NCBI GenBank assembly: GCA_018336075.1
Contig: JAGXRB010000046.1
Coordinates: 1 to 40,172 of the forward strand
Reading direction: 5' to 3'
DNA length: 40,172 bases
From: Bacteroidota bacterium
Lineage (GTDB): Bacteria > Bacteroidota > Bacteroidia > Bacteroidales > F082
Position 1 is the first letter of the stretch. Every line of letters begins with the position of its first letter. The notes below the pieces were generated by a model, which was given only the letters and a program-made list of their open reading frames with translations, did no database searches and was not told the DNA's origin. Both the position numbers and the translations under genes were made by a program. Positions 1 through 40,172 of the stretch are shown piece after piece.

Positions 1-181
1 GTTTACGTACACTTGACTGGTGGATAATTTTAGGAAAAACTTCTTTTCCTGTACCACTTTCACCTGTAATCAAAACAGTCAGGTCAGTGGGCGCAACCTG
101 CACAGCCACTTGAATTGACCTCTCCAGAAAACTGTCGTGGCCAATAATTCCGAACCGTTGCTTTATCGCTTGAATATCCAT
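1..181 (-). CDS. sigma-54 interaction (AAA+) domain transcriptional regulator, N-terminal fragment cut by the window edge
   Basis: Reverse-strand translation from ATG at 181: MDIQAIKQRFGIIGHDSFLERSIQVAVQVAPTDLTVLITGESGTGKEVFPKIIHQSS; GESGTGKE Walker A as in sigma-54 activators. Confidence 0.85.
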   Translation of the reverse strand, partial: MDIQAIKQRFGIIGHDSFLERSIQVAVQVAPTDLTVLITGESGTGKEVFPKIIHQSSVRK

Positions 182-239
182 TTATTTTACCGCTTATACT
201 GTTTAAAGTGCTAAAGATACGAAATTTGGGACAAAATTG

Positions 240-2702
240 TTAACGTAAAACAGCCCCCAGATGTTGCTCAAATGCTGATTGCAGTTTTTGCATGCATTTA
301 TCGATAAGCTTGTCGGTAAGGGTTTTTTCTTTGTCGACCAGGCTGAAACTTACGGCATAGGATTTTTTACCTTCTGCAATTTTTTCACCTTCATAAACGT
401 CAAAAATATTCACCTCCTGCAGCAAGTCAGGCTCCGTTTTGTGCGCAATTGTTTTTATGTCTTCGAAAGGGATTGCTTTGTCAATTACCAGCGCAAGGTC
501 ACGACGTACAGCCGGAAAGCGAGACACAGCTTCATATTTAACCTTGCTTACCGGAAGTGATTTCAATAAATTCTCCCAATGAATGTTCGCATAAAAAACA
601 ACTTTTCTGATATCAAAAATTTTCGTTGTGGCCTGACTGAGCTTTCCAAACCGAAGCAGTTCAGTCTTGCCAAGTGAATAAACAAGTGCCACATCAAAAA
701 GCTCATCTGAAAGCTCAGTAACTGTGAGCGCATTGCGCTCAATACGGAGTTTTCTTAAAATTGCTTCAACATAAAACTTCATATCGTAGAAATCTAATGG
801 AGCAGAGATGGTATTCCAGTTTTCTGACTGCTTGTCGCCTGTGAGAAAAATATCGAGTTGCAGACTTTCGTTGTAGGCATCAAGTGCTTCTTTGTTTTTA
901 GTTTTTTCACTTGCAAACTGATATACTTTGCCAAACTCAAATAATTTAAGGTCGCTTGCTTTGCGATTTTGGTTGTATGCAATACTTTCGAGTCCGCCAA
1001 AAAGCAGCGACTGGCGCAATACATCAAGGTCTTTGCTCAGTGGATTCAACATTTGAACATTTTTCTCTATCTCAAATGCGGGATGTTTTTCGCTGTAATC
1101 CGACCGGGTGAGCGAATTGTTCATGATTTCCTGTAACCCATTTGCCACAAGCATATCCGAAACAGCATGTTGCAGTTTATCCGGATCAATTCCTTCACTG
1201 ATATTGATGGATGCGTTGAGTTTTGCAGGAATTTCGATGTTGTCATAACCATAAACACGCAACACTTCTTCAACAATGTCGGCCGGTCTGTATACGTCAA
1301 CTTTAAATGTAGGAACCAGCAAGATTGCTTCGTTTTGATCACTTTTCACCACTTCTACACCAAGATCCTCAAGGATGGAAAGTGCTTGTTCAGATGGAAT
1401 ATGCTGTCCTGCAATCTTATCGAGATACTCAAAACGAAAATGCACTTTTGCAGGCTCGATCGTTTTTGGATAAACGTCTTTAACTTCTGACGAGATCACA
1501 CCACCAGCAACTTCTTTGATCAACTGAGCTGCGCGCTTGAGCGCATAAACAGTGATTTCAGGATCAGCACCGCGCTCGAACCGAAACGAAGCGTCTGTCT
1601 GGAGACCGTGAAGCCTTGCTGTCTTACGGATAGTTTTGGAATCGAAACAGGCACTCTCAAGGAAAATGGCTGTAGTTTTTTCGGAAACACCTGAATGCAG
1701 TCCGCCGAAAACACCTCCAATGCACATGCCTTCTTCGGCATTGCAAATTATAAGATCGTTAGCGCTGAGTTTGCGTTCAACCTCATCCAAAGTGACAAAA
1801 GTTGTTCCTTCTGCCAGTTTTTGCACAACAACTTTGTTTCCTTTTACAGCTGAAGCGTCAAAAGCATGCAGTGGCTGACCTGTTTCAAACAAAACATAAT
1901 TGGTCACATCCACCACATTGTTTATTGGTCTTACACCAATTGCTTTCAAACGGTTTTTAAGCCATTCGGGTGAAGGCCCAATTTTAAGATTGGAAATGGT
2001 AATACCGGAATAACGCGGACAGGCTTCAGGATCAGCTATCTCCACCTCTATGTTGAGATCTGTATTTTCTACTTTGAAATCATCAACCGAAGGAAGTGAA
2101 AGTTTATATGACTTTTTGCTTTCACGGAAATTAAGAATTGCAGCTAAATCGCGCGCAACACCAATATGTGAGGCTGCATCAGAGCGGTTGGGCGTGAGTC
2201 CGATTTCAAAAATTACATCCTTTTCAACTGGAAAATAATGTGTTGCTGCTTTGCCAATCTCAACATCTTCTGGCAAAACCATAATGCCATCATGTGAGGT
2301 TCCAAGTCCGACTTCATCCTCGGCACAAATCATTCCTTCGGAAGCTTCGCCACGTATTTTACTTTTTTTGATCTGAAAACTATCTTCTCCGCTGTATAAA
2401 GTTGTCCCTATTGTTGCCACAAGTACTTTCTGGCCTGCTGCAACATTGGGCGCCCCACACACGATGGATAAAAGTTCGCCGCTTCCGATGTCAACTTTGG
2501 TAAGACTGAGTTTATCAGCGTTTGGATGTCTTTCGCAATGAACAACTTTTCCGGTTATAATGCCTTCCAGACTACCTTTAACAGATTCGAAAGGAATAAT
2601 ATCTTCTACCTCAAGACCGGCAGAGGTGAGTGCCTGTGAAACATATTCAGGCGATAAATCAACGGGCAGGTATTGTTTGAGCCAGTTATAGGAAATCTTC
2701 AT
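240..2702 (-). CDS. pheT: phenylalanine--tRNA ligase beta subunit
   Basis: Starts MKISYNWLKQYLP (internal Met preferred over ORF start 2726), tRNA-binding domain NADKLSLTKVDIG, B3/B4 and B5 domains, C-terminal FDX-ACB (RFPAVRRDLALVID). Confidence 0.96.
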   Translation of the reverse strand: MKISYNWLKQYLPVDLSPEYVSQALTSAGLEVEDIIPFESVKGSLEGIITGKVVHCERHPNADKLSLTKVDIGSGELLSIVCGAPNVAAGQKVLVATIGTTLYSGEDSFQIKKSKIRGEASEGMICAEDEVGLGTSHDGIMVLPEDVEIGKAATHYFPVEKDVIFEIGLTPNRSDAASHIGVARDLAAILNFRESKKSYKLSLPSVDDFKVENTDLNIEVEIADPEACPRYSGITISNLKIGPSPEWLKNRLKAIGVRPINNVVDVTNYVLFETGQPLHAFDASAVKGNKVVVQKLAEGTTFVTLDEVERKLSANDLIICNAEEGMCIGGVFGGLHSGVSEKTTAIFLESACFDSKTIRKTARLHGLQTDASFRFERGADPEITVYALKRAAQLIKEVAGGVISSEVKDVYPKTIEPAKVHFRFEYLDKIAGQHIPSEQALSILEDLGVEVVKSDQNEAILLVPTFKVDVYRPADIVEEVLRVYGYDNIEIPAKLNASINISEGIDPDKLQHAVSDMLVANGLQEIMNNSLTRSDYSEKHPAFEIEKNVQMLNPLSKDLDVLRQSLLFGGLESIAYNQNRKASDLKLFEFGKVYQFASEKTKNKEALDAYNESLQLDIFLTGDKQSENWNTISAPLDFYDMKFYVEAILRKLRIERNALTVTELSDELFDVALVYSLGKTELLRFGKLSQATTKIFDIRKVVFYANIHWENLLKSLPVSKVKYEAVSRFPAVRRDLALVIDKAIPFEDIKTIAHKTEPDLLQEVNIFDVYEGEKIAEGKKSYAVSFSLVDKEKTLTDKLIDKCMQKLQSAFEQHLGAVLR

Positions 2703-2993
2703 AGTTTTCAGTTTTTCGAGCTGCAAAATTAGGGATAAAATGTCAAAGTGTCATGTTTTGGAAACGCGATATTCATCGTTTGAAAAACAAAAGCAACACT
2801 TCTTCATCTTTGGCAGCAAAAAGCCTGTAATAAACATATACCCTTAAAAAAACACCCATGAGTGATCAAAGTATGACCGCTTCATGGGTATCGGAGAATG
2901 ATGATTTTGGTTATTGGGTTTCTTCGTATTTTTCAGTGAATCATTCCTTGAAAATGCAAAATGTCAATTTTAAACTATTGATTTTCTGAAAAG

Positions 2994-4292
2994 TTAAAAA
3001 TTATAAATCGCTGAAAATAATATTCTTAAATTAGAAATATTTTCGCTTTCCGTAATCACGCCAAACTGGTCGCGGTTTAGTTTTCCATTGGCATCCTTGG
3101 TTGCATAGGCCGCAGTGGTATGTTCAAGCTCAGTTGCAAAATTGAATTTTCCCTGAATAAAAACAACCCTTGGCGAAAGTCTGATAACCGATTGCAAATT
3201 AGCACCTCTGGCAGTGGCATCAGTGCCGCCAACTTTGTTTGAATAAAAAAGAATGGATTCATTTGCACCCAGATTCTTTGTATAACCAGCCCAAAAAGCA
3301 TACTGAACTTTTTTACCGTTTGTATGAAACTCAGTCCAGGCAGTGAAATTATTCAGTGTTGTGTATGAAACGCTGTTTTTCAGTGAATCGGTAATTGCAT
3401 TCACGGCATAACCTCCAAGCATCAGCAGGTCGAACAGATTTTGCCCGTATATAGCCTGCAACTTAAAAGTAAAAGGTTCGGTTTTATACTTTACAAAAGC
3501 TGTTGCCGAAAGACCTGTCACTTTTTCATTTGTGATAAAGGTTTGCGCACCGTTTGTAGTTGTGAGCAGGGGTTGCAGCATTTTGTAATCCAGGCCTGCG
3601 CCAAAAAGTAGCTCTGTTTTTGCAGGTTCATTTTTGCTTTCATAGAATATCAAAGCACTCAAATCCGGCAAAGTTGCATAACGCAATGAGACAGAACCAA
3701 GCGGACTGGCAAAATCCCTTTGGGCTGAAACTGCAGCAGCAATAGTAATATTTCCTAACCGATGCTGCGCCCTGAATTGCGGATTTCTTGAAAAAGGCTG
3801 CATTGGCGAGCCAGTATTGAAAGAAATTACACCCGAAAAACAAGAAGAGATAAAAAATGGATGCCAATACTGACCAAAAAGCAATTCTGTCTTTTCCCAG
3901 TTCAGCTTTACGAAAGCATGCCGCAATCTGAAGCCATTGTTATCGATAAAAGCGGCATTTTCATTTCCAAAGAAGTCAGCTTCAATCACACCGGATGTCT
4001 TTGCTCCAAAGGCATCCGGACCAGAAATCTTACCTGTAATGCGTGTTTGTATCGACAAAAAATTGAACGAAGATTTATCATTGATATCTTTTCCATCAGC
4101 ATCAAAAACACGCTCTTTCGGGTAGAGCAGAAAATGTCCCTCCCTTATAGTGTAGTTTTCTCTGCTGTCAAAAAAGTAATCTGTTTTAACAAAGCCTGTG
4201 AAATTAATCCCATACTTTGGTTCATCCTTCTTTTCCTGTGCATGGCTGTAAAAGAAAACCATCAGAAAAAAGAATGCAAATATTCGTTTCAT
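2994..4292 (-). CDS. outer membrane porin-like beta-barrel protein
   Basis: Signal peptide MKRIFAFFFLMVFFYSHAQ, alternating amphipathic strands, C-terminal aromatic residue (LFSAIYNF). Confidence 0.65.
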   Translation of the reverse strand: MKRIFAFFFLMVFFYSHAQEKKDEPKYGINFTGFVKTDYFFDSRENYTIREGHFLLYPKERVFDADGKDINDKSSFNFLSIQTRITGKISGPDAFGAKTSGVIEADFFGNENAAFIDNNGFRLRHAFVKLNWEKTELLFGQYWHPFFISSCFSGVISFNTGSPMQPFSRNPQFRAQHRLGNITIAAAVSAQRDFASPLGSVSLRYATLPDLSALIFYESKNEPAKTELLFGAGLDYKMLQPLLTTTNGAQTFITNEKVTGLSATAFVKYKTEPFTFKLQAIYGQNLFDLLMLGGYAVNAITDSLKNSVSYTTLNNFTAWTEFHTNGKKVQYAFWAGYTKNLGANESILFYSNKVGGTDATARGANLQSVIRLSPRVVFIQGKFNFATELEHTTAAYATKDANGKLNRDQFGVITESENISNLRILFSAIYNF

Positions 4293-4307
4293 GCTTCACG
4301 AATTATT

Positions 4308-6230
4308 TTAATCATTGTGGTAATTCTCCACTTTTGAATGATTGTCTTTTTGTGAAAGCAAAGATACTATCACCAAAACCAATGCTGCCAATGGAATTGA
4401 AATAATTCCCGGATTATCGAGCGGAATCGGTGCTGCGGCTTTATCCAGTCCATAACGTTCAAACATTGAAGGTGACAAAAGGATAATAAATACTGAACTT
4501 GCAATACCTGTCATAATTGACCATGAAATACCTTTTGCAGTAGTTTTTTCCCAGAAAAGAAGGAATAAAATTGATGGAAGATTGGCTGAGGCAGCTACAG
4601 CAAAAGCAAGTCCTACAAGGAAAGACACATTCATGCCTTTGAAAAGTATTCCAAGCGCAATAGCAAAAATACCTACCCCGAAAGCAGCATACTTGCCTGC
4701 TTTGACTTTTCTTCTGTCGTCCATTTTCATACCAAGGTAATTGTCCATAAAGTCGTGTGCAATTGCCCCTGATGAAGCTACTATAAGTCCGGCAACAGTG
4801 CCTAAAACAGTGGCAAAGGCAATGGCCGAAATGATAGAAAACAGCCCGACTCCAAAATATTTTGCCAAAAGCGGGCCTGACATATTGCTGCTTTCCAGGT
4901 CAATAACTCCGTTGAAAGATGCGCCAAGTCCCATATAAAGCGTCAGGATATAGAAAAATCCGATGGCAGCAATGGCAACAATGGTCGATTTGCGTGCAGC
5001 CCTCTGACTGGCTACGGTGTAATAGCGAATGAGGATGTGTGGCAGCGCAGATGTTCCAAGGAATAACGCCAGCATAAGTGAAACAAAATTCAGCTTTGTC
5101 CAGAAAGTAGCCCCTGCTTTGGAAGAAACTTTCAACAACAGACCTGGATTAATCATCTCTTTGCCTGATGTTGGTGTTTGATACCAGACAGTTGCCTGCG
5201 CTTCTTTTATTTCAGCTCTGGAAAATCTGATAAGTTCTGCGTTTTCAAGTGTTGAAAGAAATTCAAATGGTCCGAGCGGTCCGGTCTTGTCAACTTCCAC
5301 GCCATCAACCTCAATCTTGGTGAGATGACCCACCTGATAGAACTTTCCTGCTGATTTGGGTTCTCCGTTATAAAGCTTTGTGCCATCAGAAGCTGTGGAC
5401 ACAGAAAGCATTTCATTGAGCGTAGTAGAGTCAGATGAAAGCTTAAAGAATCTAGTAATTCCTTCCTTTTGGAGACTGACAAAAGTATGATTTGCATCTA
5501 TGGCATAAACATTTTCAAGTTTGTATTCGGGATCATCGACGCCGGTAAGTTTGTTGTCTTCAAAAACAGCCCCAACAGTGATAAATTTATGATAATCGCC
5601 GCCTGGATTGAGATTGAGTCCATTGGTAAGGATGTATCCGGTCAAAATAGTCGAAAAAATAATCAATAAAGCACCCTTAATGAATTGAACGTATGTTGTT
5701 GAGGTCATTCCAGCAGTGGCAACGATAAAAATAACGATACTACCAACAATCAAAACACCAACATAATGCGGCAGTCCAAGCAAAGGAACTACGAGGTCAC
5801 CTGCACCAACCATTTGAGGAATAAGGTAAAAAACAGAAACGATCAAAGTACTGAAAGACGCCGTCAGTTTGATCGATTTTGAATTGAAACGGGCGTCAAG
5901 CGCATCGGTGAAAGTGTATTTACCCAACCTTTTCAGCGGTTCGGCAACTAAAAACAAAGCTACTACCCAACCGGCAAGATATCCGATCGAATATAAAAAG
6001 CCATCATAACCTGAAAAGGCGATCATGCCGCAAATACCCAGGAAAGATGCAGCAGAAAGATAGTCTCCTGCGAAAGCGATTCCGTTAACGCCCCAATGGA
6101 TATTGCCGCCAGCAGCATAATATCCGGAAGCAGATTTTGTTTTTCTGGCAAAATAGAAAGAAAGCCCCAAAACGGCGGCTACAAATGTCATAAATATGAT
6201 GATTGCACCCGGTGAAACATTGTAAATCAT
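4308..6230 (-). CDS. cation/acetate-type sodium:solute symporter (SSS family) with a large soluble insertion
   Basis: Multiple TM segments; ActP-like motifs GNIHWGVNGIAFAGDYLSAASFLG, TFTDALDARF, LGTSALPHILIRYYTV, ASSGAIAHDF; located next to a DUF485 gene. Confidence 0.85.
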   Translation of the reverse strand: MIYNVSPGAIIIFMTFVAAVLGLSFYFARKTKSASGYYAAGGNIHWGVNGIAFAGDYLSAASFLGICGMIAFSGYDGFLYSIGYLAGWVVALFLVAEPLKRLGKYTFTDALDARFNSKSIKLTASFSTLIVSVFYLIPQMVGAGDLVVPLLGLPHYVGVLIVGSIVIFIVATAGMTSTTYVQFIKGALLIIFSTILTGYILTNGLNLNPGGDYHKFITVGAVFEDNKLTGVDDPEYKLENVYAIDANHTFVSLQKEGITRFFKLSSDSTTLNEMLSVSTASDGTKLYNGEPKSAGKFYQVGHLTKIEVDGVEVDKTGPLGPFEFLSTLENAELIRFSRAEIKEAQATVWYQTPTSGKEMINPGLLLKVSSKAGATFWTKLNFVSLMLALFLGTSALPHILIRYYTVASQRAARKSTIVAIAAIGFFYILTLYMGLGASFNGVIDLESSNMSGPLLAKYFGVGLFSIISAIAFATVLGTVAGLIVASSGAIAHDFMDNYLGMKMDDRRKVKAGKYAAFGVGIFAIALGILFKGMNVSFLVGLAFAVAASANLPSILFLLFWEKTTAKGISWSIMTGIASSVFIILLSPSMFERYGLDKAAAPIPLDNPGIISIPLAALVLVIVSLLSQKDNHSKVENYHND

Positions 6231-6241
6231 TGTTCTTCCTC

Positions 6242-6511
6242 CTATTTATTGTTCATATTATCTTCATATCTGGAGCAAACAGCGTTATAGATAAAGCCCA
6301 TCACAATAGCAAGTATTATGAGTCCGAATCCATAAACGATGGCCAGATTCTGCTTTCCGATAACATGTAATTCCAGAAGTTCGGGATCCATTAATCCGAT
6401 AAATACAAAGCCGATATAGACCAATGTATAACAAAGAAACAAGATTACTCCGAGTTTTGACTTTTTTGCGGCTGCTTTGTCAGCATCAAGTTTTGCAGCT
6501 GGTCCGTGCAT
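6242..6511 (-). CDS. DUF485 family small membrane protein
   Basis: 89 aa, two TM segments (LGVILFLCYTLVYIGFVFI, LAIVYGFGLIILAIVMGFIYNAVC), upstream of the symporter gene, AAGGAGG ribosome-binding site on the minus strand. Confidence 0.8.
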   Translation of the reverse strand: MHGPAAKLDADKAAAKKSKLGVILFLCYTLVYIGFVFIGLMDPELLELHVIGKQNLAIVYGFGLIILAIVMGFIYNAVCSRYEDNMNNK

Positions 6512-6567
6512 AAATCCTCCTTATTTTATTAATGTTTGTGATTTTATTAACAATAAATTTTAGCTGT

Positions 6568-6575
6568 CAAAACTA
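6568..6575 (-). promoter_or_regulatory. putative Bacteroidota -7 element (TAGTTTTG) for the DUF485-symporter operon
   Basis: Matches TAnnTTTG on the minus strand about 57 bp upstream of the DUF485 start; no well-spaced -33 TTG seen. Confidence 0.4.
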
Positions 6576-6608
6576 TAGAATATCTGTCAATCTCCTTTCA
6601 TATTATAA

Positions 6609-6634
6609 ATTGATGCGCAACATTGATGTGCAAC
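6609..6634. promoter_or_regulatory. tandem 13-bp direct repeat, candidate Crp/Fnr operator pair
   Basis: ATTGATGCGCAAC followed immediately by ATTGATGTGCAAC; each unit contains TTG-N5-CAA dyad symmetry; lies between divergent Crp/Fnr and symporter genes. Confidence 0.5.
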
Positions 6635-6647
6635 AACTTTTTTCGAT

Positions 6648-6655
6648 TATTTTTG
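6648..6655 (+). promoter_or_regulatory. putative Bacteroidota -7 element (TATTTTTG) for the Crp/Fnr gene
   Basis: Matches TAnnTTTG 17 bp upstream of the ATG at 6672. Confidence 0.45.
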
Positions 6656-6671
6656 GACAAAATATCACGAG

Positions 6672-7358
6672 ATGCGTTATTTGACAAAAGAAAACTGCCA
6701 GACTTGCAAGCTGAAATGCGATATCTATTTCACTGCCCGTGAAATGGGAATTGAGGCTGAACTGGCTCCGGAACATGTTGTTTACAAAAAGCATGAGCTC
6801 ATCTGCCGGCAAAATGCAGAAATCACACATGCAATCATTTTGATCGAAGGCAATGCAAAAATGTATATTGATGGGATGAACAACAAAAATATTATACTGA
6901 ATATTCTGCTGCCTTCCAATTACATAGGATTACTTTCGATATATGGTTCAACAACCTACGCATACAATGTTGCTGCTTTGAACGAATGCCGGACGTGTCA
7001 TGTGGACATCAATCTTTTGAAAAAACTGTATTACGAGAATCACAATTTTCTATTGAAACTAAATAATGCATTTGGAAATTCTGTGAACAATATCATGCAG
7101 AAACTTATTTCACTGAACCAAAAGCAAATACGCGGAAAAGTTGCAGAAAGCCTTTTATACCTTGCACAACTTTACGATGCAAACACATTTGAGCTCACGA
7201 TAACGCGTAAAGAACTCGGTGAACTTTCTGCTATTTCGGAAGAAAATGCTGTAAGGGTGCTCACAGAATTCAAAAATGAAGGAATCGTTGGCTTGGAAGG
7301 CAAAGAAATTAGTCTGAAAATGCCGGATTTACTGAAAAAGATTAGTGCATTTGGCTGA
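6672..7358 (+). CDS. Crp/Fnr family transcriptional regulator
   Basis: Cyclic-nucleotide-binding-like N-terminal fold and C-terminal HTH (TITRKELGELSAISEENAVRVLTEFKNEGIV); N-terminal NCQTCKLKC cysteine cluster. Confidence 0.88.
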   Translation: MRYLTKENCQTCKLKCDIYFTAREMGIEAELAPEHVVYKKHELICRQNAEITHAIILIEGNAKMYIDGMNNKNIILNILLPSNYIGLLSIYGSTTYAYNVAALNECRTCHVDINLLKKLYYENHNFLLKLNNAFGNSVNNIMQKLISLNQKQIRGKVAESLLYLAQLYDANTFELTITRKELGELSAISEENAVRVLTEFKNEGIVGLEGKEISLKMPDLLKKISAFG

Positions 7359-7403
7359 AATTAATAGTTGAATTCTAATTGAATTAATAAATAAATCACC
7401 GGA

Positions 7404-9407
7404 TTATTTACCGCAATACTTTCTGATAACTACATAGGCCTCAGTTATACCATGCTGGCCGGCTTTACTGAGATCGGCACAAGCAAGCTTGTTTTCACCC
7501 AAATAAAGGAGAGTTAGTGAACGGTTGTAATATGCTTCACCAAAAGCTGGTTCTATTCGGATAGCTTCTGAATAATCATCAATGGCGCGGTGATAATTTC
7601 CCTGGAGCAACTTTAGGTTCGCCAGATTGTAAAAAGCAATCGCGTTGTCAGGTTGAAGTTTGACAAGATTTTCCAATGCACTCAAAGCATTTGTATAATC
7701 AGGTTCGCGCAAGGATGGGTTGAGCGCAACAGGCTCTGGAGCTTTCTGACTGCTTATTGTGATTGTACGGTCATAGCGGTCGTCGGACAATCTTAATTCT
7801 TCCAGTTCAAAAAGCAAGACTCCCAAATTGAGTAAAGAGGCCGGAGCCAGCAAAGGATTGCTTTTCAGAAGTTCGTAATCTTGTCTGGCAAGGTTAAAAT
7901 TACTGCGACTTTGATTAATTCCTGCTTTGATAAAACGCTTCACAATTTCATCTGATTGTGCATTTATTTTCTGAACTGAGACCTCCTCAGAAACCGATTC
8001 AGTTGCATCTAACATTGAAGGATACATGACATATCCAAAGTTTAAACTGCCGGATGTCAATGTGTTGAGCATACTAATATATAAATCGCTGTATTTTTTT
8101 TGCTCGGGCAGCTTTTCGGTTTCAAGCGGGTCATTTGCAATCCAGACAATAAAATTACCGAATGGCTTGATGTCGATATTTTGAAATTGCGGTCTTCCCT
8201 GTGCCATATTGCCACTGACAAAATCCGACTCGAGGCTTATAATTTTATCGAAATAACTTGAATCTGCATAACGTGCAAAAAGTGTTTCAGGCTGCTCATC
8301 CTCTGTGTTGATCGCTTCAATGATGGCCATAGCACGGTCGTAATCAGACTTTGATCCTTTTTCATCTTTCAATTCTTTTTTCATGAGCGACCTGTTGATC
8401 CATGCGCCCACAAAAGCCGGATAAAGATCGATTACTTTGCTGAAATTTTCAATCGCATCAGCCGGTTTCTTCATCTGATAATTGACTATCCCAAGATTAA
8501 AATGGCTGTAAATATTTTGTGGATTGATTTTCACAACCTCTTCGTATAAAATGCGTGCCTCTTCCAACTCTCCGCGAAGGCCATGCAAAAGTGCACGATT
8601 GTAGTATGTCAGCGCATTCCGGTTGTCAAGAACATTCACCATCTCGTAGTCATTAAGCGCAGAAAGAGTATCGCCAAGCTGAAGAAAAGCGATGGCCCGC
8701 TGAAAATATATCAACGGATTTTTGTCGTCAATGCGTAAAGCCTGACCAAAATCCTCCATAGCAGCTGTGGCGTCTTCCATTTCAGCACGCAGCATGCCTC
8801 TTTTGAGCCATGCATCAACAGAAAAATGATCGTGATAAATCGCTTTACTCATGTCGGCTAAAGCTTCTTCCTTGCGGTTAAGCATCCGCTTTGCTATGCC
8901 GCGGTTGAGCCAGGCATAAGAAAGATTTGGATTAATAAGCAAGGCCATGTCATAATCGGCGATTGCGGCTTCAAGTTCGTTGAGCTGCATTCTTGTTGCA
9001 CCAAAAGCCACATACAAATCAGCATTGTAAGGATCAATTTCCATTGCCCGCGTAAAATCAGCCTTGGCATCAAAATAATTTGAAAGGCGGTCGTTGACAA
9101 TTCCGCGATAATGATAAGCGCGTGCATACAGGGGATGCAGCCTGATCGTTTCGCTGAAATCTTCTGCTGCACCCCGAAAATCACCCAGATTATATTTGGC
9201 AATTCCCCTTAAAAACCATGCTTCGAAGTGATCAGGTTTTGTTTGGATGGCGGTATTAAAACTTCTGACGGCTTCTACAAAACGGTCTTCTGAAAGGGAT
9301 ACTCTGCCAGCAAAAACAAAATGACGGTGATTCACCTGTGCTTTTATTGCTGTGCCCGAAATCACAAGCAGTATTAACAAAATGATATGAAGTATGCTGG
9401 ATTTCAA
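7404..9407 (-). CDS. secreted/periplasmic tetratricopeptide repeat protein
   Basis: Signal peptide MKSSILHIILLILLVISGTAIKA followed by many TPR units (e.g. HFEAWFLRGIAKYNLGDFRGAAEDFSETIRLHP). Confidence 0.88.
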   Translation of the reverse strand: MKSSILHIILLILLVISGTAIKAQVNHRHFVFAGRVSLSEDRFVEAVRSFNTAIQTKPDHFEAWFLRGIAKYNLGDFRGAAEDFSETIRLHPLYARAYHYRGIVNDRLSNYFDAKADFTRAMEIDPYNADLYVAFGATRMQLNELEAAIADYDMALLINPNLSYAWLNRGIAKRMLNRKEEALADMSKAIYHDHFSVDAWLKRGMLRAEMEDATAAMEDFGQALRIDDKNPLIYFQRAIAFLQLGDTLSALNDYEMVNVLDNRNALTYYNRALLHGLRGELEEARILYEEVVKINPQNIYSHFNLGIVNYQMKKPADAIENFSKVIDLYPAFVGAWINRSLMKKELKDEKGSKSDYDRAMAIIEAINTEDEQPETLFARYADSSYFDKIISLESDFVSGNMAQGRPQFQNIDIKPFGNFIVWIANDPLETEKLPEQKKYSDLYISMLNTLTSGSLNFGYVMYPSMLDATESVSEEVSVQKINAQSDEIVKRFIKAGINQSRSNFNLARQDYELLKSNPLLAPASLLNLGVLLFELEELRLSDDRYDRTITISSQKAPEPVALNPSLREPDYTNALSALENLVKLQPDNAIAFYNLANLKLLQGNYHRAIDDYSEAIRIEPAFGEAYYNRSLTLLYLGENKLACADLSKAGQHGITEAYVVIRKYCGK

Positions 9408-9420
9408 AATTGTGCAGGTT

Positions 9421-9873
9421 TCAGATTGATTCTTTTGTTTTACTCAGCAATTTAATCTCTCCCAATTCCATTTGCTTATCAACAGCTTTACACATATCAT
9501 AAACTGTCAGCAAAGCAATATTTACTGCAGTTAGCGCTTCCATCTCAACACCGGTATTGCCAATGCATTTCACTTCGGAGGTTACACTAACGCCATTTTG
9601 GGTTAAAACAGCTTTCACTTTTATGGACGAAAGCTGCAAAGGATGACACAAAGGAATTAGCGTTGATGTTTGCTTTGCTGCCTGAATTCCAGCTATTTCA
9701 GCCACAGTGAGAACATCTCCTTTTTTCATATTGTTGTCGCGAACAAGCAAAACCGTCTCTGGCAATAAACTGATAAACCCTGTTGCTCCAGCGGTTCTGA
9801 ACAATGGTGGCTTTTGTGTAACATCTACCATGCAAGCCTTTCCTTCTGAGTCAATATGTGTAAGTTTCGACAT
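9421..9873 (-). CDS. moaC: cyclic pyranopterin monophosphate synthase accessory protein MoaC
   Basis: LTHIDSEGKACMVDVTQK, TSTLIPLCHPLQLS, GVEMEALTAVNIALLTVYDMCKAVDK are typical MoaC motifs. Confidence 0.95.
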   Translation of the reverse strand: MSKLTHIDSEGKACMVDVTQKPPLFRTAGATGFISLLPETVLLVRDNNMKKGDVLTVAEIAGIQAAKQTSTLIPLCHPLQLSSIKVKAVLTQNGVSVTSEVKCIGNTGVEMEALTAVNIALLTVYDMCKAVDKQMELGEIKLLSKTKESI

Positions 9874-10104
9874 AGAAATTTTCGTTTAAATATTAACAGA
9901 AAAAAGTTGATCCAATTGCAAAAGTTGTTCCAAAGAAACTTTTAAACGAACTATTATTGACGATAATTATTGTCCTTTTTCGATCTGTCGGACAACATAG
10001 TTTTTTCGAAACAAATAAGCTTTTCATCCTGGAAAAATGAAAAAGCGCAGAATAAAAAGAAGGACTTCACAAACGGCTAACAAAAGCTGTTTGAGTAATC
10101 GGTT

Positions 10105-10638
10105 CTATTCAAGTCCGGCATTAAGCTTTTCAAACTCATTGATGAGTTCTTCCGGACTTTTACCAAGGTTTTTTATCGCCATTTTTGCATCTTCTGCAAA
10201 TTCTTCTTCAGGAAATCTGTCAATGAATTCTTCGTAAAATCGTCTTGCTGAAGCGGTATCACCAATTTGCGAATCGAAAACAAATGCTTTCAGAAACATG
10301 CTCATAGCAACCCTTTCATGGGTAGGATAACGTGTCAGGAAACGGTCGAGCATCGAAACTGTGTGCATCGCATCGGATCGATACATGGATATATCAGCAG
10401 CCTTAAAAAGATATTCGGGAGAATTGCTGTCGTCAGGCAATGAATCGGCATAACGCTCATACAAATTCATGAGCCTGCCTGCATCATCAGGATTGAAGTC
10501 GCTGTTTTCACCATAAAGGGATGCTTCAAGTTCGCTGATTTGTTCAGAGATATCCGGTGCTTTTTGATTGGTTTGAGAACATGAAAAAATAAAACCCGTC
10601 AGACCGGCAATTAATAGCAATGCAATAAAATTCTTCAT
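10105..10638 (-). CDS. TPR-type lipoprotein
   Basis: Lipobox-like signal LLLIAGLTGFIFSC; BamD-like repeat content (RYPTHERVAMSMFLKAFVFDSQIGDTASARRFYEEFIDRFP). Confidence 0.75.
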   Translation of the reverse strand: MKNFIALLLIAGLTGFIFSCSQTNQKAPDISEQISELEASLYGENSDFNPDDAGRLMNLYERYADSLPDDSNSPEYLFKAADISMYRSDAMHTVSMLDRFLTRYPTHERVAMSMFLKAFVFDSQIGDTASARRFYEEFIDRFPEEEFAEDAKMAIKNLGKSPEELINEFEKLNAGLE

Positions 10639-10649
10639 TTGTATAATTT

Positions 10650-11216
10650 TTATTTTCGTCTTAGTGCTGGAAAAATCATTCTGTACTCAACATCTACTTT
10701 ACCTTCGCTGATATCGCGCAGTTTTCCTTTTAGAAGCATCCTGCGGAAAGGGGTGATTCTATCTACATAAAGCACACCTTCAATGTGATCGTATTCGTGC
10801 TGAATTACACGTGCAATAAAGCCCTCGTAGGTTTCCTCATGTGGAACAAAATTTTCATCCACATATTTGATTACAATTTTTGGTTTGCGCGAAACCTCCT
10901 CGCTCATCCCGGGCAAGCTCAAACAGCCTTCATTAATTTCGATCTCCTCTCCTGCTTCTTCAAGGATGTGCGCATTGATAAATACTTTTTTGAACCCATT
11001 TGTTTCCGGGTATTCTTCAGCGTAAGGTGTGGCATTGATCACGAAAAGTCGTATTGATTTATTCACCTGTGGCGCTGCCAAACCCACGCCATTTGCTCCA
11101 TACATGGTTTCCCACATATCTTCGATCAACTTTTCCAGTCCAGGATAGCTACTTTCAATATCCTGAGCAACTTTTTTCAGGGTTGGATGTCCGTAAGCAA
11201 CAATAGGAAGAATCAT
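10650..11216 (-). CDS. def: peptide deformylase
   Basis: Motifs GVGLAAPQV, EGCLSLPG and QHEYDHIEGVLYVD. Confidence 0.97.
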   Translation of the reverse strand: MILPIVAYGHPTLKKVAQDIESSYPGLEKLIEDMWETMYGANGVGLAAPQVNKSIRLFVINATPYAEEYPETNGFKKVFINAHILEEAGEEIEINEGCLSLPGMSEEVSRKPKIVIKYVDENFVPHEETYEGFIARVIQHEYDHIEGVLYVDRITPFRRMLLKGKLRDISEGKVDVEYRMIFPALRRK

Positions 11217-11222
11217 AAATGC

Positions 11223-11651
11223 TTAAAGTTTATGATGATGTTTAATAGATTCAAGATAAGATTGCAGGATAATTGTGGCACTGACGGTATCGATCAAAGC
11301 CTTATCCTGTCTTTTTTTTCGGCTCAGACCTGCATCTATCATGGTCTGAAAAGCCATTTTTGAGGTAAATCGTTCGTCGTAGCGCTTGACAGACATTTCA
11401 GGAAAAGCAAGCTGAAGCCTTTTAACAAAGGGCTCGGTGAACCGGGAGGCATCTGATGCATTGTTTTGCATATCTCTGGGTTCGCCAACAACTATGCATT
11501 CAACAACTTCTCTGCTCATGTACTTTTTGATATAATCCAGCAACTGTCCGCTTGGCACTGTTTCCAGACCTGTGGCTATCATCTGCAATGGATCTGTCAC
11601 AGCGATGCCGCTGCGTTTCTGACCGAAATCTATTGCCATAATACGTCCCAT
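11223..11651 (-). CDS. ruvX: putative Holliday junction resolvase / pre-16S rRNA nuclease (YqgF family)
   Basis: MGRIMAIDFGQKRSGIAVTD start, VVGEPRDMQ, DERFTS motifs; ORF start at 11735 appears over-extended. Confidence 0.93.
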   Translation of the reverse strand: MGRIMAIDFGQKRSGIAVTDPLQMIATGLETVPSGQLLDYIKKYMSREVVECIVVGEPRDMQNNASDASRFTEPFVKRLQLAFPEMSVKRYDERFTSKMAFQTMIDAGLSRKKRQDKALIDTVSATIILQSYLESIKHHHKL

Positions 11652-11678
11652 AAATATCTGGATTTGAATTTGAAGCCA

Positions 11679-11686
11679 CAAAAGTA
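11679..11686 (-). promoter_or_regulatory. putative Bacteroidota -7 element (TACTTTTG) for ruvX
   Basis: TAnnTTTG match on the minus strand 27 bp upstream of the ruvX start. Confidence 0.45.
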
Positions 11687-11775
11687 GTAAGATTTTCGTT
11701 TTATAAGGCTTTATTGTTTCGCTGCACTGGGTCATGTTTTTGTATTTTCGCGTTTTAATATAATTTTCTCACTCC

Positions 11776-12591
11776 ATGAATGCTTTAAAAAACATGATAG
11801 AAACTGTCTGGAATGACAGAATTTTGCTTCAGCAAAACGACTTTCAGACTGCTATTGGTGATGTAATCGAAATGCTTGACAAAGGTCTTTTGCGTGTTGC
11901 TGAACCCGGTCCAAATGGCTGGGAAGTGAACGAATGGGTAAAAAAAGCTGTTATTCTTTACTTTCCAATTCGACAGATGGAAACCATTGAAGTTGGCCCC
12001 TTTGAGTTTCACGACAAAATTCCACTCAAAAGAAACTATCAGGATTTAGGTGTAAGGGTTGTGCCGCATGCCATTGCACGTTATGGATCATACCTGGCAA
12101 AAGGAGTGATTTTGATGCCGTCTTATGTCAATATTGGCGCCTGGGTTGGAAGCGGAACCATGGTTGATACATGGGCTACAGTGGGATCATGTGCGCAAAT
12201 CGGAGAAAACGTTCATCTGAGCGGAGGGGTTGGCATTGGCGGGGTTCTGGAGCCTGTTCAGGCCTCACCGGTTATCATTGAAGACAATTGTTTTATTGGT
12301 TCGCGGAGCATTGTTGTGGAAGGCGTAAAAGTAGAAAAGGAAGCCGTTCTGGGAGCCAATGTTGTGCTAACACAATCTACTCGCATCATCGATGTGAGTG
12401 GAAGCGAACCGGTTGAATACCGTGGCCGTATCCCTGAAAGATCGGTTGTGATACCTGGTTCGGTGAGTAAGGATTTCCCTGCCGGAACATTTCAGGTTTC
12501 CTGTGCACTGATTATCGGCAAAAGAAAACCTTCAACCGATTTAAAAACCTCACTCAACGATGCTTTAAGGGAATACAAGGTTTCTGTTTGA
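11776..12591 (+). CDS. dapD: 2,3,4,5-tetrahydropyridine-2,6-dicarboxylate N-succinyltransferase
   Basis: Left-handed beta-helix hexapeptides (GTMVDTWATVGSCAQIGENVHLSGGVGIGGVLEP), typical DapD sequence and length. Confidence 0.96.
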   Translation: MNALKNMIETVWNDRILLQQNDFQTAIGDVIEMLDKGLLRVAEPGPNGWEVNEWVKKAVILYFPIRQMETIEVGPFEFHDKIPLKRNYQDLGVRVVPHAIARYGSYLAKGVILMPSYVNIGAWVGSGTMVDTWATVGSCAQIGENVHLSGGVGIGGVLEPVQASPVIIEDNCFIGSRSIVVEGVKVEKEAVLGANVVLTQSTRIIDVSGSEPVEYRGRIPERSVVIPGSVSKDFPAGTFQVSCALIIGKRKPSTDLKTSLNDALREYKVSV

Positions 12592-12602
12592 TTTATTGAA
12601 AC

Positions 12603-12652
12603 AAAAAAACACAGCAGTCAAAGCATTACGCATTTGATTGCTGTGTTTTTTT
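12603..12652. terminator. bidirectional intrinsic terminator between dapD and glutamine synthetase
   Basis: AAAAAAACACAGCAGTCAAA-loop-TTTGATTGCTGTGTTTTTTT hairpin with A/T tails both sides. Confidence 0.85.
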
Positions 12653-12670
12653 ATTGAAAGCTTTTACTTT

Positions 12671-14173
12671 CTATCCGCAGTGAAAATACTGACTTACCAG
12701 ATCAAGTATTTTCTTTTCATCATTACCAAGTTCTGTTCTCAGATTGCGGTCGTCAAACTTTTTCAGGTAGGCAACGATAAAATTCAAAATGCTTTCCGGA
12801 AAAATATTGTATTTCTGATAAATCTCTTTATGCAAAATCAATGCCTCCGCTGATTCGACGCAGGATGCAGGGAGTTTTTCAAGTTCTGCCTGACGTTTCT
12901 TATTGGCCTCATCAAAAATATTGACATCCACATAAGTTTTTTCTGCAAACTCCAGTGCATTTTCCATTTCGAAGCCATGTCGAGCAGCAACTGTAAGACC
13001 GGCCATCAAAAGATAAATATCGGCAGATCCATCAGGTGCTCTGAATTCGACTGTTTGCTTTTGACTGAAATCAAGGTTTACAGGCAATTCACCGGGGTTT
13101 GCATCCGAAATCATGTCTCTTTCATTTGTCCAACCCAGCGGAACTCTTACCAAAACAGAACGGTTGCGGTCGCCCCAGCATATATTTGTTGGAGCTTCCT
13201 GATGCGGCACAAGTCTGAAATAGGATGTCGGATTGGCATTGCCAAAAGCTGTGAGTGAAGCGGCCAAAGAAAGATAACCGGCAATAGCTGTGCGGGCTTC
13301 ATCACTGAGTTTTCCGTTTTTCATCATTACGCTCTTTCCATTCTTCATCAGGCGTGTGTGAACATGCATTCCGCTTCCGGCCTTTCCGACAGTAATTTTT
13401 GGCGCAAAGGTGATTGTGACACCATACTTATAAGCAAGAGAGCGCATGATCCATTTTCCGATAACAAGCTGATCGGCTGCATCTTCAACATTGGTAGGTA
13501 AAAACTCAATTTCATTTTGCTCGTATACTTTCCCTTCAAAAGAAAAGTTTCCAACCTCGGAATGTCCATATTTAATCTGACCGCCACTATGCGCAATCAG
13601 CCGCATTGCTTCACGCCGAAAGTTCCCGTATTTATTGAAAGGAGACGATTCGTGATAACCTTTTTGATTCACGGCCGGATAGAGTTCTTTTTCATCGCTG
13701 ATGATATAGTACTCGAGCTCTCCCATGGTTTCAAAACTCAGCCCGGTCTTTTCCTTCATAACCTGATGCGCCTTGCGCAATATATATTCTGGTGAGTTTT
13801 CAAGCGGTTTCCCATTTCTGTCATAGAAAGAACAAAGGATATCAAGTGTTGGCACATCGGCAAAAGGATTTCTGAATGCAGTGCGATATTTCGGAATCAC
13901 ATAAAGATCGCTTGAGCCTGCCTCAACAAAAGGAAAAAGACTTGAGCCGTCGACACGCTCGCCGGAAGAGAGAATATTTTCAAGATGTTCGCGGCTGTTG
14001 ATAATAAAGTTTAATGTTTTCAAACGACCGTCCCAGGCCACATAACGAAAATTGATCATTTCGATGTCATTGTCTTCGATGTATCTGATAAGGTCGGCAC
14101 GGCTAAACTCAGAGGCCGGCTTGTTGAGGTACTGAACCAATGGATTTGGGTTCATCGAGGTGAATTCGTTCAT
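12671..14173 (-). CDS. glutamine synthetase family protein
   Basis: GELEYYIISDE, GSGMHVHTRL, NPTSYFRLVPHQEAPTNICWGDRNRS, VEFRAPDGSAD catalytic-domain motifs. Confidence 0.9.
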   Translation of the reverse strand: MNEFTSMNPNPLVQYLNKPASEFSRADLIRYIEDNDIEMINFRYVAWDGRLKTLNFIINSREHLENILSSGERVDGSSLFPFVEAGSSDLYVIPKYRTAFRNPFADVPTLDILCSFYDRNGKPLENSPEYILRKAHQVMKEKTGLSFETMGELEYYIISDEKELYPAVNQKGYHESSPFNKYGNFRREAMRLIAHSGGQIKYGHSEVGNFSFEGKVYEQNEIEFLPTNVEDAADQLVIGKWIMRSLAYKYGVTITFAPKITVGKAGSGMHVHTRLMKNGKSVMMKNGKLSDEARTAIAGYLSLAASLTAFGNANPTSYFRLVPHQEAPTNICWGDRNRSVLVRVPLGWTNERDMISDANPGELPVNLDFSQKQTVEFRAPDGSADIYLLMAGLTVAARHGFEMENALEFAEKTYVDVNIFDEANKKRQAELEKLPASCVESAEALILHKEIYQKYNIFPESILNFIVAYLKKFDDRNLRTELGNDEKKILDLVSQYFHCG

Positions 14174-14223
14174 ATCTTATAATTTTATTTGTAGTTCAAA
14201 ACAAAAACCAAAGTGCAAAATTT

Positions 14224-14277
14224 AAGCGAACCACCCGTTACCTGAAATTCTGTTTCCGATTCCTGAAGGGTTCGCTT
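14224..14277 (-). promoter_or_regulatory. stem-loop in the putative 5' leader of the glutamine synthetase gene
   Basis: AAGCGAACC (14224-14232) complementary to GGTTCGCTT (14269-14277); lies between a TAAATTTG (minus, 14310-14317) -7-like element and the start codon. Confidence 0.4.
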
Positions 14278-14581
14278 TCACGAAATTGTGTTTTTACACG
14301 CTGAATCTGCAAATTTACCAAAAGACCTGATATCTTATAAAAAATCGGCTGGTTTACAGGAATTTAAACTGGTTTCAAATAAGGTTGTTATTAATTGATA
14401 TTGAATTGTTTAAGCGAATATTATTCATCTCTGACAGATTTTTCAGACAGCTATGTATAGCCCTGAAAGTTCAAAACAATCGCAATATTCAATATTCTTT
14501 AGTTGGAAAATTATGCTAAGATTTTAATAAATGGATTTATTGATGGTATTTGGAGCATAAAACTTTCTGCAAAAAACAACT

Positions 14582-15745
14582 TCATTGGATGGAGTTTGAA
14601 TTTTTGATGATCTCAGCAATTATAAATTCAGCTGCATTTCCGTCTCCAAATATTTTAGGAAAATTCTTTGGCGGTGATTCAAAAAAAGTCTTCCATGCAG
14701 CTATGATTGCAGCTTCTTCAGCATCAGCTATGATTGCCGTTCCTGCTTCAACAATTTCTTTCCATTCTGTTTCAGGTCGTAAAATGATGCAGGGCTTATC
14801 AAAAAAGTATGCCTCTTTTTGCACTCCGCCTGAGTCAGTTATAATGACAGATGCATTTTTTTCGAGCTGAATCATTTCAATGAAAGAGGCAGGAGGTGCA
14901 ATGACAATGCTTGCTGAGGACATTAACGCAGCATGTACTTCTGTTTGCAGATTTTTTGCCAGAAGTTTTGAAGTTCTGGGATGCAACGGGATAAAAATCT
15001 TTTGATTGCTTTGCCTCGAAATCTCAATCAATGCCCTGAAAATACTGTTAAGGCGTTCAGTTTGATCGGTGTTGTTGTCGCGATGAATCGTGCAAAGAAT
15101 AAATCCATTTGGCTCAAGATTGTTTTCTTTAAGAAAACAGCTTTTTGAATCTGAAAGCCGGCCAAAATACAGACTGTTGTCATACATCACATCGCCGCAA
15201 TGATAAACAGCAGGATTATCGGCATTGTAGGGTGCTAAATTATCCGACTTAAAGCCCTCATTCAACAAATTATTATAGCCTGTTTTTGTTGGTGAAAACA
15301 GCAATGTGGAACAATGATCACAAAGAATGCGGTTTATTTCCTCAGGCATCGATTTGTTGAAAGAGCGCAAACCTGCTTCAATATGTGCAACCGGTATATG
15401 CATTTTTGATGCAGAAACGGCTCCTGCAAGCGTGGAGTTTGTGTCGCCGTAAAGTACAATAAAATCAGGCTTTTCAACCATCAAAATTTGCTCGATTCCT
15501 TCAATCATGCGGGCAGTCTGTACCCCATGGCTTGCCGATCCTACTTGCAGATTATAGTGTGGACGCGGAATTTCGAGTTCATCAAAAAATACCTGAGACA
15601 TATTTTCATCATAATGCTGACCTGTGTGTACAATCACTTCATTGATTTCATCACTGAATTTCAAACGAATGGCTCTGCTTAATGCAGCGGCTTTAATGAT
15701 TTGAGGTCTTGCACCGATTATTGTAACAATTTTAACAACTTTCAT
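14582..15745 (-). CDS. wecB: UDP-N-acetylglucosamine 2-epimerase (non-hydrolysing)
   Basis: GARPQIIKAAALSRAI, VHTGQHYDENMSQVFFDEL, GDTNSTLAGA, HIEAGLRSFNKSMPEEINR, TDSGGVQKEAYFF. Confidence 0.94.
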   Translation of the reverse strand: MKVVKIVTIIGARPQIIKAAALSRAIRLKFSDEINEVIVHTGQHYDENMSQVFFDELEIPRPHYNLQVGSASHGVQTARMIEGIEQILMVEKPDFIVLYGDTNSTLAGAVSASKMHIPVAHIEAGLRSFNKSMPEEINRILCDHCSTLLFSPTKTGYNNLLNEGFKSDNLAPYNADNPAVYHCGDVMYDNSLYFGRLSDSKSCFLKENNLEPNGFILCTIHRDNNTDQTERLNSIFRALIEISRQSNQKIFIPLHPRTSKLLAKNLQTEVHAALMSSASIVIAPPASFIEMIQLEKNASVIITDSGGVQKEAYFFDKPCIILRPETEWKEIVEAGTAIIADAEEAAIIAAWKTFFESPPKNFPKIFGDGNAAEFIIAEIIKNSNSIQ

Positions 15746-15842
15746 TTTCAGATTTTAATATGATCACAGATAACGATGATTTGACTGTTTTTTATACAAC
15801 TTTTCTAAAACTAATATCATTTTTAGATGAGGACCTGTGTGT

Positions 15843-16580
15843 TCAAAATATTCCTTCATCCATGAAACTAAAATATTTATCATGTCCAATGATAAGATGA
15901 TCAATCACTTTAAGGTCAATCATTTCGCCGGATTGCTTTAGTTTTTGGGTGATTTTTAAGTCTTGTTCGCTTGGTTTGAGTTGGCCAGATGGATGGTTGT
16001 GACAAAGAATGATACTCGATGCATTGCCTTCCAAAGCAAGTCTGAAAATCTTTTTTGGATCGGCAACAGTGCCTGAAACACTGCCTTCGCTGACTTCAGA
16101 AACTCTAATAACCTGATTGGCCTGATCGAGCAAGACTATCCAGAACTTTTCATAGTCAATATCCGTAACTTCAGAATAAATACATTCAAAAGCATCCTGA
16201 CTTGATTTGATAACTTTTCTGATTCGTGCTTCAGAGCTTCGACGCCTTTTCCCAAGTTCCATGGCAGCAATAATACTGATGGCTTTTGCTTCTCCAATAC
16301 CTTTAAAACTCATCAGTTCATTAAGATTCATGCGCGAAAGCTCGACCAGATTGTCATTTGCCTGTTTTAAAATACGGCGCGAAAGTTCCACTGCAGATTC
16401 TTTGCTATTTCCCGAACCAATCAGAATGGCTATAAGTTCAGCATCACTGAGACTGGCGCGCCCTTTCAACATTAGTTTTTCACGTGGTCTGTCATCATCA
16501 GCCCAGAATTTGATGGATGTTTTACTTGTATATTCAGTCATTTTATGGTTGTTTGCGGCAAAGATAAGGATTGATTTCAA
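15843..16580 (-). CDS. radC: DNA repair protein RadC / JAMM-domain protein
   Basis: HhH region (LMSFKGIGEAKAISIIAAMELGKRR) and JAMM motif LCHNHPSGQLKPSEQD; likely true start MTEYTSKTSIKFWADDDRPREK a few codons in (about 16541). Confidence 0.94.
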   Translation of the reverse strand: MKSILIFAANNHKMTEYTSKTSIKFWADDDRPREKLMLKGRASLSDAELIAILIGSGNSKESAVELSRRILKQANDNLVELSRMNLNELMSFKGIGEAKAISIIAAMELGKRRRSSEARIRKVIKSSQDAFECIYSEVTDIDYEKFWIVLLDQANQVIRVSEVSEGSVSGTVADPKKIFRLALEGNASSIILCHNHPSGQLKPSEQDLKITQKLKQSGEMIDLKVIDHLIIGHDKYFSFMDEGIF

Positions 16581-16756
16581 TCAATGTTGCTGCAATTGAA
16601 GTTTATAGCCTCTGATTGGAATATTTTGATTTAAATTCTTACTTATGAAGCCTTTGTGATACTATTCATTGCCTGTGTTTTTCGTGAATGTCCAAAAAAA
16701 ACACCCTGCGAAATTAACAATGGTGTTTGTCGTTGACCAGCATAAAACAAAATTCA

Positions 16757-16764
16757 TACCTTTG
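16757..16764 (+). promoter_or_regulatory. putative -7 element (TACCTTTG) with TTG at 16733-16735
   Basis: TTG-N21-TAnnTTTG upstream of ATG 16788. Confidence 0.5.
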
Positions 16765-16787
16765 ACCTGTATTAGCTATTAAAAACA

Positions 16788-19739
16788 ATGACGCAGCCCG
16801 GAAGCGCAAATTCCATAATTCTAAAAACCTATACTGAAATTGCAGTTTTACTTGCAATTTTCATTTTGCTTTCATTGAATTTAAACGCTCAGATAAAAAA
16901 GACAGGTCTGCCACTCAACAATAATTTTCCACCAAACACCTACAAGGCTTCAACACAAAACTGGTCTATTGACCAAAATAGTTTTGGTTTTGTCTATTTC
17001 GCCAACAACGACGGGCTTCTTGAGTTTGACGGTCAGCACTGGGCTATTTACCCCGTTCCAAACCGATCAATCGTGCGTTCGGTTTTAGTTTCCAACGACA
17101 CCATTTTTGCAGGAGCATTTGAAGAATTTGGCTTTTACGCTGCTGATGAAAATGGGAAATTGAAATATCACTCACTTTTACACCTTGTTCCTAAAGAGTT
17201 CCATTCTTTTGATGAAATCTGGAAGATTTTTAAGACTAAAGAAGGCATCCTTTTTCAATCCTTTAAGTATCTGTTTTTGTATACTGAGAACAGCATAAAA
17301 ACCTATGAACCAACCTCTGTTTTTGGACACTCCTATGCCATCGGCGAAGATATTTACATTGTGGATGGCACTTTTGGTCTAACCAGGATCAGAAATGGAA
17401 AAACAGATGTTCTTAGCAATGATCCTGTATTAAAAAACAACGAATTGCGTTGTGTGCTGCCCTGGAAAGATGGCAAACTGATTCTTGGACTTATCAATAA
17501 AGGATTGTACATTTTTGATGGAAAAAACCTAACGCCTTGGGATAGTGATATAAGCCGTCATTTAAATGAAAATATAGTTTTTTCAGGTATTCGGCTCAAA
17601 AATGGGTTATACGCATTTGGTTCCATTCAAAATGGCGTATATATTGCAGGTGAAAATGGTGAGATTTTGCAGCATGTCAACCGTTATAAAGGGCTGTTGA
17701 ATAACACTGTACTGAGTCTTTTTGAAGGCAGCAACAACAATCTTTGGCTGGGATTGGACAATGGAATTGATTATTTAGAGATTCATTCACCGCTCTCGAT
17801 TTACGATCACACTTTCCACATCGAAAGCACTTATGCTTCTGTGGTTCATAATGGGATTCTTTATGTGGGAACCAATCAGGGCTTGTTCTATTCTGAAATT
17901 AAGGAACTCGACAATACTCACTCATTAACTTCCGATTTCAAACTGATTCCGGGAACTGAGGGTCAGGTTTGGAAACTGGATGTAATTGACAATGAACTAC
18001 TTTGCGGACACAACTTTGGGTGTTTTCATATTATTGGAAATGAATCTCATCGTATTGCCGATGACAGAGGATACTGGAATTTTCTAAAACATAAGGGTAA
18101 AACCGACACCTTAATATGTGGAACTTACAACGGATTAAATATTTTGGTTAAAGACAAAAACTCATGGCGGGTATCCCACAAAATTGAAGGTTTTGAGGAA
18201 TCCAGTAAAAATCTTGTTCAACAAGAAAACACCCTTTGGATTGCTCATGGATACAGAGGGATTTTCAAAGTTGAGGTTGATAATCGCCTTGAAAATGCCA
18301 TCAAACAGGAACTCTTTTTCGCCTCAAACGGTTTGCCAGCCGAACTGCCTTACAATGTACACGCCATTGGAAAAGACATCATCTTCAGTACATCTGAAGG
18401 TTTTAAAGCATTCGATGAAAAAACAGCATTATTTGTCCCTTTTGAAAAATATAACAAGATTTTTTCCGGACAGCCTGCAGTTGATAATATCTACGACGAT
18501 GCTTCTGGCAATCTGTGGTATTTTACTTCTGGAAAAATGGCCCTAATGCGGTTGCTCGAAGATGGAACTTACAGCAACATCACTGCTCCATTTGCACGCA
18601 TTAATCAATTTCTGATTGAATCCTATGAAAATGTATTCGTTTACGATAACCGCAATGTTTTCATCGGATCAAAGAATGGGCTGCTCCACTATGACCCGTT
18701 TTACAAAAAAGACTATAAACGACTGCATCCGATAGTTTATCGCGAAATAGTTTTTTCGGGAGGAGATACAAGTCTTACCTTATATAATGTCAAGACAAAT
18801 ATTGAGGACAACATCTCTAATTTATCCAATGAAATCCGCATTCCCTACAGGCTGAATTCTGTATCATTTCGTTTTGCCAATCCAGCTTTTGATGCTGGAG
18901 GAACAACGCTTTTTTCATACAAAATGCGTGGCTTCGATCAAAACTGGTCGGTTTGGGATCAGAATACCTTTAAGGAATATACAAATCTGTATGAAGGAAC
19001 TTACACATTTGAGGTTAAAGCAATTGGCGTAAATGGCTATGAAGAAGAAAGTTATGCATTAACATTTACAGTTCAGCCACCTATTTACCGCTCAATTCTG
19101 GCCTACATTATATATATTGTGCTGCTCATTGCTATCGTTGTTGGCAATGTGATTTTTATTCAACGCAGGGTAGCACTTACTAAAATTGAGGCTCAAAAAC
19201 GACATGCAAGAGAATTGCAGGAGCAAGAACTTGGTTTTCGTGAAAAAGCATTACTGGCAGAAAAAGAAATAATCAACTTGCGCAACGAAAGCCTGCAAAG
19301 TCAGGTAAGCCATAAAAATAAAGAGCTTGCCAATACAACATTGCATCTTATTCATAAAAACAAGATTTTGAATGCGATAAAGTTTCAGCTCAACAGTTTA
19401 ATTGACAGCAATATGGTTCAATCGAAAAAAAACCAGATTGAGCAATTGGTGCTAAAGATTAACAAGGAATTGAAAAATGAAAAATTTCAACAGGTATTTG
19501 ATGAATATTTTGACGATGTGCATCAGGATTTCATCAGCAGACTTAAAGAACAGCATTCTGATCTTTCACCGCGGGAACTGCGTTTGTGCGCCTACCTTAA
19601 AATGAATTTAAGCACAAAAGAAATTGCTCCTTTGATGAATATTTCTGTGAGAGGTGTTGAAATAGGGCGTTATCGCCTGCGAAAAAAATTAAATCTTGAA
19701 AGAGAAGAAAATCTAATTGACTATTTATTAAGGTTTTAG
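16788..19739 (+). CDS. membrane-anchored propeller / triple-Y / LuxR-type HTH transcriptional regulator
   Basis: Repeated propeller blades (NNNLWLGLDNGIDYLEI), Y_Y_Y-like domain (FSYKMRGFDQNWSVWDQ...EGTYTFEVKAIGVNG), TM (AYIIYIVLLIAIVVGNVIFI), coiled coil, C-terminal HTH (LSPRELRLCAYLKMNLSTKEIAPLMNISVRGVEIGRYRLRKKLNL). Confidence 0.85.
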   Translation: MTQPGSANSIILKTYTEIAVLLAIFILLSLNLNAQIKKTGLPLNNNFPPNTYKASTQNWSIDQNSFGFVYFANNDGLLEFDGQHWAIYPVPNRSIVRSVLVSNDTIFAGAFEEFGFYAADENGKLKYHSLLHLVPKEFHSFDEIWKIFKTKEGILFQSFKYLFLYTENSIKTYEPTSVFGHSYAIGEDIYIVDGTFGLTRIRNGKTDVLSNDPVLKNNELRCVLPWKDGKLILGLINKGLYIFDGKNLTPWDSDISRHLNENIVFSGIRLKNGLYAFGSIQNGVYIAGENGEILQHVNRYKGLLNNTVLSLFEGSNNNLWLGLDNGIDYLEIHSPLSIYDHTFHIESTYASVVHNGILYVGTNQGLFYSEIKELDNTHSLTSDFKLIPGTEGQVWKLDVIDNELLCGHNFGCFHIIGNESHRIADDRGYWNFLKHKGKTDTLICGTYNGLNILVKDKNSWRVSHKIEGFEESSKNLVQQENTLWIAHGYRGIFKVEVDNRLENAIKQELFFASNGLPAELPYNVHAIGKDIIFSTSEGFKAFDEKTALFVPFEKYNKIFSGQPAVDNIYDDASGNLWYFTSGKMALMRLLEDGTYSNITAPFARINQFLIESYENVFVYDNRNVFIGSKNGLLHYDPFYKKDYKRLHPIVYREIVFSGGDTSLTLYNVKTNIEDNISNLSNEIRIPYRLNSVSFRFANPAFDAGGTTLFSYKMRGFDQNWSVWDQNTFKEYTNLYEGTYTFEVKAIGVNGYEEESYALTFTVQPPIYRSILAYIIYIVLLIAIVVGNVIFIQRRVALTKIEAQKRHARELQEQELGFREKALLAEKEIINLRNESLQSQVSHKNKELANTTLHLIHKNKILNAIKFQLNSLIDSNMVQSKKNQIEQLVLKINKELKNEKFQQVFDEYFDDVHQDFISRLKEQHSDLSPRELRLCAYLKMNLSTKEIAPLMNISVRGVEIGRYRLRKKLNLEREENLIDYLLRF

Positions 19740-19793
19740 ATAGTAGAAACAAAAGATATCTACTTTATAATAAATCTGCCTCATCTGCATTTA

Positions 19794-20756
19794 ATGGAAC
19801 AATTTTTCAAACCAAATTCTTTTCCCTGGGGTCATGACAGGCGGCACAACAGCTATTCTGAACATTTCAAAAAACTTTTTGGTGGAAGAGTGCAAAAGAT
19901 CAGTGTTGATGCCGGATTTACCTGTCCAAACCGTGATGGTACAAAAGGTTTTGGCGGTTGCACATTCTGTAGTAACGATGCTTTTAACCCATCCTACTGT
20001 CATCCCTTAAAACCTTTGAAACAACAAATTGAGGAAGGAATCGCTTTTCACCGAAACAGATACCGAAGAGCGAAATCTTTTCTGGTTTATTTTCAGGCCT
20101 ATTCCAACACTTACAAACCACTTGATGAACTCAAAGTGCTTTATGAAGAAGCCTTAAGTTATCCTCAAATAGCCGGACTTGTGATTGGAACCCGCCCTGA
20201 CAGCATTGATGAAGAAAAACTCAGCTACCTGAAAAGCTTGCAAAAAACACATTACATAATGCTTGAGTATGGTCTCGAAAGCGTTTATGAAGACACTTTA
20301 CTAAGAATTAACCGGGGGCATACATTTCAAGAAGCGAAAAAAACAATACAACTCACAGCTGATGCCGGCATTCCGTGTGGAGCTCATTTCATTTTTGGTT
20401 TGCCAGGCGAAAGCAGACAGCAGATGATGGATATGGCAAAGATAATTTCAGATTTACCTTTGACTGCTGTCAAGTTTCATCAGCTTCAAATATTCAAAGA
20501 GACCAAAATGGCAGAAGAATATCAAAATAATCCGGAACAATTTGAGCTTTTCACGCTGGAATCATACATTGATTTTATTATTGAATTTGCGGAAAGACTT
20601 AATCCATCTTTTGTGATCGAGCGTTTTGCCGGTGAAGTGCCACCACGATTTTTAGCGTCAACTACTTGGGGAAATTTACGTTACGATCAGATTCTATGTT
20701 TTATTGAAAAAGAGATGGAAAAAAGAGATACCTGGCAAGGAAAAATGATTTTTTAA
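19794..20756 (+). CDS. TIGR01212/YhcC-type radical SAM protein
   Basis: CPNRDGTKGFGGCTFCSNDAFNPSYC, RAKSFLVYFQAYSNTY, GTRPDS, GLPGESRQQMMD. Confidence 0.93.
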   Translation: MEQFFKPNSFPWGHDRRHNSYSEHFKKLFGGRVQKISVDAGFTCPNRDGTKGFGGCTFCSNDAFNPSYCHPLKPLKQQIEEGIAFHRNRYRRAKSFLVYFQAYSNTYKPLDELKVLYEEALSYPQIAGLVIGTRPDSIDEEKLSYLKSLQKTHYIMLEYGLESVYEDTLLRINRGHTFQEAKKTIQLTADAGIPCGAHFIFGLPGESRQQMMDMAKIISDLPLTAVKFHQLQIFKETKMAEEYQNNPEQFELFTLESYIDFIIEFAERLNPSFVIERFAGEVPPRFLASTTWGNLRYDQILCFIEKEMEKRDTWQGKMIF

Positions 20757-20770
20757 TGCCTGATGTTTTA

Positions 20771-20800
20771 TTGATATTCGCAACGAAAAGATTAACTTTG
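20771..20800 (+). promoter_or_regulatory. putative Bacteroidota promoter TTG-N19-TAACTTTG
   Basis: TTG at 20771-20773, TAACTTTG at 20793-20800, upstream of ATG 20852. Confidence 0.6.
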
Positions 20801-20851
20801 TACTCTTATTAAATTCTTATCTACAATTTTTAATAATCAAATCTTAAAATT

Positions 20852-23800
20852 ATGATTAAAAAATTACAATTAATCTTTCTACTTGTTTTTGCTTCCATGA
20901 CCATGGTTGCACAAGACTGGATAGAAGTAAATTCAGGACTTCCCACCGGAAAAGGTATTGGACAAATATCTGTGGGAATGAACGATGCCACAGCTTTGTG
21001 GGCAATGCCTATCAATGCTGACGGCACAATTTATGATGCCTTCACTAAGTCAACCGATGGTGGACTTACGTGGACAGCCGGAACATTCAATGCCGGGACA
21101 GGCCTTTCCCAGATTTTTGCAATTGATGCAAACACCTGCTGGGCCGTATTCAATACAGGCGCTACACAAGGCCTATACAAAACCGTTGATGGCGGAACAA
21201 CATGGGTAAAAAAAGGTGGTGTTTTTAATAACGCTTCTTTTGCCAATGTAATTCATTTCTTCAATGATAATGATGGTTTTGCTCAAGGTGACCCTGTTGG
21301 AGGCTATTATGAATTATACACCACAACAGATGGTGGAGAAACCTGGATCAGAGTTCCTCAGGCCAGTATCCCTGCACCTACTTCTGGCGAATATGGCATT
21401 ACCGGAAACTATTCTGCATTTGGCAACAGCATTTGGTGGGGAACCAACAAAGGCAGAGTTTATTACTCAGCTGACAAAGGTTTCACATGGCAAGTGTCAG
21501 TACTTCCTTTCGGAACAGCAAACGTTGTTCAGCCACTTTTCAGAAATGAAACAACTGGAATCGCATTCCGTTCTTATCTGAACATGGGACTTGAACCTGA
21601 ATTAAACGTTTCCAGTAATGGAGGTGCTTCATGGTCATCACTTTTTGTAACCGGAAATATGTATGCACGCTGGTTTGATTATATCCCGGGATCTGCAGGC
21701 ATTCTTCTTGGAAGCTCATCTGCTCCTGGTTTTGAAGGCATTAGCTACTCGTTTGACGATGGCGCTACCTGGACTGACCTCACAGTAGGTGTTCCGGTTC
21801 AGTCACCCAAATTTATTGACAATCAAACCGGCTGGGCCGGAACATGGGTTGTCAACAACTCAGGCGGAATTTTGATCTATACCGGCGATCCAATTGGCGG
21901 CGGCTCACTCATTCATGAAGATTTTGAATCATACACAACTGGCGGTAAGCTTGTTCAACAGGCTGTTGCCCAAGGCAAAGAATACTGGGCTACCTGGAGT
22001 GGTGCCACAGGAGGCGCTGAAGATCCAACAGTTGTTTCGAACTTATCAGTAAGTGGGAGTAACTCAGTTGTGATTTCTGGCACTAACGATGCGGTTATGC
22101 ATTTGGGCAATAAAACTGCAGGTGCATTTTCAGTCGAATTCAATGTTTTAATACCTACTGGAAGAATTGGTTATTTCAACCTTCTTCAGGTTTTTGCCGG
22201 AAATAATAGCGAATGGGGAATGCAGGCATTTTTCAGACCTAATGGTGCCGGAACAGTAGATGCTGGCGGAGAAAACGCCGGATTGTTCACCTATACTTAT
22301 GATACTTGGATTCCTGTTAAACTTGATGTAGACCTTAACAACGATTTTGCAGAAATGTTTGTTAATGGTAATTCTGTAATTACATGGACATGGAGTGGTG
22401 GTAGTTTTGGAGCAGGTTCACTCAACCAACTTGGTGCTTTAAACCTTTATGCATGGAACGTTGGTGGAACTCCACAAGCTTATTATGACGATATTGTTTT
22501 CACTCAAACAGCACCAGCAGCCGGAGATCCTGTTATCGGTGTTACACCGGCAACTCTTTCTGAAACGCTTGATTCAGGACAAACAAGTTCAAAATCGCTA
22601 ACGATTGCCAACACTGGTGTTACAGCCCTTAACTATAGTATTTTGGTTTCTTATGCAACATCACTTGATGCAAACTCAGGCGGACATGCCAAAAGAAGTA
22701 CTGCCGAAGAAGCTGCAGCATTGAATTCCATTACACTGTCAGGCGATGATTTCTCATCAACTCAGACTTCATCATCTGCCCCTGCCCCAAAAGGAACTGA
22801 TGCTGTTGTAATACTTAATTATGACGGAGAAAATGCTTCTGCAGTTGGCTTAACCAATGGTGGAACCTACGAAGTTGCCGCAAAATTCCCTGCCAATATG
22901 GTTGGTGGATATCTTGGTATGGAGATAACAGAAGTTCAGGTGTTTATCAACGATCCGGCTGAAGGTTACAAAATAAAAATTTATGGTCAGGATTTGCCAA
23001 ACAGACCAGGATTACTACTTTACGAACAAGTATTTACCGGAACTCCTTTCTCATGGAATACTGTAACATTAAATACACCTCTTGTGAATTCTGGTGGAGA
23101 CCTTTGGGTTGCTTATGAAATTACTCAGGTGACCACTGGAATATTCCCGGCTGGAACAGATGCCGGCCCTGCTCACCCAGAAGGTGACTGGATCAAAACA
23201 GGATCAACCTGGGCAAAGTTATCAGCAATTAGCACACTCAACTACAACTGGAACATTCGTGCTAAGCTTGTTGGTGATCCGATTCAGGCATGGCTATCTG
23301 TTAACCCTGCTATTGGCACTGTAGAACCAGGTGCAACGCAAGTTGTTACCGTTAATTTCAATGCTACCGGACTAACACCAGGAAATTATCAGGCTTCTAT
23401 CAATATTTCAAGTAATGACCCTGCTAATCCTTCAGTTACTGTGCCTGTAAGTCTTGTAGTTGGCGGTACTCCTCCTCCAACTCCAACAGTAGTTGCTGCA
23501 CTTGATTTCGAATCTGTTCCTGACTTTTCACTGACATTCGCTCCATGGACTGTGAATGACGTGGATCAACTTCCAACTTATGGATTTACCGAGACAACAT
23601 TCCCAAATGCTTATCAGCCTATGGCTTTTATCGCATTCAATCCATCACTGACTGTACCTCCTATGACAGGAGATGCTCAGATTCAGCCACATGGTGGTGT
23701 TCGTTTTGGTGCAAGTTTTGCTTCAACGACTGCTCCATGGAACAACGACTGGTTGATTTCACCACAAGTTGAATTAGGTACTCAATCTCAACTAAAACTC

Positions 23801-24304
23801 TGGGTAAAAACTTATACTCCAGATTATGGTTTGGAAAGATATAAAATAGGCGTTTCTACAACTGGCAATCTTCCTGCTAACTTTACAATTATTTCTCAAG
23901 GCGCTTATCTACAGGCTCCGGTTAGTTGGACCGAAATGATTTTTGATCTTTCTGCCTATGACAATCAAACTGTTTATGTAGGTATTCAGTGTGTTTCACA
24001 GGATGCATTTATTTTCATGGTTGATGACATCGAAATTTCAACATTGATTGATGTTTCTGCATCTGAAATGGAAGAGTCAAGTTTTGTGATTTATCCAAAT
24101 CCTGCAAAAGACCTTGCTTTAATTAAAGGTCAGACTGAAATGAAACAAATCAGAATTATGAACCTTACAGGTCAGATAGTTTATGAGCGCTTGGTTAGTG
24201 GAACAGATGCTTCTATTAACACAACGCTTCTTTCTTCAGGCTTGTATTTTGTTCAGATTGAAACTGCAAATGGATGGAATACACAAAAACTTATGATTGA
24301 TTAA
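20852..24304 (+). CDS. secreted multidomain protein with N-terminal BNR repeats and T9SS type A sorting domain
   Basis: Signal peptide; KSTDGGLTWTAG, KTVDGGTTWVKKG, TTTDGGETWIRV BNR units; choice-of-anchor-like domains; C-terminal VIYPNPAKDLALIKG...LTGQIVYE...LSSGLYFVQIETANGWNTQKLMI. Confidence 0.88.
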   Translation: MIKKLQLIFLLVFASMTMVAQDWIEVNSGLPTGKGIGQISVGMNDATALWAMPINADGTIYDAFTKSTDGGLTWTAGTFNAGTGLSQIFAIDANTCWAVFNTGATQGLYKTVDGGTTWVKKGGVFNNASFANVIHFFNDNDGFAQGDPVGGYYELYTTTDGGETWIRVPQASIPAPTSGEYGITGNYSAFGNSIWWGTNKGRVYYSADKGFTWQVSVLPFGTANVVQPLFRNETTGIAFRSYLNMGLEPELNVSSNGGASWSSLFVTGNMYARWFDYIPGSAGILLGSSSAPGFEGISYSFDDGATWTDLTVGVPVQSPKFIDNQTGWAGTWVVNNSGGILIYTGDPIGGGSLIHEDFESYTTGGKLVQQAVAQGKEYWATWSGATGGAEDPTVVSNLSVSGSNSVVISGTNDAVMHLGNKTAGAFSVEFNVLIPTGRIGYFNLLQVFAGNNSEWGMQAFFRPNGAGTVDAGGENAGLFTYTYDTWIPVKLDVDLNNDFAEMFVNGNSVITWTWSGGSFGAGSLNQLGALNLYAWNVGGTPQAYYDDIVFTQTAPAAGDPVIGVTPATLSETLDSGQTSSKSLTIANTGVTALNYSILVSYATSLDANSGGHAKRSTAEEAAALNSITLSGDDFSSTQTSSSAPAPKGTDAVVILNYDGENASAVGLTNGGTYEVAAKFPANMVGGYLGMEITEVQVFINDPAEGYKIKIYGQDLPNRPGLLLYEQVFTGTPFSWNTVTLNTPLVNSGGDLWVAYEITQVTTGIFPAGTDAGPAHPEGDWIKTGSTWAKLSAISTLNYNWNIRAKLVGDPIQAWLSVNPAIGTVEPGATQVVTVNFNATGLTPGNYQASINISSNDPANPSVTVPVSLVVGGTPPPTPTVVAALDFESVPDFSLTFAPWTVNDVDQLPTYGFTETTFPNAYQPMAFIAFNPSLTVPPMTGDAQIQPHGGVRFGASFASTTAPWNNDWLISPQVELGTQSQLKLWVKTYTPDYGLERYKIGVSTTGNLPANFTIISQGAYLQAPVSWTEMIFDLSAYDNQTVYVGIQCVSQDAFIFMVDDIEISTLIDVSASEMEESSFVIYPNPAKDLALIKGQTEMKQIRIMNLTGQIVYERLVSGTDASINTTLLSSGLYFVQIETANGWNTQKLMID

Positions 24305-24324
24305 TCTTTCAAAGTTTAATAATT

Positions 24325-24359
24325 TAAAAAAAAGCCGGTTCAATTGAGCCGGCTTTTTT
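24325..24359 (+). terminator. intrinsic terminator after the T9SS protein gene
   Basis: AAAAAAGCCGGTTCAATTGAGCCGGCTTTTTT hairpin. Confidence 0.9.
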
Positions 24360-24387
24360 GCTTCATATATGCTGATTGAACTTATAA

Positions 24388-24427
24388 TAAAAAAATGGCC
24401 TGTTAGTTTCCCAACAGACCAAAAATA
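24388..24427 (-). terminator. probable terminator for slyD (minus strand)
   Basis: Minus strand GGTCTGTTGGGAAACTAACAGGCCATTTTTTT hairpin plus T tract. Confidence 0.7.
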
Positions 24428-24430
24428 TTT

Positions 24431-24550
24431 TATACCAAAGTGAATTATAAATGAATCCAAAAGCTGTAATGGTATAATGCCGATGGATAGAAATGTTAGG
24501 CCAATTGAGTTAGCGATAATTGGACTATTACATTTCTCCTTTCGGTATTA
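24431..24550 (+). repeat. 120-bp interspersed palindromic repeat, copy 1
   Basis: TATACCAAAGTGAATTATAAATGAATCCAAAAGCTGTAATGGTATAATGCCGATGGATAGAAATGTTAGGCCAATTGAGTTAGCGATAATTGGACTATTACATTTCTCCTTTCGGTATTA; near-identical to copies at 29376 and 40072. Confidence 0.97.
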
Positions 24551-24561
24551 AATACAAAAGG

Positions 24562-25197
24562 CTAACAGCCGCAACTGCCTTGTTTTTGGTAATTTTGATT
24601 ATCCCCGCAAACACCACAGCCTTCTTCATCGCCATCATGATGATGGTCATGGCTATGATCGTGGCTATGACCTCCACCACCACAACAGCTGTCGTTTGGA
24701 GTACCACAGCCGCAACCCGAAACAGCAGGATTTAACTCTTCATAGGTCGCTTCTCTTACATTCAGCACTTCACCAATAGTGTATAAGCTTTTTCCAGCCA
24801 AAGCATGGTTAAAATCCATTGTCACGACATCTCCGTCAACCGAAATTACTCTTCCATCGAAAGGGTTGCCTTCATTGTCCATCATTGGAACAGTCCGGCC
24901 AATTTCCAGCGTACCTGCCTTAAGTTCTCCATTAACCATGAATGCAGCTTTTGGAATATCCATCACGAGTTCTTCACGATAAACACCAAAACATTCATCA
25001 GGACTCAGCATAAACTCGAATGTTTCTCCTGATTTTAATCCTAAAAGACGTGTTTCAAAGCTTTTAAGCAATCGACCTGTACCAAAAACCATGGTTCGTG
25101 GGTTTATCGCAGTTGCTTGTTCCAGCAGCTCACCTGATTCGTTTTCGACATGAATTTTGTAGGATAAAACACCTACTTTGTTTTCCTGTAATACCAT
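24562..25197 (-). CDS. slyD: FKBP-type peptidyl-prolyl isomerase, SlyD-like, with metal-binding tail
   Basis: FKBP/IF-domain motifs (GTGRLLKSFETRLLGLKSGETFEF, DFNHALAGKSL) and Cys/His-rich tail CGCGTPNDSCCGGGGHSHDHSHDHHHDGDEEGCGVCG...CGC. Confidence 0.9.
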   Translation of the reverse strand: MVLQENKVGVLSYKIHVENESGELLEQATAINPRTMVFGTGRLLKSFETRLLGLKSGETFEFMLSPDECFGVYREELVMDIPKAAFMVNGELKAGTLEIGRTVPMMDNEGNPFDGRVISVDGDVVTMDFNHALAGKSLYTIGEVLNVREATYEELNPAVSGCGCGTPNDSCCGGGGHSHDHSHDHHHDGDEEGCGVCGDNQNYQKQGSCGC

Positions 25198-25693
25198 TTT
25201 ATTTTATATGTTATTGATATTAAATATTATACGAGTATATCTTAATTTTTTTTGATAAAATCGCTTGCAAAAATACTACAAAATATTATTTAGAATGATT
25301 TTAAACAATGTTTTGTAAGGATTTCTCATTGTAAATTATTTTGATGATTTAAAGCGTTACGCAATAGATTTCAAGAAAATAAATCAATTGATATAGATTA
25401 AGACTTTCTGTAAAAAATGACATCATCAAAGGTCAGGAGAGTTACAATCCCCTAAATTTTAATTTAGCTGTTCGCTCACGAACTCTTATAAAATGAAAAA
25501 ATGATCAATTTAATCAGGTAACCAGCATATTTACACTCCTTATTTAACGAGACATTCTCGGTTCAATTATGCAGCTATCAATACATTAGAATGTTTTTAG
25601 TGAAAAAGATTCTAATTAGGTTGTAGAATTAAAAAAATATCCGTTATTTTGCACTCCCTTTTTAAGGAGAAAACGATTTAATAATACAGAGCC

Positions 25694-25936
25694 ATGTCAA
25701 AAGTTTGTCAGATTACAGGAAAGAAAGTCATAACAGGAAACCATGTTTCTCACTCCAATCGCAAAACAAGAAGGACGTTTGAGCCTAATTTGCATGTGAA
25801 ACGTTTTTTTGTGCCTGAGATGGAAGAGTGGATTACCCTGAAAGTTTCAGCCGCTGGATTACGTACTATCAACAAGAAAGGCATTTATGCTGCGTTGTTA
25901 GCTGCTGACAAATCAGGAAATCTATACCGTCACTAA
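25694..25936 (+). CDS. rpmB: 50S ribosomal protein L28
   Basis: MSKVCQITGKKVITGNHVSHSNRKTRRTFEPNLHVKRF. Confidence 0.97.
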   Translation: MSKVCQITGKKVITGNHVSHSNRKTRRTFEPNLHVKRFFVPEMEEWITLKVSAAGLRTINKKGIYAALLAADKSGNLYRH

Positions 25937-25958
25937 GATCCTGTTAAAATTTAGATAA

Positions 25959-25990
25959 GGCTGCTGTTGTTTTACTTCAGCAGCTTTTTT
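25959..25990 (+). terminator. intrinsic terminator after rpmB
   Basis: GGCTGCTG...CAGCAGC TTTTTT hairpin. Confidence 0.8.
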
Positions 25991-26028
25991 CGTTTCTTTG
26001 CGTTTAAAGCGAAATAAAAACCCGGTAA

Positions 26029-28587
26029 ATGAGTTTAAAACCCTATATGTTTTTTTCTATGGGTTTCTTTAGATATCATTGTTTATTATTTGTCATCTTG
26101 TTGTTGCCTGTTTTGGGTTTAGCCCAGCAAAAAGCTGTTGTAAAAGGCAAAGTTACTGATGAAAGAGGAAAAGCGATAGAGCTTGCCAATATTGCTATCA
26201 AGGACGCTGCTGGCGGCATTACTACAGATTTCAGAGGCCAGTATACTCTTCAGATTGAAGCCAATGCAAATATTACACTGGTTTTTTCATTTGTTGGTTA
26301 CAAGAAGTCATTTCAAAATGTACGGCTGAAGCCAGGTGAAGAAATGCAACTCGATGTCGTACTTTTTGCGACTGCTACAACTTTGCCTGATGCTGAGGTA
26401 CGCGATGCACGCATGCAAAGCAGCAGTATAACAAAACTAAATCCCAAAGCAGCCAGATTGCTTCCAGGTGTAAGCGGCGGCATCGAAGATCTTCTCAAAA
26501 CACTTCCAGGTGTTTCATCAAACAACGAGTTAAGCTCGCAATACACTGTAAGAGGTGGAAACTTTGACGAAAACCTGGTTTACGTAAATGGCATAGAAAT
26601 ATACAGACCATTTTTGGTTCGGTCAGGTCAGCAGGAAGGACTCAGCTTTTTGAATTCTGCACTGGTTTCAGGCATCAGCTTCTCAGCCGGTGGTTTTGCT
26701 GCGGAGTATGGCGACAAACTTTCTTCGGTACTTGATATCACTTACAAAAAGCCCACAGAAAAAGCTGCATCAGCTGCAGTAAGCCTTTTGGGTGGCGATG
26801 TTCATTTTGAAGGTGCTACGAAGAACATGAAATTGAATTACCTTTTTGGTGCCAGATACAAAACAACACAATATGTATTGAATGCCCTTGAAACAAAAGG
26901 AGAATACAAACCAAATTTTGTAGATATCCAAACTTTACTAAACTATAACATTCACCGAAACTGGGAGCTTTCGCTTTTAGGTTATTATTCACGCAACAAT
27001 TATAAACTGGTTCCTGAAACACGCCAAACTGATTTCGGAACCATTCAGGAGGCATACAGACTTACAATTTATTTCGACGGACAAGAAGTTGACCGCTACC
27101 GAACCGGGATGGGTGCTCTAACGCTTACACACCGCCCAAATGATAATACAGATCTTAAACTTATTGCATCGGCTTATAACACCATTGAATCAGAAACCTA
27201 TGACATACAAGGGCAATACTGGATTGGCAGACTTGAAACCAATCTCGGTAGCGAGCAGTTTGGCAATGTAATACAATCCCAAGGTGTTGGCACTTTTATC
27301 GACCATGCACGTAATTATTTTGATGCGACAACAGTGAATATTGAACACAAAGGAACGTATGCCAAAGATCGCAGCGTCACTAAATGGGGTGCAAGATATC
27401 AGTTCCAGTACATTCACGACAGAATGAATGAGTGGGAATTGCTTGATTCGGCTGGTTTTACACTTCCAAGGCCTGTAGATGATATTGGCAATCCAAATCC
27501 ACCAAAAACTGATCTCATTCTGAATAATGTTGCCAAAGCCAACAACATTCTAAGGATAAACAACCTGAATGCGTTCGCACAGCAGTCATGGAGTTTTTAT
27601 GATGAAAAAAACGCTGAATATACCCTTACAGCCGGCGTAAGGTTAAATTACTGGGGATATGCCAATGAATGGTTGCTTAGTCCGCGAGTAAATATTTCCA
27701 TTCGTCCGGAATGGGAAAAAAGGATGATTTTCAGACTTGCGACTGGTGTTTATTCACAATCGCCTTTCTACAGGGAAATGAGATTATTCGATGGTAGTTT
27801 GTATGAAGACGCCCGTTCACAGCGATCTTACCATTTTGTTGCTGGTAGCGACCTCGATTTCATGGCATGGAATCGTCCATTTGTATTTACATCTGAAGTT
27901 TATTATAAATATTTCGACAAGCTAATCCCCTATGAGGTTGACAATGTGCGCATCAGGTATTATGCCGATCAGCAGTCGACGGGCTACGCTGCCGGAATCG
28001 ATTTGAAAGTAAACGGCGAATTTGTAAAAGGCATCGAAAGCTGGGCCAGTCTGTCTTTCATGAAAACTGCAGAAGACATCAAAGGTGATTTCTTTGATTA
28101 CTATCTGAATACTGATGGCCAGAAAATAGTTTTTTTTACTGAAAACAAAGTTGTAGCAGATACAGTGCGTGAATTTCCGGGATTCATTCCAAGACCAGCA
28201 GATCAAAGGGTTCAGTTTGCGGTTTTCTTTCAGGATTACATCCCCTACTATCCATCTTTCAGAGTTCACCTTAAAATGTTGTTTGGTTCTCGGCTGCCCT
28301 TTGGTCCTCCAAATACTGAACGTTATAAGCAAACACGCCGCATGCCTGAATACCGTCGTGTAGATATTGGTTTCAGCAAACAGTTAATCAGTGAAGAAAA
28401 TATTTCAAACAAAGCAGCTCTGCGCCATGTAAAAAACATGTGGATAAGCCTGGAAGTTTTTAACCTCCTTCAAATCCGAAACACAATTTCATACACCTGG
28501 GTAAAAGATGTGAACAACATTCAGTATGGAGTTCCAAGTTATCTTACGCCAAGACAAGTTAACCTTAAGCTTGTTGTTGAATTTTGA
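26029..28587 (+). CDS. TonB-dependent receptor with carboxypeptidase-regulatory-like N-terminal domain
   Basis: VKGKVTDERGKAIELANIAIKD...FVGYKK domain, plug region LLKTLPGVSSNNELSSQYTVRGGNFDENLVYVNGIEIY, beta-barrel ending VNLKLVVEF. Confidence 0.93.
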   Translation: MSLKPYMFFSMGFFRYHCLLFVILLLPVLGLAQQKAVVKGKVTDERGKAIELANIAIKDAAGGITTDFRGQYTLQIEANANITLVFSFVGYKKSFQNVRLKPGEEMQLDVVLFATATTLPDAEVRDARMQSSSITKLNPKAARLLPGVSGGIEDLLKTLPGVSSNNELSSQYTVRGGNFDENLVYVNGIEIYRPFLVRSGQQEGLSFLNSALVSGISFSAGGFAAEYGDKLSSVLDITYKKPTEKAASAAVSLLGGDVHFEGATKNMKLNYLFGARYKTTQYVLNALETKGEYKPNFVDIQTLLNYNIHRNWELSLLGYYSRNNYKLVPETRQTDFGTIQEAYRLTIYFDGQEVDRYRTGMGALTLTHRPNDNTDLKLIASAYNTIESETYDIQGQYWIGRLETNLGSEQFGNVIQSQGVGTFIDHARNYFDATTVNIEHKGTYAKDRSVTKWGARYQFQYIHDRMNEWELLDSAGFTLPRPVDDIGNPNPPKTDLILNNVAKANNILRINNLNAFAQQSWSFYDEKNAEYTLTAGVRLNYWGYANEWLLSPRVNISIRPEWEKRMIFRLATGVYSQSPFYREMRLFDGSLYEDARSQRSYHFVAGSDLDFMAWNRPFVFTSEVYYKYFDKLIPYEVDNVRIRYYADQQSTGYAAGIDLKVNGEFVKGIESWASLSFMKTAEDIKGDFFDYYLNTDGQKIVFFTENKVVADTVREFPGFIPRPADQRVQFAVFFQDYIPYYPSFRVHLKMLFGSRLPFGPPNTERYKQTRRMPEYRRVDIGFSKQLISEENISNKAALRHVKNMWISLEVFNLLQIRNTISYTWVKDVNNIQYGVPSYLTPRQVNLKLVVEF

Positions 28588-28619
28588 ACATTCAGTTGTT
28601 AATTTTGTTTAAAGTTTAA

Positions 28620-28650
28620 GATCTAATTTAAAACAATTCTAAATTAGATC
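28620..28650. promoter_or_regulatory. 31-bp near-perfect palindromic operator upstream of sodB
   Basis: GATCTAATTT-AAAACAATTCT-AAATTAGATC; one mismatch pair if extended inward to 14-bp arms; abuts TATTTTTG -7-like element. Confidence 0.6.
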
Positions 28651-28651
28651 G

Positions 28652-28659
28652 TATTTTTG
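28652..28659 (+). promoter_or_regulatory. putative -7 element (TATTTTTG) for sodB
   Basis: TAnnTTTG match 28 bp upstream of ATG 28688. Confidence 0.55.
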
Positions 28660-28687
28660 CATCATTAATCAATTAAATCAAAATACA

Positions 28688-29311
28688 ATGAGTTCAAAAG
28701 TAACCCAACTTCAATTCCCGGCATTGCCATACGATTTCAATGCCTTAGAGCCACATATCGATGCCATGACGATGGAAATTCACTATACAAGGCACCATAA
28801 AGCTTATTTCGACAACCTTATGGCTGCAGTAAAAGACACGCCTATGGCCGATATGTCATTTGATGATCTGTTAAAAAATATCAGCAAGTTTCCTGCTGCA
28901 GTCCGTAACAACGGCGGCGGACATTTTAACCATGAATTATTCTGGAGTGTAATGTCACCAAATGGAGGCGGAACACCCAAAGGCGCATTGGCCGAAGCCA
29001 TTGATAAAAACTTTGGGTCATTTGAGCAGCTTAAAGAACAGTTTAACACAGCAGCTAAAACGCGTTTTGGCAGTGGATGGGCCTGGTTATGTGTAAAAGC
29101 AGACAAAAGCCTTTGTGTTTGTTCCTCACCAAATCAGGACAATCCTTTGATGGATGTTGCTGATTGTCCGGGCATTCCAATTTTGGGTCTTGATGTTTGG
29201 GAACATGCTTATTATCTCAAATATCAAAATAAACGCCCTGACTATGTAAGTGCATTCTGGAATGTAATTAATTGGTCAGAGGTTGAAAACAATTATAATA
29301 AAGCATTATAG
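28688..29311 (+). CDS. sodB: superoxide dismutase (Fe/Mn family)
   Basis: [78 protein letters not shown]. Confidence 0.96.
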
Positions 29312-29322
29312 ATTAATGACTT

Positions 29323-29362
29323 ATAAAAGAAAAGGCGCTTAATAAGCGCCTTTTCTTTTATA
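29323..29362. terminator. bidirectional intrinsic terminator between sodB and ornithine aminotransferase
   Basis: ATAAAAGAAAAGGCGCTT-AAT-AAGCGCCTTTTCTTTTAT. Confidence 0.92.
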
Positions 29363-29375
29363 TCTGGATTGATAT

Positions 29376-29495
29376 TATACCAAAGTGAATTATAGTTGAA
29401 TCCAAAAGCTCTAATGGTATAATGCCGATGGATAGAAATGTTAGGCCAATTGAGTGAGCGATAATTGGCCTATTACATTTCTCCTTTCGGTATTA
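29376..29495 (+). repeat. 120-bp interspersed palindromic repeat, copy 2
   Basis: Same length and orientation as copy 1, a handful of substitutions, no indels; terminal TTA at 29493-29495 is the stop codon of the minus-strand aminotransferase gene. Confidence 0.97.
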
Positions 29496-30728
29496 CATTT
29501 TGTATTCAAGAAACACCTTACGAATCCGGCTGATAGCTTCATGAAGTTGGTCTTCACTGATAACCAATGGTGGGGCAAAACGGATAATATTGCCATGTGT
29601 AGGTTTTGCCAACACACCGCTTTCAGCCATTTTTACGCAAAGATTCCATGCTGTATGGCTTTCAGGGCTGTCATTAACGATAATTGCATTGAGTAACCCT
29701 TTACCGCGAACATGTGCAACAAGCTGACATTCAGAGATTAGTTTACTCATCTCTGTACGAAATATTTTGCCAAGGTGCTCTGCTCTTTCAGCAAGATTTT
29801 CTTCTTTCACTACTTCCAATGCAGCAATTGCAACACGCGCAGCCACGGGGTTTCCTCCAAAAGTAGATCCGTGTTGGCCTGGCTTGATGCATAACATAAC
29901 TTCATCATCTGCCAAAACCGCTGAAACAGGATAAACACCACCTGAGAGCGCTTTACCAAGAATTAAGATATCAGGGCGGACACCTTCGTGCTCACAAGCT
30001 ATCAAACGGCCGGTACGGGCAATGCCAGTCTGAACTTCATCAGCGATAAAGAGAACGTTTTTGGCCTTACACATTTCGTAGGCTTTTTTCAGATAACCTT
30101 CATCCGGAACAAAAACGCCTGCTTCACCCTGAATAGGCTCAACCAGAAATCCTGCAATATTTGGATCTTCAAGTGCTGTTTCCAATGCGGCAAGATCATT
30201 ATATGGAATTGTGACAAATCCAGGAGTATATGGTCCAAAACCACCTCTCGAATCAGGATCGGTTGACATGCTGATTACAGTAATGGTGCGTCCGTGGAAA
30301 TTATTTTCGCAAACAATAATCTTAGCTTGGTTTTCGGCTATGCCTTTTTTATCGTAAGCCCATTTACGGCAGAGTTTAAGTGCAGTTTCATCACCTTCAG
30401 CGCCGGTATTCATTGGCAACACTTTGTCATAACCAAAAAAGTCAGTTATAAACTTTTCGTAAACACCAAGTGCGTCATTGTAAAAAGCCCTTGAGGTAAG
30501 TGTAAGTGTTTTTGCCTGATCAATGAGTGCATTGATAATCTTTGGGTGACAATGACCCTGATTAACTGCTGAATAGGCTGAAAGAAAATCAAAATATTCT
30601 TTACCTTCTACGTCCCAGACTAACGCACCTTCTCCTTTGGAAAGAACTACCGGAAGCGGGTGATAATTGTGTGCGCCATACTTATCTTCGAGCTCGATGG
30701 CTAACTGTGAAGTCATTTTTTCTGTCAT
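29493..30728 (-). CDS. rocD: ornithine--oxo-acid aminotransferase
   Basis: [49 protein letters not shown], class-III aminotransferase PLP region [13 protein letters not shown]...[15 protein letters not shown]. Confidence 0.95.
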
Positions 30729-30863
30729 TTTGTTTCCGTGTTAAACAGTTTATACTTATTTGTTAATATTATAACAATAGAACTGCAAAGCTAAGAAATC
30801 TTGCTGACATAAGAGACATGTAAAGCTTAAAATATTCTTGACGATTTGATCTTAAGTACTGTA

Positions 30864-31940
30864 TTACAGTAAATGACGAAATGGAAGGAGAATATATTCA
30901 AAAATCTTATTAATTAAAGAGCGTCTTTTCCAGTGTTCGAAATTGAACATTTCAGTGTTTTCGATTGTGTTTGTGACATATTCTTTCAATTGATCAACAA
31001 TCAGATACTCTGAGCCGATTAATACGATTTCGTACATATAACGAAAACTCCGGTAATCAAAATTTGGCGATCCGAGACTAAAATACTTATCATCTATCAG
31101 CATGACCTTGGCATGTAAATTATGCGGCAAATAAAGCAAAAACTCAACGCCGTCCAGATGTAATTGTCCGAGATATTTATTGCGTAATATATCAACAAGA
31201 CCAACATCAGAGCGCTTTGGAATGATGACTTTTACATTTACACCGCGCAGTGATGCATCGATCAAGGCTTTTCGAAGATTAAATCCCGGCAGAAAATAAG
31301 GTGTAAGTATTGTCACAGTCTTTTCGGCCTTTCGAATCATTTGGATGTACTTCTTCATGATCCTTTGCTTTGAGATTGAAGGCATGTCGCGTACAATCTC
31401 GAATTGGTTAAAACGTATCAGTCTAAGGTAGTTTGCTTTAACAAAAACATAAGTGTTGTAGATGCTGAAATCCTGTCGGAATATTTTTTTGAATGCCAAG
31501 GTCATAGGCCCTGTGATTCTGAGCACCGATTCGCGCCAGTTGAGATTGTATTCAGTGATGTTGGATGAGCCTATATAGGTAATCTCATCATCAATAATCA
31601 ACATTTTTCTATGATTACGGCGATGACTCCGCGTGAAGATGTCGCTGTTGTATTTGATCTTTTCAAAAAACCTTACTTCACCACCATATTTCTTAAGCGC
31701 ATCAAAGAAATTATTGTTAACCCCGGAACCACCCCATGCATCAATGAGGATTTTTACTTCAACACCAGCTTTAGCTTTTTTTGTCAGCAAGTCCCTGAAT
31801 TTGATTCCAATAGTATCATTTCCAATGCGATATGTTTCAATATAAATATAATCCTTCGCATTTTGAATATCATCAATCATTACATTGATGTATCTGATTG
31901 GTTCAGAAAACAAATGATATGGTTCTTTAATTAAGTCCAT
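30864..31940 (-). CDS. phospholipase D-like / cardiolipin synthase family protein
   Basis: Two HKD motifs: HRRNHRKMLIIDDEITYIGSSNI and HNLHAKVMLIDDKYFSLGSPNFDYRS. Confidence 0.9.
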   Translation of the reverse strand: MDLIKEPYHLFSEPIRYINVMIDDIQNAKDYIYIETYRIGNDTIGIKFRDLLTKKAKAGVEVKILIDAWGGSGVNNNFFDALKKYGGEVRFFEKIKYNSDIFTRSHRRNHRKMLIIDDEITYIGSSNITEYNLNWRESVLRITGPMTLAFKKIFRQDFSIYNTYVFVKANYLRLIRFNQFEIVRDMPSISKQRIMKKYIQMIRKAEKTVTILTPYFLPGFNLRKALIDASLRGVNVKVIIPKRSDVGLVDILRNKYLGQLHLDGVEFLLYLPHNLHAKVMLIDDKYFSLGSPNFDYRSFRYMYEIVLIGSEYLIVDQLKEYVTNTIENTEMFNFEHWKRRSLINKIFEYILLPFRHLL

Positions 31941-31951
31941 AATTTGTTAAA

Positions 31952-33427
31952 CTATTGTTTAGTGTTGCCTGAATCTTCATGGCTGAGAACAAGTTCCGAA
32001 CTATCCTGAACACCACTCATCTTTAAAGACTTAATTTGGCGGATGATAAGGTAAACAAACATTGCTGTAAAAAGCAATCCCAACAATGCAATGAATGCGT
32101 AATGGTAAAGATTTAGTTTTTTTTGTTGATCGGTAGTTTGCACAGATAACTGCTCAACTTGTTGAAAAAGTTCTATATTTCGGTACTTCAATTGTGATTC
32201 TCTGGCTTGCGCAAGGTTAAATTGGTTTACCAAAGTATCATGATTGACCTTAAAGACCCTGTAATATTTTAGAAAAGATTGAAAATCGCCCAAAGCCTCA
32301 TAGTTTTTCATGAATAAATCTGAAACGATCGTATTGTATTGTTCTATTCTATGTTCAAGCGCTTTTGCCATACATTTTTCCAAATAAGCGTTTGAAAGTT
32401 TATAATTTTCTAATCTGTGATGAAACTCTCCCAAATGGTAATAAACGCGCAAGATTCCTTGTACTAAGCCCGCGGTTTCATATATCTGCAGCGTCCTTTG
32501 AAAATATTGCTCTGCTTTATCAACGCTGTCTTGTCTGGCATATACAAGTGCCATATTGATTAAAACATTTGCAATTGGAACAGGTGATCCATATATTTCT
32601 CTTATTTCAAGTGATTGACGAAAATACATTGAAGCTGTATCAAGTTCCTCTTTATCGTATAAGAAAATAAGTCCAACATTATTCAATGCTTGAGAAAGCA
32701 TTTCCTTCATTTCTAATCTTTCGAAAATTTCAATCGCACTTTTAAGTTCACTTAGTGCTCTGTCATTTTCATCCCATTGCCAATATATCAAACCAATATT
32801 CATGATTACTTTTGCATAAACAGCTTCTTCTTTGAGTTCAGTTGCAAATATTTTAGTCTTGTAATATGCATCAAGTGCCTTATTATAAGCGCCAGTTTCG
32901 TAAAATATATTTCCAATAGTATTAGAAACAATCATAGCGATTGAGTCACTGTTAATTTTTTCCCCCAGCATCAAGGCTTTTTCCAAATAGCTGATTGCGC
33001 TATCATAATCGGATAATAAAAAATATTGATGTCCAATTGAATTATTTAATAAAGCCATTTCATTGAAATTCCCAGCTTTTTCGAATGCTTCAAGGGATTT
33101 TGCGTAATAATCCAAAGCAAGCAGATAATCGCCCGATTCCATCGCACTTGTTCCAAGTGATTTATAAACTTCAGCTTTAAGTTCATCGAAGTTATTGACA
33201 CTCGCATAATCCACCGCATCCAAGCCTGTCTTAATCGATTTATCAAAAGATATTATGCGGTAGGCTTCAGACAATGCAATCAATGATTTTACTCTGTCGG
33301 AACCTTTCTGCATTATTAACACCTGATTGATGCTGTCAATACGTTTAAGTTCGTCTGCTTTAGTGGTTGGAAATCCAAAAAAAACAAACAAAATAAAGAT
33401 GAAAAATACACTTCGGACTATTCTCAT
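31952..33427 (-). CDS. TPR protein with C-terminal transmembrane segment
   Basis: Repeated TPR units (GDYLLALDYYAKSLEAFEKAGNFNEMALLNNSIGHQYF), C-terminal TM YAFIALLGLLFTAMFVYLII; start MRIVRSVFF with signal peptide preferred over ORF start 33469. Confidence 0.8.
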   Translation of the reverse strand: MRIVRSVFFIFILFVFFGFPTTKADELKRIDSINQVLIMQKGSDRVKSLIALSEAYRIISFDKSIKTGLDAVDYASVNNFDELKAEVYKSLGTSAMESGDYLLALDYYAKSLEAFEKAGNFNEMALLNNSIGHQYFLLSDYDSAISYLEKALMLGEKINSDSIAMIVSNTIGNIFYETGAYNKALDAYYKTKIFATELKEEAVYAKVIMNIGLIYWQWDENDRALSELKSAIEIFERLEMKEMLSQALNNVGLIFLYDKEELDTASMYFRQSLEIREIYGSPVPIANVLINMALVYARQDSVDKAEQYFQRTLQIYETAGLVQGILRVYYHLGEFHHRLENYKLSNAYLEKCMAKALEHRIEQYNTIVSDLFMKNYEALGDFQSFLKYYRVFKVNHDTLVNQFNLAQARESQLKYRNIELFQQVEQLSVQTTDQQKKLNLYHYAFIALLGLLFTAMFVYLIIRQIKSLKMSGVQDSSELVLSHEDSGNTKQ

Positions 33428-33522
33428 AATTAGAGCAATAATACAAACTTTTTCGCATTGTATACACATTCAGAACCATAAAATAAGGTCTGTGGAAAGA
33501 TATAATATACAACCAATTAACA

Positions 33523-33530
33523 TATCTTTG
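33523..33530 (+). promoter_or_regulatory. putative -7 element (TATCTTTG) for the yicC operon
   Basis: TAnnTTTG match 13 bp upstream of ATG 33544. Confidence 0.45.
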
Positions 33531-33543
33531 CCAAAAAGTGAAT

Positions 33544-34416
33544 ATGATTCGTTCGATGACTGGTTACGGAAAAGCGCAGCAACTACTGGATTCAAAAAAA
33601 GTTACTGTTGAAATTAGATCACTTAACAGCAAACAATTGGATCTGGCAATGCGTCTGCCTTCTGATTTGAAGCAAATGGAGTTCGACCTTCGGAATCAAT
33701 TAACAGAGAAAATTCAAAGAGGAAAAGTTGACTATACTGTAACAATTGAGGATGTAGACCACAAAAAAGGCGCTCGTATTGACAAGGATGTTGCCGCTGC
33801 ATGCTATGATCAGCTTAAAGAGTTATCGCTTGATCTGCAGTTTGGATTGCCTTCGGATGTGGCTTCAATTTTAATAAAATTCCCTGGCTTCTTTGCTGCA
33901 GCAGATTCGGTTTTGCCGGATAGTTTTTTTGGACAACTTTTAAATCTTACACAAGAGGCCTTTTTACGGTTTGATGAATTCAGGCTTCAGGAAGGGCAAG
34001 TGTTGCTAAAAGACATGAAACCAAGAGTTGAGCGCATATTGCAATTACTTGAAGAGGTTGGGCAGCACGAAGTTCTGCGCAATGAAAATCTCAAGAACCG
34101 CTTACAGAAAAACCTTAATGATGTGTCGGATCACTTGAAGTTTGACGCCAACAGATTTGAACAAGAATTGATTTACTATTTCGAAAAACTGGATATCAGC
34201 GAAGAAAAAGTCAGACTAAAACAGCATTGCAATTATTTCTTTGAAACCATAGGTGAAAATTTGGCAGGGAAAAAGCTTGGTTTTATTACACAAGAAATTG
34301 GCAGAGAGATTAATACACTTGGTTCCAAAGCCAATGATGCAGCCATTCAGCGGCTTGTTGTGCAAATGAAAGATGAATTAGAAAAAGTTAAAGAACAACT
34401 TTTCAATGTCTTATAA
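33544..34416 (+). CDS. yicC: YicC family endoribonuclease-like protein
   Basis: MIRSMTGYGKAQ start, VEIRSLNSKQLDLAMRLP, C-terminal GKKLGFITQEIGREINTLGSKANDA. Confidence 0.94.
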   Translation: MIRSMTGYGKAQQLLDSKKVTVEIRSLNSKQLDLAMRLPSDLKQMEFDLRNQLTEKIQRGKVDYTVTIEDVDHKKGARIDKDVAAACYDQLKELSLDLQFGLPSDVASILIKFPGFFAAADSVLPDSFFGQLLNLTQEAFLRFDEFRLQEGQVLLKDMKPRVERILQLLEEVGQHEVLRNENLKNRLQKNLNDVSDHLKFDANRFEQELIYYFEKLDISEEKVRLKQHCNYFFETIGENLAGKKLGFITQEIGREINTLGSKANDAAIQRLVVQMKDELEKVKEQLFNVL

Positions 34417-34418
34417 TT

Positions 34419-35000
34419 ATGGAAGCATCCAAGCTCGGAAAGCTGCTGATCATTTCAGCTCCCTCCGGCGCTGGTAAAACAACGCTGGTAAAATATCTGC
34501 TGACTGCCATCGAAAGCCTGCATTTTTCAATTTCAGCTACCAGCAGACCTATGCGCAATGGCGAAACAAACGGAAAAGATTACTACTTTTTAAGCAAAGA
34601 AGATTTTCAGCAAAAAATAAAAGAAAACGCCTTTCTGGAATGGGAAGAAGTGTATGAAGGTGTGTTTTATGGCACACTTTACAGCGAGGTTGAAAGAATC
34701 ACTTCTTTGGGCTATCATGTCGTTTTTGATGTGGATGTTATAGGCGGGCTGAATATTAAAAAGCATTATGGCTCCCGTTCACTATGTATATTCATTCAGG
34801 CACCCTCGATTGAAGTGTTGGCTGACCGTTTGCGAAAACGCTGCACGGATTCTGATGAAAGTATAAAAAAACGCATTGACAAGGCTGCATCTGAAATGAA
34901 ATTTGCATCACAGTTCGATCTGATTCTGGTGAATGATGACCTGGGAAAAGCCAAAGAAGATATTGTCAAAAAAATCACAAAGTTTATTAACGAACTATAG
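34419..35000 (+). CDS. gmk: guanylate kinase
   Basis: LLIISAPSGAGKTTLVKYLL, SATSRPMRNGETNGKDYYFLSKEDF, FLEWEEVYEGVFYGT. Confidence 0.97.
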   Translation: MEASKLGKLLIISAPSGAGKTTLVKYLLTAIESLHFSISATSRPMRNGETNGKDYYFLSKEDFQQKIKENAFLEWEEVYEGVFYGTLYSEVERITSLGYHVVFDVDVIGGLNIKKHYGSRSLCIFIQAPSIEVLADRLRKRCTDSDESIKKRIDKAASEMKFASQFDLILVNDDLGKAKEDIVKKITKFINEL

Positions 35001-35005
35001 ACTTT

Positions 35006-36028
35006 ATGCTCCCGTTAACTTACAATGCCATTGAGTTGCCAGCATACAACGCGAACGTTTTAAGAGCAATACTTGGGCTCCATGTTGTTGAAAAACATCT
35101 TGAAGCAATTCCTGCTGACAGCCTTCTTATCCGGATGGAAGCCGCTCCCTGCAACCCTTCCGATATTGCTTTCTTAATTGGCGGATACAATGTCGTAAAG
35201 CCATTGCCGGCTATCCCGGGCTTTGAAGGAACCGGAACAGTGGTTGCAGCAGGTACCGAAAGCCATGCCCGAAGTCTTATCGGCAAAAGAGTCTCTTGTT
35301 TTTCACAATCAGCTACTTATGGCACCTGGGCTGAATACATTGTTTTAAATATCAACCAGATAATACCAGTAGATGACCGACTAAGCACAGAGCAGGGAGC
35401 TGTTTTTTTCGTTAATCCTTTCACAGCCTTTGGCCTTTTTGAGATGGCTCAGGCAAAAAAAAGCAAGGCGATTCTTATAAATGCTGCCGGGGGAAGAGTA
35501 GCAGAAATTATGCATGCTTTTGCCAGAAAACACGAAATAAAGACTTTAGGCATTGTAAGAAAATCAAAAACAGCTGATTCTCTGATCCAAAAGGGATGGG
35601 ATTCAGTGCTCGTTTCGACTGAAGAAAACTTCAAGGATTCGCTTCAGAAAAAAATAGATGAAATGTGTGTTGATATTGCATTTGATGCAGTCGGCGGAGA
35701 ATTGACAGGCCTGATTGCAGGCTGTTTGCCGGAGGATGGAGAATTGGTTGTTTATGGAGGACTCTCTGGCAAAGAAATCGGTGGAATCGGCTCTATTCCA
35801 TTAATATTTAGAGAATTGCGCATAAAAGGTTTTAATTTGAACAAATGGTTTTTGCGTGCAGGAAGCCAGAAAATTGCTGAGGCTTCACTTCTGTTAACCG
35901 AAATGCATCTCTCTGGCGACATCGAAAGCCCTGTCTCAATTCAGGTTAAACCGGAAGAAATAATCAAAGGATTAAAACACTATCTGGGCTCGATGTCGGA
36001 AGGCAAAATGCTTTTGAGATTTACGTGA
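35006..36028 (+). CDS. zinc-binding-dehydrogenase/quinone-reductase-like MDR protein
   Basis: MEAAPCNPSDIAFLIGGY, PAIPGFEGTGTVVAAG, Rossmann region AILINAAGGRVAEIMHAFA, DIAFDAVGGELTG. Confidence 0.9.
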   Translation: MLPLTYNAIELPAYNANVLRAILGLHVVEKHLEAIPADSLLIRMEAAPCNPSDIAFLIGGYNVVKPLPAIPGFEGTGTVVAAGTESHARSLIGKRVSCFSQSATYGTWAEYIVLNINQIIPVDDRLSTEQGAVFFVNPFTAFGLFEMAQAKKSKAILINAAGGRVAEIMHAFARKHEIKTLGIVRKSKTADSLIQKGWDSVLVSTEENFKDSLQKKIDEMCVDIAFDAVGGELTGLIAGCLPEDGELVVYGGLSGKEIGGIGSIPLIFRELRIKGFNLNKWFLRAGSQKIAEASLLLTEMHLSGDIESPVSIQVKPEEIIKGLKHYLGSMSEGKMLLRFT

Positions 36029-36054
36029 TATCTGTCCGTCAAATTTAGTTTAAT

Positions 36055-36627
36055 ATGCAAATCGGTTTATTTTTTGGTTCATTCAATCCCATTCATCAGG
36101 GTCATCTGATGCTGGCCAATTATATGCTTGAATATGCCGGGTTGCAAGAAGTATGGTTTATTGTTTCTCCTCAAAACCCTCTAAAAGACAAAAAAAACCT
36201 TCTTGCCGAACAGGACAGGTTTGACATGGTTACAAAAGCAATTGATGAATTCCCACGATTCAGAGCGATTGACATTGAGTTTCATATGCCCAAACCCTCC
36301 TATACTATTGATACACTTGTTCGGCTGACTGAAAGACATCCTAGCCATAATTTCTACCTTATTTGCGGAATGGATGCATTACAATCTTTTCACAAATGGA
36401 AAAACTACAATCAAATACTTGGTAGTTGCAACATCCTCGTGTATCCGCGAAAAGATGCTGATGGAGGTCAATTTTCAGAACATCCTTCAGTGAAAATAGT
36501 AGACGCACCTCAATTAGAAGTTTCCTCTAGTTTTATTCGTAAAGCTATTTCTGAAAGCAAAAATGTGCAATTCTTTTTACCTCATGGGGTCTATCAATAT
36601 ATCATCTTAAAACGATTTTACCTTTAA
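36055..36627 (+). CDS. nadD: nicotinate-nucleotide adenylyltransferase
   Basis: GLFFGSFNPIHQGHLMLANYMLE, FIVSPQNPLKDKKNLL, LICGMDALQSFHKWKNY, VSSSFIRKAI. Confidence 0.96.
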   Translation: MQIGLFFGSFNPIHQGHLMLANYMLEYAGLQEVWFIVSPQNPLKDKKNLLAEQDRFDMVTKAIDEFPRFRAIDIEFHMPKPSYTIDTLVRLTERHPSHNFYLICGMDALQSFHKWKNYNQILGSCNILVYPRKDADGGQFSEHPSVKIVDAPQLEVSSSFIRKAISESKNVQFFLPHGVYQYIILKRFYL

Positions 36628-36783
36628 TTGATAAGGCTTGAGGTTTCCTTTTAACCAATTGTAAGAAAGCAGCTTCCAATACTAATTTTATTTCACCGGA
36701 AACTTATATTATTCGTGGTGATTTAAAAAAATATCTATTTTGGCACCTTGGAAAATAATTTTTACTCACTAAAACACTTTATT

Positions 36784-39700
36784 ATGAATAATTTTACCCG
36801 TTACCTCCTATTGACAATTTTTATTTTATCGGTCAGCACAAACATTGATGCACAAAAAACCCAAAAAACAGCAGAAGCTGGAGCAACCGACATTTTTCAA
36901 GGCTTTAAGTTCAGAAATATCGGGCCCGCGCTGATGTCTGGCCGGATTGCAGACATTGCCATCCACCCTGACAACAACAACATCTGGTATGTTGCCGTTG
37001 GTTCGGGTGGTGTATGGAAAACCGAAAACTCAGGCACTACATGGGATCCTATTTTTGATTCTCAAGGAACTTATTCCATTGGTTGTGTCACCATCGACCC
37101 ATCAAATTCAGAGCGAATATGGGTTGGAACCGGCGAAAATGTCGGAGGTCGGCATGTTGGCTATGGTGATGGTATCTATAAAAGTGATGATGGCGGAAAA
37201 ACCTGGAAAAATATGGGATTGAAAACCTCAGAACATATTTCCAAAATCATTGTTCATCCAACAAAACCTGATATTATATGGGTTGCTTCTCAAGGACCGC
37301 TCTGGTCAAAAGGTGGTGAAAGAGGCGTCTATAAAAGTGAGGATGGCGGAAAAACCTGGAAACGCCTTCTTGGTGATGATAGCTGGACCGGCGCAACAGA
37401 TTTACTTATTGATCCACGCAATCCAGACAGAATCTACGCAGCTACATGGCAAAGACACCGCACTGTAGCTGCCTATATGGGTGGAGGTCCGGGTACCGCA
37501 ATTTATCGTTCGGAAGATGGCGGCCAAAACTGGGATAAGCTTAGCCGTGGATTACCCTCATCAGATATGGGAAAAATAGGCTTGGCACTTTCACCTCAGA
37601 AACCTGATGTAGTATATGCTGCAATTGAGCTGAACAGACGTTCAGGCGGTGTTTATAAAAGCACGAACAGAGGCGCTTCCTGGACTAAAATGTCGGATGC
37701 TGTTGCCGGCGGAACAGGCCCACATTACTATCAGGAATTGTATGCTTGTCCTCATCAGTTCGACCGTCTGTACCTTGTCGATGTATATATGCAGATCTCA
37801 GATGATGGTGGAAAAACTTTCAGAAGAATGAATGAGCAATACAAACATGTTGATAATCATGCTATTGCTTTCAGATCTAATGATCCAAATTATTTGCTTG
37901 TTGGCAACGATGGAGGTTTGTATGAAACTTTTGACCTCACCAAGTCATGGAAATTTGTTGCCAATTTACCTGTGACCCAGTTTTACAAAGTTGCTGTTGA
38001 CGATGATGAGCCTTTTTACAATGTTTATGGTGGAACACAGGACAACAACACGCAGGGCGGGCCATCGCGCACAGATAATGTGCATGGTATCAGAAATGCA
38101 GACTGGTTCGTAACTCTTTTTGGCGATGGGCATCAGCCAGCTACTGAGCCTGGCAATCCAAACATAGTGTATTCGCAGTGGCAACAAGGAAATCTTGTTC
38201 GTTACGACCGTATTTCCGGCGAAATTGTGTTGATCAAACCCCAGCCTGACGAAAATGAAGGCAGAGAGCGGTTCAACTGGGATGCCCCAATTCTGGTAAG
38301 TCCACACAAACCGGAGCGACTATTTTTTGCTTCGCAGCGTGTGTGGCAGTCTGAAGACAGAGGTGATAGCTGGAAACCTATTTCAGGCGACCTGACAAAT
38401 AACAGAGAACGCATTGAAGAAAAATTGATGGATCAAAACTGGAGTTGGGACTCACCCTGGGATTTATTTGCTATGTCCGATTTCAGTACAATTACATCTC
38501 TTTCTGAATCTCCGGTTAAAGAAGGTGTAATCTGGGCCGGAACCGATGATGGCTTGATTCAGTTTACAGAAGATTTTGGTAAAAACTGGAAAGCTATTAA
38601 AGTATCTGATCTAAAAGGCGTTCCAGCCGCTGCTTTCGTAAATGATATCAAAGCAGACCTTTTTGATGCTTCAACAGTTTATGTAGTGCTGGACGACCAC
38701 AAATCAGGTAATTTCAAACCTTATATCTATAAAAGCACAGACAAAGGAACAACGTGGACGTCGATCAGCGCTAACCTTCCCGAACGAGATCTTCTTTGGC
38801 GCGTTGTTCAGGATCATGAAAAAGCCGAATTGATGTTTCTGGCAACTGAAGCTGGCATTTGGTTTACTATCGATGCAGGTTCAAAATGGCATCAGTTAAA
38901 AGGCGGATTACCAGTTATTTCATTCCGTGACCTTGCCATTCAAAAACGCGAAAATGACCTTGTTGCAGCTTCATTTGGCAGGGGCTTTTACATTCTTGAT
39001 GATTATAGTCCTTTAAGATATGTAACCGAAAAGCAATTACAGGAAGAAGCTACTCTGTTCCCATTAAGAGATGCACTTTGGTACATTCCGCGTCAGTTGC
39101 TTGGAAACGATAAAAAAGCAAGTCAGGGCGATGCATATTTCGTAGCAGACAATCCTCCTTTTGGCGCTGTATTTACTGTCTATCTTTCAGAAAGTTATAA
39201 GTCTGTGGAAAAAATCAGGCAAGAAAAAGAAGCGGAATTAAAACGCAGCCAAGAGGGTGTGAAATTTCCGGGCTGGGACGCTTTAGAAAAAGAACGTAGA
39301 AGCCCTGAACCAGCGATTTGGTTTGTAGTTAAAGATTCTGAAGGCAACATTATGACTCGTTTTGAAGGGCCAAAAAACAAAGGATTTCATCGTGTTGCCT
39401 GGGACTTGGAAATGTCGGCAAACACAGTGATGACTGAAAGAAGCGGCGGACGGTTTTCAGGTGGACCAATGGTTGCCCCGGGAAAATATAGTGTTGAATT
39501 GTATAAACAGCTGGATGGAAATTTTGAGATGTTGGCTGGCCCTCAGTTTTTTGAGGTAAAACCATTGCGCAAAGGAAGCCTCAAAGGATCAGAACCTGCA
39601 GAAACAGCAGCATTCTGGAAAGAAATGCAAAACATCCGCAAAGGCACTAGTGCAGCTTCTATCGTGCTTCAAAATGTGCTCCAAAGATTAGATCTTATGG

Positions 39701-40074
39701 AAAAAGCGCTTGTACGCACTCCGGTCGACCCATCCGAAATTTTGAAAGACATCAGTAATCTTAGAGCTGAACTTTATGATTTTGATGCGCAAATGAATGG
39801 TAATCGATCAAAACAAAAAGTAGGAGAAAAGAGTGACCCAACCATTAATGACAGGTTATCTGCTGCTAATATGGGTACTTCCTTCTCTACATATGGCCCA
39901 ACAGCAACGCATAAAAGAATGCTTGAAATTGCCAGCAAAGAGTTCTCAGTTTTAAGAGAAAAACTGGAGATGATAAGAAAAGAAAGCCTTCCGGCTATTG
40001 AAAGGAAACTATCCGCAGCAGGTGCACCTTGGATCGAAGGTCAGGAAATACCAGAATATTCTGGTAGAAATTAG
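36784..40074 (+). CDS. secreted BNR/VPS10-like (sortilin-type beta-propeller) protein
   Basis: Signal peptide MNNFTRYLLLTIFILSVSTNIDA (start internal to ORF 36748); FKFRNIGPALMSGRIADIAIHP, GIYKSDDGGKTWKNM, GVYKSEDGGKTWKRL, IYKSTDKGTTWTSI; no T9SS tail seen. Confidence 0.88.
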   Translation: MNNFTRYLLLTIFILSVSTNIDAQKTQKTAEAGATDIFQGFKFRNIGPALMSGRIADIAIHPDNNNIWYVAVGSGGVWKTENSGTTWDPIFDSQGTYSIGCVTIDPSNSERIWVGTGENVGGRHVGYGDGIYKSDDGGKTWKNMGLKTSEHISKIIVHPTKPDIIWVASQGPLWSKGGERGVYKSEDGGKTWKRLLGDDSWTGATDLLIDPRNPDRIYAATWQRHRTVAAYMGGGPGTAIYRSEDGGQNWDKLSRGLPSSDMGKIGLALSPQKPDVVYAAIELNRRSGGVYKSTNRGASWTKMSDAVAGGTGPHYYQELYACPHQFDRLYLVDVYMQISDDGGKTFRRMNEQYKHVDNHAIAFRSNDPNYLLVGNDGGLYETFDLTKSWKFVANLPVTQFYKVAVDDDEPFYNVYGGTQDNNTQGGPSRTDNVHGIRNADWFVTLFGDGHQPATEPGNPNIVYSQWQQGNLVRYDRISGEIVLIKPQPDENEGRERFNWDAPILVSPHKPERLFFASQRVWQSEDRGDSWKPISGDLTNNRERIEEKLMDQNWSWDSPWDLFAMSDFSTITSLSESPVKEGVIWAGTDDGLIQFTEDFGKNWKAIKVSDLKGVPAAAFVNDIKADLFDASTVYVVLDDHKSGNFKPYIYKSTDKGTTWTSISANLPERDLLWRVVQDHEKAELMFLATEAGIWFTIDAGSKWHQLKGGLPVISFRDLAIQKRENDLVAASFGRGFYILDDYSPLRYVTEKQLQEEATLFPLRDALWYIPRQLLGNDKKASQGDAYFVADNPPFGAVFTVYLSESYKSVEKIRQEKEAELKRSQEGVKFPGWDALEKERRSPEPAIWFVVKDSEGNIMTRFEGPKNKGFHRVAWDLEMSANTVMTERSGGRFSGGPMVAPGKYSVELYKQLDGNFEMLAGPQFFEVKPLRKGSLKGSEPAETAAFWKEMQNIRKGTSAASIVLQNVLQRLDLMEKALVRTPVDPSEILKDISNLRAELYDFDAQMNGNRSKQKVGEKSDPTINDRLSAANMGTSFSTYGPTATHKRMLEIASKEFSVLREKLEMIRKESLPAIERKLSAAGAPWIEGQEIPEYSGRN

Positions 40075-40172
40075 ACCAAAGTGAATTATAGATGAATCCA
40101 AAAGCTGTAATGGTATAATGCCGATGGATAGAAATGTTAGGCCAATTGAGTGAGCGATAATTGGACTATTAC
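40072..40172 (+). repeat. interspersed palindromic repeat, copy 3 (truncated by window end; first 101 of 120 positions)
   Basis: TAGACCAAAGTGAATTATAGATGAATCCAAAAGCTGTAATGGTATAATGCCGATGG...ATTGGACTATTAC aligned without gaps to copies 1 and 2; first three bases are the stop codon of the upstream gene. Confidence 0.96.

Follow-up and report, generated by a model that had tools for sequence, protein, structure and literature searches.

Repeat copies in the window and in its source genome

The window analysed here is the whole of a 40,172-nucleotide contig from a Bacteroidales MAG (G000; 4.79 Mb in 430 contigs). It contains a short palindromic repeat which an earlier note, made from the letters alone, had described as two full 120-bp copies and a 101-bp partial copy. 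All three were found where that note placed them, in the same orientation and free of indels, as were the TATACC...GGTATA segment and the long imperfect hairpin that it had pointed out. The features are as follows, all given on the plus strand.

24430..24432, +, left target-site duplication TTA of copy 1 (from aligned flanks)
24433..24547, +, element copy 1, 115 bp, TACC...GGTA; orthologous site empty in G005 (L236)
24433..24474, +, module A of copy 1, 42 bp, ends TACCA...TGGTA
24475..24477, +, TAA spacer between modules A and B of copy 1; same spacer in the diverged elements of G076
24478..24547, +, module B of copy 1, 70-bp imperfect hairpin TGCCGATGG...TTTCGGTA (from folding)
24548..24550, +, right target-site duplication TTA of copy 1 (from aligned flanks)
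29375..29377, +, left target-site duplication TTA of copy 2 (from aligned flanks)
29378..29492, +, element copy 2, 115 bp; orthologous site cleanly empty in G005 (L228)
29493..29495, +, right target-site duplication TTA of copy 2; also the TAA stop codon of a minus-strand aminotransferase gene (29493-30728)
40071..40073, +, left TTA flank of copy 3
40074..40172, +, element copy 3, first 99 bp, the rest cut off by the contig end; first base mutated (GACC for TACC)

The neighbour of copy 1 (24562-25197, minus strand) encodes a protein of 211 aa whose C-terminal part is rich in His and Cys; the protein gave no Pfam match at E 0.001. At copy 3, a sortilin-like gene (36748-40074) ends in a TAG stop codon, of which TA comes from the end of the TTA flank and G is the element's mutated first base. 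The partial copy stops where the contig does (40172), so its truncation reflects an assembly break. Several other contigs likewise begin or stop inside an element copy, and the element therefore accounts for several contig breaks in the assembly, the window end among them.

The three copies counted in the window are a small part of the total, since the genome holds at least 40. Searching G000 with the 120-bp sequence gave 40 scored matches from 67 first-look candidates, and the core pattern, with up to three mismatches, was found at 43 places, against 0 for the reversed control. Further copies are present in G003, G005, G006, G015 and other public Bacteroidales MAGs; G000, G003, G005 and G006 thus contain the element, and G001, G002, G004, G007 and G008 gave no match. 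Phage and plasmid records and viral contigs gave 0 matches at the settings used.

Element boundaries, target-site duplications and empty sites

When the copies are aligned with their flanks, T(T/A)A precedes TACC at the left end and follows GGTA at the right. Among 72 distinct insertions (a few of them orthologous or nested), the flank pairs are TTA/TTA in 44, TAA/TAA in 10 and mixed TTA/TAA in 3, the remainder being otherwise changed. Left and right flanks match in 54/72, and the TTA/TAA choice on one side goes with that on the other (Fisher p = 1.6e-8). This correspondence is direct, not inverted, which identifies the triplet as a 3-bp target-site duplication. The 120-bp unit described earlier is thus real as a repeat, but its outer bases belong to the duplication, which leaves 115 bp for the element itself.

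Empty sites were sought by joining the G000 flanks without the element and comparing them with eight genomes of the same genus. The G005 counterpart of the site occupied by the window copy at 29378 has a single TTA and the sequence GATATTACAT (L228); in the same genome the site of the copy at 24433 is also empty, its TTA reading TGA (L236). The sites of two further copies are empty as well, one (that of L010) with one TTA (L244) and the other (that of L007) more diverged (L252). A host repeat provides a paralogous empty site: the element is present in it at L011 and L124, and at L146 the repeat lacks the element and has one TTA. The flanks of at least one shortened copy are identical in G000 and G005 (L154, L157), which together with the empty sites indicates that old and young insertions occur side by side: in some cases insertions differ between species of the genus, and others are shared and older.

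Local or segmental duplication in place of transposition is extremely improbable as the origin of the family. Tandem segments spaced by about 285 bp do contain a few of the copies (C13, C48) and some copies sit within a common larger host repeat, but most have unrelated flanks and a target-site duplication of their own, and the empty sites are clean; comparison of the flanks refutes duplication for the majority of copies. The duplications and empty sites point instead to a non-autonomous, MITE-like transposon. In keeping with this, the element is multicopy, short (~115 bp) and without coding capacity, has terminal inverted repeats (TACCAAAG / TACCGAAAG) that are short and imperfect, and is flanked by a TWA target-site duplication. 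The MITE-like reading proposed in the earlier note is thereby borne out in its multicopy, non-coding nature, its inverted ends, its target-site duplication and its empty sites.

A two-module plan and its derivatives

The element consists of module A (42 bp, TACCA...TGGTA), a TAA spacer and module B (a 70-bp hairpin, TGCCGAWGG...TTTCGGTA). An order-wide pattern search of 393 genomes found three diverged elements in G076, a member of a different family, which retain TACCAAA...TTTGGTA-TAA-TGCCGAWGG...CGGTA and are flanked by TTA/TTA in two of the three and by TGA/TAA in the other. Pattern matches in G322, G343 and G359 were rejected because they look like conserved coding sequence (WYNADG). In G013 and G027 a B module is found at a site with similar right flanks.

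Module A also occurs alone between matched TWA flanks (L125, L127, L143). Internal deletions of B are seen elsewhere (L135, L154), so that a solo A may be a deletion product; the solo copies could have arisen either by independent insertion or by palindrome-assisted deletion of B. In G006, a full element has inserted into the TTA of another copy (L071), and a 181-bp nested derivative, in which the left end is the outer one and the right end the inner one, is found at no fewer than three other sites with matched target-site duplications (L090, L079, L092). Its presence at duplicated sites of its own suggests that the two ends suffice for mobilisation and that the derivative itself has moved.

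Target preference, genomic placement and a possible RNA role

The target was analysed at 49 non-redundant matched sites. On the left flank, A is found at -3 in 39/49 (p = 3e-11) and C at -4 in 22/49 (p = 5e-6), while the mirror-image positions on the right are weakly biased (T 24/49, TG 5/49). A strong bias on the left with a weak one on the right indicates an oriented target preference, (C)A-N-N-TWA. ORFs of 80 aa or more contain none of the 63 scored sites, and the neighbouring genes are arranged in tandem at 28, convergently at 22 and divergently at 11, with 2 at an edge (these counts are from a simple ORF caller, with nested sites counted twice). Four sites have a scored distance of 0 to the end of the neighbouring gene.

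Intergenic siting, more often between convergent than divergent genes (22 vs 11), and stable predicted hairpins (-30 and -39.2 kcal/mol; z = -3.35 and -5.98 relative to dinucleotide shuffles) would suit a structured RNA family, either a 3'UTR element or a small RNA, kept for a host function. Against this, Rfam scans gave sub-threshold matches only, with nothing at the gathering score, and the element is missing from orthologous sites. Across 60 gapless copies (2280 cells), 180 pairs are broken and 10 show double changes; shuffling gives a mean of 5 double changes (sd 1.9, maximum 11), which places the observed covariation near background. Substitutions found in single copies are spread evenly over nine regions of the element (p = 0.49; n = 93, giving limited power), a pattern that fits neutral decay after insertion. 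Taken together, the even singleton mutations and the near-background covariation do not support an RNA role, and we consider one very unlikely. The suggestion of structured 3'UTR RNAs made earlier is not upheld on these three counts (Rfam, covariation and singleton distribution), and the case illustrates that conspicuous structure in a repeat can belong to neutral mobile DNA and not to an RNA.

Search for the mobilising enzyme

Loci encoding DDE_Tnp_1, DDE_Tnp_1_2 and DDE_Tnp_4 in the sampled genomes showed no ends matching the element. At the IS5-like loci found (L167, L168) the ends were either different or not detectable, the sampling covering few genomes and incomplete MAGs. No exact pairs of TWATACCRAAR ends at an IS-like distance occur among the matches listed, which cover those of G006 and part of those of G000. 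The transposase with the same terminal repeats that had been predicted was therefore not found in the sampled DDE loci or the end-pattern matches listed; the mobilising enzyme may have been lost, may be unassembled, or may belong to a family outside those searched. One weak match beside a DDE gene (G000:C353) was taken as chance, the contig being G+C-rich and probably contamination. This contig (L166) also carries a hemA-like gene, as read from its sequence, and the contamination estimate for the G000 MAG is 8.58%.

REP/BIME repeats moved by RAYTs (Y1 HUH transposases) have hairpins that are recognised in single-stranded form and insert without duplicating the target. Like them, the element is a short, palindromic, intergenic repeat with two hairpins; its consensus stem has a G-A mismatch, its target preference is asymmetric, and RAYT-like Y1 genes are present in these genomes (L197-L199, L202-L204, L207 and L211, in G000, G003, G005, G006 and G015). 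REPs are not expected, however, to produce a target-site duplication, and the clear 3-bp duplication, with single-TTA empty sites, largely refutes this origin. Moreover, the Y1/RAYT genes examined are flanked not by the element but by unrelated palindromes of their own. The REP/BIME reading, also raised in the earlier note, is accordingly given little credence. The palindromic repeats near the RAYT-like genes include GGCACGGATTTGCAATCCGTGCC, CCTAACAGGTTTTTAAAACCTGTTAGG and CAACCCCGAAGGGGTTGAA, and several REP systems seem to coexist in the genus.

The core of an integron attC site is GTTRRRY; GTTAGGC in the element fits it, but the order of the arms is wrong and this assignment was rejected.

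Relation to known elements and interpretation

MITE derivatives of PIF/Harbinger transposons exist (the Tourist type), and elements of the IS1031 group target TNA. The target duplication of PIF/Harbinger is 5'-TWA-3' and that of bacterial IS5 is ANT (PMC4482050). The element shares the TWA duplication with PIF/Harbinger, in agreement with the IS5/PIF-Harbinger kind, but PIF/Harbinger is eukaryotic and the element bacterial, and the sampled loci contain no transposase bearing its ends.

Prokaryotic MITEs are non-coding, AT-rich and intergenic, measure less than 500 bp, and have short terminal inverted repeats flanked by direct repeats (PMC10969869). The element resembles them in all these respects and differs in the imperfection of its short terminal repeat, in its A-TAA-B two-hairpin plan, and in that an autonomous partner was not found in the sampled loci. 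The same review makes no mention of uncultured Bacteroidales (PMC10969869). BrickBuilt, a MITE-like intergenic element of Porphyromonas gingivalis (Bacteroidales), has 23-nt tandem repeats and a target-site duplication of inconsistent length (PMC4596501). Its 3' terminal repeat CCGAAAGGTCTC contains the string CCGAAAGG, also present in the right end of the element, possibly by chance. By description, the 23-nt repeats, the inconsistent duplication lengths and the otherwise dissimilar terminal repeats set BrickBuilt apart from the present element. We take the element to be a new MITE family, whose unusual parts are the asymmetric target and the conserved two-hairpin plan.

We therefore conclude, with a probability of roughly 90%, that the repeat is a 115-bp family of MITE-like, non-autonomous DNA transposons mobilised in trans by a putative transposase. 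Counted against this are the sampled DDE loci, which lack a transposase with matching ends, the short and imperfect terminal inverted repeat, and the asymmetric target (A at -3, 39/49), which is unusual for a DDE MITE. The enzyme would be a DDE-type transposase making 3-bp staggered cuts, and the TWA target makes the IS5/PIF-Harbinger kind the most plausible candidate. Such an enzyme may act differently on the left end, in module A, and the right end, in module B, and this would account for the orientation of the target preference. The A-TAA-B plan itself may have arisen by insertion of one mini-element beside another, and the copies are probably selectively neutral once inserted.

A bolder proposal, which we think rather unlikely, is that A-TAA-B is the ancestral functional unit of a transposition system not described before, with an enzyme that reads its two unequal ends in an asymmetric way and places the element in a single orientation at (C)A-N-N-TWA. 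Such a system, if real, would fall outside both the classical symmetric MITEs and the REPs. For the MITE-like transposon that we favour, the oriented asymmetric target and the TWA duplication offer a clue to the transposase, and its transposition is well documented (dozens of target-site duplications, empty sites and mobile nested derivatives), adding such a family to the uncultured Bacteroidales.

Two arrangements of host sequence around the copies were also observed. In L031 (G000:C13) and at G000:C48:33072-33367, the element and about 165 bp of flank occur in tandem with a spacing of about 285 bp. A second interspersed repeat, containing GGTGCAGCGCACC palindromes (L011, L124, L158, L129, L146), carries the element in some of its copies.
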